This document shows, piece by piece, positions 1-64,000 of a stretch of 64,000 bases of DNA. Made by a program: the position numbers and the translations under genes. The DNA comes from Betaproteobacteria bacterium (GTDB lineage: Bacteria; Pseudomonadota; Gammaproteobacteria; Burkholderiales; SG8-41), in the NCBI GenBank assembly GCA_028292435.1, contig JAQGMI010000162.1:1-64000 (forward strand), read 5' to 3'. How positions within the stretch are numbered: the stretch's first letter is position 1; every line of letters begins with the position of its first letter. Below the pieces are notes generated by a model. The model had not been told where the DNA came from. It was given only the letters and a program-made list of their open reading frames with translations, and did not search any database.

Positions 1-1094
1 TGCGCCGGCAGGGCATCAAGGTGCTCAAGGTCAAGAAGCAGACCGTACGCCGCGGCGGCAGTATCAGCGACAAGGACATCACCCTATTCACGCGCCAACT
101 TGCGACGATGATGAAATCCGGCGTGCCCCTGCTGCAGGCCTTCGATATTGTCGGCAAGGGACACAGCAATGCCGCGGTTCAAAAGCTGTTGATGGACATT
201 AAGACGGAAGTCGAAACCGGTTCGAATCTGAAGGCGGCATTCGAAAAGCATCCGCTGTATTTCGACGCATTGTTCTGCAACCTGGTCGGTGCCGGCGAAC
301 AAGCGGGTATTCTCGACAGCCTGCTCGACCGCCTTGCGACGTACAAAGAAAAAGTTCAGGCTATCAAGGGCAAAATTAAAGCTGCGCTGTTTTATCCGGT
401 GGCGATTATCGTGGTCGCATTCATCATCACCGCCGTCATTATGATTTTCGTTATCCCGGCGTTCAAACAGGTATTTTCAAGTTTCGGCGCCGACCTGCCG
501 GGCCCGACATTGATCGTGATGGCGATTTCCGAATTCTTCGTTCAGTTCTGGTACCTGATCTTCGGCGTGGTCATCGGCGGCGTGTGGGGCTTCATGTACG
601 CGTGGGCGCGCTCGAAGTCCGTGCAGATTTTCATGGACAAGGTTGCACTGCGCGCTCCGGTATTCGGCGACATGGTGCGCAAAGCGACCGTCGCGCGCTG
701 GACGCGCACCCTGGCGACGATGTTTGCAGCCGGCGTGCCGCTGGTGGAAGCGCTCGATTCCGTCGCGGGCGCCGCCGGTAATCACGAGTATTACCTCGCC
801 ACAAAAAAAATCCAGGCTGAAGTCTCAACCGGTTCGAGCCTGACCGTGTCGATGCAAAACGTCGAGATGTTTCCGAACATGGTGCTGCAAATGGTCGCGA
901 TCGGCGAAGAAGCCGGTTCGCTTGACGGCATGTTGTCCAAGGTTGCCGACTTTTTTGAAGCGGAGGTTGACGATGCCGTGGACGCACTCTCGAGCCTGAT
1001 GGAACCGATGATCATGGTGGTGCTCGGCACGCTGATTGGCGGCATGGTTATCGCCATGTATCTGCCGATCTTCAAACTCGGCCAGGCAGTCTGA
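1..1094 (+). CDS. pilC: Type IV pilus inner-membrane platform protein PilC (5' end outside window)
   Basis: Polytopic platform protein of the type IV pilus machine, which couples the PilB/PilT ATPases to pilin assembly in the inner membrane. The reading frame is open from the first bases of the window (frame beginning at base 3), and the text before the first GTG already reads RRQGIK, as in PilC proteins, so the true start lies upstream and about 45 residues are missing. Two T2SSF domains are visible, roughly residues 17-140 and 220-345 of the fragment. Hydrophobic segments follow KAALFYPV, lie in the middle, and form the end (MIMVVLGTLIGGMVIAMYLP). pilD follows 73 bases downstream, the usual pilB-pilC-pilD order. 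Confidence 0.95.
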   Translation, partial: RRQGIKVLKVKKQTVRRGGSISDKDITLFTRQLATMMKSGVPLLQAFDIVGKGHSNAAVQKLLMDIKTEVETGSNLKAAFEKHPLYFDALFCNLVGAGEQAGILDSLLDRLATYKEKVQAIKGKIKAALFYPVAIIVVAFIITAVIMIFVIPAFKQVFSSFGADLPGPTLIVMAISEFFVQFWYLIFGVVIGGVWGFMYAWARSKSVQIFMDKVALRAPVFGDMVRKATVARWTRTLATMFAAGVPLVEALDSVAGAAGNHEYYLATKKIQAEVSTGSSLTVSMQNVEMFPNMVLQMVAIGEEAGSLDGMLSKVADFFEAEVDDAVDALSSLMEPMIMVVLGTLIGGMVIAMYLPIFKLGQAV

Positions 1095-1104
1095 AAGAAA
1101 GGAT

Positions 1105-1165
1105 CCAGGATTGAGTTGTCAGGATTGAGGCGATCTCAATCATTGATTCTTGATTCTTAATCCTA
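1105..1165. repeat. Short inverted and direct repeats between pilC and pilD
   Basis: The 73-base gap holds the direct repeat AGGATTGAG at 1107-1115 and 1121-1129. It also holds a perfect 7-bp hairpin, GATTGAG (1123-1129) and CTCAATC (1135-1141), and the tandem TTGATTC TTGATTC just before the pilD start. This looks like a small REP-like intergenic element. There is no T-run after the hairpin, so it is not a convincing terminator. Confidence 0.5.
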
Positions 1166-1167
1166 AA

Positions 1168-2028
1168 ATGTCGCTGTTTCAGGCATTCCAGGCGTTTCCA
1201 GCTTTGTTCGTCACCTCTGTCGTGATGCTGTCGCTTGCCATCGGCAGTTTCCTGAATGTCGTCATTCATCGACTGCCGAAAATGCTCGAGCGGCAGTGGC
1301 GCGACGAATTGACCGAACTAAATGGCGCGGAACTGGCGACGGTGCCGCGCTACAACCTCATGGTACCGCGGTCGGCCTGTCCCGCGTGCGCGCATCCAAT
1401 CAGCGCGCTCGAAAACGTGCCGTTGCTGAGCTACCTGGTTCTTCGCGGCAAGTGCAAGGCCTGTCACACAGGGATTTCACCGCGCTATCCGTTTGTCGAA
1501 GCGCTGACGGCGGCGTTGTCCGGTTACGTCGCATGGCGCTACGGCTTTAGCTGGCATACGCTCGCGACGCTGGTTTTCGTGTGGGCATTGATTGCCTTGG
1601 CGTTCATCGATCTCGATACGTTCTACCTGCCCGATGACATTACGTTACCGCTCGTGTGGACGGGACTGCTGGCCAACATGGCCGGCTTGTTCGTCGACCT
1701 GCAGTCTGCGGTGACAGGCGCAATCGTCGGTTATTTGTCGCTATGGCTCGTTTTCTGGGCCTATAAACTTGCTACCGGCAAAGACGGCATGGGCTACGGC
1801 GACTTCAAATTGCTCGCTGCGATCGGCGCCTGGCTCGGCTGGAAAATGGTGCCGGTGGTCATTTTGCTATCGTCTTTCGTCGGGGCGATCGTCGGCATCT
1901 CGCTGATGATCTTTGCGCGTCACGGGCGCGACGTGCCGATACCGTTCGGTCCTTACCTTGTGCTTGGCGGCATGAGCGCGCTGTTCTGGGGCGAGCAACT
2001 GCTCAAGTATTATTTGCAAAGTCTGTGA
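1168..2028 (+). CDS. pilD: Prepilin leader peptidase / N-methyltransferase PilD
   Basis: Bifunctional inner-membrane aspartyl protease that cleaves type IV prepilin leader peptides and N-methylates the new N-terminus. I start it at ATG 1168 (286 aa, MSLFQAF...), which matches family N-termini; an in-frame TTG 18 bases upstream gives a longer frame. The cytoplasmic zinc-binding loop has C71, C74, C96 and C99 (CPAC and CKAC). The two catalytic aspartates fit D148 in DLDTFYLPD and D212 in the GxGD motif GYGDFK. Several hydrophobic helices fill the C-terminal half. It sits between pilC and coaE, with coaE starting 4 bases after its stop. Confidence 0.96.
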   Translation: MSLFQAFQAFPALFVTSVVMLSLAIGSFLNVVIHRLPKMLERQWRDELTELNGAELATVPRYNLMVPRSACPACAHPISALENVPLLSYLVLRGKCKACHTGISPRYPFVEALTAALSGYVAWRYGFSWHTLATLVFVWALIALAFIDLDTFYLPDDITLPLVWTGLLANMAGLFVDLQSAVTGAIVGYLSLWLVFWAYKLATGKDGMGYGDFKLLAAIGAWLGWKMVPVVILLSSFVGAIVGISLMIFARHGRDVPIPFGPYLVLGGMSALFWGEQLLKYYLQSL

Positions 2029-2032
2029 CGCC

Positions 2033-2668
2033 ATGGCGCCTGTCATTGCGCTTACCGGCGGCATCGGCAGCGGCAAGACCAGCGTTGCCGACATGCTCGG
2101 CAATCTCGGTGCGGCAGTCGTCGATACCGACGAGATCGCGCATCAACTGACAGCCGCGGGACAAACCGGCGCACGTGTCGTAGCCGAAGAGTTCGGCCGG
2201 GAATTTCTCGATGCGGACGGCGCATTGGACCGCACCCGCATGCGCGACCTGGTTTTTTCCGACCCTGCGGCAAAACAGCGCCTCGAGTCTTTGTTGCATC
2301 CCCTGATCCGGCATGAGGTCAAAATGCGGGTTGAAAACTTTGCCGCACGCCCTGCCGATGCAGTCCCCTACATCGTGATCGTCGTGCCGCTACTAGTCGA
2401 AACAGGTGCCTACCGCGACCTCGCGCAGCGCGTGCTGGTCGTCGATTGCGATGAAGACCGGCAGATCGCGCGCGTAATGCGCCGCAGCGGCCTTGCGCCC
2501 CCTCAAATCAAAGCGATCATGGCAAACCAGGCCAGCCGGGAGGAACGGCTCCGCAACGCCGACGATGTCGTGCGCAACGATGGCGACCTCGAGGCGCTTC
2601 GCGCCGCGGTCGAAGCCCTCCACTTGAAATATCTGGGGCTTCGCGGAAAGCGAGCGGGAACGCAATGA
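2033..2668 (+). CDS. coaE: Dephospho-CoA kinase
   Basis: Last step of coenzyme A synthesis: ATP-dependent phosphorylation of the 3' hydroxyl of dephospho-CoA. It is 211 aa, normal for CoaE. The P-loop GGIGSGKT is at residues 9-16, followed by the substrate region with DTDEIAHQL, a helical lid region (DRTRMRDLVFSDPAAKQRLE) and the HPLIR motif. The ATG lies 5 bases after the pilD stop, so pilD, coaE and probably the pil genes are co-transcribed. The pantothenate kinase coaX is also in this window but about 36 kb away. Confidence 0.96.
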   Translation: MAPVIALTGGIGSGKTSVADMLGNLGAAVVDTDEIAHQLTAAGQTGARVVAEEFGREFLDADGALDRTRMRDLVFSDPAAKQRLESLLHPLIRHEVKMRVENFAARPADAVPYIVIVVPLLVETGAYRDLAQRVLVVDCDEDRQIARVMRRSGLAPPQIKAIMANQASREERLRNADDVVRNDGDLEALRAAVEALHLKYLGLRGKRAGTQ

Positions 2669-2771
2669 TTAGCCTAAATCCCTTCGAAAGCCCGATTAAA
2701 CTCTTTATTTTTTCCAAATTATGTAGAACAATTGGCCGCAGACCAATAACGATAGCGTCTCCCCCCGCGTC

Positions 2772-3527
2772 GTGATCAGTTACGAATACCCACTTAGCGA
2801 ACGAATCCGTACTTTGTTGCGGCTTGAGGACTTGTACGAGCGAGCCCTCTATTTCATCGCCAAATCGGATCCGCAGGAACATCACGTCGCTTTATTGTGC
2901 ATGTTCGAGATCCTCGAAGTCGCCGGCCGTGCCGATCTCAAATCGGATTTGTTGCAGGAACTCGAACGCCAGAAGCAGTCGCTCGAATCGCTGCGCGACA
3001 ATCCTGATATTTCGCAGGAAGCACTCGACAATATTTTGTGGGACATCGACCGCACTTCGTCGCGGCTCTTTCAGATGTCGGGAAAAGTCGGCCAGGAACT
3101 GCGCGAGAACGAATGGCTGATGAGCATCAAGCAGCGCACCAACATTCCGGGCGGCGTCTGCGAATTCGACGTGCCGTCATATCACTACTGGCTGCACCTG
3201 AGCGCTGAACAGCATCGTCACGATCTGGAAGGCTGGCTTGCGCCGTTTCTTCCCATTCGCGACGGCATCGGCATCGTGCTGCGGCTACTGCGCGAGAGCG
3301 GCAAAGGCTCGATGCAGACCGCTGTGCAAGGCGTTTACCAGCAAATGATGGCCGGACGCATCGCGCAGATGCTGCGCATCCGGCTAAAGCTCGATTACCA
3401 CTGCGTCCCCGAAATCAGCGCGAACAAGTACGCACTCAATATCCGTTTCACCACCCAGGAAGCATCTCAGCGTCCGAAGGTATTCGAATCGGATGTCGAT
3501 TTCGAACTGACGTTCTGTAACCTGTAA
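2772..3527 (+). CDS. zapD: Cell division protein ZapD
   Basis: FtsZ-binding protein that crosslinks and stabilises Z-ring protofilaments in the cytoplasm. It is 251 aa with a GTG start. The N-terminal helical part (SERIRTLLRLEDLYER, then ALLCMFEILEVAGRADLKSDL) and a C-terminal beta-rich part (VPSYHYWLHL through DVDFELTFCNL) are typical of the former YacF/DUF1342 family. The usual order coaE-zapD-yacG is kept. The 103 bases upstream are AT-rich and may hold a promoter of its own. Confidence 0.95.
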   Translation: MISYEYPLSERIRTLLRLEDLYERALYFIAKSDPQEHHVALLCMFEILEVAGRADLKSDLLQELERQKQSLESLRDNPDISQEALDNILWDIDRTSSRLFQMSGKVGQELRENEWLMSIKQRTNIPGGVCEFDVPSYHYWLHLSAEQHRHDLEGWLAPFLPIRDGIGIVLRLLRESGKGSMQTAVQGVYQQMMAGRIAQMLRIRLKLDYHCVPEISANKYALNIRFTTQEASQRPKVFESDVDFELTFCNL

Positions 3528-3542
3528 TCCGCTCGTGCCGCA

Positions 3543-3740
3543 ATGGCCAAACGCGTCGTCAATTGCCCGCAGTGCAGCAAACCCGTCGAGTGGAACGCTA
3601 CGCACCGATTCAAGCCTTTTTGTTCGGAACGCTGCCGGCTGATCGATCTGGGCGCGTGGGCCACTGAAAGCTACCGCATCCCGGTGCAGGAAAACAAAGA
3701 CGATATCGAGTCGGAACCCGGCGCCGGCGAGCCGCAGTAA
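3543..3740 (+). CDS. yacG: DNA gyrase inhibitor YacG, small zinc protein
   Basis: A 65-aa zinc-ribbon protein. E. coli YacG binds GyrB and inhibits gyrase. The four zinc ligands are C8, C11, C27 and C31 (CPQC, then CSERC). The end is acidic and poorly conserved. It begins 15 bases after zapD and ends the forward operon. The function in this organism is inferred from the family. Confidence 0.93.
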
Positions 3741-3759
3741 GCGTTAATGCCTTAGCGCA

Positions 3760-4734
3760 TTAAAAACGCGCAGCTGACCAAGCGTCGCGCAGCAAGCCGA
3801 CGCCGTGTGCACCGCGAAGCCAAGCCTGTTCGAGTTCGGCCGCGCGCAGGCCGCCCAATGCATACACCGGCAACGGATAATTTCGAATCAGCCGCGAAAA
3901 ATTTTCCCATCCCAACAGCTTTGAATCGACGTGGCTCGGTGTCGCGGCAATCGGTCCGAGCACCACGAAATCCATCGCGAGTTCGCGAGCTCGTTCGAGT
4001 TCGGCCGCATCGTGGCAGGATGCGGCGCACCAGTCGCAAGCCGGCCGCGCGGTTGCCGCCATTAGCCGAGCGGCCGTCAGGTGCAAGCCATCGGCGCCCG
4101 CCTGCGTCGCAATTTCGAGAGACCCGTTGACCATGACTCGTGCGCCATGCACGCGTGCGAGCGAGATTACTTCTCGCGCAAATTCGATCAGTTCGGCACC
4201 GGGCATTTCTTTTTCCCTGACCTGGATCAGGCGCAGCCCTTTTTGCAGCGAATCCCTGAGACGATCCATGAATGCTTCGCGGCCGATCCGACCCGCACAC
4301 GTAATGCCGTAGACGCCAGGCAATTCCAGGCCGCGCAGAATGGGGCCGTTGGCCGGCAATATGGGGGCAACGCTAATATTGTGTATCGATTGCCACGCGA
4401 ATTCTTGCGATTCCCTGCCGTGAAGCTCGCCTGTCCACGCATGAACGCGAAAAAATCGCAGCCGCACATCTGCATGCGGATAGTCGAAATCACGGGTCAG
4501 CCACGGATAAGCACGCGTCACTTCGATGCCGAGTTCTTCGTGCAACTCGCGATTTAGCGCGGCGGCAGCCGCTTCACCGGGCTCGACTTTGCCGCCCGGA
4601 AATTCCCAATAGCCGGCATACGCTTTGCCCTCAGGGCGCTGCGCCAGCAGAAATTCGCCGCTCTCGTTAAAGATAACCGCAGCAACAACCTCGATTCGCG
4701 CGCGCTGAGACACGTTGGCGCCGCCTGACGGCAT
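3760..4734 (-). CDS. Nudix hydrolase fused to a thiamine-phosphate-synthase-like domain
   Basis: A two-domain cytoplasmic protein of 324 aa. The N-terminal Nudix (MutT-type) domain carries a complete Nudix box, G48-x5-E54-x7-R62-E63-x2-E66-E67-x-G69. The C-terminal half (about 130-324) is a TMP-synthase-like TIM barrel with VYGITC, RLIQVREKEM, GLHLTAARL, VLGPIAATPSH and PVYALGG. MutT-like domains of this type clean oxidised dNTPs (8-oxo-dGTP). In the known MutT-TMP synthase fusions the role of the barrel is unclear. An upstream in-frame start is possible, but it would lie deep inside the DUF815 gene. ATG 4734 begins 9 bases after that gene's stop and is preferred. Confidence 0.85.
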   Translation of the reverse strand: MPSGGANVSQRARIEVVAAVIFNESGEFLLAQRPEGKAYAGYWEFPGGKVEPGEAAAAALNRELHEELGIEVTRAYPWLTRDFDYPHADVRLRFFRVHAWTGELHGRESQEFAWQSIHNISVAPILPANGPILRGLELPGVYGITCAGRIGREAFMDRLRDSLQKGLRLIQVREKEMPGAELIEFAREVISLARVHGARVMVNGSLEIATQAGADGLHLTAARLMAATARPACDWCAASCHDAAELERARELAMDFVVLGPIAATPSHVDSKLLGWENFSRLIRNYPLPVYALGGLRAAELEQAWLRGAHGVGLLRDAWSAARF

Positions 4735-4742
4735 CCGTGAAA

Positions 4743-5618
4743 TCAGGTCCTGGCGCGCACGGCTCGGGCGCGGCCCGCCCAGTCGCGCGCGAATTGCCAT
4801 GCAACTCGTCCGCTGCGGGAACCGCGTTGCAGCGCCCACTGCAAGGCCGCCTGACGCACGGACTCTGACTTGGCGCCCGCGACTTTGAAGTGCGCGAGCC
4901 ACTGCGCCACGATATCGAGATACTCGTCCTGATCGAACGGATAGAACGAAACCCAAACGCCGAAGCGCTCCGACAAAGAAATTTTTTCTTCGACGGTTTC
5001 ACCGGGATGGATTTCATCATCGACCCGCTTCGCTTCGAGATTTTCCGACATGAATTCGGGCATCAAATGCCGGCGATTGGATGTCGCATAGATAAGGCAG
5101 TTTTCCGAGGCGGCCGCAACCGAACCGTCCAACACGACTTTCAGCGCCTTGTAGCCGGGCTCATCCGCTTCGAACGACAGATCGTCGCAGTAGAGCAAAA
5201 ATTTTTCAGGGCGTCGCGCGATCAGTTCGACCATATCCGGCAGATCGATCAAATCCTGCTTTTCGACTTCGATGACGCGAAGACCGCGCGGTGCATATTT
5301 GTTGAGCAGAGCCTTGATTAACGAAGATTTCCCGGTGCCGCGCGCGCCGGTCAGCAGCACGTTATTGGCAGGATGGCCGTCGACAAACTGCCGCGTGTTT
5401 TGCTCGACAATTTTTTTCTGCCCGTCGATGCCGCACAGATCGTTCAAGCTGATGCGGTGAACGTGACTTACGGCCTCGAGCGTGCCGTGACCATTGCGTT
5501 TGCGCCAGCGAAACGCAATTGACTTCCAATCGGTCGCAACCGGCGCCGCCGGCAGCACTTGCTCCAGCCGCGACAGCAACGCTTCCCCGCGCTTGATCAG
5601 TAGATTCCAATTACTCAC
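4743..5618 (-). CDS. DUF815 family AAA-type ATPase
   Basis: Predicted ATPase of 291 aa, family function unknown. The Walker A motif GARGTGKSS is at residues 91-99 and the Walker B-like stretch [10 protein letters not shown] carries D145 and D146. An arginine-rich tail ends the protein. I choose the GTG at 5618 because GTGA overlaps the TGA of argJ, implying translational coupling; a longer frame to 5672 would run into argJ. Conserved betaproteobacterial neighbourhoods place this gene between argJ and the Nudix fusion. No specific substrate can be read from the sequence. Confidence 0.85.
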
Positions 5619-6853
5619 GAACGGTAGTCCGCGTTGATGCTGACATAGTCGTGCGACAGATCGCAGGTCCACAGCGTTGCCGTCGCCGCGCCGCGGTTAA
5701 GGACCACCCGCACCATAATCTCGCTTTGCTTCATCACGCGCTGGCCGTCTGCTTCCTGATAAGCAGGATTGCGTCCGCCTTTGCGTGCAACCAGGACGTC
5801 ATCGAGGTAAAGGTCGAGCGTCTCGACGTCGAGATCGGCGATGCCGGCATAACCAATGGCCGCGAGAATGCGCCCGAGATTCGGGTCAGATGCAAAGAAA
5901 GCTGTCTTGACGAGCGGAGAATGCGCAATGGCAAAACCGATCTTGCGGCATTCCTCTTCCGTGTTTCCGCCTTCGATGCGGATCGTTATGAATTTCGTTG
6001 CCCCTTCGCCGTCGCGCACAATCGATTGCGCGAGACGTGCGGCGACATCAGTCACAGCATTGCGAAACGCCTCGAATTCCGCGCTTTTAGCATCCGTAAT
6101 CTCGTCCATCTTTGCGGCGCCGCTCGCAATCAGCATGAACGAATCGTTGGTCGAGGTATCGCCGTCCACGGTAATACAGTTAAACGTGCGCTCGGCGGCA
6201 TAGGCAACGGCGGCCTTTACCAACGGCAAACTCACGCGAGCGTCCGTCGCAACGAAGCCCAGCATCGTCGCCATGTTCGGATGAATCATGCCCGCGCCTT
6301 TGGCGATGCCCGTGAACGTGACTTCCGCCTTGCCGACGCGGGTTTTGTGCGACACCGCCTTGGGCAGCGTGTCGGTCGTCATGATTGCGTGCGCGGCATT
6401 GAACCAGTTTGCTTCGCGGACATCGGCCAGACATTTCGGCAGGCCCGCTGCAATACGCTCGATGGGCAGCGGCTCCATGATCACGCCGGTTGAAAACGGC
6501 AGTATCTCAGCGGAGGTGCAGCCGAGGAGACCAGCGAGGTCCGCGCAAGTCCGCCGCGCATGCGCGAGGCCTTCCTCGCCGGTGCCGGCATTCGCATTAC
6601 CCGTATTGACGACGAGCGCACGTATCGACTTCGCTGGATCCAGAGCCGCCAGATGCTCGCGCGTAACAACAACCGGAGCGGCGCAAAAACGATTTTGCGT
6701 GAAAACACCGGCAACTGCGGCGCCGCTGGCGAGCGTGATCACCAGCAGGTCTTTACGGCCCGCTTTTCGAATGTTTGCTTCGGCGATACCAAGCTTGACG
6801 CCGGCAACCGGCAACAGCGATTCGGGCGCAGGAGCAGTAAGATTTACGGACAT
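5615..6853 (-). CDS. argJ: Bifunctional ornithine acetyltransferase / N-acetylglutamate synthase
   Basis: Arginine biosynthesis: it transfers the acetyl group of N-acetylornithine to glutamate and, in bifunctional forms, also uses acetyl-CoA. It is 412 aa. The self-cleavage site is visible at A195-T196 in [11 protein letters not shown]196 becomes the N-terminal nucleophile of the beta chain. The conserved [12 protein letters not shown] and DGDTSTNDS segments are present. Whether it is mono- or bifunctional cannot be decided here. It is the first gene of argJ-DUF815-Nudix and lies downstream of secA on the same strand, 63 bases away. Confidence 0.96.
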
Positions 6854-6916
6854 GGCGGATGCTCTATTCGATTTGCGCGTAATTATATTCGCGGCGGCCC
6901 TGCGTGCACGACGCCC

Positions 6917-9637
<2,721 letters not shown>

Positions 9638-9702
9638 CTATGACGTTACCTGAGCACTTCGGAGAAATTTTTGATTAAGCAAACCGGCAATAGGGCTTCA
9701 CT

Positions 9703-9732
9703 AAATAAAAAGGGGTGGGGAAACCCCACCCC
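9703..9732 (-). terminator. Rho-independent terminator after the M23 peptidase gene
   Basis: There is a perfect 9-bp GC-rich stem, GGGGTGGGG at 9712-9720 and CCCCACCCC at 9724-9732, with an AAA loop. On the minus strand it is followed by TTTTTATTT. It lies 22 bases past the M23 stop and before secA, so it separates the two minus-strand genes. Confidence 0.9.
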
Positions 9733-9753
9733 TCTCGCTAAATCTGACGCGCA

Positions 9754-10671
9754 CTAACTGGGCAAGCGGAGAAAACGCACCGGATTGAGGGGCGCCCCGT
9801 TCTGGCGAACTTCGAAGTGCAGATGCGGTCCGGTAGCTCGGCCCGTGCTGCCGACGTTCCCGATAATTGCACCGCTAAGCACCACATCGCCAATCTTGAC
9901 CAGCCGTTTCGACAAATGCGCGTAACGAGTGATCAGACCGTTGCCGTGATCAATCTCGATCATATTACCATATTGGGGGTGCGTATCCGAGTAGGCAACC
10001 ACCCCGCCCGCTGCGGCGTGCGCTTGGGTTCCGGTCTCGGCCATGAAGTCCATGCCTTCATGAAATGCGCGAGCGCCGTTGAACGGATCGATGCGCCAGC
10101 CGTAGTTGGATGAGTACCATCCGCCTTCCACCGGCAGAATCGAAGGCAGTAATTTTTTCTTGGCGCTATCGACGATCATCAGCGAATCAAGCACGCCGAG
10201 TTTCTCGGTACGATCGTCCATTTGCTTGGTGAACAAGTCGACCTGACGGTTAATGTCGCCGAGCGACATGTCATAGGCGGGCAGAGAGGAAATAGCGCCG
10301 CCGCGTCCGGGGGGCTGGTCGAACATGAAATCCTGTGGCTTGAAACCGGCCGTCTTCGCAAGCCGCTCACCCAGCGTATCCAGACGCAGCAGTTGCGCCT
10401 GCATCTGGCCAAGTTTGGAGGCGAGTGCGTTCAGGTTCTCGCGCAAATAATCGCGGGTTTTCTCGTTTTGCTCGTGTTGCGCGCTTAGGATGAGATTATT
10501 GAGCAATGGGCTGTTCAGGCTCGGCGCAAACCGGAGCATCACGTACTGGAGCGCGAACGCAACCACCAGCAAACCGATCAACGAGACAATGGCACCGCAA
10601 ACCAGATGCGGCATTGACAGCGTGATGGTTCGAGCCCTGGCGAGTTTCCCGGAAACTAGAATTATGTTCAT
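9754..10671 (-). CDS. M23 family metallopeptidase, membrane-anchored
   Basis: Predicted peptidoglycan endopeptidase, or a degenerate LytM-type regulator, of 305 aa. One N-terminal transmembrane helix lies at about 24-45, followed by a helical, coiled-coil-like stalk at 60-160 (many Q, N, L). The LytM domain follows with H204 and D208 (FHEGMDF), H252, and H283-x-H285 (GPHLHFEV). All zinc and catalytic residues are present, so an active enzyme is likely. It is divergent from the dciA-like gene with only 21 bases between the two starts. Confidence 0.9.
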   Translation of the reverse strand: MNIILVSGKLARARTITLSMPHLVCGAIVSLIGLLVVAFALQYVMLRFAPSLNSPLLNNLILSAQHEQNEKTRDYLRENLNALASKLGQMQAQLLRLDTLGERLAKTAGFKPQDFMFDQPPGRGGAISSLPAYDMSLGDINRQVDLFTKQMDDRTEKLGVLDSLMIVDSAKKKLLPSILPVEGGWYSSNYGWRIDPFNGARAFHEGMDFMAETGTQAHAAAGGVVAYSDTHPQYGNMIEIDHGNGLITRYAHLSKRLVKIGDVVLSGAIIGNVGSTGRATGPHLHFEVRQNGAPLNPVRFLRLPS

Positions 10672-10692
10672 CGTTGCCCCACAATCTCAGCC

Positions 10693-11130
10693 ATGCCAGC
10701 GCGCCGGATAAACTTCTATCTCAACTCGTCGGACCGCTTGCGTGCGTTGACCCACGAAGCCCAGCGCAATGCCGAACTACATCAGGTACTGTTGGACATC
10801 GCGCCACCGGAATTGACACAAGCCTGCTGCGTCAAGCAGTTACGCGATGGAACCCTCACCCTCTTGGCTGGAAATGCCGCGATTGCCGCTAAACTCAAAC
10901 AGCTCGCGTCTAGGTTATTAGCTTCTTACCGGAAACAGCGAAGCGAGATTACTTCAATCCGAATTGAAGTGCAAGTTAGGGAGGCGCCCGTGCCTCCTGC
11001 GGAGATCGAGGCGAAGCGCTTAAGCGTTGATACTATTAAGAATTTAGACGATCTTGCGAGTGGACTTGACGAGTCGCCCTTGAAGCAAGCACTAACTACG
11101 CTGGCGAATCGGCAACGGCGCAGGGATTAG
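10693..11130 (+). CDS. DciA-like (DUF721) protein, putative replicative helicase loader
   Basis: A 145-aa protein of the DUF721 family. DciA loads the replicative helicase DnaB in bacteria lacking DnaC/DnaI. The typical core is visible: a start region NFYLNSSDRLRALTHEAQR, a DGTLTLLAGNAAIAAKLKQL strand-helix, then a basic stretch SYRKQRSEITSIRIEVQVRE. It is the only forward gene between the two minus-strand blocks and shares a 21-base divergent promoter region with the M23 gene. Family assignment is fairly sure. The helicase-loading role here is inferred. Confidence 0.8.
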   Translation: MPARRINFYLNSSDRLRALTHEAQRNAELHQVLLDIAPPELTQACCVKQLRDGTLTLLAGNAAIAAKLKQLASRLLASYRKQRSEITSIRIEVQVREAPVPPAEIEAKRLSVDTIKNLDDLASGLDESPLKQALTTLANRQRRRD

Positions 11131-11139
11131 GGCCGAGCT

Positions 11140-11325
11140 TCAAATAACCAGAATTAGTCGCTCAAAAAGGATGGCCGTGAGCACAACGATCGCCATCGCC
11201 ATTCCGTACTTAAGGACTTGCCAGGCGAAAGTGATGTAACGTCGATTCTTGGTGAACAGGTAGGTGAGCAGCGAAGCGCCAATCGTGACGACCACGAAGA
11301 ACCCGACGATGCGCAAAACGAACAT
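11140..11325 (-). CDS. Small two-helix membrane protein of unknown function
   Basis: A 61-aa protein with two predicted transmembrane helices: RIVGFFVVVTIGASLLTYLF near the start, and GMAMAIVVLTAILFERLILVI at the C-terminus. A basic KNRRY segment lies between them. It begins 32 bases downstream of lpxC on the same strand and ends 9 bases from the convergent dciA stop. I do not recognise a function. Confidence 0.7.
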   Translation of the reverse strand: MFVLRIVGFFVVVTIGASLLTYLFTKNRRYITFAWQVLKYGMAMAIVVLTAILFERLILVI

Positions 11326-11357
11326 GGTGCGATGTTCCGTGGTTCGCCGGCCAGCCG

Positions 11358-12275
11358 CTAAGCCAGCGCGGGCTGCCCGGATGCCACGAACGCCGGGACA
11401 TCTTCAGCGCGATCGAAGCTCACGTACTCCCAGGCGTTCTTTTCTTCGAGTAAACGACGCAGCAGCAAATTGTTGAGCGCGTGCCCGGATTTGTGCGCCA
11501 CAAACGCGCCGATGACCGGATGACCCAATAGATACAGGTCACCGATTGCATCGAGCACTTTGTGCTTCACGAACTCATCGTCGTAACGCAGGCCGTCACT
11601 GTTGAGCACACGGTATTCGTCCAGCACGATCGCATTGTCGAGCGAACCGCCGAGCGCCAGCCCCTGTCCCCGCATCCATTCGACTTCATGCATGAAACCG
11701 AAAGTACGCGCGCGGCTCACTTCCTTGATATAGGACGTCGAGGCGAAATCGACGCACACGGACTTCGCCGAATTTTCAAACACGGGATGGTCGAAGTCGA
11801 TGCTGAATTCGATTTTGAAGCCATTGTGGGGCTGAAAACTCGCCGACTTGTCGCCATCGGTGACTGTCACCGGCTTGATGATTCGGATGAACCGCTTGGG
11901 AACCGATTGTTCTTCAACGCCCGCAGACTGAAGCAGAAACACAAACGGACCCGCGCTGCCATCCATGATCGGCACTTCCGGCGCCGACACATCCACGTAC
12001 AGGTTGTCGATGCCCAAGCCTGCGAGCGCGGACATAAGATGTTCAACCGTCGACACGCGCACGCCATCGCGCTCCAGGCAGGAAGACAAACGCGTATCGC
12101 CGACGAGGTAAGGATCCGCTTTGATGTCGACCGGCTGCGCGAGATCAACGCGTCGGAACACCACACCTGTATTCGGTGCAGCCGGACGCAGCGTCAGATA
12201 GACCTTTTCACCGGTATGCAATCCAACACCGGTCGCGCGGATGATGTTTTTGAGTGTGCGCTGCTTAATCACCAA
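11358..12275 (-). CDS. lpxC: UDP-3-O-acyl-N-acetylglucosamine deacetylase LpxC
   Basis: Zinc amidase for the committed step of lipid A synthesis. It is 305 aa, the usual length. Zinc ligands H79, H238 and D242 and the general-acid H265 occur at exactly the E. coli positions ([26 protein letters not shown]). It follows ftsZ, the normal end of the dcw cluster. The 175-base gap to ftsZ probably carries its own promoter. Confidence 0.98.
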
Positions 12276-12423
12276 TTAACTCTTTGATTTTACGTTACTT
12301 GAAACCCAAGTTTAACACGTTGGAATATCGTCCGACAGCGCGGATACATTCCCTTACGTGGCTTCCCGTAGCCGTTAGACCGCAAATTTTTAGTAACTGA
12401 AGTTAGCCTCCTCGATCCACTGA

Positions 12424-12453
12424 TAAGCGGATGACATTCAATCAGTCCGCTTA
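12424..12453. other. Stem-loop overlapping the ftsZ stop codon
   Basis: An 8-bp perfect stem, TAAGCGGA (12424-12431) and TCCGCTTA (12446-12453), extends by five more pairs across a one-base bulge. It overlaps the ftsZ TAA. No T-run follows on either strand, so it may protect the ftsZ message or attenuate read-through rather than terminate. The rest of 12276-12450 is AT-rich leader for lpxC. Confidence 0.45.
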
Positions 12454-13611
12454 ATCAGCTTGTTTACGCAAAAACGCCGGGATGTCGAGCATTTCAACGC
12501 CCGATTGGCGCATCGCCTCTACAGTCTGGTTGCGATTGCGCCGCATGACCGCCGGTTGATCGAGCTCGTCGTAATTCACCGCGCCTGCGACCATCGGCCC
12601 GTCCGTTCCCGTTGCCTGCACGACCAGAAGCGGTTTCGGCTGCATTTTGCCCGTGACTTTGCCCAGACCGGTTGCCACGATGGTTACGCGCAGTTCGTCG
12701 CCGAGATCCTCGTCATAAACGGTGCCGGCGATAACAGTCGCCGATTCCGCCGCAAACGCCTTGATCACATCCATGACGTCGTACATCTCCTGCAACTGAA
12801 ACAGCGATTTGCTGGCCGAGATATTCACGAGTACGCCGCGGGCGTCGGCGATGTCGATGTCTTCGAGCAGCGGACACGCCACCGCCTGTTCCGCCGCCAT
12901 TCGCGCGCGGTCGGTGCCTGCCGCTTTGGCCGAACCCATCATTGCCATGCCGGTTTCCGACATCACTGTTTTAACGTCGGCAAAATCGACGTTGATCATG
13001 CCCGGGCAACTGATGATTTCGGCAATGCCCGCGACCGCGCCGTGCAGCACATCGTTCGCCGCGCGAAACGCTTCATCGAGCGTGACCTGGTTACCGAGCA
13101 CCTGCATCAGCTTGTCATTCGGAATGACAATGAGTGAGTTGACGTGTTGCGACAGCGCTTCGAGGCCTTCCAGCGCAATCCGCTGGCGCTTGCCTTCAAA
13201 AGCGAACGGCTTGGTCACGACCGCAACGGTCAGGATGCCGAGTTCGCGTGCGATCTCGGCAACCACCGGCGCGGCGCCGGTGCCGGTACCGCCGCCCATA
13301 CCGGCCGTGAGGAAAAGCATATCCGCGCCGCCGATCAGGTCGATGATGCGTTCACGGTCTTCAAGCGCCGCATTGCGGCCGACTTCCGGATTTGCGCCGG
13401 CGCCGAGCCCTTTGGTGATTTCGGGTCCGAGCTGCAGCTGCGTGCGCGCCTGCGAGCGCTTCAATGCCTGCATGTCGGTGTTCGCGCAGATGAACTCGAC
13501 GCCTTTCACCCCATTGGCGATCATGTGATCGACTGCATTACCCCCGCAGCCGCCCACGCCGATGACTTTGATGACTGCTTCCTGCGACGGAACTTCCATG
13601 ATTTCAAACAT
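12451..13611 (-). CDS. ftsZ: Cell division GTPase FtsZ
   Basis: Tubulin-like GTPase that forms the Z ring. It is 386 aa. It has the glycine-rich GVGGCGGNAVDHM nucleotide loop, the tubulin signature GGGTGTGAAP, and the T7-loop region NVDFADVK. The C-terminal peptide MLDIPAFLRKQ binds FtsA and ZipA. It follows ftsA by 90 bases, a gap rich in A and T that probably adds a promoter for the high expression FtsZ needs. Confidence 0.98.
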   Translation of the reverse strand: MFEIMEVPSQEAVIKVIGVGGCGGNAVDHMIANGVKGVEFICANTDMQALKRSQARTQLQLGPEITKGLGAGANPEVGRNAALEDRERIIDLIGGADMLFLTAGMGGGTGTGAAPVVAEIARELGILTVAVVTKPFAFEGKRQRIALEGLEALSQHVNSLIVIPNDKLMQVLGNQVTLDEAFRAANDVLHGAVAGIAEIISCPGMINVDFADVKTVMSETGMAMMGSAKAAGTDRARMAAEQAVACPLLEDIDIADARGVLVNISASKSLFQLQEMYDVMDVIKAFAAESATVIAGTVYDEDLGDELRVTIVATGLGKVTGKMQPKPLLVVQATGTDGPMVAGAVNYDELDQPAVMRRNRNQTVEAMRQSGVEMLDIPAFLRKQAD

Positions 13612-13701
13612 GAGTTACCTCCGTGACTAAAGTAAAAAATAAAAATTGCGATGTGCTGACTTTTTTGACGCTTGATTTCCGAACCTTGATTGGCATGCCC
13701 A

Positions 13702-14940
13702 TTAAAAATTTCCTTTGAACCAGCTCTTCATGCGTTCGATCAAGCCCGCGAGCGAACTCAAGTTCGCCTGCGCAAGGTGGTGCTGGCGCTGCTGCTGCAG
13801 GCCGAGCAGCAGCAGTCCGACCGCCGTTGCATAGCGTGGATTGCGCACCACCTCGGACAAGCCGCCGTGGTACTGCGGCTGGCCGATGCGCACGGGCATG
13901 TGGAAAATTTCTTCGCCGAGCTCGACCATTCCCTGCATCGAACTCGAGCCGCCGGTGAGCACGATTCCCGACGACAACAATTCCTCGTAACCCGAGCGGC
14001 GCAGTTCGGCCTGCACGAGCGAATACAATTCTTCGATTCGCGGCTCGATAACTTCCGCGAGCGTCTGCCGCGACAGTTGGCGGGCGCTGCGTTCACCGAT
14101 GCCCGGCACATCGACCATTTGCTGCGGATCTGCCAGCTGCTTTAGCGCACAGCCGAAGCGGCGCTTGATGTCTTCGGCGTCCTTGGTCGGCGTGCGCAGC
14201 GCCATCGCGATGTCGTTGGTGATCTGGTCGCCGGCGATTGGAATCACGCCGGTATGCCGGATTGCGCCTTGCGTAAAAATCGCAATGTCGGTCGTGCCGC
14301 CGCCGATATCGACGAGACATACGCCAAGGTCTTTCTCGTCCTCAGAAACCACGGCTGTCGCGGACGCGAGCGGTTGCAGGATCAAATCGTTGACTTCAAG
14401 GCCGCAGCGCCGGATGCACTTGACGATGTTCTGCGCGGCGGAGACCGCACCGGTGACAATGTGAACGTTGACTTCGAGCCGCACGCCGCTCATGCCGAGC
14501 GGCTCGCGCACGTCGCCCTGGCCGTCGACGATAAATTCCTGATTGAGAATGTGCAGCACCTGCTGATCGGTCGGGATCGGAATCGCTTTCGCGGTCTCGA
14601 TCACGCGCTCGACGTCCTGCTGCGTAACTTCGCGGTCCTTGATCGCGACCATGCCCCGCGAATTGATGCTCTTGATGTGGCTGCCCGCAATGCCGGTATA
14701 GACCTGCGTGATCTTGCAATCCGCCATCAGTTCGGCTTCTTCGAGCGCGCGCTGGATTGCATTGACGGTCGCCTCGATATTGACGACGACGCCTTTGCGC
14801 AGGCCTTTCGACGGATGACCGCCCATGCCGATGATTTCAAAACCGCCATCGGGCTTCATCTCGGCAACGATTGCCGCGATCTTCGACGTGCCGATGTCGA
14901 GCCCGACGATCAGTTGCTTCATCTCTTTGGCCTTGCTCAT
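13702..14940 (-). CDS. ftsA: Cell division protein FtsA
   Basis: Actin-like ATPase that tethers FtsZ to the membrane. It is 412 aa from ATG 14940, which has a good AGGAAGAG site in front; ATG 14922 (MKQLIVGLD) is an alternative, and the longer frame to 15120 runs into ftsQ. The phosphate-1 motif GLDIGTSKIAAIV, the phosphate-2 motif LVDIGGGTTDIAIF and the adenosine motif IVLTGGSSSM are intact. The C-terminal amphipathic membrane helix is IERMKSWFKGNF. Confidence 0.97.
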   Translation of the reverse strand: MSKAKEMKQLIVGLDIGTSKIAAIVAEMKPDGGFEIIGMGGHPSKGLRKGVVVNIEATVNAIQRALEEAELMADCKITQVYTGIAGSHIKSINSRGMVAIKDREVTQQDVERVIETAKAIPIPTDQQVLHILNQEFIVDGQGDVREPLGMSGVRLEVNVHIVTGAVSAAQNIVKCIRRCGLEVNDLILQPLASATAVVSEDEKDLGVCLVDIGGGTTDIAIFTQGAIRHTGVIPIAGDQITNDIAMALRTPTKDAEDIKRRFGCALKQLADPQQMVDVPGIGERSARQLSRQTLAEVIEPRIEELYSLVQAELRRSGYEELLSSGIVLTGGSSSMQGMVELGEEIFHMPVRIGQPQYHGGLSEVVRNPRYATAVGLLLLGLQQQRQHHLAQANLSSLAGLIERMKSWFKGNF

Positions 14941-14962
14941 CTCTTCCTGTCCCTCTTCATCT

Positions 14963-15715
14963 TCATCCGGTCGAGCGTGTGTTTTTTCGTGCGATCGGCT
15001 TGGCGGACGGCTCGCGCGCAAGTTCCGGTATGCCGACCGCGAATCCATTGGAATAACGCAGATCCACGTAGTCAAGACGGCGCTGCAAGCGGCCGACCGT
15101 GCGTTCGTACACCGCGACAAAGCGATCGAGCCGTGGCTCGACCTGCTCGCGGCCCAGTTGCAGCCGTGTGCCGTTCGCGAGCTTGACCTGCCATGCCCGC
15201 CGCGCCGACACCTGGACTTCGACGGGCGCCAGATTCAGCGGCGCGAGACTGCGTTTGAAGTAGCCGTATTGAATGGCGATTTCCGTCTCGCTGCCCGGCG
15301 GTCCGACGAACAACGGGAGGCTCGCGTCATAGGCCGCCGCGAACAGTTCACCGTAGGTGTTCACGAGCGCGCCCGCACCCCAGCGTCCGAGCGGAAGGTG
15401 TTCTTCGAGCGAAACATCGAGCCGATCGGGCCACTGTCGCCGCACGTTCACGCCGCGCACCCACGGCAGCTTTTCGAAGCCCGCGCGCGCGCGCTCGAGA
15501 TCGAGCGTGAGGAAATTTCCTTTCACTTCGCGGCCGACAATCGCCTCGATTTGTTGCGGCGTCACGTGCGCAAGCGGCTCGGTGATACGAACTTCGCGCA
15601 GCGGAAATATGGGCAGCCGCATGCCGAAGTGCATCGTCGCATAGGCGATGAGCACGAACGCCGCAGCGAACAGCACATTGGCAATTCCGTTGAGCACGGC
15701 GGGCTTATCCCACAT
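14963..15715 (-). CDS. ftsQ: Cell division protein FtsQ
   Basis: Bitopic divisome protein that recruits FtsB and FtsL. It is 250 aa. A short cytoplasmic start is followed by a transmembrane helix ([20 protein letters not shown]). The POTRA domain begins at [19 protein letters not shown] and contains [21 protein letters not shown]. The beta domain includes [11 protein letters not shown]. The ATG lies 11 bases inside the end of ddl, so translation is probably coupled. Confidence 0.93.
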
Positions 15716-16652
15716 GCGCGAGCTCCAGAATTTTTACGACGAGCTCGTCAAACCCGATGCCGGCCGCTTTCGCCGCCATCGGCACCAGCGAGTGCCCGGT
15801 CATGCCGGGCGCCGTGTTCATCTCAAGCAGGAAGGCGCGGCCGTCCTCGCGCAGCATGAGGTCCGCACGGCCCCAGCCGGCACAACCCAATGCGTTCGCT
15901 GCGCGCATGACCGTCGCCTGCAGCTCACGCTCTTGCGCGACGGGCAGTCCGCTCGGGCAGTGGTAGCGAGTGTCATCGCTGAAATACTTATTCTGGTAGT
16001 CGTAATTGCCTTCCGGCGCTTCGATCCGGATCAACGGCAGTGCGCGATCGTTTAGGAACGCAGCGGTGAGTTCGCGCCCGGCAATGAACTCCTCGGCGAT
16101 CACGAGCGAATCGCATTGGGCGGCAAGCTCGTAGGCAGGCGCGAGCTTTTCCACGCTCGCGACTTTGGTCAATCCGATGCTCGAGCCTTCGTGCGCGGGT
16201 TTGACGATGAGCGGCAAGCCGAGTTCTTTGGCAACCGCGTTCCAGTCGCTCTCAGCCGTCAATACCGCGTGCCGCGGCGTCGGGATGCCGCTCGCCAGCC
16301 ACACGAGTTTTGTGCGCAACTTGTCCATGCACAACGCCGACGCCATTACGCCGCTGCCGGTGTATGGGATGCCCATTGTTTCGAGCGCGCCCTGCACGGT
16401 ACCGTCCTCGCCATAGCGGCCGTGCAAGATGAGAAAGACGCGCTCGTAGCCGTCGCTCTTCAATGCCGCGAGATCGCGCTCGGCAGGATCAAAAGCGTGC
16501 GCATCGATGTCCTGACGCAGCAGGGCTTCAAGCACGTTGCTGCCCGACATCAGGGAAATTTCGCGTTCCGCGGATTTGCCGCCCATCATCACGGCGACTT
16601 TTCCGAGACGGCTTCGTGGCGTGGCGCGTTTTGTTTTTTTCGGCGCGCTCAT
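15705..16652 (-). CDS. ddl: D-alanine--D-alanine ligase
   Basis: ATP-grasp ligase that makes the D-Ala-D-Ala dipeptide for murein precursors. It is 315 aa. It shows [19 protein letters not shown] at the start, [31 protein letters not shown] for ATP, and the metal site [15 protein letters not shown]. The ATG overlaps the murB TGA (ATGA). It has the DdlB position, between murB and ftsQ. Confidence 0.97.
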
Positions 16653-17551
16653 GCTCGCTCACCCACGATTCGTACTTCGCGCTCGAGATCGATGCCGAGT
16701 TTTTCTTTGACCGTCGCGTGCGCGAGGTTTATCAATGCTTCGATATCCGCAGCGGTCGCGCCGCCCGTGTTCACGATGAAATTCGCGTGCTTGCCGGAAA
16801 TCATCGCGCCGCCCTGCACGCGGCCTTTCAATCCGCACGCTTCGATCATGCGTGCGGCGTAATCGTTGGGAGGATTGCGAAACACCGAGCCCGCATTGGG
16901 CAAATTGAGCGGCTGCGCGGCGATGCGGCGCTCCAGCAGCTGCTTGATCGTTGCGCGCGACTTGCCGCCGTCGCCCTGCTGCAATCTAAAGCGCGCCGCC
17001 GCAAACCATTCTTCCACGCGTTCAAGCAAAACGACGCGGCGATAACCGATTTCATAATTGGCCGGCGTGCGCTGACGCAATTGACCTTTGCGATCGAGCG
17101 TCGTAACGCTTTCGACGATGCCCCACGCTTCGCCGCCATAGCAGCCCGCATTCATCGCAAGTGCGCCGCCAACGGTTCCCGGAATTCCCGCCATGAATTC
17201 GGCCCCGACCAACTCATGCAGCGCCGCGAAGCGCGCAAGCTTCGGGCTCGGCACGCCGCTTTCTGCATAAAGCGCATTGCCTTCGAAGCGGATTTCCTTC
17301 AACGCGCCGTGCGTAAAGATCACAGTGCCGCGCAGCCCACCGTCGCGCACCAGCAAATTGCTGCCAAGACCGACCAGATACAGCGGTTCGTCCGCCGGCA
17401 GCGACGCCATGAATAAACGCATGTCTTCGAGATCGACAGGGAAGTAGGCGCGGTCGACACTGCCGCCGGCGCGCCAACTCGTGTGACGCGCCATCGGCTC
17501 GTTGCGCCGCCGCTCGCCCCAGAGCATATTTTTCTGCTCGGCCATATTCAT
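16649..17551 (-). CDS. murB: UDP-N-acetylenolpyruvoylglucosamine reductase MurB
   Basis: FAD enzyme that reduces UDP-GlcNAc-enolpyruvate to UDP-MurNAc. It is 300 aa. The FAD-binding part has [31 protein letters not shown] and [20 protein letters not shown]. The substrate domain has NEIGYR-like YEIGYRR, then NAGSVFRNP and [12 protein letters not shown]. It starts 11 bases after the murC stop. The start [10 protein letters not shown] is the longest; ATG at residue 20 (MARHTSW) is also possible. Confidence 0.96.
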
Positions 17552-17561
17552 CGTATTCGCA

Positions 17562-18965
17562 TCACGCCTGCCGGCCCGCCAACATTGCTGGCACCGTGCC
17601 TATCGAGCCCGCGCCCATCGTCAACACCACGTCGCCATCGCGCAGCGCCGGCTCGAGCGCCGAGGGGAATTCGGTTACCTGCTCCACAAATATCGGTTCG
17701 ACCTTGCCTTGCACGCGCACGGCGCGCGCAAGCGCGCGGCCGTCCGCGGCGACGATCGGCGATTCGCCGGCCGCATACACCTCGGTCAGCAACAGCACAT
17801 CGACCGTGCTCAGCACATGCGCAAAATCTTCGAAGCAGTCGCGCGTGCGCGTGTAGCGATGCGGTTGAAACGCCAGCACGAGGCGCCGACCCGGAAAAGC
17901 GCCGCGCGCTGCCGCGAGCGTCGCCGCCATTTCCGTCGGGTGATGACCGTAATCGTCGATTAAGGTGTAATGCCCGCCTTGCTTGAGCGCGATCTCACCG
18001 AAGCGTTCAAAACGGCGGCCAACGCCTTTGAAGTCGGCGAGTGCGCGCACGATCGCCGCATCATCCGCACCCACTTCCATGCCGACCGCAATCGCCGCGA
18101 GCGCATTGAGTACGTTGTGCGCGCCGGCAAGGTTCAGCACGACCGTCAGTTCGGGCAGTTTTTTGCCGCGCCCGTCGCTGCGCTGCACTTTGAAATGCAT
18201 GCGGCCTGCATCGGGCCTGACGTCGACCGCGCGCACCTGCGCGGCTTCGGACAGCCCGTAGGTGGTGACCGGTTTGGTAATCGCCGGCATGATTTCGCGC
18301 ACATTCGGGTCGTCGACGCACAACACCGCGGATCCGTAAAAGGGCAAGCGCTGCACGAAGTCCAGAAATGCCTGGCGCAGCCGGCCGAAATAATGACCGT
18401 ATGTTTCCATGTGGTCGGCGTCGATATTGGTAACGACGGCGAGCACCGGCGCGAGATAAAGGAACGACGCATCCGACTCGTCGGCTTCGGCGACGATGAA
18501 CTCGCCGGTGCCGAGCTTCGCGTGCGAACCCGCCGCCTCGAGGCGGCCGCCAATCACGAAGGTCGGGTCCATGCCCGCTTCCCCCAGCACGCTCGCGACG
18601 AGACTCGTCGTCGTGGTCTTGCCGTGGGTGCCCGCAACCGCGATGCCCTGCTTGAGGCGCATCAGTTCGGCCAGCATCATTGCGCGCGGCACCACCGGGA
18701 TTTTGTGCGCCCGCGCCGCGACGACTTCTGGATTGTCTTCCTTGACCGCGCTTGAGATCACAACGGCGTCCGCCGCCGCGATGTTCTCTGCGGCATGGCC
18801 ATGCATGACATCGGCGCCGAGCTTTTTCAGGCGGCGAGTTACCGCGTTGTCGTTGATGTCCGAGCCGCTCACGCCGAAGCCGAGATTGACGAGCACCTCA
18901 GCGATGCCGCTCATGCCGCTACCGCCTATGCCGACGAAGTGAACGCGTTTGACTTTGTACTTCAT
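17562..18965 (-). CDS. murC: UDP-N-acetylmuramate--L-alanine ligase MurC
   Basis: ATP-dependent ligase adding L-Ala to UDP-MurNAc. It is 467 aa from ATG 18965, which reads [20 protein letters not shown], the standard N-terminus. The ATP loop [10 protein letters not shown], the DESDASFL segment and [10 protein letters not shown] are intact. The start has no strong ribosome site; instead its ATG overlaps the TGA of a 53-codon frame that carries a diverged copy of the murC N-terminus (18962-19123), so translation is probably coupled through that frame from murG. Confidence 0.97.
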
Positions 18966-19123
18966 TGAGTGGCGCCCAACTCTGTTCGTGCAATGCTGCC
19001 GGCGGCCGACTCCGCTTGCGGCCGGTCGCATCCCGCCGCACTAAATGCGGCAGGACCCTGCTTCCTGCTCACGGAGGTTCCGCCAATCCCTACGAAGTAA
19101 ATGCGTTTGACTTGGTATTTCAT
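18962..19123 (-). pseudogene. Diverged second copy of the murC 5' end, in a 53-codon frame
   Basis: Between murG and murC the minus strand encodes [20 protein letters not shown], clearly the murC N-terminus ([20 protein letters not shown]), with about 25% base differences over 60 bases (19064-19123). After that it no longer resembles murC. The remaining 33 codons contain a palindrome (GCCGCATTTAGTGCGGC near 19035-19051). Its ATG overlaps the murG TGA, and its TGA overlaps the murC ATG, so the frame links both genes by stop/start overlaps. It is best read as the remnant start of a second murC, possibly still translated. Confidence 0.8.
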
Positions 19124-20199
19124 GCGGCCAACCTCGCGCATTCATCGGCGACGGATTGCGTGGCTTCGGGTTTCGCTACGCTTCGCGCTTTCTGCGCCAT
19201 CTCGAGCAAGGCCTCGCGCGTGAATCCGCGCAGCAACGTCGCGAGCGTTTGCGGTGTGAGTTCCGCCTGCGGCACGAGCACTGCAGCGCCGCGTTCGCTC
19301 AAGAAGCGCGCGTTATGCGTCTGGTGATCGTCGACCGCATGCGGGAATGGCACGAGTACGCTCGCAACGCCGGCTGCCGCAAGTTCGGCAATGGTCGACG
19401 CCCCGGCCCTGCAAATGACGAGGTCCGAATCGGCGTATTGCGCCGCCATGTCGGCGATAAAGGGGACTTGCGTCGCGTTGACACCGGCCCGCTGATAATT
19501 CGCTTCGACGTCGGCCAGGTGGCGCGCGCCCGATTGATGCGTGACTTGCGGGCGTTCGGCTTCCGGCATCAGCGCGAGTGCTTGCGGCACCGTCTCGTTG
19601 AGTGCTTGCGCGCCGAGGCTGCCGCCGATCACGGTGAGCTTCAACACGCCAGAGCGGCCACGATACCGCGCCGCGGGGTCCGCGATGCCGGCAATTTCAT
19701 GACGCACCGGATTGCCCGTCCATACCACTGCGGTCGACTCGCCGAATGCCGACGGAAAACCACCGAGCACGCGATCGGCAAGTTTCGCGAGCACCTTGTT
19801 CGCAAGCCCGGCGACTGAGTTCTGCTCGTGAATGGCAAGCGGACGATTCAGGAAGCTCGCCATCATGCCGCCCGGAAATGAGACGTAGCCGCCCATGCCC
19901 AGCACGACGTGCGGGCGATGCGCGAAAATGGCGCGCGCGCTTTGCCAGAACGCGACGAGTAATTGGATCGGCAGCACCGCAAATCGCACGAGTCCTTTGC
20001 CGCGCACCCCCGTCATTGCGATCCACGCCATCGTGTAACCTTTCGGTGTCACGAGCGTCGCTTCCATGCCGGTCTTCGCGCCCAGCCAGACGATGTTCCA
20101 GCCGCGCTCGCGCAGGTATTCGGCGACGGACAGCGCGGGAAATATATGTCCGCCGGTGCCGCCGGCCATGATCATGATGGTGCGCGGTGACGTACTCAT
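19120..20199 (-). CDS. murG: Lipid II synthase MurG (GlcNAc transferase)
   Basis: Membrane-associated GT-B glycosyltransferase that adds GlcNAc to lipid I. It is 359 aa from ATG 20199, which overlaps the ftsW TGA (ATGA); the longer frame lies inside ftsW. It has [17 protein letters not shown] at the start, [34 protein letters not shown], and the UDP-binding [15 protein letters not shown]. It belongs to the murD-ftsW-murG block that is flanked by duplicated ends of mraY and murC. Confidence 0.97.
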
Positions 20200-21374
20200 A
20201 TCTTCACCCCGCGCAATAGTTGGCGATTTTCCCAGTCGACTCGCAGGAGCACTGCCAGCGCGCAGCAATTGGCCGCGATGCCGCTGCCGCCGAATGACAA
20301 GAGCGGCAATGTGAGCCCCTTCGTCGGCAGCACCCCCATGTTCACGCCCATGTTGATGATCGCCTGCACGCCAAGCCACAGGCCGATGCCCTGGGCGACA
20401 AGCGCGGGAAACGCGCGGTCGAGCGATGCGGCCTGACGGCCGATCGCGAACGCGCGCACGATGATGACCGCGAACAATCCAATCACCACGGCGACGCCGG
20501 CGAAGCCGAGTTCTTCGGCAATGACGGCGAGCAGAAAGTCAGTGTGCGCTTCGGGCAGGTAAAACAATTTCTCGACACTCGCGCCCAGGCCGACGCCCAG
20601 CCATTCGCCGCGGCCGAACGCGATGAGCGCATGCGACAGCTGGTAACCTTTGCCGAATGGATCGGCCCACGGATCCATGAAGCCGACGACTCGCTGCATC
20701 CGGTATGGCGACAGCCAGATCAACAACACGAAACCGACGATCAGCAACACGATCAAGCCCGCGAACGGTTTCCAGTTGACGCCGCCGAGAAACAAAATTC
20801 CCATCGCAATCACAGTAATCACCGCGAACGCGCCAAAATCGGGCTCACGCAGCAGGAGCCCGCCGACCAGCAGCATTACAATGAAAAGCGGCAGGAATCC
20901 CTTGGTCAGGCTGTGCATGTGCGCCGACTTGCGCACGGTGTAGTCGGCGGCATACAGCACCGCGAACAATTTCATGAGTTCCGAGGGCTGGAGGTTGAAT
21001 ACGAACAGTGACAGCCAACGCTGGCTGCCGTTGACTTCGCGGCCGATGCCCGGAATGAGAACCAGCACCAGCAAGCCGGCGCCCAGCAGAAACAGAAATG
21101 GCGCCGCTTTCTGCCACGCCCGCGTCGGCAATTGAAATGCAATCGTCGCCATGCCGAGACTCAACGCGAGAAACACGCTGTGCCGCATCAGGTAATACAT
21201 CGGCTGCTGACCGGTCATGCGGCTCGCTTCGGCAATCGCGATCGACGACGAGTAGACCATCACGAGACCCAGCGCGAGGAGCGCAACGGCACTCCAGGCG
21301 AGCGCCACGTCATATTCGGCGGGTGGCGGACGGCTTTTCAGGTCCGCATAGAACATCGCGTTCATTTCAGCCAC
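20196..21374 (-). CDS. ftsW: Septal peptidoglycan glycosyltransferase FtsW
   Basis: SEDS-family lipid II polymerase of the divisome, working with FtsI. It is 392 aa with about ten transmembrane helices. Typical SEDS segments are visible: [74 protein letters not shown], and the C-terminal [10 protein letters not shown]. The start overlaps the end of murD by 8 bases. Confidence 0.97.
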
Positions 21375-22746
21375 GGGTCACCTCGTTTCTGACCGCGGCG
21401 GCGAATACGTCGCCGCGATGCCCGTAGTTTTTGAACATGTCGTAGCTGGCGCATGCCGGTGACAGCAGCACCGCATCGCCATTGCGGCTGGCGGCACGCG
21501 CCATGCGCACCGCGTCATTCATATCGGCCGCGCGCTCGACTTTGACGCCGGTGTCTTCGATGGCGCGCGCAATTTGTTCGCGATCTCGGCCGATCAAAAT
21601 CACCGCGCGCGCGCGGCGCCTGACCGGCTCGCGCAAGGGAACGAAGTCCTGACCTTTGCCATCGCCGCCCGCGATCAACACGACCGGCTGCGTGAAGCCA
21701 AGCAGCGCCGCGACCGTGGAACCGACGTTGGTGCCCTTCGAGTCGTCGTAGTAAGTAACGCCGTCGATTTCGGCGACTTTGGCAACGCGATGTGGCAGGC
21801 CCTTGAAGGCGCGCAGCGCGTCGACCACGGCTTTGTCGTCGACGCCAATCGCATGACACAGCGCGCTCGCGGCGAGTGCGTTCGCGGCATTGTGCAAGCC
21901 CGCGACCGGCAGTTCGGCGACCGGCATCAGCGCGCGATTGCCTCGCGCGAGCGAGAGTTGACCGCCATGCGAGGCGAGTCCCCATTCGCGGTCGCCCGTT
22001 GGCGCATTCGTGCCGAAACTCCAGATATCACGGCCGGACTTCACCATCGCCACACTGCGCGCATCTTCACGGTTGATGATCTGTGCGCCACTGCCGATAA
22101 ACACATTTGCCTTCACGGCCGCGTAGTCATCGATACCGTCGTAACGGTCGAGATGATCTTCGGAGACATTGAGCATCGTCGCTGCGTCGGCGTTAAGGCT
22201 GGTAGTCGTCTCCAATTGGAAACTCGACAGTTCGAGCACGAACACATCGGGCACGTCACGGCCGTTTTCGATTTCAGTCAATGCGTCGAGTACAGGCGTA
22301 CCGATATTGCCGGCGACAACCGTATCGCAGCCGGCCGCGGCGCATATGTCGCCGGCCATTTGCGTAACCGTGCTTTTGCCATTGGTGCCGGTAATCGCGA
22401 CGACTTTTGGCAGGCGAGGAACAGCGTGCGGCAGCGCCTGCGCAAAGAGTTCGACGTCGCCGACGAAGGGCACGCCGTGCGCGCTCGCGGCTGCAATCGC
22501 CGGCGTGCGGCGATCGATGCCGGGACTGATGGCGATCATGTCGGCTGCGCGTAAAACGGCCGCCTGCAGTTCGCCGCAAACGAGTGCCACCGCCGGCAAT
22601 TCACGGCGCAACGTGGCCGCATGCGGCGGATCGACGCGCGTGTCGGCGACAGAAACGACGGCGCCATGACGCGCGAGCCAGCGCGTCGTCGAGAGCCCCG
22701 TGTCTCCAAGTCCAAGCACCAAGACTTTTTTACCCCTTACATCCAT
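21367..22746 (-). CDS. murD: UDP-N-acetylmuramoyl-L-alanine--D-glutamate ligase MurD
   Basis: Mur ligase adding D-Glu. It is 459 aa. The N-terminal Rossmann domain is [21 protein letters not shown], the ATP loop is [15 protein letters not shown], then [48 protein letters not shown] and the C-terminal [17 protein letters not shown]. It is preceded by the extra copy of the mraY 3' end rather than directly by mraY. Confidence 0.97.
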
Positions 22747-22768
22747 GTGCGTTCATCTGCCTCGCGTC

Positions 22769-22909
22769 CTAGCGCAACTTCAATGTCGACAAGCCGACTA
22801 ACACCAGCATCATCGTGATGATCCAGAAGCCGGAATTGGTTTCTGGTGTCGGCTTACGCGCTTCGCGCATTACCCTCCCCCAAACCATTCCTAGGTGCGC
22901 TTCTTCCAT
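22769..22909 (-). pseudogene. Second copy of the mraY 3' end, in a 46-codon frame
   Basis: Two bases after the mraY TAA comes ACG-less spacing and an ATG that opens a 46-codon frame. Its last 19 codons (22769-22828 with the stop) encode [19 protein letters not shown], identical to the C-terminus of mraY. At DNA level 10 of these 57 bases differ, all at synonymous positions, and the stop is TAG instead of TAA. The first 27 codons (MEEAHLGMVWGRVMREARKP, then TPETNSG) match nothing I recognise. If translated, it would be a one-helix membrane peptide. murD begins 22 bases later. Confidence 0.8.
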
Positions 22910-22912
22910 CGT

Positions 22913-23998
22913 TTACCTTAACTTTAGTGTCGACAAACCTACGAGCACCAGCATCATCGTAATGATCCAGAAGCGCACGACGACCTGGTTTTCCTTCCAG
23001 CCCTTCAATTCATAGTGGTGATGCAGCGGCGCCATGCGAAAGATCCGCTTGCCGGTCAATTTGAACGACGCGACCTGCAGCACGACCGACAGCGTTTCGA
23101 CGACAAATACGCCGCCCATAATGAAGAGCACGATTTCCTGCCGCACGATCACGGCGATGGTGCCGAGCGCGGCACCGAGTGCCAGCGCGCCGACGTCGCC
23201 CATAAAAACTTCGGCCGGATAGGCGTTGAACCAGAGAAATGCCAGGCCCGCGCCCGCAAGCGCGCCGCAAAAGACCGTGAGTTCGCCCGCGCCCGGAATG
23301 TGCGGAAAGACGAGATATTTGGCGAACACCGCGTTACCGGCGACATATGCGAACACCCCGAGCGCGCTCGCGATCATCACCGTCGGCATGATCGCGAGAC
23401 CGTCGAGGCCGTCGGTCAGATTTACGGCGTTGCTGGTGCCGACGATCACGAGATAAGTCAGCGTGATAAAGCCGAAGACGCCTAATGGATAACCGACATT
23501 CTTGAAGAACGGCACGATGAACTCGGTTTGCGCCGGCAGGTTGGTGCTGAACGCAATGATGCAGGCAACGCCGAGCCCGACCACCGATTGCCAGAAGAAT
23601 TTGGCGCGCGCCGACAATCCTTTCGGGTTGCGATGCACGACCTTGCGATAGTCGTCAATCCAGCCGATGATGCCGAAGCCGACAGTCGCCGCAACGACCA
23701 CCCACACAAAGCGGTTTTCGAGATCGGCCCACAGCAACGTCGTCACAATGACCGATACCAGGATCAACGCACCGCCCATCGTCGGCGTGCCGGCTTTGGG
23801 CAAATGTGTCTGCGGACCGTCGTCGCGCACGGATTGGCCGATCTTGTATGACGTCAGCCGCCGGATCATCAACGGCCCCACCATGAATGTCATCAGCAGC
23901 GCGGTAAGGCATGCAAGCACGGCTCTGAGCGTGATGTAGCTGAACACGTTGAACGCGCGGATGTCCTTGGCGAGCCACTGGGCGAGTTCAAGCAGCAT
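22913..23998 (-). CDS. mraY: Phospho-N-acetylmuramoyl-pentapeptide transferase MraY
   Basis: Integral membrane enzyme that makes lipid I from UDP-MurNAc-pentapeptide and undecaprenyl phosphate. It is 361 aa with about ten helices. Conserved loops: GTPTMGG, the catalytic region [50 protein letters not shown], and the HHHYELKGW motif near the end. Its stop adjoins a small frame that repeats its own C-terminus. Its start is adjacent to the murF stop. Confidence 0.97.
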
Positions 23999-25386
23999 TA
24001 ATGAGCTCCCGCGCGGGGTGAAGCCGCGTTCTCAAAAGTTTTAACGACGCGCTCCATCTGCATGAACCGCGATCCCTTCACGAGCACCGTGACATCCGGC
24101 GCGAGCACGGTTTTGATTTCGGCAAGCAGATCTTCGATCCGCGCAAAATGCCGGGCGCCGGCGCCAAATGCCTGGACCGCGTGCACCGACAGATTCCCGA
24201 GCGCAAAGACCTCGGGGATTCCGGCGGCACGTGCGAATTCGCCGATCTGCGCGTGCATCGCGATCGCGTCGGCCCCGAGCTCACCCATGTCGCCCATGAC
24301 CAATAGCGTTTTTCCCGGTATGCGCGCGAGCACTGTGATCGCGGCGCGCATCGAATCCGGATTGGCGTTGTACGTGTCGTCAATCAGCGTCGCGCCGTTA
24401 AAGCCCGATTTTTTTTGCAGCCGGCCTTTGGTGCCGCCGAAACGCGCGAGCCCGGCGGCCACGGTGTTCACGGGCACTTGAAGCGCAGTCGCCGCCGCGC
24501 TCGCGGCCAGCGCATTGCGCACGTTATGCAAACCCGGCGCCGGCACCACTGCGGTGCTCGATCCGCGCGGCGTCTTCAATACGATTTCACTGTCGAATTC
24601 GCGCAGTTCATAAGTCGCGGTGACTGCCGCGTCGGAGTCGAGAGCGAACTCAAGTTGCTTGGTTGCCGTCGATGTTCGCCATAGCGGCGCGAATTGATCG
24701 TCGGCATTGATGACGGCGGTGCCGCCCGGCTTGAGGCCGTCAAATACTTCGCCTTTGGCGCGCGCGATGGCTTCGGCGCTGCCGAGGTTCTCCATATGCG
24801 CAACACCGGCATTGTTGATGACGGCGACCGACGGCTCGGCCATGCGCGAGATGTAGCTGATCTCCCCCGCGTGATTCATCCCCATCTCGATCACTGCATA
24901 TTTATGTGCGGAACGCAGCTCGAGCAAGGTCAGCGGCACGCCGATGTGGTTGTTGAGGTTGCCGCGCGTCGCGAGCACGCCGGCGTCCGCGTTTTTGTCC
25001 TCGCTGTCCGGATTGACGGCCGTGCGCAGGATCGTCGCCAGCATGTCCTTGACCGTGGTCTTTCCGTTGCTGCCGGTAACGGCAATCAGGGGAATGTCAA
25101 ATTGGCGGCGCCAGTAATTGCCAAGTCTGCCCAGTGCGTTGGTGGTGTCATCGACGACGATCTGCGGCAGCGCGATGTCGCTCGGCTGCTGCACCAACAA
25201 ACCCGCCGCGCCGGCGGCCGCCGCTTGCGCCACGAATGCGTGCGCATCGTAGCGTTCGCCTTTCAATGCAACGAACAAGTCGCCGCGTTTGACGCTGCGG
25301 CTATCCGTGCACACAGCGTCGAATTGGGCGTCGCCGCCTGACAACGGCACGCCGAGCGCCTGCGCCGCCTGTGACATGCGCATCAT
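23998..25386 (-). CDS. murF: UDP-MurNAc-tripeptide--D-Ala-D-Ala ligase MurF
   Basis: Adds the D-Ala-D-Ala dipeptide made by Ddl. It is 462 aa. An N-terminal [22 protein letters not shown] domain precedes the ATP loop [14 protein letters not shown], then [39 protein letters not shown] and the C-terminal MGDMGELG. It starts ATGATG, with the first ATG overlapping the murE TGA. Confidence 0.97.
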
Positions 25387-26846
25387 GCGGCTTGCCGCCT
25401 GTTCAATGCGGCACGCGCGACGGCGAGGTCGCTGAATGGACGCCGGACGCCCTCGATTTCCTGGTAGGTTTCATGCCCTTTGCCGGCGATCAATACGATG
25501 TCGCCGCGCCGCGCTTCGCCGATTGCAAGCGAAATCGCGCGCTTGCGATCGGGCTCGACCCGCTGTTCGCCGCGAGCGCCTTTGCGAATGTCGGCGATGA
25601 TCTTCAGCGGATCTTCGGTGCGCGGGTTGTCGCTCGTGATGACAACGCAATCAGCGAGCCGCGCCGCCACCGCCCCCATCAACGGCCGCTTGCCGCGGTC
25701 GCGATCGCCGCCGCAACCGAACACGCACACGAGGCGCGCATCGCTGCCCGCGATCGCTTCGCGCAGGCTGAGCAAAACCTGTTCGAGCGCATCCGGCGAA
25801 TGCGCGTAATCGACGACAACCGCCGGCAGTCGTCCGCCGCCAATTTTCTGCATGCGCCCCGGCACGGGCCGCAACTTGCCCAGCGTTGCGATGGCATCTT
25901 TGAACCGGATGTCGCTGGCGAGCAGCGTCGCGAGCGAGCCGAGCAGATTAAATGCGTTGTGGCGTCCGATGAGCGGGCTTTCGACTGTGGCATCGCCCCA
26001 CGACGTGTGCACGTCGAATTGCATGCCGGCGGCACCCGCTTTGAAATTGCTGGCGCTCACACGCGACAGACGCCGGCCGTTCAAGCTGCGATTTCCAAAC
26101 CCGTAACCGATGACGCTGAGGCCGCGTCGCCTTACCGTGTGCGCGAGCTCGGCGCCGAATGCATCGTCGAGATTAACAATCGCGCGCTTCAGGGAATCGC
26201 ACTCAAACAAGCGCGACTTCGCGCGCCGGTAACGATGCATGGTGCGGTGATAATCGAGGTGATCGCGCGTAAGATTGGTAAAGAGCGCGGTGTCGAATTG
26301 AACGCCGGCGACGCGATCCTGATCGAGCCCGATCGACGACACTTCCATGCTCACCGCACGCGCGCCGCGCCGCAAGAAACTTGCAAGCTGCGACTGCAGC
26401 CACACCGCGTCCGGCGTCGTATTGACGAGCGGCTTCAGCGGCGCGCGCATGCCATAACCGAGCGTGCCGATGACCGCGGTGCGCACGCCGCATTGGTTGA
26501 GCGCGTGCGCGATCCATTGGCTGCACGTCGTTTTCCCATTGGTGCCGGTGACACCGATCATCCGCAAGCGTGCGCTCGGGTCTGCATAGACGTCGCTCGC
26601 GATGATGCCCGCGTGTGCGCGCAACTGGCTGACGCCGGCGTTGGGCACCTGCCAATCGTGATGCCATTTAAAGTTGCGCTTTTCCCACAGCACCGAACTC
26701 GCGCCGCGCGCAATTGCCTGGCCGATATAGCGCCGGCCGTCCTGCGTTTCGCCCGGATAAGCGACAAAGGTGTCGCCGCGCGCAACCTGCCGGCTGTCGG
26801 TCACCAGCCGTTTGATGTTCAAGCTGTCGATGGCGGCGGCGTTCAT
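25383..26846 (-). CDS. murE: UDP-MurNAc-L-Ala-D-Glu--meso-diaminopimelate ligase MurE
   Basis: Mur ligase adding the third stem residue. It is 487 aa. ATP loop VTGTNGKTTCSQWIA, EVSSIGLDQDRV, NLTRDHLDYH, DYAHSPDALE and FGCGGDRDRGKRPLMG are present. The DNPR motif (TSDNPRTEDP) marks meso-diaminopimelate specificity, as expected for a Gram-negative. ATGA overlap with ftsI. Confidence 0.97.
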   Translation of the reverse strand: MNAAAIDSLNIKRLVTDSRQVARGDTFVAYPGETQDGRRYIGQAIARGASSVLWEKRNFKWHHDWQVPNAGVSQLRAHAGIIASDVYADPSARLRMIGVTGTNGKTTCSQWIAHALNQCGVRTAVIGTLGYGMRAPLKPLVNTTPDAVWLQSQLASFLRRGARAVSMEVSSIGLDQDRVAGVQFDTALFTNLTRDHLDYHRTMHRYRRAKSRLFECDSLKRAIVNLDDAFGAELAHTVRRRGLSVIGYGFGNRSLNGRRLSRVSASNFKAGAAGMQFDVHTSWGDATVESPLIGRHNAFNLLGSLATLLASDIRFKDAIATLGKLRPVPGRMQKIGGGRLPAVVVDYAHSPDALEQVLLSLREAIAGSDARLVCVFGCGGDRDRGKRPLMGAVAARLADCVVITSDNPRTEDPLKIIADIRKGARGEQRVEPDRKRAISLAIGEARRGDIVLIAGKGHETYQEIEGVRRPFSDLAVARAALNRRQAA

Positions 26847-28576
26847 ACTTCCTCGCGCACTTCAGGTGCGTCCGGCGGCGGCAGCACAACGTTGTTCATC
26901 GGTGCATCGGGTTTGACGCCAAGCAGCCGCAGCGACCCCGACATCACGTTGCTGAATGCGGGCGCGGCGACGGTGCCGCCGTAATACTGGCCATCGGTTG
27001 GCTCGTCGATCATGACGGCAACAATCAACCGCGGCGCCGACGCGGGCGCGAAGCCGATGAACGACGACACATATTTGTTCGGTGCGTACGTCGCGCCATC
27101 CAGCTTGTGCGCGGTGCCGGTTTTGCCCGCGACGCGATAGCCGGTGATTTGCGCGCGCGGCGCCGTGCCGCCCGGCTGCACGACGAGTTCCAACATCCTG
27201 CGCACCTGCAGCGCGGTCTCGGCCGAAATCACGCGGGTCGCATCGGCCGGCGCGTCGAGCTTGACGACAGTCACCGGTCTAATTTCACCGTCGCTCGCAA
27301 ACACGAGGTAAGCGCGCGCCAGCTGCAACAGGCTCAACGAGATGCCGTGGCCGTATGACATCGTCGCCTGCTCGATGGGGCGCCAGCTCGCATACGCGCG
27401 CAACTTGCCCGACACTTCGCCCGGAAATCCCGAACGCGGCTGCGTGCCGAACCCGACCTGGCTGAACATGTCCCATAGTTTCTCCGCGGGCAGCGCGAGC
27501 GCGATCTTGGCGGCGCCGACGTTGGAAGATTTTTGGATCACCTGTGCAACCGTCAGCGCGCCGGCCGGATGCGCATCATGAATCGTCGCCTTGCCGATGG
27601 TGAGTTGGCCGGAACCGGTCTGCACCACGCTGTCGAACTTGTAGAGACCGCTTTCCATCGCGGCGGCGACCGTAAACGGTTTTAAAGTGGAGCCGGGCTC
27701 GAACAAATCGGTCACCGTGCGATTGCGCGTGCGCCGCGGTTCCAGCTTGCCGCGATTGTTCGGGTTGTACGACGGCAGATTGGCCATCGCGAGCACTTCG
27801 CCGGTGTTGACGTCGAGCACGACGATGCCGCCCGCCTTGGCGCGATGGGTGTCGACGGCGTTTTTGAGTTCGCGATACGCGAGATACTGGATTTTGGCGT
27901 CAATCGAGAGCGCGAGATCGCGGCCCTGCTGTGGCGAGCGCACGCTTTCGACATCTTCGACGATGCGGCCGAGACGGTCCTTGATGACGCGGCGGCTGCC
28001 CGGCTTGCCAGCGAGCTGCTTATCGAACGCGAGCTCGAGCGCCTCCTGACCCTGGTCGTCGACGTTGGTGAAACCGATCAGATGCGCGAAGTATTCGCTA
28101 CCCGGATAGTAGCGGCGATATTCGCGCTGCAAAAACAGGCCCGGCACGTTGAGCTCGACAATCTTGGCGGCCTGCTCCGGCGGCAGGTGGCGTTTCAGGT
28201 AAACGAATTCGCGATTGGTATCCGTCAGGCGCTTGTGAATGTCTGCCGTGTCGAGTTCGAGCAACTGCGACAGACGCTTCACCTGCGCCTGCGAGATGTT
28301 GACGTCGGCCGGACTCGCCCACACCGATTCGACCGGCGTCGAGATCGCGAGCGGTTCGCGATTGCGGTCGGTAATCATGCCGCGCGTCGCCGACAGTTCG
28401 ATCACGCGGCCGTAACGTGCATCACCTTTTTTCTGCAGGAAATCGTTGTTGAGCCCCTGCAGGTATACGGCGCGACCGATCAGCACGAGGAATCCCGCCA
28501 ACAGCATGAGGAGCAGCGTGCGTGCGCGCCAACCCGGCAGGTTGATCGGCGCGCTGTTCGGCGCAACGGCGCTCAC
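26843..28576 (-). CDS. ftsI: Peptidoglycan D,D-transpeptidase FtsI (PBP3)
   Basis: Class B penicillin-binding protein that crosslinks septal murein. It is 577 aa. A single N-terminal membrane anchor (LLLMLLAGFLVLIGRAVYL) is followed by the dimerisation domain with RGMITDRNREPLAIST. The transpeptidase domain has the SxxK motif in EPGSTLKPF, the SxN motif SSN and the KTGTAHK box. ATGA overlap with ftsL. Confidence 0.97.
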   Translation of the reverse strand: MSAVAPNSAPINLPGWRARTLLLMLLAGFLVLIGRAVYLQGLNNDFLQKKGDARYGRVIELSATRGMITDRNREPLAISTPVESVWASPADVNISQAQVKRLSQLLELDTADIHKRLTDTNREFVYLKRHLPPEQAAKIVELNVPGLFLQREYRRYYPGSEYFAHLIGFTNVDDQGQEALELAFDKQLAGKPGSRRVIKDRLGRIVEDVESVRSPQQGRDLALSIDAKIQYLAYRELKNAVDTHRAKAGGIVVLDVNTGEVLAMANLPSYNPNNRGKLEPRRTRNRTVTDLFEPGSTLKPFTVAAAMESGLYKFDSVVQTGSGQLTIGKATIHDAHPAGALTVAQVIQKSSNVGAAKIALALPAEKLWDMFSQVGFGTQPRSGFPGEVSGKLRAYASWRPIEQATMSYGHGISLSLLQLARAYLVFASDGEIRPVTVVKLDAPADATRVISAETALQVRRMLELVVQPGGTAPRAQITGYRVAGKTGTAHKLDGATYAPNKYVSSFIGFAPASAPRLIVAVMIDEPTDGQYYGGTVAAPAFSNVMSGSLRLLGVKPDAPMNNVVLPPPDAPEVREEV

Positions 28577-28848
28577 TTGGCGCCCTCCGTCGGGACAACC
28601 TGCAGGCGCGCTGCCGGCGGCACGCGCATCATCAGCTGGCCGCTGGCTATTTTTTCAATTCGCGCGTGCATTGCCCAGGTACTTTGTTCGAGTTGCAGTT
28701 GTCCAAACTCGACCTCAAGCTGCTTCGCAAGTTCCTGCTCTTTCTGCAAATCGACGTAAAGCTTGCGCGCCTTGTTTTGCGACGTGACGAGCGACAGTGC
28801 ACACACGATTAGGATCGCGAGCAGAATCAGGTTCACGCGCGCCATCAT
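28573..28848 (-). CDS. ftsL: Cell division protein FtsL
   Basis: A 91-aa bitopic divisome protein that activates FtsWI together with FtsB and FtsQ. It has an N-terminal transmembrane helix ([21 protein letters not shown]) and a periplasmic coiled coil ([20 protein letters not shown]). Identity rests on position between rsmH and ftsI plus topology, as FtsL is poorly conserved. ATGA overlap with rsmH. Confidence 0.9.
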
Positions 28849-29783
28849 GCCGAGGGCTCCGTGTTGCGTTCGGCTATGCGCATGACGGCGCTGCGCGCGC
28901 GCGGATTGGCGGCGACTTCGTCGGGCATCGCGCGCTGCAGCTTGCCGATGAGCGTCAATTTCGGGGACGGTATTTCGGCAGCGCGCAACGGCAGGCGCTT
29001 GGGCAGCTGCGACGGCTGCGATTGTTCGCGCATGAAGCGCTTAACGATGCGGTCTTCCAGAGAATGAAAGCTGATTGCGACGAGCCGCCCTTCAGGCGCC
29101 AGTGCTGCGACGCATTCGGGCAGCACTGCGGTCAACTCTTCAAGCTCCTGATTGACGTGAATCCGTAGAGCCTGAAAGGTGCGCGTCGCTGGATTCTGCC
29201 CCGGCTCGCGTGTGCGAACAGCCGCGGCGACGAGCTCTGTGAGCTCGCGAGTGGTTGCAACAGGCTTCCGCGCTCGTGCCGCAACAATCGCTGCTGCAAT
29301 CTGCTTAGCAAACCGTTCTTCGCCATAGTTGCGGATAACCTCTCTTATGTCCTGCTCGTCCGCGCTGGCCAGCCACGCTGCCGCCGTAATGCCGCGGCTA
29401 GTGTCCATGCGCATATCGAGCGGCGCATCGACGCGAAAACTGAAGCCGCGCGCGCCGTCGTCAAGCTGCGGCGACGACACGCCAAGATCGAGCAGGACGC
29501 CATCCACGCGCTCGACACCGCATTCGTCGAGCACACCGCGTAAATCGCTGAAACTTCGATGCACGAGCTTGAGCCGCTCATCGTCCAACCCTCCATGCGT
29601 TGCGATCGCTGCCGGGTCCCGATCCAACGCAATCAACCTGCCGCGCTTACCCAAACGTCCCAATATCTCGCGGCTGTGTCCGCCGCGACCAAACGTGCAA
29701 TCGACGTAGACGCCGTCGGCCCGCACTCTCAATCCATCAACTGCCGCCTGCAGTAGAACCGGGGTGTGTGAGCCGAGGCTCAC
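28845..29783 (-). CDS. rsmH: 16S rRNA (cytosine1402-N4)-methyltransferase RsmH
   Basis: SAM-dependent methylase of C1402 in the ribosomal P site (MraW). It is 312 aa from GTG 29783, whose GTGA overlaps the mraZ stop. The SAM region [37 protein letters not shown], the DMRMD motif, and [17 protein letters not shown] are conserved. It usually works with RsmI, also in this window (2'-O methylation of the same base). Confidence 0.97.
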
Positions 29784-30226
29784 AACGAGAAGCCCTCCAG
29801 TTCAGGCGGCAAGTCGCCTTCGCTGAATCCGGCGCCGCGCGCCAACACCTGCTCCCATTTTTCCTTGTCCCATAATTCGAATTTGTGGCCCTGGCCGACG
29901 AACACCACGCTCTTGATCAGCGCAGCGAAATCGCGCAATGCCGGCGATATGAGCACGCGCCCGGCTGCATCCATGTCGGTGTCTTCGGCGTAGCCGATCA
30001 GTTGCCGCTGCAGATCGCGAATGCGCGGATTCAAGCTCGACAGTCCCATGAGTTTTTGCTGGATCGGTTCCCAATCCGGCTGCGGATAGATGAGCAGGCA
30101 TTTGTCGACATCGGCCGTGACGACGAGACGGCCCGCGCAGCGCACGAGCAGCGCCTCGCGATAGCGCGACGGCACTGCCAACCTGCCTTTGCTGTCTAGA
30201 TTCAACTGGGCTACACCGCGAAACAC
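29780..30226 (-). CDS. mraZ: Transcriptional regulator MraZ
   Basis: A 148-aa AbrB-fold DNA-binding protein that represses its own dcw operon in E. coli. It contains two tandem SpoVT/AbrB-like repeats: [17 protein letters not shown] near the start and [17 protein letters not shown] in the second half. The start is GTG 30226. Its operator, three TGGG repeats at exactly 10-bp spacing, is visible 38 bases upstream, so autoregulation is likely. First gene of the dcw cluster. Confidence 0.97.
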
Positions 30227-30263
30227 ACTTCCCCCCGATTAAGGTGGCGGGAGCATGGCTTTT

Positions 30264-30287
30264 CCCACTTTTTCCCACCGTTGCCCA
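30264..30287 (-). promoter_or_regulatory. MraZ operator: three TGGG repeats, 10-bp period
   Basis: On the minus strand TGGG occurs at 30287-30284, 30277-30274 and 30267-30264, each separated by six bases, upstream of the mraZ GTG. This is the known MraZ box arrangement (TGGGN5-6 repeats), so MraZ probably autoregulates the dcw promoter here. Confidence 0.88.
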
Positions 30288-30752
30288 CTATATGAAAATC
30301 GGGTGGCGCGGTCAAGCGAAGAAACAGAGTTTTCTGTTTTCAGGACAACGACTTATGTAACCAATTTCACGCTCGCTTTCACTCAAAAATTTAATTTCAC
30401 GTCAAAACAAACGGATACGGCGCGTAATGAAAGTGTTACATTAGCATTTTTTAAGCAGATCAATGAGTTACGCGACGCGCACGTTGTTGGTACGCAACAT
30501 CGTTCCCCGAACCACGAAGTGAGTACCCGCTCCGGCACTCGAAACGCCAGATGTCGACTGGCTTGAGCCCGTCTTGGAGTCGAAGGAAGCGCGCCGGCGC
30601 AGGGCCGGCGGATCGAGTGTGGTGATGAATGCGTTAGCTTGTCATCAGGCGCCGCATTCGCGCCATGACAGAGGCATATAAAGCCGTTTAACGCATCAGC
30701 TTGCCCCTAGATGCGACGAGTGCCGCGCCTTGAGCCATGCGGGACAAGCGTT
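30288..30752. other. Non-coding region between the TtuC-like gene and the dcw operon
   Basis: About 465 bases with no convincing gene. The part next to mraZ (30290-30460) is AT-rich and should hold the dcw promoter. The part next to the dehydrogenase holds two hairpins: a 7-bp stem CGCCGGC/GCCGGCG (30592-30610), and an 11-bp stem with a 2-base bulge (30640-30670, TGTCAT..GGCGC / GCGCC..ATGACA). Neither is followed by a T-run, so they are not typical intrinsic terminators for the minus-strand dehydrogenase gene. Confidence 0.6.
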
Positions 30753-31811
30753 CTATAACGCGTCTGCGATTGCCTTGCCCATGTCCATGGTGCCAGACTT
30801 GCCGCCGACATCGCGCGTGCGCGGACCTTCGACGAGAATCGCTTCGACGGCATCGACGATCGCCTTTGCCGCGTCGGGATGACCGAGATGCTCGAGCATC
30901 ATCGCGCCCGACCAGATTTGGCCGACGGGATTGGCGATGCCTTTGCCGTAAATATCGGGCGCCGAGCCATGCACGGGCTCGAACAGCGACGGAAACTCCC
31001 GCTCCGGATTGATGTTCGCTGACGGGGCGATGCCGATCGTGCCGGTGCATGCAGGCCCGAGGTCCGAAAGAATATCGCCGAATAAATTCGAGCCGACGAC
31101 GACGTCGAACCAGTCCGGATGCATAACGAAATGCGCCGACAAAATGTCGATGTGGTACTGATCGGTCCGGATATCCGGATACTGCGCAGACATCGCTTTG
31201 AAGCGCTCGTCCCAATACGGCATCGAAATCGATATGCCATTCGACTTGGTGGCGGAGGTCACATGTTTCTTCGTGCCCTTGCGCGCAAGCTCAAACGCGT
31301 ACTTCATGATGCGATCGACGCCGCGACGCGAGAATATCGCCTGCTGGGTCGCAAATTCGTTGTCGGTGCCCTCGTACATACGCCCGCCGATGGATGAATA
31401 TTCGCCTTCGCTGTTCTCGCGCACAACCCAGAAATCGATGTCGCCGGGCTTGCGATCGGCCAGCGGACATTTAACGCCGGGCATCAGGCGCACCGGGCGC
31501 AGATTTACGTACTGCTGAAAATTGCGGCGAAACGGAATCAGCAAACCCCACAGTGAAATATGATCGGGCACGGTCGCCGGCCAGCCGGCGGCGCCGAAGA
31601 AAACCGCGTCGTGCTGGCGTACCTGCTCGAGACCGTCCTCCGGCATCATGCGCCCATGCTTGGCGTAGTAATCGCAGCTCCAGTCGAACTCGTCGATCTT
31701 CAGTTCGAAACCAAATTTGCGCGCTGCTGCTTCGAGCACGCGCACGCCCTCGGGGCCGGTTTCCTTGCCGATGCCGTCGCCCGGTATATAGGCGATTTTG
31801 TATTTCTTCAT
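30753..31811 (-). CDS. Tartrate dehydrogenase / D-malate dehydrogenase family protein
   Basis: NAD-dependent beta-decarboxylating dehydrogenase of the isopropylmalate dehydrogenase superfamily, TtuC/DmlA branch (oxidises tartrate, decarboxylates D-malate). It is 352 aa. Seen: IAYIPGDGIGKETGPEG, the VVRENSEGEYSSIGGR region, the catalytic Lys in TSATKSNGISISMPYW, metal-binding DILSAHFVMHPDWFDVVVGSN, and EPVHGSAPDIYGKGIANP. It is not a leuB homologue in an operon; neighbours are rnpB and the dcw promoter. Exact substrate is not decidable. Confidence 0.88.
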   Translation of the reverse strand: MKKYKIAYIPGDGIGKETGPEGVRVLEAAARKFGFELKIDEFDWSCDYYAKHGRMMPEDGLEQVRQHDAVFFGAAGWPATVPDHISLWGLLIPFRRNFQQYVNLRPVRLMPGVKCPLADRKPGDIDFWVVRENSEGEYSSIGGRMYEGTDNEFATQQAIFSRRGVDRIMKYAFELARKGTKKHVTSATKSNGISISMPYWDERFKAMSAQYPDIRTDQYHIDILSAHFVMHPDWFDVVVGSNLFGDILSDLGPACTGTIGIAPSANINPEREFPSLFEPVHGSAPDIYGKGIANPVGQIWSGAMMLEHLGHPDAAKAIVDAVEAILVEGPRTRDVGGKSGTMDMGKAIADAL

Positions 31812-31872
31812 GATGAGTCCTTAGCCGTTACCGCAATTGATGAAGCATGATCAGCGCGCGCTTCTCGAAGCT

Positions 31873-32213
31873 GGGAGTCAGCCGATAAGCCGGGTTCTGT
31901 CGACAGCTTGCGCCGCCGTGACAGTCATTCCTCTCGACGTACGGTTGCCCGCACGCTCTAGCCACCTACCCGCAAGCTCAGTGGGTCACGTCAACGCTTG
32001 CCTATTTGGTGTTGCTCCGGGTGGAGGTTGCCGCGTTTCACCCCGCCGTTTTCTGCGCCAGCAAGCTGGCACAGTTGCCGACGGACTCGTCTCTGTGGCC
32101 CTATTCCTCGCCTCACGGCGGACGGTCGTTAGCCGTCACCCTACCCTGTGGAGCCCGGACTTTCCTCTATTGGAGCGTAGAACGCTCAAACAGCGACTGC
32201 CTGGCCAACTCCC
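31873..32213 (-). ncRNA. rnpB: RNase P RNA, class A
   Basis: The catalytic RNA that trims tRNA 5' ends. On the minus strand it has the universal GAGGAAAGTCCGGGCTCC near the 5' end (P4 and CR-I), GGGGTGAAACGCGGCAACC, a GGGCAACC-type loop, ACAGAACCCGGCTTATCGGC at the 3' end (CR-V and P4 partner), and the terminal stem GGGAGT/ACTCCC. The length of about 341 nt fits bacterial type A. The ends are set by the terminal stem and may be off by a few bases. A -10-like TAAAAT lies at 32225-32220. I see no clear terminator before the dehydrogenase gene 60 bases on. Confidence 0.96.
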
Positions 32214-32219
32214 GCGCGA

Positions 32220-32225
32220 ATTTTA
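32220..32225 (-). promoter_or_regulatory. Possible -10 element of rnpB
   Basis: TAAAAT on the minus strand, about 7 bases before the probable RNA start near 32213. No good -35 hexamer at standard spacing was found, so the call is tentative. Confidence 0.4.
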
Positions 32226-32270
32226 GCATGCAGGGCATTGCTACTTCCGCCAGAAAATTACCGGCCGCAA

Positions 32271-33302
32271 TTACATAATGCGCCAGCTGACCGTGCCGCC
32301 GGCGCGGAACGGCACCAGTCTGTCGTTGTGGTACGGCAATTCTTTCGGCACGTTCCACACTTCCTTGATCAGCGTGATTTTGTCTTTGTTGCGCGGCAGC
32401 CCGTAGAAGAGCGGCCCGAATGTGCTCGCGAATCCTTCGAGCTTTTCGAGCGCGTTGTAAGCGCCGAAAATCTCCGCATAAAGCTCGATGGCGGCATGGG
32501 CGGTGTACATGCCGGCACATCCGCAGGCGGCCTCCTTGGTGTCGCGCGCATGCGGCGCACTGTCGGTGCCGAGAAAGAACTTGGGGTTACCGCTCGTTGC
32601 CGCTTCGATCAAGGCCAACCGGTCATCTTCACGCTTAAGGATCGGCAGGCAGTAATGATGCGGGCGGATGCCGCCGGCGAACAGCGCGTTGCGGTTAAGC
32701 AGCAGATGATGCGCCGTAATCGTGGCGGCAACCCGCGGTGGCGCTGCCAGCACAAAACGCACCGCTTCCTTCGTCGTGATGTGCTCGAATACGAGGCGCA
32801 GCTTCGGAAACTTCTGCAGCACCGGCAACAGCACGCGGTCGATAAAGATCCGCTCGCGGTCGAAGATATCGACATTCGGGTAAGTCACTTCGCCGTGCAC
32901 CAGCAGCGGCAGACCGCATTCCTCCATCGCGGCGAGCGCATCCTCGCATCGGCTGAGTTCGCTGACGCCCGCATCCGAATTCGTCGTTGCGCCCGCCGGA
33001 TAGTATTTGACCGCGTGCACCGCGCCGCTTGCCTTGGCGCGCTTGATCTCCTTGCCGGTCGTATTGTCGGTCAGATACAGCGTCATCAGCGGCTCGAACG
33101 CCATGCCATCGGGCAGTGCCGACACGATTCGCTCGCGATAGCCGATAGCCATGTCGGTCGTCGTCACCGGCGCCTTCAAATTCGGCATCACGATCGCGCG
33201 CGCGAAGCGTCTGGCCGTATCGGGCAGCACCGCGCGCATGTAGTCGCCGTCGCGCAGATGCAGATGCCAATCGTCCGGACGGGTAATCGTGACTCGGGTC
33301 AT
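32271..33302 (-). CDS. pyrC: Dihydroorotase, class II
   Basis: Zinc amidohydrolase of pyrimidine synthesis, cyclising carbamoyl-aspartate. It is 343 aa, the size of the E. coli-type enzyme. Metal ligands H13 and H15 are in [11 protein letters not shown], carboxylated K99 is in [15 protein letters not shown], then HGEVT, FEHITT, and the catalytic Asp in [10 protein letters not shown]. It is a single gene with its own 70-base upstream gap, next to rnpB. Confidence 0.97.
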
Positions 33303-33374
33303 TGCTGCTCCGTATGCAAGGGAAGCCGGGTTTAAAGTGCGTGCATCTTAAGCGCTGAATTGCGATTAGTAAAA

Positions 33375-34214
33375 CTACGCGCCCTTGCCGAGCGCGAGCG
33401 CTAATTCGTAGACATCATTTTTGCGCGCTCCGGTAAGTTCAGTCGCGAGCTTGACCGCCTGTTTGAGCGACAGCTCGCGCATCAGCACTTCGAGTACATG
33501 CGTCAGTGCGACGGCGTCGGGCGCCGCGGCCGTTGGCGCACCCTCAACCAGCAAAACAAATTCACCTTTGAGCTGATTGGCGTCCGCCTCGAACCACGCG
33601 GCCGCTTCGCCCAGCGCGCAGCGGTGCATGGTCTCGAACAGTTTCGTCAGTTCGCGCGCGATTGTGACGGTGCGGTCGCCGAGCACCTCGGCCATCGCCG
33701 CGATACTCGCCGCTACGCGATGCGGCGCCTCGTAAAAAACCAGCAGGTAAGGCGACGCCTTGAGCGCTTCGAGCTCGCGTTTGCGCGCCGCGGCCTGCTG
33801 CGGAAGAAATCCATAGAATAGAAAATGCGGCGCCGTGATCCCGGCGGCGGATAGCGCACAAATCGCCGCGTTCGCGCCGGGAATGGGAACGACCGGGTAG
33901 CCCGCTTCACGCACCGCGCAAACGGCTAGCGCGCCCGGATCCGAAATCGCCGGCGTGCCGGCGTCGGTAATCAGCGCAATCGATTTGCCTTGCGCAAGCA
34001 GGTCCACCAGCTTGTACGCAGCGGTGCGCTCGTTGTGTTCATGCAGCGAGATGACGCGGGTGTCGATGCCATGGTGTTTGAGCAGATGCAGCGCATTGCG
34101 CGTGTCTTCGGCGGCGATCACGTCGCAGCGCTTCAATACGTCGAGTGCGCGCAATGTGATATCGGCCAGATTTCCAATCGGGGTGGCGACTACATATAAT
34201 GAGGACTGCTCCAT
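33375..34214 (-). CDS. rsmI: 16S rRNA (cytidine1402-2'-O)-methyltransferase RsmI
   Basis: SAM-dependent methylase (YraL) acting on C1402 of 16S rRNA. I start at ATG 34214 (MEQSSLYVVATPIGNLADIT, 279 aa), which has GGGCGGGA in front and leaves 15 bases to the divergent lpoA-like gene; an earlier ATG at 34247 would overlap that gene. AAEDTRNALHLL, LITDAGTPAISDPG, PIPGANAAICALSAAG and the C-terminal FVLLVEG are conserved. The divergent pairing with an LpoA homologue is common in proteobacteria. Confidence 0.95.
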   Translation of the reverse strand: MEQSSLYVVATPIGNLADITLRALDVLKRCDVIAAEDTRNALHLLKHHGIDTRVISLHEHNERTAAYKLVDLLAQGKSIALITDAGTPAISDPGALAVCAVREAGYPVVPIPGANAAICALSAAGITAPHFLFYGFLPQQAAARKRELEALKASPYLLVFYEAPHRVAASIAAMAEVLGDRTVTIARELTKLFETMHRCALGEAAAWFEADANQLKGEFVLLVEGAPTAAAPDAVALTHVLEVLMRELSLKQAVKLATELTGARKNDVYELALALGKGA

Positions 34215-34229
34215 TCCCGCCCGTCCCTG

Positions 34230-35297
34230 ATGCGCCGTCTCGTTCATCGCCTGGCTGTCGCTCTCGTGTTGCTCCCGGCGTTACTATACGGCGGCATCAC
34301 GGTGTTCGCTACCAATACTGCCGGCGCGGCGGCGCGCGAACCGCACATCGCATTGATTTTGCCGTTGACATCGCCTTCGTTCGCCAAACATGCCGACGCC
34401 GTACGCCAGGGCTTCATGGCGGCGGCAAAAGGCGCGCCGAAAAATATTCCGCCGGTGCGCGTCTATCCCGTCAATGAAGACACTTTAAACGTGCTGACGA
34501 TTTACGAGCAGGCGCTCGAATCCGGCGCGCAACTGGTCGTCGGTCCGCTCACGCGCAACGGTGTAGCGGCGCTCGCGGCCAGCAGTCTCGTCACTGTGCC
34601 GACGCTCGCGCTCAACACGCTGGAAGCGAAAGCGGGCGCGCCCGCGCGCATGTATCTGTTCGGCCTCGGTGTCGAACAGGAAGCACGCCAGATCGCGCAA
34701 ATTGCCCGCGACGACGGACGCCGCAATGCGTTTGTACTCGGGGACGGCACGGCGCTGGGCAAACGCATGCGCCAGGCGTTCGTCGCCGAGTTTGCGCGAC
34801 GTGGCGGCATCACGGTGGCTGAGCTGAGTTTCGCCGACGATCAGGCGGGCCTCGCCAAGTTGCGGCAGACGGTCGATCTCAAAGTCGCCGATATGTTATT
34901 CATGGCGGTTGATGCGCCGCGCGCGAAAATCGCGCGGCCCTATCTCGGCAGTCTGCCCGTCTATGCGACGTCGCAAATCAATGCCGACGCCGGCCCATCT
35001 GGCGCGAGCGAGTTCAATGGCGTGCGTTTTGTCGAGATGCCCTGGCTGCTTCAGCCCGATCATCCGGCTGTCATGATTTATCCGCGTGTGCAGTTCGATT
35101 CGATCGAGTTCGAGCGTCTGTACGCACTCGGCATCGACGCCTTCAGGCTCGGGCTCGAATTGCTCAAGGGCACGCGCGAGCCGGCGATCGACGGCGTGAC
35201 AGGCCAGATTCGATTGCGCGAGCAGCAATTCGTGCGCGAACTGACGGCCGCGCAGTTCGTGAATGGCAAGCCGGCCGTGCAGAGCGCGCGGCGCTGA
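34230..35297 (+). CDS. LpoA/LppC-like penicillin-binding protein activator, short form without lipobox
   Basis: A 355-aa exported protein matching the C-terminal periplasmic-binding-like domain of LpoA (LppC), the outer-membrane activator of PBP1A. It shows HIALILPLTSPSFAKHADAV, a VRQGF helix, VVGPLTRNGVAALA, YATSQINAD, and FNGVRFVEMPWLLQ. It lacks the N-terminal TPR-like domain of E. coli LpoA (nearly 700 aa). Its signal sequence ends in AxA-type AGAAA and contains no cysteine, so it should be soluble in the periplasm rather than a lipoprotein. First gene of lpoA-yraN-gmhA-BON. Confidence 0.85.
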   Translation: MRRLVHRLAVALVLLPALLYGGITVFATNTAGAAAREPHIALILPLTSPSFAKHADAVRQGFMAAAKGAPKNIPPVRVYPVNEDTLNVLTIYEQALESGAQLVVGPLTRNGVAALAASSLVTVPTLALNTLEAKAGAPARMYLFGLGVEQEARQIAQIARDDGRRNAFVLGDGTALGKRMRQAFVAEFARRGGITVAELSFADDQAGLAKLRQTVDLKVADMLFMAVDAPRAKIARPYLGSLPVYATSQINADAGPSGASEFNGVRFVEMPWLLQPDHPAVMIYPRVQFDSIEFERLYALGIDAFRLGLELLKGTREPAIDGVTGQIRLREQQFVRELTAAQFVNGKPAVQSARR

Positions 35298-35638
35298 TGA
35301 GCGCGCGCGGCGCCGACGCCGAGAATCTCGCCGCCGCGTTTCTTGAACGAGCCGGCCTCAAACTGGTCGAACGCAATTATCGCTGCCGATTCGGCGAAAT
35401 CGATTTGATCGCTCGCGACGGCGCGACGCTGGTCTTTGTCGAGGTGCGGATGCGCTCGAGTGAACGTTTCGGCGGCGCGGCTGCCAGTATTACCGCAGCC
35501 AAGCAGGCGAAATTGTTGCGTACGGCGCGACATTATCTGGCCGATATGGCGCGCGCGCCGGAATGCCGCTTCGACGCCTTGCTTGTCAATGGCACAAGCA
35601 ATGCAATCGAGTGGCTCAAAAATGCGTTGGCCGAATGA
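35297..35638 (+). CDS. yraN: YraN / UPF0102 endonuclease-fold protein
   Basis: A 113-aa protein of UPF0102, a predicted restriction-endonuclease-like fold. The core motif is visible: ENLAAAFLERAGLKLVERNYR, then GEIDLIARDGATLVFVEVRMR, where E and D of GEIDLI and the E of VEVR match the nuclease signature. Function in cells is not established. Its ATG overlaps the stop of the LpoA-like gene (TGATG). Part of the well-known rsmI/lpoA-yraN-gmhA/diaA neighbourhood. Confidence 0.93.
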   Translation: MSARGADAENLAAAFLERAGLKLVERNYRCRFGEIDLIARDGATLVFVEVRMRSSERFGGAAASITAAKQAKLLRTARHYLADMARAPECRFDALLVNGTSNAIEWLKNALAE

Positions 35639-35673
35639 TTGTGGGATAATCCGCCGACTTTAACGGGCAAAAA

Positions 35674-36264
35674 ATGGACTTGATCAGCAGAATCAGCGAG
35701 AACTTTTCGGAAAGTGCGCATCTCAAACTGCAAAGCATGGATGCACTGGCTAAACCGATCGCCGACGCCGCTGAACGCATGGTCCAGTGCCTGCGAGGAG
35801 ATGGCAAGATACTCGCCTGCGGTAACGGCGGTTCCGCAGCTGATTCGCAGCATTTCTCCGCTGAGTTGCTGAACCGATTCGAAATGGAACGGCCGGGCCT
35901 TGCCGCCATCGCCCTGACGACCGATACCTCGACGCTCACTTCGATCGCCAACGATTACGACTTCGAACAGATCTTTTCCAAGCAGGTGCGCGCGCTCGGG
36001 CATAAAAACGACGTGCTGCTCGCCATTACGACGAGCGGGAATTCAAAAAACGTTTTATCCGCGGTGACCGCGGCGCACGAAAACGGGATGAGCGTCGTCG
36101 GGCTCACCGGGCGCAACGGCGGCGCCATGACCGAAGCGCTGCAAGCCGGCGATATTCACATCTGCGTGCCGGCGCAAAGCACCGCGCGCATTCAGGAAGT
36201 ACATTTACTTACGTTGCATTGCCTGTGCGATGCAATCGATTGTCTGTTACTGGGAGTCGACTGA
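35674..36264 (+). CDS. gmhA: SIS-domain phosphoheptose isomerase GmhA (DiaA-like position)
   Basis: A 196-aa SIS-domain protein. The place after yraN is that of E. coli diaA (DnaA regulator), and the two families are close. Here all four metal ligands of GmhA are kept: H60 and E64 (SQHFSAEL), Q174 and H182 (QEVHLLTLH), close to E. coli H61, E65, Q172 and H180. DiaA has lost the glutamate. Together with rfaE2 two genes on, a sedoheptulose-7-phosphate isomerase for ADP-heptose synthesis is the better reading. A DiaA-like role cannot be excluded. Confidence 0.82.
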
Positions 36265-36845
36265 TGAATCTGCAAAAACTGCGTCTGATTGCTTTGATCA
36301 TTGTCATGCCGATGCTGGCGGCGAATCTTGCCGGCTGCGTTGCGGCAGTTGTTGGCGGCGCTGGCGGCGCCGCGCTCGTCGGTGCGGACCGACGCACCGT
36401 CGGCACGGTGACCGAAGATGAAGGCATCGAACTCAAAGCGGCTAACCGCATTCGCGATAAGTACAAGGACGCACACTTCAACCTCACGAGCTTCAGCCGC
36501 ATGGTGCTGATTACCGGCGAGGCAACCGACGCATCAATGAAGTCGGACATCGAAAAAATTGTCGCCGCCGTTGACAACGTGCGCGGCGTCTACAACGAGA
36601 TGGCGATCGGCGCACCGACGGCCTTGTCGGCGCGTGCGAACGACTCGTTCGTCACCTCGAAAGTCAAGGCGCGCTTTGTCGACCAGCAGAAGTTCAACGC
36701 CGTGCACGTCAAGGTCGTGACTGAAGCGAACGTCGTTTACCTGCTCGGTCTGGTCAAACGCAAAGAAGGCGACGACGCGGTCGAAATTGCGCGCACGACA
36801 AGCGGCGTGCAGCGAGTCGTCAAGCTGTTTGAATATATCGACTAG
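36264..36845 (+). CDS. Outer-membrane lipoprotein with two BON domains (DolP/YraP-like)
   Basis: A 193-aa lipoprotein starting at ATG 36264, whose ATG overlaps the gmhA stop. The signal peptide ends in the lipobox LAGC, followed by a glycine-rich AAVVGGAGGAALVG stretch. Two BON domains follow: about IELKAANRIRDKYK to NVRGVYNEM, and SFVTSKVKARFVDQ to GVQRVVKLFEYID. E. coli DolP supports outer-membrane integrity and BamA function. The position after the SIS gene is the same as for dolP. The role here is inferred. Confidence 0.88.
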   Translation: MNLQKLRLIALIIVMPMLAANLAGCVAAVVGGAGGAALVGADRRTVGTVTEDEGIELKAANRIRDKYKDAHFNLTSFSRMVLITGEATDASMKSDIEKIVAAVDNVRGVYNEMAIGAPTALSARANDSFVTSKVKARFVDQQKFNAVHVKVVTEANVVYLLGLVKRKEGDDAVEIARTTSGVQRVVKLFEYID

Positions 36846-36866
36846 CGGACGAGCCCTGCGGCCGCA

Positions 36867-37367
36867 GTGACATCAGCCCGCGTGCAGACCGTCCCCGAAT
36901 TCGAAAAAAAAATCTGCACGCCGGCCGAACTTGCCGCGCGCGCGTTGCAGCTTGCACGGCCGCTGGTGTTCACCAACGGCGTCTTCGACATCCTGCATCG
37001 CGGTCATGCGACCTACCTGGCACAGGCGCGGGGTTTCGGCGCGAGCCTGGTTGTCGCACTCAATTGCGATGCGTCGGCCCGGCGTCTGGCCAAAGGTCCC
37101 GACCGGCCCATCAACCCGCTTGCCGACCGCATAGCGCTCGTCGCGGCGCTCGAAGCCGTCACGCTGGTGACGTCTTTTGACGAAGACACCCCGCTCGCGC
37201 TGATCAACTTGCTCCGTCCGGACGTGCTGGTCAAAGGCGGCGATTGGCCGGTTGACTCGATCGTCGGCGCGGCTGAAGTAAAGAGCTGGGGCGGCGCAGT
37301 ACGTTCAATCGCGTTTGCGCACGAGCGCTCGACCACCGCGACGCTCAAGAAAATTCGCGGCGTTTAG
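36867..37367 (+). CDS. rfaE2: D-glycero-beta-D-manno-heptose 1-phosphate adenylyltransferase
   Basis: The adenylyltransferase half of HldE as a separate 166-aa protein, making ADP-heptose for the LPS inner core. GTG start. It has the nucleotidyltransferase HxGH motif, H44-R-G-H47 in VFDILHRGHATY, then DRIALVAALEAV, VLVKGGDWPVDSIVG and the end FAHERSTTATLKKIRG (ISTT-like). Its partner kinase domain (rfaE1) is not in the window. Forward, 21 bases after the BON lipoprotein. Confidence 0.94.
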   Translation: MTSARVQTVPEFEKKICTPAELAARALQLARPLVFTNGVFDILHRGHATYLAQARGFGASLVVALNCDASARRLAKGPDRPINPLADRIALVAALEAVTLVTSFDEDTPLALINLLRPDVLVKGGDWPVDSIVGAAEVKSWGGAVRSIAFAHERSTTATLKKIRGV

Positions 37368-38029
37368 TTTTTAGCGGTAAGCGCGTCAGCGCACGCGGCG
37401 ACTTTCAGCTGCGCCGTCGGAAAACTCGCTTTCAGCTCGGCAATTTTCGCGGCGAGCACATCGCCCGGATCGCGAATCACGAAAGTCACGCTTTTTTCGC
37501 CGCGCGAACCGACGATCGCGGAGCGCACGCCTTTCTGGCGCAGTTGCGCAAGGTAGCCATTGGCCGCTTCGTCGCTCTTGAAGTCGCTGCCGAACGCAAT
37601 GGCATAGCGCCATTGCTCGTTGTCCTGGACCGTCGAAAAATCCAACACGCCGCGGGTTTTTAATTCACTCGCTTTCTTGTCGACTTCGGCCTGGCTTTTA
37701 AGCGGCGGAATATAGACCCAGTAGCGATCGCTCGATTCACGCTGGGTGATCTTGTCGCGCATGCCGACTTTTTCGAGCGCCGCCCCGGCCTTCGTCGAAT
37801 CGTCCGCCGTAAAGCCGCCCCACTCCAGGCACACCAGCGCCGGCTTGCCGCTGGATACATCATTGCGCGGCGGCTGAGGGGAGGATGCGGGCTTTATAAG
37901 CTTCATTTTTTCCGGCGCGATCTGCAGCAGCATTAACTGGTTGTCAGCGCTCGCCCGGCTTTCGGCGAAACGAATGTAACCGAAAGCGCCGGCATTCAGG
38001 AGCAGAAAGATCAGAAACAGGAGTCGCAT
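37364..38029 (-). CDS. SPOR-domain protein
   Basis: A 221-aa protein with one N-terminal membrane helix (LLFLIFLLLNAGAFGYIRFAE) and a C-terminal SPOR domain (from YWVYIPPLKSQAEVDKKASEL through KSVTFVIRDPGDVLAAKIAEL). SPOR domains bind denuded glycan strands at the septum. A linker with CLEWGGFTADDSTKAGAALEK precedes it. It lies 3 bases downstream of coaX and overlaps the convergent rfaE2 end by 4 bases. No specific name can be given. Confidence 0.82.
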   Translation of the reverse strand: MRLLFLIFLLLNAGAFGYIRFAESRASADNQLMLLQIAPEKMKLIKPASSPQPPRNDVSSGKPALVCLEWGGFTADDSTKAGAALEKVGMRDKITQRESSDRYWVYIPPLKSQAEVDKKASELKTRGVLDFSTVQDNEQWRYAIAFGSDFKSDEAANGYLAQLRQKGVRSAIVGSRGEKSVTFVIRDPGDVLAAKIAELKASFPTAQLKVAACADALTAKN

Positions 38030-38032
38030 GGT

Positions 38033-38800
38033 TTATTTTTCCCGGCGCTTCGCGACAGCGCCGTTGGCTATGGTCAGCAAACCTTCGAGCACGAGATTAT
38101 CCACCAGCTTTACTTCGAGGTTAAGGTGCGGCGCGAGCACTGTCGCGCCGCCTCCGGATATTACACACAGCGGCGACACCTGACCGGCATCCTCGAGAAA
38201 TCCCGCCATGCGCTCGATCGCGCCGCATGATGCGTTAATAGCGCCGCTCATGATGGCATCGCCCGTGGCGTCGGGAAAAAAACTGAATTTGCCGGGCCGC
38301 CGCTTGAGGCCGGCGGTATTCTCGGCAAGCGCCGTGCGCATCAGATCGACGCCGGGCACGATGACGCCGCCCGCAAATACGCCGTCGGCGGTCAACGCAT
38401 CGACCGTCAATGCGGTGCCCGCATTCACGACGACAGCGGCGACGCCGAATAACCGATAAGCGCCAATCACCGACGCCCAGCGGTCGGGCCCGAGTTGCGC
38501 GGGCTTCGCATAACTGCTTCTGATGCCCGCTTGCGCGCGCGTGCTTGTGAGCCATACAGGCTCCGGCTGCACCGGCACTTGCTTTGACAATTTCCGGCGC
38601 AGCGCGTCACCCGCGACGTTCGATATGATGACCGCCTCCAGTTGCGGCAGGCGCGCAAACGCCGTTTTTAATCGGGTCACGTTAGCGGTTTCGACCCAGG
38701 CACGCGTGCGCCAGCGGGCGCCGTCGTGAAGTCCCCACTTCACTCGCGTATTGCCCGCGTCGATAGCGAGCACCATGCGCTTGACGCTGGCCGCCTTCAT
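38033..38800 (-). CDS. coaX: Type III pantothenate kinase
   Basis: First step of CoA synthesis from pantothenate, type III enzyme (ASKHA fold, monovalent-cation dependent, CoA-insensitive). It is 255 aa; MVLAIDAGNTRVKWGL at residue 9 is the canonical start and could be the real one. GPDRWASVIGAYRLFG, VVVNAGTALTVDALTADGVFAGGVIVPG and a C-terminal VISGGGATVLAPHL are conserved. ATGA overlap with birA, the usual birA-coaX pair. Confidence 0.95.
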   Translation of the reverse strand: MKAASVKRMVLAIDAGNTRVKWGLHDGARWRTRAWVETANVTRLKTAFARLPQLEAVIISNVAGDALRRKLSKQVPVQPEPVWLTSTRAQAGIRSSYAKPAQLGPDRWASVIGAYRLFGVAAVVVNAGTALTVDALTADGVFAGGVIVPGVDLMRTALAENTAGLKRRPGKFSFFPDATGDAIMSGAINASCGAIERMAGFLEDAGQVSPLCVISGGGATVLAPHLNLEVKLVDNLVLEGLLTIANGAVAKRREK

Positions 38801-39774
38801 GCCGCTAAGCGCAGGCTCACTTCGCCGCTATGAAAACGCAATTGGCCGGACTTCGTCGCCACCAGCAACGCACCGTTGTCGGCGACGCCTTCGGCGGTGC
38901 CATTGACGATGCCGCCGTCGGGCAGGGCAATCTTCACGGGCTTGTCACGATACACGTCGTAGCTTTGCCATTCGGCGCGAAACGGCGCAAATCCCTCGCG
39001 CGCAAAAACGCCGAGCACGCGCTCGAGCTCAAGCAGCAACGATGCGAGCACACGATTGCGCTCTGGCACCTGTCCGGTTGCCGCAGTCAGATCGACCGCC
39101 GGCTGATCGATACGGTCGAGCATGAGCGCCGGCATGCGGCAGTTCAAGCCGATGCCGATCACCGCTGCACTCGGTCCCAGCATATCGCCCTGCATTTCGA
39201 TCAACATGCCGGCGAGCTTGCGTCCCTGCCACAACACATCGTTCGGCCACTTCAAGCCCGCACCTTTGACCTGGTGTTGTGCGAGCGCGCGCATCGTCGC
39301 GACGCCGACCGCAAGACTGAGCCCGGCGAGAAAACCGGCGCCCTGCTCGAATCGCCACAGCAGCGAAAATGTGAGCGCCGCCCCCGGCAGCGCATGCCAG
39401 GCACGGCCGCGCCGACCGCGGCCGTCGGTTTGCCACTCGGCCGCAAGCACACTGCCGCTTCGAGCACCCGCCGCCGCGCGCGCCATCAGCTGCGTATTCG
39501 TGGAATCGGCGCGGTCGAGCACGTCGACGGCGAAACGCGCTGCAGCCGGGCCCAATGCCGTATGGATCTTTTCCGGCGCGAGCAGCGCGAGCGGTTCGGC
39601 CAGGCGATAACCGCGGCCACGCACCTTGAAAATTTCGATGCCATGCGCATCCAGCGCATGCAGCGCATTCCACACGCTCGCGCGCGACACGCCGAGCACG
39701 CGCGCCATCGCCTCACCCGAACGGAATTCGCCATCGGCCAGCATCCGCAAGGTGTGAAAAGTCAGGGCGTTCAT
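38797..39774 (-). CDS. birA: Bifunctional biotin--protein ligase / biotin operon repressor BirA
   Basis: Activates biotin and attaches it to carboxyl carrier proteins. It is 325 aa from ATG 39774. An N-terminal winged helix-turn-helix (LRMLADGEFRSGEAMARVLG, VSRASVWNALHALDAHGIEI) suggests it also represses biotin genes. The ligase domain shows DSTNTQLMARA, the biotinyl-AMP loop QTDGRGRRGRAWHA, and the LKWPNDVLWQGRKLAGMLIE segment. A longer frame to 39828 would overlap the divergent kinase gene and is rejected. Confidence 0.94.
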   Translation of the reverse strand: MNALTFHTLRMLADGEFRSGEAMARVLGVSRASVWNALHALDAHGIEIFKVRGRGYRLAEPLALLAPEKIHTALGPAAARFAVDVLDRADSTNTQLMARAAAGARSGSVLAAEWQTDGRGRRGRAWHALPGAALTFSLLWRFEQGAGFLAGLSLAVGVATMRALAQHQVKGAGLKWPNDVLWQGRKLAGMLIEMQGDMLGPSAAVIGIGLNCRMPALMLDRIDQPAVDLTAATGQVPERNRVLASLLLELERVLGVFAREGFAPFRAEWQSYDVYRDKPVKIALPDGGIVNGTAEGVADNGALLVATKSGQLRFHSGEVSLRLAA

Positions 39775-39821
39775 GAGCTCGTATAGAATAGTCGATAAAC
39801 CCGCTTTAGAGGAAACACGCC

Positions 39822-41786
39822 TTGGCAAGCCGTCAGCAGGCGAAAAAAAAACCGCCCCGCAAACGCGCAGCCACCCGCAAAGCGCCGGCGGTCAAACGGT
39901 CAGCGAGCGTTGCGCTAACCAGCGGCATACACCTCGATCAGGATTTCCTGACGACCGTCTTTAACGTCGCGCGCATCGGCATCTGCCTCACCGACGAGAA
40001 CGGCTACTTCGTCGAGGTCAATCCGGCATTCTGTGAGCTGTTCGGCTATACGAGCACCGAACTCGTACGGGCGCCTGGCATGCCCGGTGCGCGGCCGTTT
40101 CTCGACTTCGTGCACGCGGACGATCGCTCGCTCGTGTTCGCGAATCACTTGCGCCGGATTCGCGGCGAGCCCATCACGGCGTATTACCCGTTTCGCATCG
40201 TCGACAAAGCGCAGCGCGTGCGCTGGCTCGAGATCAACGCGGTCCTGCTCAAGTGGAAAAACCGCCGCACCACGCTCTCGTTCCTGCTCGACGTCACCGA
40301 ACGTACGGCGCTGCAGCAGGAGTTGCGCCAGGGCCTCATCGAGCGCGAAGCGATTCTCGACAATTCGCTCGTCGGCATCGCATTTCTCGATGCCGAGAAC
40401 CGCGTCAAGTGGAACAACCGGATGTTCGAGCAGATTTACGGCACTACGCGCGGTGAATTGATCGGCCGTCACGCGGAATTCGCATTTCCGACGCACGACG
40501 ATTACATCGCGTTCGGGCGCGCCGCAGGCCAGACGATTGCCGCGGGCGGAGTCTATGAAAAAGAATTGCCGATGCAGCGGCAGGATGGCACGCGGTTTTC
40601 GGCGTTCGTCTCCGGCAAAGCGATCGACAATGCGGACCTGGACAAAGGTATCGTGTGGGTGGTGCGCGATGTCACGCGCCGCATCACATTGCAGCGCGAA
40701 TTGAGCCAAACGCTGCTCGAACGCGAAGCGATCCTGCAGAGCACGCTTGTCGGCATCACGTTCTCGGTCAATCGCCGGCACTTGTGGCTGAACCAGACGC
40801 TCGCGCGCATGCTCGGCTATGAAGTCGCCGACCTGATCGGACAGTTGAGCGTCATTCACTTTCCCGACCAGCCAAGTTTCGACGCGCTGGGCGCCGCCGC
40901 CTATCCGATGCTCGCCAGCGGGCAGCCGTACTCGACCGAAGCGCAGATGAAACGCAAGGACGGCTCGCTTGTGTGGTGCCAGGTCTACGGCAACGCCATC
41001 GATGCGCACGATCTCATTAAGGGCACGATCTGGACGTTCGTCGATATCAGCGAACGCAAGCGCGCCGAAGCGGAAATTCATCGCGCGCTCGAAAAAGAAC
41101 GCGAATTGAATGAGCTGAAATCGCGCTTCGTCGCGATGACTTCACATGAATTCCGCACGCCGCTCGCCACCATCCTGTCGTCGTCGGAACTGCTCGAGCA
41201 ATACTCGGAAAAACTGACGGCGAATGACAAAAAAGAGATGTTCGAAAGCATCCGCGCCGGCGTCGAGCGGATGGCGAAAATGCTCGACGACGTGCTGATG
41301 ATCGGCCGCGCCGAAGCACATATGGTCGAATTCAATCCGGCGCCCCTTAATCTCGCCGAATTTTGCGAACGGCTCGTTGACGAGACTCGGCGCACGAAAT
41401 CGTCCGCGCATGCGCTCGCGTTTTCGTTTGACGGCCCGCGCCGCCAGGTGGTCATGGACGAGAAGCTGTTGCGGCACGCATTGACCAATCTGCTCACCAA
41501 CGCGCTCAAGTATTCCCCGGACGGCGGCACGATCGAATTCAATGCCCGCCTCGCTGATTCGATTGCCGAATTCGACGTCGTCGATCATGGCATTGGGATA
41601 CCGGCCGAAGATCAGGCACGGCTGTTCGAGAGCTTTCATCGCGCAGGCAACGTCGGCACCATCGCCGGCACCGGCCTCGGCCTCGCGATCGTCAAGAAAT
41701 CCGTCGATCTGCAGCGCGGCAGCATTTCGTTCAACAGCCGCGTCGGCAAAGGCACGCGCTTTACGGTCGCCATCCCGCTCTCGTGA
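39822..41786 (+). CDS. Cytoplasmic sensor histidine kinase with three PAS domains
   Basis: A 654-aa kinase with TTG start and no transmembrane segment. A basic N-terminus (KKKPPRKRAATRK) precedes three PAS domains with PAC ends (about 40-165, 170-295, 300-415; the ends read LDVTERT, RDVTRR and VDISERK). The HisKA domain has the phospho-acceptor H442 in MTSHEFRTPL. The HATPase domain has the N box (LLTNALKYSPDGG), DHGIGIPAEDQARLFESF and GTGLGLAIVKK. It overlaps the first receiver gene by 4 bases and is followed by a second. The signal sensed is unknown. Confidence 0.9.
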   Translation: MASRQQAKKKPPRKRAATRKAPAVKRSASVALTSGIHLDQDFLTTVFNVARIGICLTDENGYFVEVNPAFCELFGYTSTELVRAPGMPGARPFLDFVHADDRSLVFANHLRRIRGEPITAYYPFRIVDKAQRVRWLEINAVLLKWKNRRTTLSFLLDVTERTALQQELRQGLIEREAILDNSLVGIAFLDAENRVKWNNRMFEQIYGTTRGELIGRHAEFAFPTHDDYIAFGRAAGQTIAAGGVYEKELPMQRQDGTRFSAFVSGKAIDNADLDKGIVWVVRDVTRRITLQRELSQTLLEREAILQSTLVGITFSVNRRHLWLNQTLARMLGYEVADLIGQLSVIHFPDQPSFDALGAAAYPMLASGQPYSTEAQMKRKDGSLVWCQVYGNAIDAHDLIKGTIWTFVDISERKRAEAEIHRALEKERELNELKSRFVAMTSHEFRTPLATILSSSELLEQYSEKLTANDKKEMFESIRAGVERMAKMLDDVLMIGRAEAHMVEFNPAPLNLAEFCERLVDETRRTKSSAHALAFSFDGPRRQVVMDEKLLRHALTNLLTNALKYSPDGGTIEFNARLADSIAEFDVVDHGIGIPAEDQARLFESFHRAGNVGTIAGTGLGLAIVKKSVDLQRGSISFNSRVGKGTRFTVAIPLS

Positions 41787-42166
41787 CCATGCAGACAATA
41801 CTCGTGATCGAAGACGAAGCGGCGATTCGCGATAATCTGGCGCGTTTTCTGCGTGCGGAAAATTACGAAGTCGTGACCGCGGAGAACGGCGTCCTTGGCG
41901 TCGCTGCCGCGCGCGAACGACGGCCCCACCTGATCATCTGCGATATCCGCATGCCGGAGATGGACGGCTACACGGTGCTTGCCACGCTGCGGCAGGATCA
42001 GGCGACGTTACGCATTCCGTTTATATTTTTGACCGCCAGCGCCGATCGCGCCGAGCGTCATTTGGGACTTGCGCAGGGCGCCGACGATTACATTACCAAA
42101 CCGTTTAAACTGACCGAACTGCTCGCCGCAATCAAACGCCGGATCGATGCCGCCGGCAGGGACTAA
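41783..42166 (+). CDS. Single-domain response regulator (first)
   Basis: A 127-aa receiver without output domain. The acidic pair is in VIEDEAAIRDNL, the phospho-acceptor is D54 in IICDIRMPEMDGY, then LTAS and the conserved lysine in YITKPFKLTELL. GTG 41783 overlaps the kinase stop (GTGA); ATG 41789 is an alternative start. It probably acts as a phosphotransfer or diffusible output partner of the PAS kinase. Confidence 0.9.
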   Translation: MTMQTILVIEDEAAIRDNLARFLRAENYEVVTAENGVLGVAAARERRPHLIICDIRMPEMDGYTVLATLRQDQATLRIPFIFLTASADRAERHLGLAQGADDYITKPFKLTELLAAIKRRIDAAGRD

Positions 42167-42175
42167 AGGGAACCC

Positions 42176-42541
42176 ATGAAACGAGTTTTGGTGATCGAAG
42201 ACGAAGCGCCTTTGCGCGGCAATATCGTGCGGCTGCTGACGGCGGAAGGCTATGCCGTGATCGAGGCGGACAACGGCGCGGCCGGCGTCGAGATCGCGTG
42301 CAAGCAGATGCCGGACCTCATCATCTGCGACATCACGATGCCCGAACTCGACGGGTTCGGCACCCTGTTTACACTGCGCGAAAACGTGACGACGTCGAAG
42401 ATTCCGTTTATTTTTTTGACGGCCAGCACCAAGACCTACGACCGCAAGTTCGGATTTGAACTGGGCGCGAACGATTTTCTGACGAAGCCGTTTTCGCTGA
42501 GCGAACTGCTGGCGGCGGTAGAGGACCGTCTCGCCGACTGA
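42176..42541 (+). CDS. Single-domain response regulator (second)
   Basis: A 121-aa receiver, paralogous to its upstream neighbour (shared PFIFLTAS and KPF-LxELLAA patterns). The phospho-acceptor is D52 in IICDITMPELDGF; the lysine is in FLTKPFSLSELL. There is no effector domain. AGGGAACCC precedes the ATG, 9 bases after the first receiver. Two tandem receivers may divide the signal or act as a phosphate sink. Confidence 0.9.
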   Translation: MKRVLVIEDEAPLRGNIVRLLTAEGYAVIEADNGAAGVEIACKQMPDLIICDITMPELDGFGTLFTLRENVTTSKIPFIFLTASTKTYDRKFGFELGANDFLTKPFSLSELLAAVEDRLAD

Positions 42542-42557
42542 AGGCGTTGACCGCCGA

Positions 42558-43025
42558 TCAGCTCATCTGCGATTGCAGGTAATTCGGCAAACCGACTTTG
42601 TCGATCAATTCGAGTTGAGTTTCAAGCCAGTCGATGTGTTCTTCTTCCGCCTTCATGATCGCCTCGAAGAGTTCGCGACTGATGTAATCGCCGACGCTTT
42701 CGCAGTAGGCAATGGCGGTTTTGAGCGGCGGGAATGCGGCGCGCTCGAGATCCAGGTCGCACTTCAGACATTCTTCCGCTTTTTCGCCGACCAGCAGCTT
42801 GTTCAGTTGCTGCAGGTTCGGCAGTCCCTCGAGAAACAGGATGCGTTCGATCAGACGGTCGGCGTGCTTCATTTCGTCGATCGATTCCGCGTGCTCGTGC
42901 TCGGCGAGTTTGTTAAGTCCCCAGTGCCGGAACATTTTCGCGTGCAGAAAATACTGGTTGATCGCGGTGAGCTCGTTGAGAAGCACCTTGTTCAGATGTT
43001 GAATGACTTGTACGTCGCCTTGCAT
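42558..43025 (-). CDS. bfr: Bacterioferritin
   Basis: Haem-containing iron-storage ferritin forming a 24-mer. It is 155 aa. All key residues of E. coli Bfr are conserved at identical numbers: ferroxidase ligands E18, E51, H54, E94, E127 and H130, and the haem-axial M52. The partner bfd is 179 bases upstream on the same strand. It opens the iron locus that spans to 52.4 kb. Confidence 0.97.
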
Positions 43026-43095
43026 GCGCGTCTCCTGATTGATTTACTCTCCGAGAATAGCATCGCGCAGCGTCTCGCACACCTCAGCATCGCAA

Positions 43096-43119
43096 GATGA
43101 GAACGAGAATGCGAATTAG
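43096..43119. promoter_or_regulatory. Weak Fur-like repeat upstream of bfr
   Basis: GATGAGAACGAGAATGCGAATT contains hexamer-like repeats resembling the GATAAT units of a Fur box, between bfd and bfr. The match is poor and is offered only because of the iron context. Confidence 0.25.
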
Positions 43120-43203
43120 CAAGAAATACATGCGCGAGAAAGACGTTCGGCAAAACATTTGAGCCCATGGTTCGGGCCAACGCGCGATGAAGCGGCCGAA
43201 AAA

Positions 43204-43407
43204 TCAGGCGGGCTGAGCCAGTTCCGCGCGGGTACTAGCAGCGCATGACGCGGCCTCTTGCAATATCTCGCGCGCGCACGGTTCGCATGCGCCGCAACAG
43301 GTTGCAACACCCAGGCATTCGCTCAACTCATCGAGCGTGGTGACGCCCAGTTCGACTACTTGCCGGATTTCCCGATCGGTAACGGCTTTGCAGAGGCAGA
43401 TATACAT
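43204..43407 (-). CDS. bfd: Bacterioferritin-associated ferredoxin Bfd
   Basis: A 67-aa [2Fe-2S] protein that reduces the bacterioferritin core to release iron. The cluster ligands are C4, C6, C38 and C41, the same numbers as in E. coli Bfd (MYICLCKAVTDREI, CCGACEPC). It is divergent from tonB, with a Fur-box-like site between the two, so it is likely induced when iron is scarce. The last 20 residues are an unconserved Ala-rich tail. Confidence 0.94.
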   Translation of the reverse strand: MYICLCKAVTDREIRQVVELGVTTLDELSECLGVATCCGACEPCAREILQEAASCAASTRAELAQPA

Positions 43408-43428
43408 GGATGCGAACGTTTAATTGTT

Positions 43429-43452
43429 GCAATAGGAATCATTCTCATTTAT
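43429..43452. promoter_or_regulatory. Fur box in the bfd/tonB intergenic region
   Basis: AATAGGAATCATTCTCATTT at 43431-43450 closely resembles the Fur consensus (GATAATGATAATCATTATC), with the core AATCATTCTCATT. It sits between the divergent bfd start (43407) and the tonB start (43506), followed by an AT-rich TTATATTTAGAT. Expected to repress both directions when iron is sufficient. Confidence 0.8.
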
Positions 43453-43505
43453 ATTTAGATTCCTGTCAAGTTTTTGCATTCGACAAAGTCTCAGGAATCA
43501 AGGCG

Positions 43506-44177
43506 ATGGAACTATCCAGTTCAATGACCGGCTGGCGCTCGAATCAGCGCGGCACCCGCTATGCCGGGCTGCTGGGGGTGGTCGCTTTGCACGCAGTGGC
43601 CCTGGTTGCGCTGCTTCACTATGAACCGGCACGCATCGCGTTCACGGAAGCAATGCCGATCATGGTCAGCCTGATCACGCCGGAACCGGTCGTCGAAAAA
43701 CCGAAAGAACCGCCTAAGCCATTGCGGGTCACGTCCCGCGTGCAAAAACCGACACCGCCGCAACAGATCATCACCACCACCGCTGCTCCCGAACCGGTAG
43801 CGGCACCCACACCGCCACCACCGGCACCGTCGGCGCCGGTGGCGGTGACGCCGCCGCCGCAACCGGCGCCCGTGACAGTCGCGCCGCCGCCCGTAATCCC
43901 GCCGAACTTCAACGCCAACTACCTGGACAATCCGGCGCCGGCCTACCCGCCGCTGTCGCGACGCATGGGCGAGCAGGGAAAAGTCATGCTGCGCGTGCTC
44001 GTCAACACCAAGGGCACCGCCGACAAGGTTGAGCTGCGCTCGAGCAGCGGCTCAAGCCGGCTCGATGACGCTGCGCTCGAGGCCGTCCAACGCTGGCGTT
44101 TTGTACCCGCAAAGCAAGGCGATCAACCGGTCGCGGCGTGGGTACTGATACCAATTTCATTTTCCTTAAAAGGCTGA
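43506..44177 (+). CDS. tonB: Energy transducer TonB
   Basis: Periplasm-spanning protein that passes proton-motive force to outer-membrane receptors. It is 223 aa from ATG 43506 (MELSSSMTGWRSN); a longer in-frame ORF from 43410 would run through the Fur box and is rejected. One N-terminal membrane helix (YAGLLGVVALHAVALVALLHY), a Pro-rich spacer (about 70-140, with PTPPPPAPSAP), and the TonB C-terminal domain (PAYPPLSRRMGEQGKVMLRV to WRFVPAKQGDQP). Confidence 0.95.
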   Translation: MELSSSMTGWRSNQRGTRYAGLLGVVALHAVALVALLHYEPARIAFTEAMPIMVSLITPEPVVEKPKEPPKPLRVTSRVQKPTPPQQIITTTAAPEPVAAPTPPPPAPSAPVAVTPPPQPAPVTVAPPPVIPPNFNANYLDNPAPAYPPLSRRMGEQGKVMLRVLVNTKGTADKVELRSSSGSSRLDDAALEAVQRWRFVPAKQGDQPVAAWVLIPISFSLKG

Positions 44178-44179
44178 TT

Positions 44180-44926
44180 GTGGAACCCGTGCAAACCGCA
44201 GGCATCGCCAGTTTTCTCGCGCAGACCGATGGCATCGGCAAAGCCATCATTGTCGCGCTGCTGATCATGTCGATCGCGACGTGGTATCTGATCGTTACCA
44301 AAGCGCTGCAAACGCTGGTGACACGCCGCCGCACCGCGCAATTCCTGCAATTTTTCTGGGATGCGCCTTCGCTGCAAGCGGTGGCGACGCATCTTGGCCA
44401 ACAGCATCCCGCCGAGCCGTTTTCACATCTCACGTGGCACGCAATTCTTGCCGCGCGCCATCACCAGAATCATGGCGCAAACAAGCTCGATGTCGCCGGC
44501 AACACCGCGGAGTTCCTGACGCGCGCCATGCGGCGCGTGATCGACGAGGAAACAGCGCGCATTGAAGCCGGCCTCACCGTGCTCGCTTCGGTCGGCAGCA
44601 CCGCACCTTTCATCGGCCTCTTCGGCACTGTATGGGGCGTTTATCACGCGCTCATCAACATCGGCATGAGCGGCCAGGGCACCCTTGATAAAGTTGCCGG
44701 GCCCGTCGGCGAAGCATTGATCATGACGGCGGCCGGACTGGCCGTCGCGATTCCCGCGGTGCTGGCTTATAACGCTTTCGTGCGCAGCAACCGCCTGGTG
44801 CTGGCGCAGCTCGATTCTTTCGCGCATGACCTATTCTCATTCCTGACCACCGGTTCGCACGTCAACGACGTCGCCTCAGTGACCCCGCTCAAGACGCCGC
44901 CGCTTGCGCGCAAAGGACTCGTGTAA
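44180..44926 (+). CDS. exbB: Biopolymer transport protein ExbB
   Basis: Proton-channel subunit (MotA/TolQ/ExbB family) of the TonB system. It is 248 aa from GTG 44180, two bases after the tonB stop; the open frame extends upstream into tonB. Three helices: IVALLIMSIATWYLIVTKAL near the start, ASVGSTAPFIGLFGTVWGVYHAL, and ALIMTAAGLAVAIPAVLAYNAF. The end is variable. Confidence 0.95.
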   Translation: MEPVQTAGIASFLAQTDGIGKAIIVALLIMSIATWYLIVTKALQTLVTRRRTAQFLQFFWDAPSLQAVATHLGQQHPAEPFSHLTWHAILAARHHQNHGANKLDVAGNTAEFLTRAMRRVIDEETARIEAGLTVLASVGSTAPFIGLFGTVWGVYHALINIGMSGQGTLDKVAGPVGEALIMTAAGLAVAIPAVLAYNAFVRSNRLVLAQLDSFAHDLFSFLTTGSHVNDVASVTPLKTPPLARKGLV

Positions 44927-45346
44927 ATGGCTTTCGGGAGCTTCAAGCAGGGCGGCGAATCGGCGCCGATGGCGGAAATCAACATGATTCCGCTGATCGA
45001 CGTCATGCTCGTCCTGCTGGTGATCTTCATCATCACGGCACCACTTTTGACGCACGCCGTGAAAATAGATCTGCCTAAAGCGGCAAGCCATCCCAACCTG
45101 ACGCGTCCAGATCACATCGCGCTCTCCATCAACGCGGCCAGCGAACTATTCTGGAACGGCGAACGCATAGACCGCGCGCAATTAACGCAGAGACTGGCCG
45201 CATCGGCAAAACAGGAACCGCAGCCCGAACTGCACCTGCGCGCCGACAAGACCACCCAGTATCAGATACTGGCTGAAGTCATGGCCGCCGCCGGCAAGGC
45301 CGGGCTCACGCGCATCGGATTCGTTTCCGATCCCAACGCGAATTAA
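44927..45346 (+). CDS. exbD: Biopolymer transport protein ExbD
   Basis: Partner of ExbB with the essential membrane aspartate, here in INMIPLIDVMLVLLVIFIITAP. It is 139 aa with a short cytoplasmic start and a periplasmic domain. ATG directly follows the exbB TAA. With tonB and exbB it forms the energy module for the siderophore receptor 1.1 kb downstream. Confidence 0.95.
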   Translation: MAFGSFKQGGESAPMAEINMIPLIDVMLVLLVIFIITAPLLTHAVKIDLPKAASHPNLTRPDHIALSINAASELFWNGERIDRAQLTQRLAASAKQEPQPELHLRADKTTQYQILAEVMAAAGKAGLTRIGFVSDPNAN

Positions 45347-45356
45347 GGCGGGCGCG

Positions 45357-46136
45357 ATGCTGCAAATGTTCGTCATTACGCTGCGTGAAGGCATCGAGGC
45401 TTTCCTGATCGTCGCCATCGCGCTTGCCTATCTGCGCAAAACCGGCCGCGACGCGCTGGTGCCGGCGGTATTCTGGGGCACTGCAGCCGGCGTCACGCTC
45501 TCGCTGATCCTCGGCATCGAGCTCGCGGAATATGCAGTGAAACCTTTCTGGGAAGCATTATTGGCCCTGATCGCGGTCGTGCTCGTGACGTCGATGGTGA
45601 TTTACATGCTGCGCACGGCCAAACACCTGCGCAGTGAAATCGGCGCGCGGCTCGAAGCGGCGGCGCAGAAATCCGGTGCGGCGGCGTGGCTCGGCGTATT
45701 TGCATTTACGGTGCTCATGATTACGCGCGAAGGCATGGAAACCGCCTTCCTGATCGACGCCGTCGCATTGCGCACCGGCGCGCCTGACCTGATTGCGGGC
45801 TCGTTCGTCGGCGTCATCCTCGCCGCCCTGCTCGCATGGGCCTGGTCGCGCTACGGCCATCGCGTCAACCTCGCGCTGTTTTTCCAGGTCACGTCCATCT
45901 TCCTCATGCTGTTTGCGCTGCAGCTGCTGCTTTACAGCTTCCACGAATTTGCCGAAGCCAACGCGCTGCCGCTCGACAATGAATACTGGCACGCAGCGAC
46001 TGAGCCGTACGCCGAAGGCGTCTACGCGCAGATTTATTCGCTGGCGCTCGTGCTCATTCCCGCTGCATGGCTGGCGTTTGCCGGATTCACGAGTCATGCG
46101 AAGAAGCGGCCGATCGATGCGGTGCGCAATGCATAA
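45357..46136 (+). CDS. FTR1-family high-affinity iron permease
   Basis: Inner-membrane ferric or ferrous iron permease, 259 aa, seven hydrophobic segments. Both REGxE iron-binding motifs are present: R10-E-G-I-E14 in helix 1 and R124-E-G-M-E128 in helix 4. EfeU-type systems usually have EfeO and EfeB neighbours; none is visible here, so it is an orphan permease or uses another partner. It begins 10 bases after exbD. Confidence 0.9.
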   Translation: MLQMFVITLREGIEAFLIVAIALAYLRKTGRDALVPAVFWGTAAGVTLSLILGIELAEYAVKPFWEALLALIAVVLVTSMVIYMLRTAKHLRSEIGARLEAAAQKSGAAAWLGVFAFTVLMITREGMETAFLIDAVALRTGAPDLIAGSFVGVILAALLAWAWSRYGHRVNLALFFQVTSIFLMLFALQLLLYSFHEFAEANALPLDNEYWHAATEPYAEGVYAQIYSLALVLIPAAWLAFAGFTSHAKKRPIDAVRNA

Positions 46137-46154
46137 CGGCGAATTCCACGATGG

Positions 46155-46361
46155 ATGGCGCACATGAAACCCGAGTCTTCGAGCAAAGGGATTGCCGCGC
46201 AAACCAGCACGCCGGCGGATACCGCCGGCAGCGCGGCACCACGCCGGCAGGTCCGCAGCGACGAACTTTTCGACGGTCAGCGCGAAGTGCTGATCGAGCA
46301 CGCCGGCGAATTTTATTCGCTGCGCCAAACCAGCAAGGGCAAGTTGATCCTGACCAAGTAA
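46155..46361 (+). CDS. hemP: Hemin uptake protein HemP family
   Basis: A 68-aa protein with the HemP signature at its end: SDELFDGQREVLIEHAGEFYSLRQTSKGKLILTK (split here: SDELFDGQREV, then YSLRQTSKGKLILTK). HemP is needed for haem-uptake gene expression or haem use in Burkholderia and relatives. ATG 46164 (MKPESSSKG) is a possible later start. It stands between FTR1 and a siderophore receptor instead of a haem receptor. Confidence 0.85.
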   Translation: MAHMKPESSSKGIAAQTSTPADTAGSAAPRRQVRSDELFDGQREVLIEHAGEFYSLRQTSKGKLILTK

Positions 46362-46450
46362 AGCAGCACATTTTTCTCACCAGCCAGCCATCCCGCATTC
46401 CGCAGGTAGCCAGCCATGTACTGACCTACCTCACCTACGGAGAAACCCGA

Positions 46451-48613
46451 ATGGCACGGCACTATTCCCAAATACCAAACGCATTAAAACGGCTGTCCCT
46501 CGCTGTCGTCGCGGTACTGACGATTCCGTTTGCCGCGCAAGCGCAAAAAACGGCCGGCGAGCAGGCGCTGCCCGAAGTCAAAGTGCAAGGCGAGACGGAG
46601 CGCGCCGACGGCCCCGTCGATGGTTATCGCGCCACCCGTTCCGGCACCGCCACCAAGACGGACACTCCGTTAAAGGAGGTTCCCGCTTCAGTCACCGTCG
46701 TTCCCGCGCAACTGATGAAAGACCAGGCGATGCAGAGCATGGGCGACGTATTCCGCTACGTGCCGGGCGTTTTGATGCACCAGGGCGAAAGCAACCGCGA
46801 TCAGATCGTCATCCGCGGCAACAGCACGACGGCGGATTTTTACGTCAACGGCGTGCGCGACGACGCGCAGGTTTACAGGGATCTCTATAACCTCGAGCGC
46901 GTCGAAGTGCTCAAGGGTGCGGTGGGGATGATTTTCGGCCGCGGCGGCGCCGGAGGCATAGTCAACCGCGTAACCAAAAAGCCGGTCTTTGGCCATGTCG
47001 GGGAAGCGAGCCTGACGCTCGGCAGCTACGATCAGAAGCGCGGCACGTTCGATTTCGGCAACAAGCTGGGCGATTCGGCGGCCTTCCGACTTAACGGCAT
47101 GGCGGAAGGCGCCAATAATTTTGTCGATGGCGTGGATCTGCGCCGCTGGGCGGTAAACCCGACGCTCACGTATGCATTCAGCGCGCAAACCTCGCTCACG
47201 CTCGACTATGAGCACCTGCACGACGGCCGGGTTCCCAATCGCGGCGTCCCTTCGCTGAACGGCGCGCCCTTCGACGCGAGCACCAGCACATTTTTTGGCA
47301 GTGCCGCGCAAAGCTCGGCACATTCTTACGTGGACGGCCTGTCTGCCGTTCTCGATCATGATTTCGGCAACGGAAGTCAGCTCAGGAATACGTTCCGCGT
47401 CACGCGCTACGACAAGTTTTACCAGAACGTCTATCCGGGCAGCGCAGTCAATGCCGGGGGCAACCTGACGCTCTCGGCGTACAACAACGACAACCAGCGC
47501 ATGAACACGTTCAACCAGACCGACCTTACGACGAAATTTTCCATGGGCGGCTTTGACCACACCCTGCTCACCGGCATGGAGCTCGGCCGTCAGGACAGCG
47601 ACAGCAAGCGCCTTACCGGTTTTTTCGGCGCAGCCACCGCCATCACTGTGCCCGCATCCAATCCGACGGCGGTCGCCACCAGCTTCCGTCAGAACACCAC
47701 GGATGCCAACAACAAAGTATCCGCCGACGTTGCTGCCCTTTACGCGCAGGACCAGATTGCGCTGACTAAAGAATGGAAAGTGATTGCCGGCCTGCGTTAT
47801 GACTATTTTAAAGTCAATTTCGAAGACCGCCGCACGTTGGTACCGCCGACGAATCTCGCGCGCACCGACATCGGCTACAGCCCGCGCGCCGGCCTGATCT
47901 GGTCTCCCACCGCCAGGTCGACGTACTACGTCAGCTACAGCTATGCGTTCCTGCCGTCGGCGGAACAACTGGGCTTGGTGCCGGCAAACGTCACGCTCGA
48001 GCCGGAAACGGCGAAAAACTACGAGATCGGCGCGCGTTGGGATGTATTGCCTGCGCTGACATTCTCAACATCAGTGTTCCGGCTCGAGCGCAACAACGTG
48101 AAGAGTTTCAATCCGCTGATTCCCGGCACTTTCGTCCAGAGCGGCGAGCAACGCACCGAAGGAGTCGAGCTCGCCCTGCAAGGTGATGTCATGCGCAACT
48201 GGCAGGTGTACGGGGGCTATGCCTATATGAATGCGCGCGTCGCCAAGCCGTTCAACTCCAACACGACGGCCACCGCGGTTTCGCTGGTGCCGGCCGGTAA
48301 CAAGGTCGGCCTGGTGCCGGAACACACGTTGTCGCTTTGGAACAAATTCAATCTGGGCAATGGCTGGGGCACCGCGGTGGGCGCGATTTACCAGGGAGCG
48401 TCATATACCTCGTTCCTGAATACGGTGAAACTGCCGGCGTTCGCGCGCGCCGATGCCGCGCTCTACTACAGCTTTCCCAGCGGCAAGACGCGGGTTTCGC
48501 TCAACGTCGAAAACATTTTCAACAAGAAATACTGGCCGACGGTCGACGGCGACAACAACATCAGCGTGGGCGCGCCGGTCAACGCGCGCATCACTGTATC
48601 GACGGCCTTTTAG
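46451..48613 (+). CDS. TonB-dependent siderophore receptor, catecholate type
   Basis: Outer-membrane beta-barrel receptor of 720 aa from ATG 46451, with GGAGAAACCCGA in front. The longer frame from 46067 overlaps FTR1 and hemP and is rejected. Signal peptide AVVAVLTIPFAAQAQ; plug domain with PLKEVPASVTVVPAQLM, IVIRGNSTTADFYVNGVRDD and VEVLKGAVGMIFGRGGAGG; barrel to a terminal Phe (ITVSTAF). It resembles Fiu-type receptors for catecholate siderophores and catechol conjugates. The energy module is tonB-exbBD just upstream. Confidence 0.92.
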   Translation: MARHYSQIPNALKRLSLAVVAVLTIPFAAQAQKTAGEQALPEVKVQGETERADGPVDGYRATRSGTATKTDTPLKEVPASVTVVPAQLMKDQAMQSMGDVFRYVPGVLMHQGESNRDQIVIRGNSTTADFYVNGVRDDAQVYRDLYNLERVEVLKGAVGMIFGRGGAGGIVNRVTKKPVFGHVGEASLTLGSYDQKRGTFDFGNKLGDSAAFRLNGMAEGANNFVDGVDLRRWAVNPTLTYAFSAQTSLTLDYEHLHDGRVPNRGVPSLNGAPFDASTSTFFGSAAQSSAHSYVDGLSAVLDHDFGNGSQLRNTFRVTRYDKFYQNVYPGSAVNAGGNLTLSAYNNDNQRMNTFNQTDLTTKFSMGGFDHTLLTGMELGRQDSDSKRLTGFFGAATAITVPASNPTAVATSFRQNTTDANNKVSADVAALYAQDQIALTKEWKVIAGLRYDYFKVNFEDRRTLVPPTNLARTDIGYSPRAGLIWSPTARSTYYVSYSYAFLPSAEQLGLVPANVTLEPETAKNYEIGARWDVLPALTFSTSVFRLERNNVKSFNPLIPGTFVQSGEQRTEGVELALQGDVMRNWQVYGGYAYMNARVAKPFNSNTTATAVSLVPAGNKVGLVPEHTLSLWNKFNLGNGWGTAVGAIYQGASYTSFLNTVKLPAFARADAALYYSFPSGKTRVSLNVENIFNKKYWPTVDGDNNISVGAPVNARITVSTAF

Positions 48614-48656
48614 GATTCCCATGACCCTGTATCGACGTAATCGAGGAGTTAATCAT

Positions 48657-49679
48657 ATGCATTTCCGCATCGCATCCATTGTCGGCGCCGTACTACTGTT
48701 GCCCGGCTTGCTGTCGGGTATCAATGACGCCGGCGCCGCCACGCCCAGCACCGAGGGCATCGTCGTCTACAACGCGCAGCACGTCAGCCTGACCAAAGCC
48801 TGGGTCGAAGGCTTCACGCACGACACCGGCATCAAGGTGACAGTGCGCAACGGCGGCGACAGCGCGCTGGCGAACCAGCTAGTGCAGGAAGGCACCGCCT
48901 CGCCTGCCGACGTTTTCCTGACCGAGAACTCGCCGGCCATGACACTGGTGGACAACGCCGGGCTATTCGCGCCGGTCGATCCGGCCACGCTCGCCGAAGT
49001 GCCGGCCGCGTATCGCCCCGCGCATGGAAAATGGACGGGCATCGCGGCGCGTGCGACCGTGTTCGTCTACAACAAGAGCAAGCTTCCACCGGCCGAGCTG
49101 CCCAAATCGCTCACCGATCTCGCTAATCCCGGCTGGAAAGGCCGCTGGGCCGCGTCGCCCGCGGGCTCGGATTTCCAGGCCGTCGTCAGCGCCCTGCTTG
49201 AACTCAAGGGAGAAGCCGCGACGTCAGCTTGGCTCAAAGCGATGAAAGAGAACGCCACCGCTTACCGCGGAAACGGCGCGGTTCTGCAGGCCGTCAACGC
49301 CGGGCAGATCGACGGCGGCGTGATCTATCACTATTACTATTACGCCGACCAGGCGAAGACCGGCGAAAACAGCAAGAACTTGGCGCTGCATTATTTCAAG
49401 CGTCAGGATCCCGGCGCTTTCGTGAGCATTTCCGGCGGCGGCGTGCTCGCGTCGAGCAAGCACAAGGAAGAGGCCCAGGCTTTCCTGAAATGGGTCGTCG
49501 GCAAAGCCGGCCAGGAAGTTCTCCGGACCGGCGAAGCTTACGAGTACGCCGTCGGCAGCGGCGTGGAGTCGAGCCCGAAACTGGTCCCGCTCGGGGAACT
49601 CGATGCGCCGAAGGTCGAAACGGCAAAGCTCAACGGCAAAAAAGTCATCGAACTGATGACCCAAGCCGGCCTGCTCTGA
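48657..49679 (+). CDS. Ferric iron ABC transporter substrate-binding protein (FbpA-like)
   Basis: Periplasmic ferric-binding protein of 340 aa from ATG 48657, with GAGGAG in front; in-frame extension upstream overlaps the receptor gene. It has a signal peptide (IASIVGAVLLLPGLLSGI). Family features: GIVVYNAQHVSLTKAWVEGF, TASPADVFLTENSPAM, ATVFVYNKSKL, and a tyrosine cluster YHYYYYADQAK, which probably coordinates iron as in FutA/FbpA. Followed by its permease and ATPase genes. Confidence 0.9.
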   Translation: MHFRIASIVGAVLLLPGLLSGINDAGAATPSTEGIVVYNAQHVSLTKAWVEGFTHDTGIKVTVRNGGDSALANQLVQEGTASPADVFLTENSPAMTLVDNAGLFAPVDPATLAEVPAAYRPAHGKWTGIAARATVFVYNKSKLPPAELPKSLTDLANPGWKGRWAASPAGSDFQAVVSALLELKGEAATSAWLKAMKENATAYRGNGAVLQAVNAGQIDGGVIYHYYYYADQAKTGENSKNLALHYFKRQDPGAFVSISGGGVLASSKHKEEAQAFLKWVVGKAGQEVLRTGEAYEYAVGSGVESSPKLVPLGELDAPKVETAKLNGKKVIELMTQAGLL

Positions 49680-49728
49680 GCTCGTTCTGAAATAAGCGCG
49701 AGAATTTTCTGATGCCGCCGCTAACGCA

Positions 49729-51318
49729 ATGAATGCCGCCGCGCCCGGCATCGCAGAATTTACGCGCGCGTTGCCGTTGCGCGCGGTGCGCCACGGCCGC
49801 AAGCCGCCAGCCTGGCTCGTCGCCGCCGCCGTTCTCGTCTCGGCGGCGTCCCTGCTGCCGCTCGCTTTCGTGGTCGGCGTCACTTTGCAAACGGGCTGGC
49901 CGACCGTGGTGGCCTTGGTTCTGCGTCCGCGCGTCGGCGAACTGCTGGTCAATACCCTGTTGCTAGCCGTACTGACAGTGCCACTGTGCGCCCTGCTCGG
50001 CATCGCTCTCGCCTGGTTGACCGAATGCAGCGATTTGCCCGGCAGGCGCGCCTGGGCGCTGTTGGCGACGGCGCCGCTGGCAGTGCCGGCGTTCGTCCAC
50101 AGCTACGCATGGGTGAGCCTCATCCCGTCGATCAACGGTTTGTTTGCCGGCGTGCTTATATCGGTGCTCGCCTATTTTCCTTTTCTCTATCTACCCACCG
50201 CCGCGGCATTGCGCCGGCTCAATCCCGGACTGGAGGACGTGGCCGCCTCGCTGGGAATAAAACCCTGGCAGGCGTTCTTTCGCGTGGTACTGCCGCAGTT
50301 GCGGCTCGCGGTGTGGGGCGGCGCATTGCTCGTCGGGCTGCATTTGCTGGCCGAGTACGGCCTCTACGCGCTGATCCGCTTCGATACATTCACGACCGCG
50401 ATCTTCGACCAGTTCCAGTCCAGCTTCAACGGTCCCGCCGCGAACATGCTTGCCGGCGTGCTGGTGTTGCTCTGCCTGGGCCTGTTGACGCTCGAAGCGG
50501 GCACGCGCGGACGCGCACGCTATGCGCATGTCGGCGCCGGCAACGCGCGCATGTTGCGCCGCCAGCATCTGTCCGGCCGGACGGCGATTGTCTGCCTGCT
50601 GTTGCCGACTCTAGTCACCGTGCTGGCGCTGGGCGTACCGCTCGTAACGCTCGCGCGCTGGCTGGTCGCGGGCGGCGCCGGCGTCTGGCGGCTGAACGAA
50701 ATAGCGCCCGCCCTCGGGCAAACCCTCGCGCTCGCCGGCGTCGGCGCGATTCTCACGACGTGCGCTGCAATTCCGATAGCGTGGCTGTCGATCCGCTCGC
50801 CGCGGCGGCTGCAGCGCGCACTGGAAGCCTGCAACTATGTCACCAGTTCGCTGCCGGGCATCGTGGTGGCGCTGGCGCTGGTGACCATCACGATCAGGGC
50901 GGTTCCCGCGATTTATCAAACGCTCGTCACGGTGCTGCTTGCGTACCTGCTCATGTTCCTGCCGCGCGCGCTGATCAGTTTGCGCGCCGGCATCGCGCAG
51001 GCGCCCGAGGAACTCGAAAACGTCGCGCGCAGCCTCGGGCGTTCGCCCGCGCAGGCGCTGTGGAGCGTTACGTTGCGGCTGGCGGCGCCCGGAATGGCGG
51101 CGGGCGCGGCGTTGGTGTTTCTCGCGATTACGAACGAGCTCACCGCGACGCTGCTGCTTGCGCCCAGCGGCACCTATACGCTGGCCACCGGATTCTGGTC
51201 GCTCACCAGCGAATTCGATTTTGCCGCGGCGGCGCCCTATGCGCTGATCATGGTGCTGCTGTCGCTGCCGCTGACGTGGCTGCTCTATCAGCAATCGAAA
51301 CGCATGGCGGGCCGATGA
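49729..51318 (+). CDS. Ferric iron ABC transporter permease (FbpB-like)
   Basis: Inner-membrane permease of 529 aa with about 12 helices in two binding-protein-dependent-transport repeats. Each half carries an EAA-type loop: [21 protein letters not shown] and [20 protein letters not shown]. It is the fused two-domain form typical of Fe(III) transporters. TGA overlaps the ATG of the ATPase gene. Confidence 0.93.
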
Positions 51319-52400
51319 GCGCTCTCGAACTTCGCGCGGTATGCAAATCCTATGGCGCGGTCGCCGCCGTACAGAACGTCGACTTGCGCGTGGAGACGGG
51401 CAGCCGCACGGCCATCGTCGGCGCTTCGGGGTCCGGCAAGACGACGCTGCTGCGCGTCATTGCCGGTTTTGAGGCGCCGGATGCCGGCAGCGTGATATTG
51501 AATGGGAAAGTTCTCGCTGATGGATCGCACACAATCCCCGCGCATAAACGCGCCATCGGTTTCGTGCCGCAGGACGGCGCGCTGTTTCCGCACCTGACGG
51601 TGGCGGCCAACATCGGTTTCGGACTCGCAGGCAACTCATCCACGCGTGCGCAGAGAATCGCCGAGCTAATGGACATGGTTGCGCTCGGACGGGAAATGCT
51701 CGGACGCTGGCCGCACGAACTCTCCGGCGGCCAGCAACAAAGAGTGGCGCTGGCGCGCGCCCTCGCCCAGCGACCGCAACTGATGCTGCTCGACGAGCCG
51801 TTCTCGGCGCTCGACACCGGCCTGCGCGCGGCAACGCGCAAAGCGGTCGCGCAACTGTTATCCGCGGCCGGTATTACCACCATACTCGTCACGCACGACC
51901 AGGCCGAAGCGTTGTCCTTTGCGGATCAGCTGGCGGTCATGCGCAACGGCCGCCTGGTCCAGGCCGGCACGTCGATGGATATTTATCTGCGCCCGGTCGA
52001 CGAAGCGACCGCTGTTTTCCTCGGCGACGCCGTCGTTCTGCCGGCGCAACTTGAAAATGGCTGGGCCGATTGCGCGCTGGGCCGTATTCCCGCCGACGAC
52101 GACGGGCGCAATGGCGCTGCGCAGATCATGCTGCGTCCCGAGCAGTTGCAGCTCTCTGCAATTGCCCCGTCCGGCGCCGATGCAAAAGGCTGCACCGGCA
52201 CCATCACGGATATGGATTTCGGCGGATCGGCGTGCATGCTCACCGTACGCCTGAACGCGTCTGCCGCGTCTGCCGTTGGGAGCGACGCTTCGCGTAGCTT
52301 GCTTGTGCGCAGTTCAAGCATACAGGCACCGCCCGTCGGCGCGACCGTGCGTATCACCGTGACGGGCCGCGCGCACGTCTTTAACGCGCCGACGCCCTGA
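51315..52400 (+). CDS. Ferric iron ABC transporter ATPase (FbpC-like)
   Basis: ATP-binding subunit of 361 aa starting at ATG 51315, overlapping the permease TGA. Walker [10 protein letters not shown] at 36-44, Q loop in [13 protein letters not shown], signature LSGGQQQR, Walker [13 protein letters not shown], switch His in [10 protein letters not shown]. The C-terminal TOBE-like region ([11 protein letters not shown] to [11 protein letters not shown]) can be regulatory. Last gene of the iron locus. Confidence 0.95.
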
Positions 52401-52489
52401 GCCGGTTTCAGCCTTGAGCGGCTGCCTCGCACCCGCGTGCACCGCTGTCATATAAAATGCGCGCTGCCCCCCCGGCGCGGAGAAAATTC

Positions 52490-53650
52490 GTGACAGTGCG
52501 CGATCCCGATCTGAAAATTATCGCCATCGAGGCGTTCCCGACGTCATTCCCGGTCAAGCCCGAGGACAGCATCAGCCTGGGCGTCGGCCGCGTCGTCAAA
52601 CGCGACGCCGTGATCGTCAAAGTCACCACTGCCGGCGGACTCGTTGGCTTCGGTGAATCGCACCACGGGCGCTCGCCCGGCACCGTTGCGCATCTCGTCA
52701 ACACCGCATTGAAACAGCTCGTGCTCGGCATGAACGCGGCCGATGTCGTCGGCGTGTGGAAAAAAATTTACGACAAGCAACTTGCAAGTCATGGCATGGG
52801 CGCGGGCACCTGCCTTGCCATGAGCGGCATCGACCAGGCGTTGTGGGATATCCGCGCGAAGGCGGTCGGCTGGCCGCTGTACAAGTTGCTTGGCGGCAGC
52901 GCACGAGCGATCCCCGCTTATGCAGGCGGCGTGTCGCTTGGCTATCAGGACCCCAAAGCGCTCGTCGCCGAGGCGCGCCCGCATCTCGAAGCCGGCTATA
53001 AAGCGCTCAAGCTGCGCGTCGGCGATTCGCCCAAGCGCGACATCGAGCGCATCAGCGCCGTGCGCCAAGCGTTCGGCGACGACATCGTGATTCTGACCGA
53101 CGCGAACATCGGCTACAGCGTCGCCGATGCGCGTGCCGCGATGCCGGCGATGGAAGAATTGAACGTCGGCTGGCTCGAAGAACCGTTTCCACCGCACGAT
53201 CACAGAAGCTACGAGCTGGCGTCGACCTTCAGCAGCGTGCCGCTCGCCGCCGGCGAAAATCATTACACGCGCTTTGAGTTCACACGCGTGATCGAAGACG
53301 GCGCAATCACGATCCTGCAGCCCGACTTGTCGAAAACCGGCGGCATCACCGAAGCGCTGCGCATCGCCGCAATGGCGTCGGCTTACAAGTTCAGCATCAA
53401 CCCGCATACGTCGATGACGGGGATCAATATGGCGGCGTCGATTCATTTTCTCGCAGCGATCGATAACGGCGGTTATTTCGAAGGCGACGTGTCGCGCAAC
53501 AATCACTTTCGCGACACGCTGACTTCCACGCCGTACCAGGTCGGCAAGGACGGCTGCGTGCGCCCGCTCGAAACGCCGGGCATCGGCGTCGAGGTCGATG
53601 AAGATTTCATCGCGAAGCACCCGGTCATCGAAGGACCGAGCTACGTATAA
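52490..53650 (+). CDS. Mandelate racemase/muconate lactonizing enzyme family protein (enolase superfamily)
   Basis: Enolase-superfamily enzyme of 386 aa; I prefer GTG 52490, which has GGAGA in front, over ATG 52457. The N-terminal capping domain is followed by the TIM barrel. Catalytic set: K174-L-R176 (a KxR version of the usual KxK), metal ligands D204, E230 or E231 (WLEEP) and E256 (AAGENH), D279 in LQPDLSKTGG, and H306 in NPHTS. It abstracts the alpha proton of a carboxylate. Substrate unknown. A TATAAAAT sequence lies at about 52450. Confidence 0.88.
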   Translation: MTVRDPDLKIIAIEAFPTSFPVKPEDSISLGVGRVVKRDAVIVKVTTAGGLVGFGESHHGRSPGTVAHLVNTALKQLVLGMNAADVVGVWKKIYDKQLASHGMGAGTCLAMSGIDQALWDIRAKAVGWPLYKLLGGSARAIPAYAGGVSLGYQDPKALVAEARPHLEAGYKALKLRVGDSPKRDIERISAVRQAFGDDIVILTDANIGYSVADARAAMPAMEELNVGWLEEPFPPHDHRSYELASTFSSVPLAAGENHYTRFEFTRVIEDGAITILQPDLSKTGGITEALRIAAMASAYKFSINPHTSMTGINMAASIHFLAAIDNGGYFEGDVSRNNHFRDTLTSTPYQVGKDGCVRPLETPGIGVEVDEDFIAKHPVIEGPSYV

Positions 53651-53659
53651 AAAACAGAG

Positions 53660-53755
53660 CATTTTTAGCCACAGAGAAACACGAATTTAAATCTTGTGCA
53701 GGAAGCTTTAAGTTTGAACTTATCCGTGTTTATCTGCGTTTATCCGTGGCCAATG
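53660..53755. repeat. Intergenic element with inverted arms and three 10-bp repeats
   Basis: Left arm GCCACAGAGAAACACGAAT (53668-53686) is a partial reverse complement of the right arm at 53722-53750. The right arm itself is three near-identical 10-mers: TATCCGTGTT, TATCTGCGTT and TATCCGTGGC. The whole is AT-rich compared with its surroundings. Similar CCACGGATAAACACGGAT sequences recur in environmental bacterial genomes. The GTG at 53746 that opens the next frame lies inside it. Confidence 0.6.
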
Positions 53756-53775
53756 AAGTTGCCTTTAGTTATCAA

Positions 53776-54492
53776 ATGATCAAAAAACAAATCATCGCGA
53801 TGGGCGGCGCGGTGCTGCCGCTCGAACTCGACAACCTGCTGCTCGTCGGGTATTTCCTGAAGCAAACCGGTAAACGCAATCCCAGAGTAGCCTTCATCGG
53901 CGCCGCGCATGGCGATGCCGATGCGGGACGCCTGCGCTTTTACGCGGGCTTCGGTCAGTTCAATTGCCGGCCGACGCATCTGCCGCTCTTCGCGCGCACG
54001 CCGCGCGATCTTGCCGGATTCGTGCTCGAGCAGGATGCGATTTTTGTGGGCGGCGGCAATACGCGCAGCATGCTGGCGGTGTGGCGCGAGTGGGGACTCG
54101 ACCTGCATCTGCGCAGTGCGTGGAATGCCGGCGTCGTGCTGGGCGGCGCCAGCGCAGGCTCGATCTGCTGGTTCGAACACGGATTGACCGACTCGGTCGC
54201 TGGACCGCTGACGGCGATGCCCTGCCTCGGTTTTCTGGCCGGCGCCAACTGCCCGCACTATGACAGCGAGCCCGCCCGACGGCCAACCTTGCGCCGGCTC
54301 GTTGCTCGTGGCGCGCTGCCTGACGGCATCGCGGCGGACGACGGCGTCGCGCTGCATTTCATCGGTGCGCGGCTCGCCAGAGTCGTGAGCAGCCGGCCAC
54401 GCGCAAAGGCCTACCGTGTGCGAAAATCGGGCACCCGCGCAGTAGAGACCCGGCTTCCCACAAAATATCTCGCGCGCCGTTCAAAGAAGTGA
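53776..54492 (+). CDS. Peptidase S51 / cyanophycinase-like protein
   Basis: A 238-aa peptidase E-like protein. MIKKQIIAMGG at ATG 53776 matches family N-termini; a GTG at 53746 would begin inside the repeat element. The nucleophile elbow is GGASAGS with S126. FVGGGNTRSMLAVW (oxyanion and Asn region) and NCPHYDSEP (His) are present. The family cleaves dipeptides with N-terminal Asp or cyanophycin. The basic C-terminal tail is unusual. The neighbours are two tricarboxylate receptors, giving no clue to the peptide. Confidence 0.85.
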   Translation: MIKKQIIAMGGAVLPLELDNLLLVGYFLKQTGKRNPRVAFIGAAHGDADAGRLRFYAGFGQFNCRPTHLPLFARTPRDLAGFVLEQDAIFVGGGNTRSMLAVWREWGLDLHLRSAWNAGVVLGGASAGSICWFEHGLTDSVAGPLTAMPCLGFLAGANCPHYDSEPARRPTLRRLVARGALPDGIAADDGVALHFIGARLARVVSSRPRAKAYRVRKSGTRAVETRLPTKYLARRSKK

Positions 54493-54501
54493 GGAGATGT
54501 C

Positions 54502-55467
54502 ATGCGAAATGTGATTCGCTCGTTGCCTGTCTGCATCGCGCTTGCCGCCTGCTGTGCGGTCCATGCCCAGGACTATCCGACCCGGCCGGTGCGCGTGCTG
54601 GTCCCCTACACGCCGGGCGGCATCACGGACCTCGTCACTCGCATCACGACGGTTGAACTGGCCAAAAGTCTCGGCCAGACTTTCGTCGTCGACAATCGGC
54701 CGGGCGCCAACAGTATACTGGCCGTGGACATGGTGTCGAAGGCGACGCCCGACGGTTACACGCTTGGCACCGTGATTGCGGCGCATGCCGCAAATCAAAC
54801 GCTGTACGCAAAGCTGCCATACGACTCGGTCAAGAGTTTCGAGCATGTATCGCTGCTCGTGACGTCGCCGCTGATCGTCGTCGTGACCAATTCGCTCGCC
54901 GCCAATTCGATCAAGGAACTGATCGATCTCGCCAAAGCGAAACCCGGGCAACTGTCGTTCGGGTCGAGCGGCATCGGCGCCGCCGCGCATTTGACGACCG
55001 AGCTGTTCATGGCGACGACCGGCATCAAGATGGTTCACGTGCCCTATAAAGGCACCGCGCCCGCGCTCCAGGATTTGATCGGCGGCCAGATCAATTTCAT
55101 GATGGACACGCCGATGCCGGCCATGCTGCCGCAGGTGCGCGCCGGTAAGGTCAAAGCGATCGGCATGGCAAGCGATAAGCGCGTCGCGATTGCGACGGAC
55201 ATCCCGACCCTGATCGAACAAGGCGTTCAGGTTGTCGGCGGCACCTGGGTCGCGCTGCTGGCGCCGGCGGGCACGCCCAAGCCGGTCGTCGACAAGCTGT
55301 CACGCGCAGCGGGCGAAGCCATGCGGCGCCCGGAGATCAAGGAGCGACTCGCGCAATTCGGCATCGAGCCGGTCGGCAGCACTTCGGTGGAATTCACCGC
55401 ATTCCTGAAAAACGAAGTCACGAAGTGGGCTAAGGTCATCAAAGACGCCAACGTCAAAATCGATTAA
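54502..55467 (+). CDS. Tripartite tricarboxylate transporter substrate-binding protein (Bug family), first
   Basis: Periplasmic TctC/Bug-type receptor of 321 aa with a signal peptide ending VHAQ. Conserved DYPTRPVRVLVPYTPGGITDL, VVDNRPGANSILAVDMV, PDGYTLG, HVPYKGTAPALQDLIGGQI. Bug receptors bind carboxylates with aromatic or dicarboxylate groups. TctA and TctB membrane genes are not in the window, as usual for orphan Bug receptors. Strong GAGGAG site. 9 bases after the S51 gene. Confidence 0.93.
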   Translation: MRNVIRSLPVCIALAACCAVHAQDYPTRPVRVLVPYTPGGITDLVTRITTVELAKSLGQTFVVDNRPGANSILAVDMVSKATPDGYTLGTVIAAHAANQTLYAKLPYDSVKSFEHVSLLVTSPLIVVVTNSLAANSIKELIDLAKAKPGQLSFGSSGIGAAAHLTTELFMATTGIKMVHVPYKGTAPALQDLIGGQINFMMDTPMPAMLPQVRAGKVKAIGMASDKRVAIATDIPTLIEQGVQVVGGTWVALLAPAGTPKPVVDKLSRAAGEAMRRPEIKERLAQFGIEPVGSTSVEFTAFLKNEVTKWAKVIKDANVKID

Positions 55468-55478
55468 CGGAGGGCGGC

Positions 55479-56444
55479 ATGCCGCTTAGACACGCATTCA
55501 GGTTCGCATTGATCGCAGCCGCGATCCCGGCCGCCGCCCTCGCGCAAAGCTATCCGTCCAAACCGATCCGCATCCTCGTGCCTTTCCCGCCCGGCGCGTT
55601 CAACGACACGCTCGGCCGCATCATCGCGCAAAAGTTCAGCGACGGCGGCATCGGCCAGACCTTCGTCGATAACCGCGCCGGCGCCGGCAGCACGCTGGGC
55701 GCCGACATTGCCGCCAAGTCGCCGCCCGATGGCCATACGCTGCTTGAAGTCGCGGTGCCGTTCGCCGTCAACGCCACGCTGTATACGAAACTGCCGTACA
55801 ACACCGAGCGCGATTTCGCGCCCTTAATCTTCGCGGGCTCGACACCGAACATTCTCGTCGTGCATCCGTCGGTACCGGTCACCACCATCCAGCAGCTGAT
55901 TGCGCTGGCGAAAGCCAAGCCGGCCCAACTGACTTATGCGTCGACCGGCAGCGGTACGTCGAACCATATGTCGATGGAGCTTTTCAAGCTCATGACCAAC
56001 ACCGACATCGTGCACGTACCCTACAAAGGCAGCGCACCGGCGGTCACCGATTTGATGGGCGGCCACGTGATGATGATTTTCGACAACACGCCGAACGTGC
56101 TGCCTTACGTGAAAACCGGCCGCATGCGCGGCATTGCAGTCACCAGCCTGAAGCGCTCGGCACTCGCGCCCGAAATCCCGACAGTCGATGAGTCGGGCGT
56201 CAAAGGTTTCGAGGTACTCGTATGGTTCGGCTTGATGGTGCCGGCGGGCGTGCCGCGCGAAATCGTCGCGCGTCTTAACGCCGAAATTAACCGGATTTTG
56301 CTGTTACCTGATGTGAAAGAGCGTTTTCAGGCGGGCGGCGTCGATCCGGTCGGCGGACCGCCGGAAAAATTCGGCGAGCACCTGAAGGTTGAAATCGCCA
56401 AATGGGGCAAGGTCGTCAAAGCGACCGGTGCTCGCGTCGACTAA
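55479..56444 (+). CDS. Tripartite tricarboxylate transporter substrate-binding protein (Bug family), second
   Basis: Second Bug receptor, also 321 aa, signal peptide ending ALAQ. SYPSKPIRILVPFPPGAFNDTL, VDNRAGAGSTLGADIAA, PDGHTLLE, HVPYKGSAPAVTDLMGGHV. It shares only family motifs with its neighbour, so it is not a recent tandem duplicate. Probably co-transcribed with the first (11 bases apart, GGAGGGCGGC site). Ligand unknown. Confidence 0.93.
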   Translation: MPLRHAFRFALIAAAIPAAALAQSYPSKPIRILVPFPPGAFNDTLGRIIAQKFSDGGIGQTFVDNRAGAGSTLGADIAAKSPPDGHTLLEVAVPFAVNATLYTKLPYNTERDFAPLIFAGSTPNILVVHPSVPVTTIQQLIALAKAKPAQLTYASTGSGTSNHMSMELFKLMTNTDIVHVPYKGSAPAVTDLMGGHVMMIFDNTPNVLPYVKTGRMRGIAVTSLKRSALAPEIPTVDESGVKGFEVLVWFGLMVPAGVPREIVARLNAEINRILLLPDVKERFQAGGVDPVGGPPEKFGEHLKVEIAKWGKVVKATGARVD

Positions 56445-56483
56445 GACGCCGGACCATAAACCCAACGCTCGCGGCGTAATGCG

Positions 56484-56684
56484 TTAAAACCAATCCGGCA
56501 CGTAGTACACGGCTGCCGACACAATCACTGTCCACAACATCATCGAGCGCAGCTGTTTGGCGGCGACCGGATTCAGTTTTTTGCGCCGCTTGTGCTTATC
56601 GTTCGGATCCGGTGCGGTCGCCATGCGGTAGTCGGCGATGACGACAAAAACTCCAATTGCGAATGCGATTCCTGCCCACAGCAT
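56484..56684 (-). CDS. Small membrane protein of unknown function
   Basis: A 66-aa protein with two helices: AGIAFAIGVFVVIADYRMA at the start and LWTVIVSAAVYYVPDW at the end, and a basic KHKRRKKLNPVAAKQ loop between. Alone on the minus strand between the forward Bug and glnS genes. No family recognised. Confidence 0.6.
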   Translation of the reverse strand: MLWAGIAFAIGVFVVIADYRMATAPDPNDKHKRRKKLNPVAAKQLRSMMLWTVIVSAAVYYVPDWF

Positions 56685-56854
56685 ATCAATCCCCCCTTAT
56701 GTGGCAGCCAGCGATAACGCAATCTTAACGGCTTGCCGCGAATCGTCAACCGTATCTTCACGCGCGATCACCGGCGCACCCGTGATCGGCGTCTCGCTCT
56801 CACGTCAGCGCACGTGCATCGATTAGAATAGCGGCTTCACCGAACGGACGCATC

Positions 56855-58621
56855 ATGTCGACCAGCAAGCCCGCCGCGCCCCATGTCACCAATTTCATTC
56901 GCAACATCATCGAGTCGGATCTCGCGAAGAAAACGTACGCGGCGCGCACCTGGGGCGGCAAGCCCGGCGGCGCTAAAACCCACGCTGGCGCACCGCCCGA
57001 TCCCGCGAAAATTCGCACGCGCTTTCCGCCGGAGCCGAACGGCTTTCTGCATTTCGGCCACGCCAAGTCGATCTGCCTCAACTTCGGGCTCGCGCAGGAT
57101 TTCACCGGCGTGTGTCACATGCGCTTTGACGACACGAATCCGGAAAAAGAAGAGCAGGAATACGTCGATTCGATTCTGGATGCGGTGAAATGGCTCGGCT
57201 ACGACTGGTGCGCCAATGGTACCGAGCACTTGTATTTCGCCAGCGACTACTTTGATTTCATGTACGAGGCCGCCGAATACCTGATTACAGCCGGCCATGC
57301 GTACGTCGATGAGCAAAGCGCCGAGCAGATTCGCGCAAACCGCGGCACGCTGACCGAGTCCGGCAAAGCGAGTCCGCAGCGCGCGCGGCCTGCCGCCGAT
57401 AGTCTGCAGGCGCTGCGCGACATGCGCGCCGGCAAGCACGCTGAAGGCAGCATGGTCGTGCGCGCGAAAATCGACATGGCGTCGCCGAACATCAACCTGC
57501 GCGATCCCGCGATTTACCGCATCCGCAAGGCGACCCATCATCGCACCGGCGACAAGTGGTGCATCTATCCGATGTACACGTATGCGCACCCGATCGAAGA
57601 CGCGCTCGAAGAGATTACGCACAGCCTGTGCACGCTCGAATTCGAGGACCAGCGGCCTTTTTACGACTGGCTGCTCGAACGCCTCGCGGAAGGCGGCCTG
57701 CTCGCAAAACCGCTGCCGCATCAGTACGAATTCGCGCGCCTCAATCTCACCAACGTGGTGCTGTCCAAACGCAAGTTGATTCAACTCGTCGATGAAAAGC
57801 ACGTCGACGGCTGGGACGATCCACGCATGCCGACGCTCGTCGGCGCGCGCCGCCGCGGCTACACGCCTGAAGGTTTTCGCGCGTTTGCCGACCGCATCGG
57901 GGTTTCAAAATCCGATTCGTGGATCGACTTCTCCGTGCTCGAAGACTGCATGCGCGAGCATCTGAACGAAGTCGCGCCGCGCCGGGTCGCGGTGCTCGAT
58001 CCGGTCAAGCTCGTCATCGACAACTATCCCGACGGCCAGGAAGAAGAATGCCATCCGCCGAACCATCCGCAAAAGCCGGATTGGGGCAAACGCGCGGTGC
58101 CATTCTCGAAAGAGCTGTGGATAGAGCGCGAAGATTTCATGGAGACGCCGACCAAGGGTTACTTCCGCCTGTTTCCCGGCAATAAGGTACGGCTGCGTTA
58201 CGGTTTCGTCATCGAATGCACGGGCTGCGACAAAGATGCAAGCGGCCGCGTGACCGCGGTGCATTGCAATTATTTCGCCGACAGCAAGTCGGGCACGCCG
58301 GGTTCGGATAACTATAAGGTCAAAGGCAATATTCACTGGGTGTCGGCGCGTCACGCTTACGCGTGCGAAGTCCGGCTTTTTGACCGCCTGTATAAAGAAG
58401 CGCATCCGGGCGCCGGCGACCGCGATCACATCAAAGACTTGAATCAAAACTCCAAACACGTGATTACCGCACAGCTCGAGCCGGCGTTAAAAGACGCAAA
58501 TGCCGGCGAGCATTTCCAGTTTGAGCGTCACGGCTATTTCGTCGCCGACCGCGTCGATTCGAAACCGGGTGCCCCCGTATTCAACCGCGCGGTGACGCTG
58601 CGCGATTCCTGGCACAAATAA
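56855..58621 (+). CDS. glnS: Glutaminyl-tRNA synthetase
   Basis: Class I synthetase of 588 aa charging tRNA-Gln directly. HIGH-like H66-F-G-H69 in PNGFLHFGHAKSI, RFDDTNPEKEEQEYVD, and the KMSKS-like VLSKRKL. A roughly 20-residue insertion before the HIGH motif (WGGKPGGAKTHAGAPPDPAK) looks like the one I recall in Burkholderiales enzymes. Anticodon-binding beta barrels fill the C-terminus. The following hydrolase gene is 18 bases downstream. Confidence 0.97.
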   Translation: MSTSKPAAPHVTNFIRNIIESDLAKKTYAARTWGGKPGGAKTHAGAPPDPAKIRTRFPPEPNGFLHFGHAKSICLNFGLAQDFTGVCHMRFDDTNPEKEEQEYVDSILDAVKWLGYDWCANGTEHLYFASDYFDFMYEAAEYLITAGHAYVDEQSAEQIRANRGTLTESGKASPQRARPAADSLQALRDMRAGKHAEGSMVVRAKIDMASPNINLRDPAIYRIRKATHHRTGDKWCIYPMYTYAHPIEDALEEITHSLCTLEFEDQRPFYDWLLERLAEGGLLAKPLPHQYEFARLNLTNVVLSKRKLIQLVDEKHVDGWDDPRMPTLVGARRRGYTPEGFRAFADRIGVSKSDSWIDFSVLEDCMREHLNEVAPRRVAVLDPVKLVIDNYPDGQEEECHPPNHPQKPDWGKRAVPFSKELWIEREDFMETPTKGYFRLFPGNKVRLRYGFVIECTGCDKDASGRVTAVHCNYFADSKSGTPGSDNYKVKGNIHWVSARHAYACEVRLFDRLYKEAHPGAGDRDHIKDLNQNSKHVITAQLEPALKDANAGEHFQFERHGYFVADRVDSKPGAPVFNRAVTLRDSWHK

Positions 58622-58639
58622 TTTCTCCGGAGGGTACCC

Positions 58640-59497
58640 ATGGCACAAGCCACCATCGACGGCCTGAAGATCAATTACGTCGTCAAAGGGGATGGCCCGC
58701 CGCTCATCATGTTGTCGCCCGGCGGCTTCGATTCGAACATCGGTGGCTGGTCGGAGCGTGGCGTCTGGAAAGATCTGCGCCCGCTCGATACGCTCGCCAA
58801 AGACTTCACGATGATCGCCTACGACCGCCGCGAAGCGGGCCATTCGGGCGGCCGCGTCGAGCCGCATACGTGGCGCATGTGGGCGGCCGAAGCCATCGGC
58901 CTGCTCGATCACCTGAAAATCGACCGCGCGTGGTTCATTGGCGGCTGCATGGGCGTGTCCGTTGCTTCCGCCATCGGCGCGCATTTTCCGGCACGCTGCA
59001 TCGGCCTGCTCATGCACTGGCCGGTTGGTGGATTTCGCTGGCGCGCCAAAGGGCACCTGAATTTCAACAAGCACATCGCATTCGCACGCGCGAACGGGCT
59101 CAAAGCGGTCGCCGAGCGCGCCAGAAAAGCGACCGGCTTCTGGGCCGATCCGGAATCCGGACCGTGGGCAACCGTGCTCGCGCAGGACGAAGCGTTTACC
59201 GCCAGTTATGTGAAGCAGGACGTCGAGCAGTATCTCGCCATCTGCGCTTATAGCCGCGACACCGTGTTCGACGACACCATGCCGTCGGGCGCCACGGGGG
59301 AGCAATTGATGGCGCTCAAAGTGCCGTCGTTCATCATGAGCGGCGACGACGCTTCGCATGCAACGTCGACGGCGCATGCGCTGCGCGAGCTGATCCCGGG
59401 CTCGGTGCTGTCTGCGCTGATGCCGCCGCAGCAGAATGCCGCGACCGTCACCGCGTGGATACGCGAATCGGCGGCATCAAAGGCAACAGTCACATGA
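58640..59497 (+). CDS. Alpha/beta hydrolase with cysteine at the nucleophile position
   Basis: A 285-aa alpha/beta hydrolase-fold protein, with the strong site GGAGGGTACCC. Oxyanion region LSPGGFDSN, then FTMIAYDRREAGHSGG, and a nucleophile elbow WFIGGCMGVSVA, where Ser is replaced by Cys (GGCMG). The acid may be the D in MSGDDASHA. No His lies at the usual C-terminal position (the end reads LMPPQQNAATVTAWIRE), so activity is uncertain. Its stop falls within a remnant of a second hydrolase read in another frame. Confidence 0.8.
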   Translation: MAQATIDGLKINYVVKGDGPPLIMLSPGGFDSNIGGWSERGVWKDLRPLDTLAKDFTMIAYDRREAGHSGGRVEPHTWRMWAAEAIGLLDHLKIDRAWFIGGCMGVSVASAIGAHFPARCIGLLMHWPVGGFRWRAKGHLNFNKHIAFARANGLKAVAERARKATGFWADPESGPWATVLAQDEAFTASYVKQDVEQYLAICAYSRDTVFDDTMPSGATGEQLMALKVPSFIMSGDDASHATSTAHALRELIPGSVLSALMPPQQNAATVTAWIRESAASKATVT

Positions 59498-59574
59498 TGA
59501 TGATGATGGACAAAAACAACCTGCAGGTCGCAGACGTCATCATCAAGTGGCTGGGCGAAAACGCCGGCAAGTAA
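59467..59574 (+). pseudogene. C-terminal remnant of a second alpha/beta hydrolase
   Basis: In the frame one base off the preceding hydrolase the sequence reads IGGIKGNSHMMMMDKNNLQV, then ADVIIKWLGENAGK and TAA, three bases before phzF. GNSHMMMMDKNN is the typical catalytic-His end of alpha/beta hydrolases. Upstream in this frame nothing hydrolase-like can be read, so only the tail of a lost gene remains, overlapping the live gene by 31 bases. Confidence 0.65.
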
Positions 59575-59577
59575 ACG

Positions 59578-60426
59578 ATGCCGGCGCTGCGCTATCGCCT
59601 CGTCAACGTGTTCGCGGAATCGGCGCTCGCGGGCAATCCGCTGTGCGTGTTCGAAGACGGCCGCGCGCTCGACACGGGGACGATGCAGGCGCTCGCGTTG
59701 CAATTTAACTTGTCGGAAACGACGTTCATCCTGCCGCCGGCGAGCAATGACGCGACAGCGCACGTGCGAATTTTCACGCCCGGCTTCGAAATGCCGTTCG
59801 CAGGGCATCCGACGCTCGGCACGGCGCACGTCGTGCGCGATCTCATGCATGCGGGCGACGAAATCAAACTCGAGATGAAAGCGGGCGTTATTCCGGTCAA
59901 CGCACACGGCGATGTCTGGACGCTGAAAGCGAATGCGCCAACGACGCACGCTCCGCCAGTGACGCGCGAGCAATTCGCGCAGATGCTGGGCCTCGCACCC
60001 ACCGACGTGCTCGATGGCGCGTTATGGGTCGATACCGGCTCCGAACAGCTGATCCTGCCGCTCGCTTCCGCGGAGGCGGTCGAGCGCTGCCGGCCCAATG
60101 CCGAATTGCTTAGTCGCTATTCGGTCGGCGCCAAGCGCAACGGTCTCGTGTATGTATGGGCGCGCGTCGACGCCGACACTATCCGCGTGCGGTTCTTTTT
60201 CACTAAATACGGCAGCGTGATCGAAGATCCCGGCACCGGCTCGGCATGCGCGAACCTTGGCGGCTGGTTCGTGGCGCGGGATACCACCCTGCCATTGATC
60301 GCGAACGTATTGCAGGGCGATCAGGTCGGGCGGCCGTGCCGCCTGGGCCTGCGCGTCGATAAAGACCGTAATATTTTCGTGTCCGGCCGCGTCGTTGCAG
60401 TGGGTCACGGCGAAATAATCTTGTGA
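59578..60426 (+). CDS. PhzF family isomerase
   Basis: Member of the PhzF phenazine-biosynthesis-like family (diaminopimelate epimerase fold), 282 aa. The acid/base glutamate is E47 in FNLSETTFIL. RIFTPGFEMPFAGHPTLGTA, EDPGTGSACANLGGW (two glycine-rich loops) and the C-terminal RVVAVGHGEIIL are conserved. In phenazine makers it isomerises a DHHA intermediate; no other phenazine gene is here, so another isomerase reaction is likely. Follows the hydrolase tail by 3 bases. Confidence 0.9.
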   Translation: MPALRYRLVNVFAESALAGNPLCVFEDGRALDTGTMQALALQFNLSETTFILPPASNDATAHVRIFTPGFEMPFAGHPTLGTAHVVRDLMHAGDEIKLEMKAGVIPVNAHGDVWTLKANAPTTHAPPVTREQFAQMLGLAPTDVLDGALWVDTGSEQLILPLASAEAVERCRPNAELLSRYSVGAKRNGLVYVWARVDADTIRVRFFFTKYGSVIEDPGTGSACANLGGWFVARDTTLPLIANVLQGDQVGRPCRLGLRVDKDRNIFVSGRVVAVGHGEIIL

Positions 60427-60472
60427 GCACGGCGGTCCGTCGCGCGACGGCGCCCGGCCGCACGCAAATCCC

Positions 60473-61216
60473 ATGAATACTTTATCGGTCTGGGAGCTCG
60501 CGTACTGCGCCGCGGTTATTTTTCTGGCGTATGGACTGCGCGGCAGCACCGGTTTCGGCGCCGTCATCGGCATGCCGCTGCTCGCAATGGTACTTCCGCT
60601 CAAAGTGCTGGTGCCGGTGTGGACACTGCTCGGGTTTGCGTCATCGGCGGCGATTCTCGGCCGCGAGCGGCGATTCGTCGCAGTCGACGCTTTTATCGCA
60701 TTCATACCGTGGTGCCTGCTTGGCATCGCGCTCGGCCTTTACGTATTCACGAGTTTCGATTCGCGCATGCTCGCGCACGGTTTGGGTGTGCTCATAATCC
60801 TCTACGCCTTCGTTGCAATGTGGAACGCCATGCGCCCGCCGGAGCGCGCATTGAAGCTGCCGCCCGGCACGGCCGCTGTGTCGGGCACGGTTTCGGGCAT
60901 GGTCGGCGCGATCTTCGGCACGATGGGCAGCATGTTCTTCGTCATATTTCTCGACACTCGAAAACTGCCGAAAGCGCAGTTTCGCGCGACGATGTCGGCG
61001 ATGCTCATGCTGCTCTCGACCGTGCGCGGCGCCGGCTATTACGCCGTCGGCGAATTCACCACTGAATCGTGGCTCATGTTCGCGGCCGCGTTTCCAGCGA
61101 TGCTCGCCGGCATCTACGCAGGCGATCGCATTCAGCTGCGATTGAATGAAGTCACGTTTCGGCGCGTCGCATGCGCGACGTTGTTGTTGTGCGGACTGAC
61201 GCTGCTGTGGAAATAA
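60473..61216 (+). CDS. TauE/SafE family sulfite/anion exporter-type membrane protein
   Basis: A 247-aa polytopic protein with about eight helices and the two-repeat TauE/SafE pattern: ALRGSTGFGAVIGMPLLAMVLPL in the first half and GTVSGMVGAIFGTMGSMFFVIFL in the second. Family members export sulfite, sulfoacetate or organic acids, but the substrate is not predictable. 47 bases after phzF. Confidence 0.87.
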   Translation: MNTLSVWELAYCAAVIFLAYGLRGSTGFGAVIGMPLLAMVLPLKVLVPVWTLLGFASSAAILGRERRFVAVDAFIAFIPWCLLGIALGLYVFTSFDSRMLAHGLGVLIILYAFVAMWNAMRPPERALKLPPGTAAVSGTVSGMVGAIFGTMGSMFFVIFLDTRKLPKAQFRATMSAMLMLLSTVRGAGYYAVGEFTTESWLMFAAAFPAMLAGIYAGDRIQLRLNEVTFRRVACATLLLCGLTLLWK

Positions 61217-61240
61217 AAAAATGCTGATTGCATTTTTTGT
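61214..61240. terminator. Possible terminator after the TauE-like gene
   Basis: Symmetrical hairpin AAAAAATGC (61216-61224), loop TGATT, GCATTTTTT (61230-61238), overlapping the stop codon. The stem is AT-rich and weak, but it ends in a six-T run. Confidence 0.45.
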
Positions 61241-61421
61241 CTCCAAACGACGACATTCTGCGGGTAAGAGTTACAAACAATTACAGTAAACAACGGACAA
61301 AGTTCACAGAGCGGATTTATAGTTACGACATATTCTGTTTCCAGCAATACGAATTCAGCGCAGTCGGTAATCACGCTTTGCATCTGACTGGTTTCGGATT
61401 CACTTCAACAGGAGGCATTTC

Positions 61422-62048
61422 ATGTCCGCACAAACTTCTAAAATCAATCCGCTGGTGGCGGTCGCTTCCGTCGCCGTGATCATATTCAGCGCAGTGGGCG
61501 TTGGCGTGATGACGGGCGTCATCCCAAGCTCGAAATCGGCGAACGATTCGCTGAGCAAGGTCGAGCCGGCGACAAACGCCGCGCCTGAAGCGCCGCGCGC
61601 TACGTCGCCTTCGACTAAAGAAGCGGCGGCAAGCCATAAACCCGCCGCGGCGCCGCGCCAGGCCAAAACGCATGTCGCTGCAAATGAGCCGGCCCAACCG
61701 GCCGCGTCGCGTGTCTGCTATGAGTGCGGCAGCGTCGATGCGATTACGGTGCAGGAGCACAAAGGCCAGAGCAGCGCCCTCGGCGTTGCCGGCGGCGCGG
61801 TAGTCGGCGGCCTGCTCGGCAACCAGATCGGCAATGGCCGCGGCAATACGGTTGCGACGGTGGCCGGTGCGGTCGGCGGTGCGGTCGCCGGCAATGAAGT
61901 CGAGAAGCGCATGAAATCGACCAAGGATTACAAGCTCTCGGTGCGCATGGAAGACGGCAGTTACCATTCGTTCACCTTCGAAAATCCGCCGCCGTATGCC
62001 GTTGGCGAGCGCGTGAAAGTCGTCGACGGCCACCTTACGCGCAGCTGA
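61422..62048 (+). CDS. Glycine-zipper 2TM domain protein
   Basis: A 208-aa envelope protein. One N-terminal transmembrane helix (PLVAVASVAVIIFSAVGVGVM), an Ala/Pro/Ser-rich linker (about 45-95), a short Cys pair CYECG, then a glycine-zipper (Rick_17kDa-type) domain with ALGVAGGAVVGGLLGNQIGN and VATVAGAVGGAVAGNEVEKRM, and a C-terminal DGSYHSFTFENPPPY/ERVKVVDGH domain. No lipobox. Probably an inner-membrane-anchored periplasmic protein. AT-rich 200-base leader and AGGAGG site. Confidence 0.85.
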   Translation: MSAQTSKINPLVAVASVAVIIFSAVGVGVMTGVIPSSKSANDSLSKVEPATNAAPEAPRATSPSTKEAAASHKPAAAPRQAKTHVAANEPAQPAASRVCYECGSVDAITVQEHKGQSSALGVAGGAVVGGLLGNQIGNGRGNTVATVAGAVGGAVAGNEVEKRMKSTKDYKLSVRMEDGSYHSFTFENPPPYAVGERVKVVDGHLTRS

Positions 62049-62161
62049 GCTCATCGCAGGCAGTCTCAAATCTGCCGCGCGCCGGTAGCGGTCGCCGGGC
62101 GCGGCAGTTTCACGTCCGCCGGCGCGGGGTGAGCCGATGCCGTTTGAAGTAGACTTGCAGC

Positions 62162-63604
62162 ATGCGCAATTCGTCAGCGACTGTCGCTGAATCCCTCGCC
62201 GCGTTCGTAGCCACGCTCGACCCCGCGGCGATTCCCGCCGAGGTTCGCGACAAAGCCCGTTTACATCTGCTCGATTCGATCGGCATTGCGTATGCCGCTT
62301 CGCCGCTCGATTACGCGCGCAAGGCGTGCGCCGGACTCGCCGCCCTCGACAGTGGCGAGTACGCGGTCATCGGCATGCCGCACAAGCTGGCGCTGCGTGA
62401 TTCGGTGCTGATGAACGGGATGTTGATCCACGGGCTCGAGTACGACGACACCGCAATTCGCGGCCGCATTCATCCGAGCGCGTTCGGTATACCCGCGGCA
62501 CTCGGTGCCGGCGCCTTTGCGCGGGCAAATGGCCGCGAGTTGCTCACCGCGTATATCGTCGGCATGGAATGCGCAATCCGCATCGGCGCGGCGACACGCG
62601 GCGGTTTCTCGCCCGCGGGCTTCAATGCCGTGGGTGTCGTCGGCGCGTTTGGCAGCACGCTCGTCGCCGGGCGCTTGCTCGGGCTCGATGCGGAACGACT
62701 CACGATGGCCCAGGGCATCGCCTACAGCACTGCGGCGGGAAATCGCGAATTCACCGCAGCCGATTCATGGACCAAACGCTTCGAAGCCGGATGGCCCGCG
62801 GCGAGCGCCATCACTGCCGCGATGCTGGCCAAAGAAGGCTTCATCGCGCCGCGCACCGCGTACGAGGGCAAGTTCGGCGTCTTCAATACTTATCTCAACT
62901 CGCCCGCAGCGCCGGCCGACGTCGCCGCCATCACCGCCGGGCTTGGCCAGACGTGGGAATTTTCGCGCACCCTGATCAAGCTGCGCCCTTCGTGCTTCTT
63001 CAATCATCCGGTGATCAATGCAACGTTGGCGGTCGTCGGGGCGCATGCGTTGAATCCGGACGATATCGTCCGCATCCGCGCGCTGCTGCCTGCCGCTGCG
63101 ATCGACACCGTGTGCGAGCCGCGAGCGGAAAAATTGGCGCCGCGCGATATTGCCGCCGCCCAGTTCAGTGTTTATTTTTCCGCTGCCTGCGCGGCCATCA
63201 AGGGCCGCTTCACGCTCGGCGAGATGGATCTGCCGACGCTGAAAAATCCGGCGATTCAGGCGCTCGCCGCAAAAGTCGAATATGCGGTCGACCCCGATTC
63301 AAAATTTCCCGCGCACTACAGCGGCGGCGTCGAGATTTTCATGCGGGACGGACGCCAGTTGTCGGCGCGCGAGGACGTCAACGCGAGTTCGCCTGAAAAG
63401 CCGCTGCCGGCGGCGGCGATCGAAGAAAAATTTATTGCCAACGCGCAGCGTGCGATGCCTTTTGAACAAGCATGCGCACTGCGCGACCGGCTGCTCGCGA
63501 TCGAATCGTGTCGCGACGTGCGTGAACTCGCGCTCGGTTTTGGTGCGAACCCGACACAACATCGCGAGCCGGCCGCAAAAAATCAAATCATGCGTCGCAA
63601 TTAG
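62162..63604 (+). CDS. MmgE/PrpD family protein
   Basis: A 480-aa member of the 2-methylcitrate dehydratase (PrpD)/MmgE fold. Helical N-terminal domain with LHLLDSIGIAYAAS, HGLEYDDTAIRGRIHPSAFGIPA, GFNAVGVVGAFGS and FEAGWPAASAITAAMLAKEGF. C-terminal SCFFNHPVINATLAVVGAH domain. No prpB, prpC or acnD genes nearby, so 2-methylcitrate is unlikely to be assured as its substrate. Cis-aconitate decarboxylase-like activity is another possibility. Confidence 0.88.
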   Translation: MRNSSATVAESLAAFVATLDPAAIPAEVRDKARLHLLDSIGIAYAASPLDYARKACAGLAALDSGEYAVIGMPHKLALRDSVLMNGMLIHGLEYDDTAIRGRIHPSAFGIPAALGAGAFARANGRELLTAYIVGMECAIRIGAATRGGFSPAGFNAVGVVGAFGSTLVAGRLLGLDAERLTMAQGIAYSTAAGNREFTAADSWTKRFEAGWPAASAITAAMLAKEGFIAPRTAYEGKFGVFNTYLNSPAAPADVAAITAGLGQTWEFSRTLIKLRPSCFFNHPVINATLAVVGAHALNPDDIVRIRALLPAAAIDTVCEPRAEKLAPRDIAAAQFSVYFSAACAAIKGRFTLGEMDLPTLKNPAIQALAAKVEYAVDPDSKFPAHYSGGVEIFMRDGRQLSAREDVNASSPEKPLPAAAIEEKFIANAQRAMPFEQACALRDRLLAIESCRDVRELALGFGANPTQHREPAAKNQIMRRN

Positions 63605-63656
63605 CGGCATACTCGGACGCATCGAGCCGCGGTCTCACGCGTAAAAAGGAACAACC

Positions 63657-64000
63657 ATGAGAATCAAAAATGCGCTGTGCATATTGGCCATCGCAGCATC
63701 TGCACTGCTGTGCGGACCCGCGGCCGCGCAGTCACAGAACATGTATTACGATTCGACGCCGTGGCCGCTGCCCGCCGACGGCAGCACGTCGGTATTCAAG
63801 TTGAACGGCATGACGACCGCGCACGCAATCATGATGTCGTTTACGCGTTACGCAGACGGCAAGCCGGTGACCGACAGTCCGATCATTACCTTGATGCCGG
63901 GTTCCACGGCGCGCTGGTCGGCCCCGGAAGGCGGCTGCACCTACGAGCTTGAACTCGTCGACGCGAATCCGCCGTTGATCAACATGAAAAAACCGTACTC
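63657..64000 (+). CDS. Exported protein of unknown function (3' end outside window)
   Basis: The frame from ATG 63657 (AAAAAGGA in front) stays open to the end of the window. It begins with a signal peptide, MRIKNALCILAIAASALLCG, cleaved near AAAQS. The mature part reads YYDSTPWPLPADGSTSVFKL, then ARWSAPEGGCTYELELVDAN. About 114 residues are visible. It may be a soluble periplasmic protein. I do not recognise a family. Confidence 0.7.
   Translation, partial: MRIKNALCILAIAASALLCGPAAAQSQNMYYDSTPWPLPADGSTSVFKLNGMTTAHAIMMSFTRYADGKPVTDSPIITLMPGSTARWSAPEGGCTYELELVDANPPLINMKKPY

Follow-up and report, generated by a model that had tools for sequence, protein, structure and literature searches.

Some integrative elements enter the 3' ends of genes or tRNA genes and carry a replacement end with them. 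The Beta-proteobacterial repeat element, or BRE (Hot et al. 2011, PMC3110155), is described as a G+C-rich, chromosomally dispersed sequence of ~75-91 bp, which is found singly or in tandem and in variable copy number, sometimes overlaps gene ends, and has traits of a mobile element. According to a review (PMC2229807), the Rickettsia palindromic elements (RPEs) are small palindromic sequences found in coding regions and RNA genes and tolerated by the host, and the YPAL/RU-2 element of Yersinia is 168 bp long, not A+T-rich, and has internal inverted repeats and target duplications of variable size.

A small element at the 3' end of mraY resembles each of these in part. It is found in the window, the 64,000-nucleotide stretch of contig JAQGMI010000162.1 (a Betaproteobacteria bacterium) that was analysed. 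As with integrative elements, the host gene appears to gain a new end from the element while the old end is displaced; unlike them, the element is ~150 bp in size, with no integrase found and no att-type site shown. It shares with the BRE its betaproteobacterial hosts, G+C-richness, similar length, dispersal, occurrence as single or tandem units in variable copy number, occasional overlap with gene ends and traits of a mobile element, whereas section 14 of the BRE paper (PMC3110155) makes no mention of a target motif, duplicated gene ends, recoded tails or a covarying fold like those of the element in the window. Like the RPEs, it is a small palindromic insertion tolerated in genes and RNA genes, but an RPE adds residues by in-frame fusion, whereas here the protein sequence is kept and the end of the gene is replaced. 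YPAL/RU-2 is similar in not being A+T-rich, in its internal inverted repeats and in the variable size of its target duplications, and differs in that these are given in PMC2229807 as 3-26 bp and mainly intergenic, compared to roughly 30-112 bases here, often extending to a gene boundary. Intrastrand triplex repeats (PMC4666352) have a different motif and were set aside as a candidate. Among the open-licence papers searched, none was found to describe the duplication of gene ends by a repeat of this sort.

The second MraY tail in the window is likely to be the original end of the gene, displaced by a small hairpin-forming repeat, found in many Betaproteobacteria, that supplied an end encoding the same residues with different codons. 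The right end of the element's core (..AGCC) adjoins a copy of the target, called T-down here, and the matching stretch upstream, in the intact gene, is called T-up. All features of the locus lie on the minus strand:

22913..23998 (-), mraY, 361 codons with stop TAA, from the list of open reading frames; Pfam PF00953 and PF10555
22913..22992 (-), T-up, the functional mraY end from the motif G-AAAAC to the stop; a foreign-looking (recoded) piece with a drop in identity at its edge
22881..22905 (-), left arm, a partial inverted copy of the start of T, seen as an inverted repeat
22834..22893 (-), structured core matched by the covariance model R1; the second hairpin is absent from this copy
22769..22844 (-), T-down, the putative displaced mraY 3' end, from the right junction CC-AGAAAC to TAG; 47 of 57 bases identical to T-up, 0 amino-acid changes
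22769..22909 (-), the 46-codon frame, a core-encoded leader plus T-down, from the list of open reading frames
21367..22746 (-), murD, named by its place in the cluster and by tblastn hits in relatives, not by a family scan

The 46-codon frame runs from an ATG at 22909, which begins 3 nt past the mraY stop, to a TAG at 22769, and its last 19 residues are the last 19 of MraY. All 10 base differences between the two tails are synonymous, so that the second tail with purely synonymous differences in its own coupled frame, as reported in the initial annotation, is confirmed; a repeat search returned the pair as a 55-nt direct repeat with 87% identity, 144 bases apart. The outer part of the left arm mirrors T-up (GTGCGCTTCT) and its inner part mirrors T-down (AAACCA.TTCC). 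The core scores 29.2 bits against R1 (E 1.1e-5), a match that is not independent evidence because this core is among the 18 sequences from which the model was built. An assembly artefact is an unlikely source of the second tail because the same arrangement recurs in other genomes.

The initial annotation had also proposed a search of relatives for a 27-codon leader. The leader does recur, not as a unique sequence, but as the conserved structured spacer of a dispersed element. Eighteen such spacers, 84-114 nt long and taken from 17 loci, can be aligned between genera and between families, with a hand-drawn fold consisting of an outer stem, GGC/GCC stems, a TAAC-GTTA hairpin and often a second hairpin. 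In this fold 83.6% of cells are paired, compared to 26-46% when the structure is slid, a control biased in favour of the fold because the structure was drawn from folds of the same sequences; for the second hairpin the paired fraction is only 66.7%. Covariation exceeds that in shuffled alignments for pairs changed on both sides (12 versus 7.5) and for double-changed cells (29 versus 11.1), and less so for further pair types (27 versus 23.2, with 26 of 500 shuffles reaching 27), the shuffles being only a guide for spacers that are related. Unguided RNAalifold gave a weaker consensus for the 18 spacers (-4.92 kcal/mol, 14 pairs). A search of seven loci against Rfam returned two hits (E 0.13 and 0.57), both below the gathering thresholds. 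A self-splicing intron, whose excision from motif to junction would rejoin the gene, was rejected on the same search, in which no group I or group II family matched, and the hairpin does not appear to fit the core-site consensus of integron attC sites.

R1, the covariance model of the 18 spacers, has 75 positions, and its hits are 48 to 94 nt in length, most of them 57-94, as compared to 75-91 bp for the BRE. Matches are found in 47 of 74 genomes of the family at E 0.001, in 23 of 150 relatives of a Pigmentiphaga genome (that genome included) at E 1e-6, in all 10 named genomes that were chosen as carriers, and in 2 of 369 genomes of the class, both from the order of the window. An exact core pattern occurs in at least 117 stretches of named genomes; among the 80 pattern loci listed, 71 bear betaproteobacterial names and the other nine are given as Proteobacteria (5), Gammaproteobacteria (3) and an uncultured bacterium (1). 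Viral contigs held no match to the exact pattern, and one 102-base spacer (from G014), used as the sole query, had no match among 72,556 plasmid and 50,697 phage records. Tandem units, known for the BRE with few bases between copies, are found at L083, L250, L251 and L324, and in G051 and G083; G834 has four copies at a 94-base spacing, and elsewhere many copies lie 100-160 bases apart. Judged by its hosts, length and tandem behaviour, the element is probably the published BRE.

The targets are varied. The best R1 match in the genome of the window (61.6 bits) is not the copy at mraY but one behind an aminotransferase gene (PF00155, for which "alaC-like" is our own label), where a second copy of the gene end follows the element in a frame of 50 codons, and the compared codons differ synonymously only. 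Other targets include rpoA and, from reading of translations, ftsW-like and sucD-like gene ends. Translated ends resembling FtsW (QLMRG.., RVARG.., RIAKGMPI; read by eye) were seen at L127, L128/L267, L137, L148, L157, L173, L174, L178, L183 and L309, which suggests that the 3' end of ftsW is a repeated place of insertion and that the dcw cluster may hold several such sites. Transfer RNA genes are also targets: at 10 of 11 loci, ARAGORN identified an intact gene for tRNA-Ser, -Phe or -Leu next to the interrupted one; L246 resembles these sites, but no intact tRNA was found by ARAGORN in the stretch examined. In partial tRNA copies at L250, L251, L129, L136, L150, L160, L168, L193, L203 and L108 the element, in some cases in tandem, is located in the anticodon loop. 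One R1 hit in the genome of the window (G000:C68, 27.2 bits) has no duplication and overlaps reading frames, and was treated as a chance match.

The insertion sites have a common motif. T-up begins with AAAAC or AAAAT at 21 of 37 sites and is preceded by G or C at 31 of 37; the search pattern itself contained the AAAA with which T-down begins, and this AAAA proves nothing for the pattern sites, whereas T-up was unconstrained, and the same motif is found at sites located by R1 without the pattern. Direct repeats flank the core, at a score of 18 or more, in 49 of the 75 usable pattern sites (83 in total), and the other 26 have no duplication at this threshold; among the 75 are three sites at mraY and three further places that had already turned up in genomes of the family. 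Scores for 200 swapped pairs had a 95th percentile of 17 and peaked at 41, a peak that probably arises from some sites being at the same gene. Where T overlaps a gene end it usually extends to the stop codon or some bases past it (112 bases aligned at L335), and in antisense insertions (L116, L124) it reaches the start codon. The left arm is similar to the reverse-complemented start of T, matching its own T-up at a mean of 8.6 of 14 positions, T-down at 7.4 and other sites at 5.4. As a universal mirror of the target the arm holds only partly, with 12 of 37 sites above the 99% level of swapped sites, and at least 6 of 8 matches in 20 of 77 sites, compared to 2.9% of swapped ones.

At mraY itself, a search of 60 relatives with MraY found extra tail matches close behind the gene in 8 genomes, the window included, and among 30 mraY-murD gaps that were examined a second tail was present in 5 (the window included, and one behind unknown bases) and in none of the other 25. 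With an alignment of six small frames as the query, it was detected in 11 of 74 family genomes, again including the window, or in 12 with G031, where unknown bases intervene; no mraY-tail copy was found in the other 62, 6 of which gave no match at all. Of 399 genomes sampled from the order, 9 gave a match with E no higher than 1e-15, and 6 of these belong to other families, while among 369 genomes of the class only that of the window was matched. Within the family and in other families of the order, the second tails stand behind the structured spacer and before murD; in G083 the tail copies lie at a contig start adjoining murD, with mraY on another contig. Two sister genomes, G011 and G005 (MraY 96% and 95% identical to that of the window), have the site without the insertion, with a single tail, TAG, 24 nt and murD. 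In the window, T-down is followed by TAG, by 22 nt resembling this 24-nt junction, and by murD, so that the second tail appears to carry the ancestral junction with murD. Other repeat-like intergenic sequences (GGAGTGAGGAGTGAGG..CTCACGCC and similar) fill the mraY-murD gap in the absence of the element at L007, L011, L012, L023, L025 and L030, and at L034/L053 (G029:C343) the match to mraY is split between different frames, with residues 1-221 in one and 262-361 in another, reflecting a deletion or an assembly error.

One question regarding this arrangement is which of the two tails is native. Fifteen element-bearing mraY genes (L055 was too short and L054 was not included) were compared to the nearest of 45 element-free genes. 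Over the last 60 bases before the motif the mean identity is 0.890 (native control 0.888), whereas T-up and T-down reach 0.805 and 0.850, respectively, over the final 57 bases (native control 0.874); T-up is less similar than T-down to the element-free relatives in 11 of the 15 genes, more similar in 1 and tied in 3. In means over same-genus natives, which exist for 14 genomes, T-down is closer in 8, T-up in 4, and 2 are tied. AGG or AGA serves as the last arginine codon in 10 of 17 T-up tails, 3 of 17 T-down tails and 7 of 45 native ones (Fisher p 0.0013, T-up versus native), and the difference in GC3 between T-up and T-down is not significant (p 0.09). In the same-genus and arginine comparisons, as in those of pair divergence and of frames below, the G083 pair (L054) consists of two copies within a tandem array, mraY being elsewhere. 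The initial annotation had entertained a downstream tail that was imported, and on average the opposite holds: the tail inside mraY is foreign-looking and the downstream one native-looking. For the gene of the window alone the evidence on direction is weaker and not decisive, with an identity to L004 of 0.87 in the last 60 bases before the motif and 0.75 after it, matches to G011 of 48/57 for T-down and 43/57 for T-up, matches to G005 of 47/57 for both, and same-genus means of 46.9 for T-down versus 45.3 for T-up.

The average edge at the motif and the closer relationship of T-down to native tails make a displaced original end the best reading of the downstream copy. The simplest interpretation of these comparisons, and the most likely, takes T-down for a native end that was displaced recently and gives T-up a separate history. 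A small dispersed repeat would have come to sit inside the 3' end of mraY at the motif G-AAAAC; as seen now, the element consists of a substitute mraY tail with its own stop (T-up), the short inverted arm and the structured core. The original end would follow directly as T-down, restarting near the motif and keeping its own stop and its sister-like junction with murD. The mraY gene is intact, with what would be a new tail, and the 46-codon frame would be a by-product of the core and the displaced tail. The substitute tail would have come with the element from another lineage, in an event focused on the site and not in an exchange of long gene segments. The substitute tails share lineage-specific residues (ISMM, LIGL, LFGL) with the host's own tail, and the donors must therefore be close relatives; yet they resemble relatives less than native tails do, and both points count against simple import. 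Synonymous change of an unusual kind in the upstream tail after a duplication is an alternative to a foreign source. Overall, the element behaves as an insertion-like, dispersed structured element and the tail in the window is best read as its scar.

Ordinary homologous recombination is the alternative that survives best, although it is rather unlikely. Under it, the element and the upstream tail would have arrived together on a piece of a relative's mraY, with one crossover in the short tail, and it accounts for two separately selected tails and for their shared residues without a dedicated mobile mechanism. However, the body of mraY before the motif is as close to relatives as that of native genes, such that both crossovers would need to fall at the tail every time.

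A selected one-helix membrane peptide translated after mraY, for instance a mimic of MraY's last helix acting on MraY, was among the suggestions of the initial annotation. In favour of such a peptide, at 15 of 17 mraY sites a frame that runs through T-down opens with a start codon close to the upstream stop, compared to 3.6 expected from shuffled spacers (14 versus 1.7 with ATG starts only), the 17 cases not being independent because several spacers are closely related, and the leader residues are alike among several genomes. Many of the open frames start by an ATGA overlap at the upstream stop. A wider automatic list of 55 rows, some of them not gene ends and with at least two places entered twice (L105 = L146, L144 = L268), has 27 open frames against 15.1 expected; by eye, T-down keeps the last residues of the gene in 37 of the 55, all 27 open rows among them. 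Tail residues are, however, also kept where the frame is disconnected (13 synonymous and 0 nonsynonymous differences at L063, 11 and 0 at L088), and residue conservation is therefore no evidence for a peptide. Furthermore, the same architecture yields unrelated tails at other, unrelated genes, the 62 family genomes noted above gave no copy, T-down has lost residues or its stop in several genomes, and the leader is one reading frame of the conserved core DNA. These observations do not support a function of the peptide: the claim of a selected peptide is weakened to the point of being quite improbable, and a selected microprotein was abandoned as the main reading on the conservation of disconnected tails and the unrelated tails elsewhere. 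Since the frame is open more often than by chance, its translation may still matter. Under the preferred reading, in which T-down is the displaced end of mraY, an open frame coupled to mraY would have been retained for carrying ribosomes across the insertion, and such frames perhaps relay them to the next gene, murD.

The divergence of the two tails also bears on their origin. In 23 pairs (17 mraY tails and 6 from alaC) there are 167 synonymous and 16 nonsynonymous differences, where ~151 nonsynonymous ones would be expected for a neutral copy, in agreement with the earlier proposal that the two tails diverged as separately selected coding sequences; by eye, 14 of the 16 nonsynonymous changes are in T-down, in keeping with decay of a displaced end. 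Some pairs are identical or nearly so (57/57 in G096; 55/57 in G064, G163 and G406; 74/74 bases at L112), as expected for recent events. A local tandem duplication of the mraY end in the lineage of the window, with both copies then under selection, could draw on the existence of tandem units (G051, G083, L324) and on the lineage-specific residues common to both tails, but a neutral spare copy would have accumulated the nonsynonymous changes that are missing here, the tails are separated by a conserved core that is also found at unrelated genes, and on average the departure from relatives is confined to T-up and has its edge at the motif. Such a duplication is highly improbable.

A second duplication in the window involves the head of murC, present at 18909-18965 and 19067-19123 around a 101-base spacer. 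This spacer is a second type of conserved element (..GAGCAGGxAGCAGGG..GGGATGCGACCGGCCGC..) that differs from the mraY spacer, and the upstream copy of the murC head keeps the ATGA overlap with murG. The murC-type spacer is found in 14 of 74 family genomes, the window included, ten of which have a second murC head before the real one (G000, which is that of the window, G024, G081, G026, G020, G070, G066, G064, G078 and G095), while G085 has the spacer without a visible head copy. Seven family genomes have the murC-head duplication with no mraY copy found (G024, G081, G026, G020, G066, G078, G095), and seven have the mraY copy with no murC-type spacer found (G014, G019, G029, G035, G093, G096, G032); because the seams occur separately in other genomes, they represent separate events. 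The initial model of one imported block spanning the mraY tail through the murC head, to which the partial duplicates bracketing murD-ftsW-murG lend some appeal, is extremely improbable and was rejected on the separable seams with their different spacers and the sister-like murD junction behind T-down.

No transposase or integrase could be tied to the element. The units examined are too small to contain an integrase gene, and the one neighbouring gene scanned, which two cores in opposite orientation 2.7 kb apart enclose at L244 (G015:C3:61319 and 64085), is a Y1 transposase gene (1824-2528, PF01797). Another R1 site, L109 (G084:C119:8435), has a Y1 transposase gene nearby at 8605-8931. An origin from REP/RAYT elements was also considered: a search for PF01797 gave no match in five draft genomes that all carry the element (G000, G014, G083, G086 and G089), but two R1 sites adjoin Y1 genes, and such an origin may still apply. 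Near-identical dispersed copies were seen in G943 (L317-L323) and G966 (L327-L334), with the core inside larger small elements bounded by terminal inverted repeats, GGGAAACGCTGA..TCAGCGTTTCCC or AACAGGCCGTTGAAAAACG..TTTTTCAACGGCCTG; L323 ends in the second type, and L333 departs from this pattern. Most of the copies examined ride inside these other inverted-repeat elements, and they were rejected as proof that the core is mobile on its own.

A broader reading, tentative and held at somewhat below even chances, is that of a widespread family of self-rescuing, structured insertions in Betaproteobacteria. These would target an S-AAAA-Y motif in genes and tRNAs and either carry in or generate a synonymous substitute for the severed part of the gene, and an open relay frame with the displaced native tail as its end would maintain the coupling of the operon. 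If true, such insertions would be a natural counterpart of "recoded rescue", a mobile-element strategy of which no description was found. Small repeats are usually taken to persist in the gaps between genes, whereas this element lies inside tRNA copies and genes including mraY and rpoA, where it survives because the cut-off gene end exists twice. If the replacement travels with the element, this would explain how a parasite can live in compact, essential operons. Furthermore, near-identical "tail peptides" that have been annotated can be scars of this kind, and the origin of synonymous divergence between neighbouring copies becomes testable.
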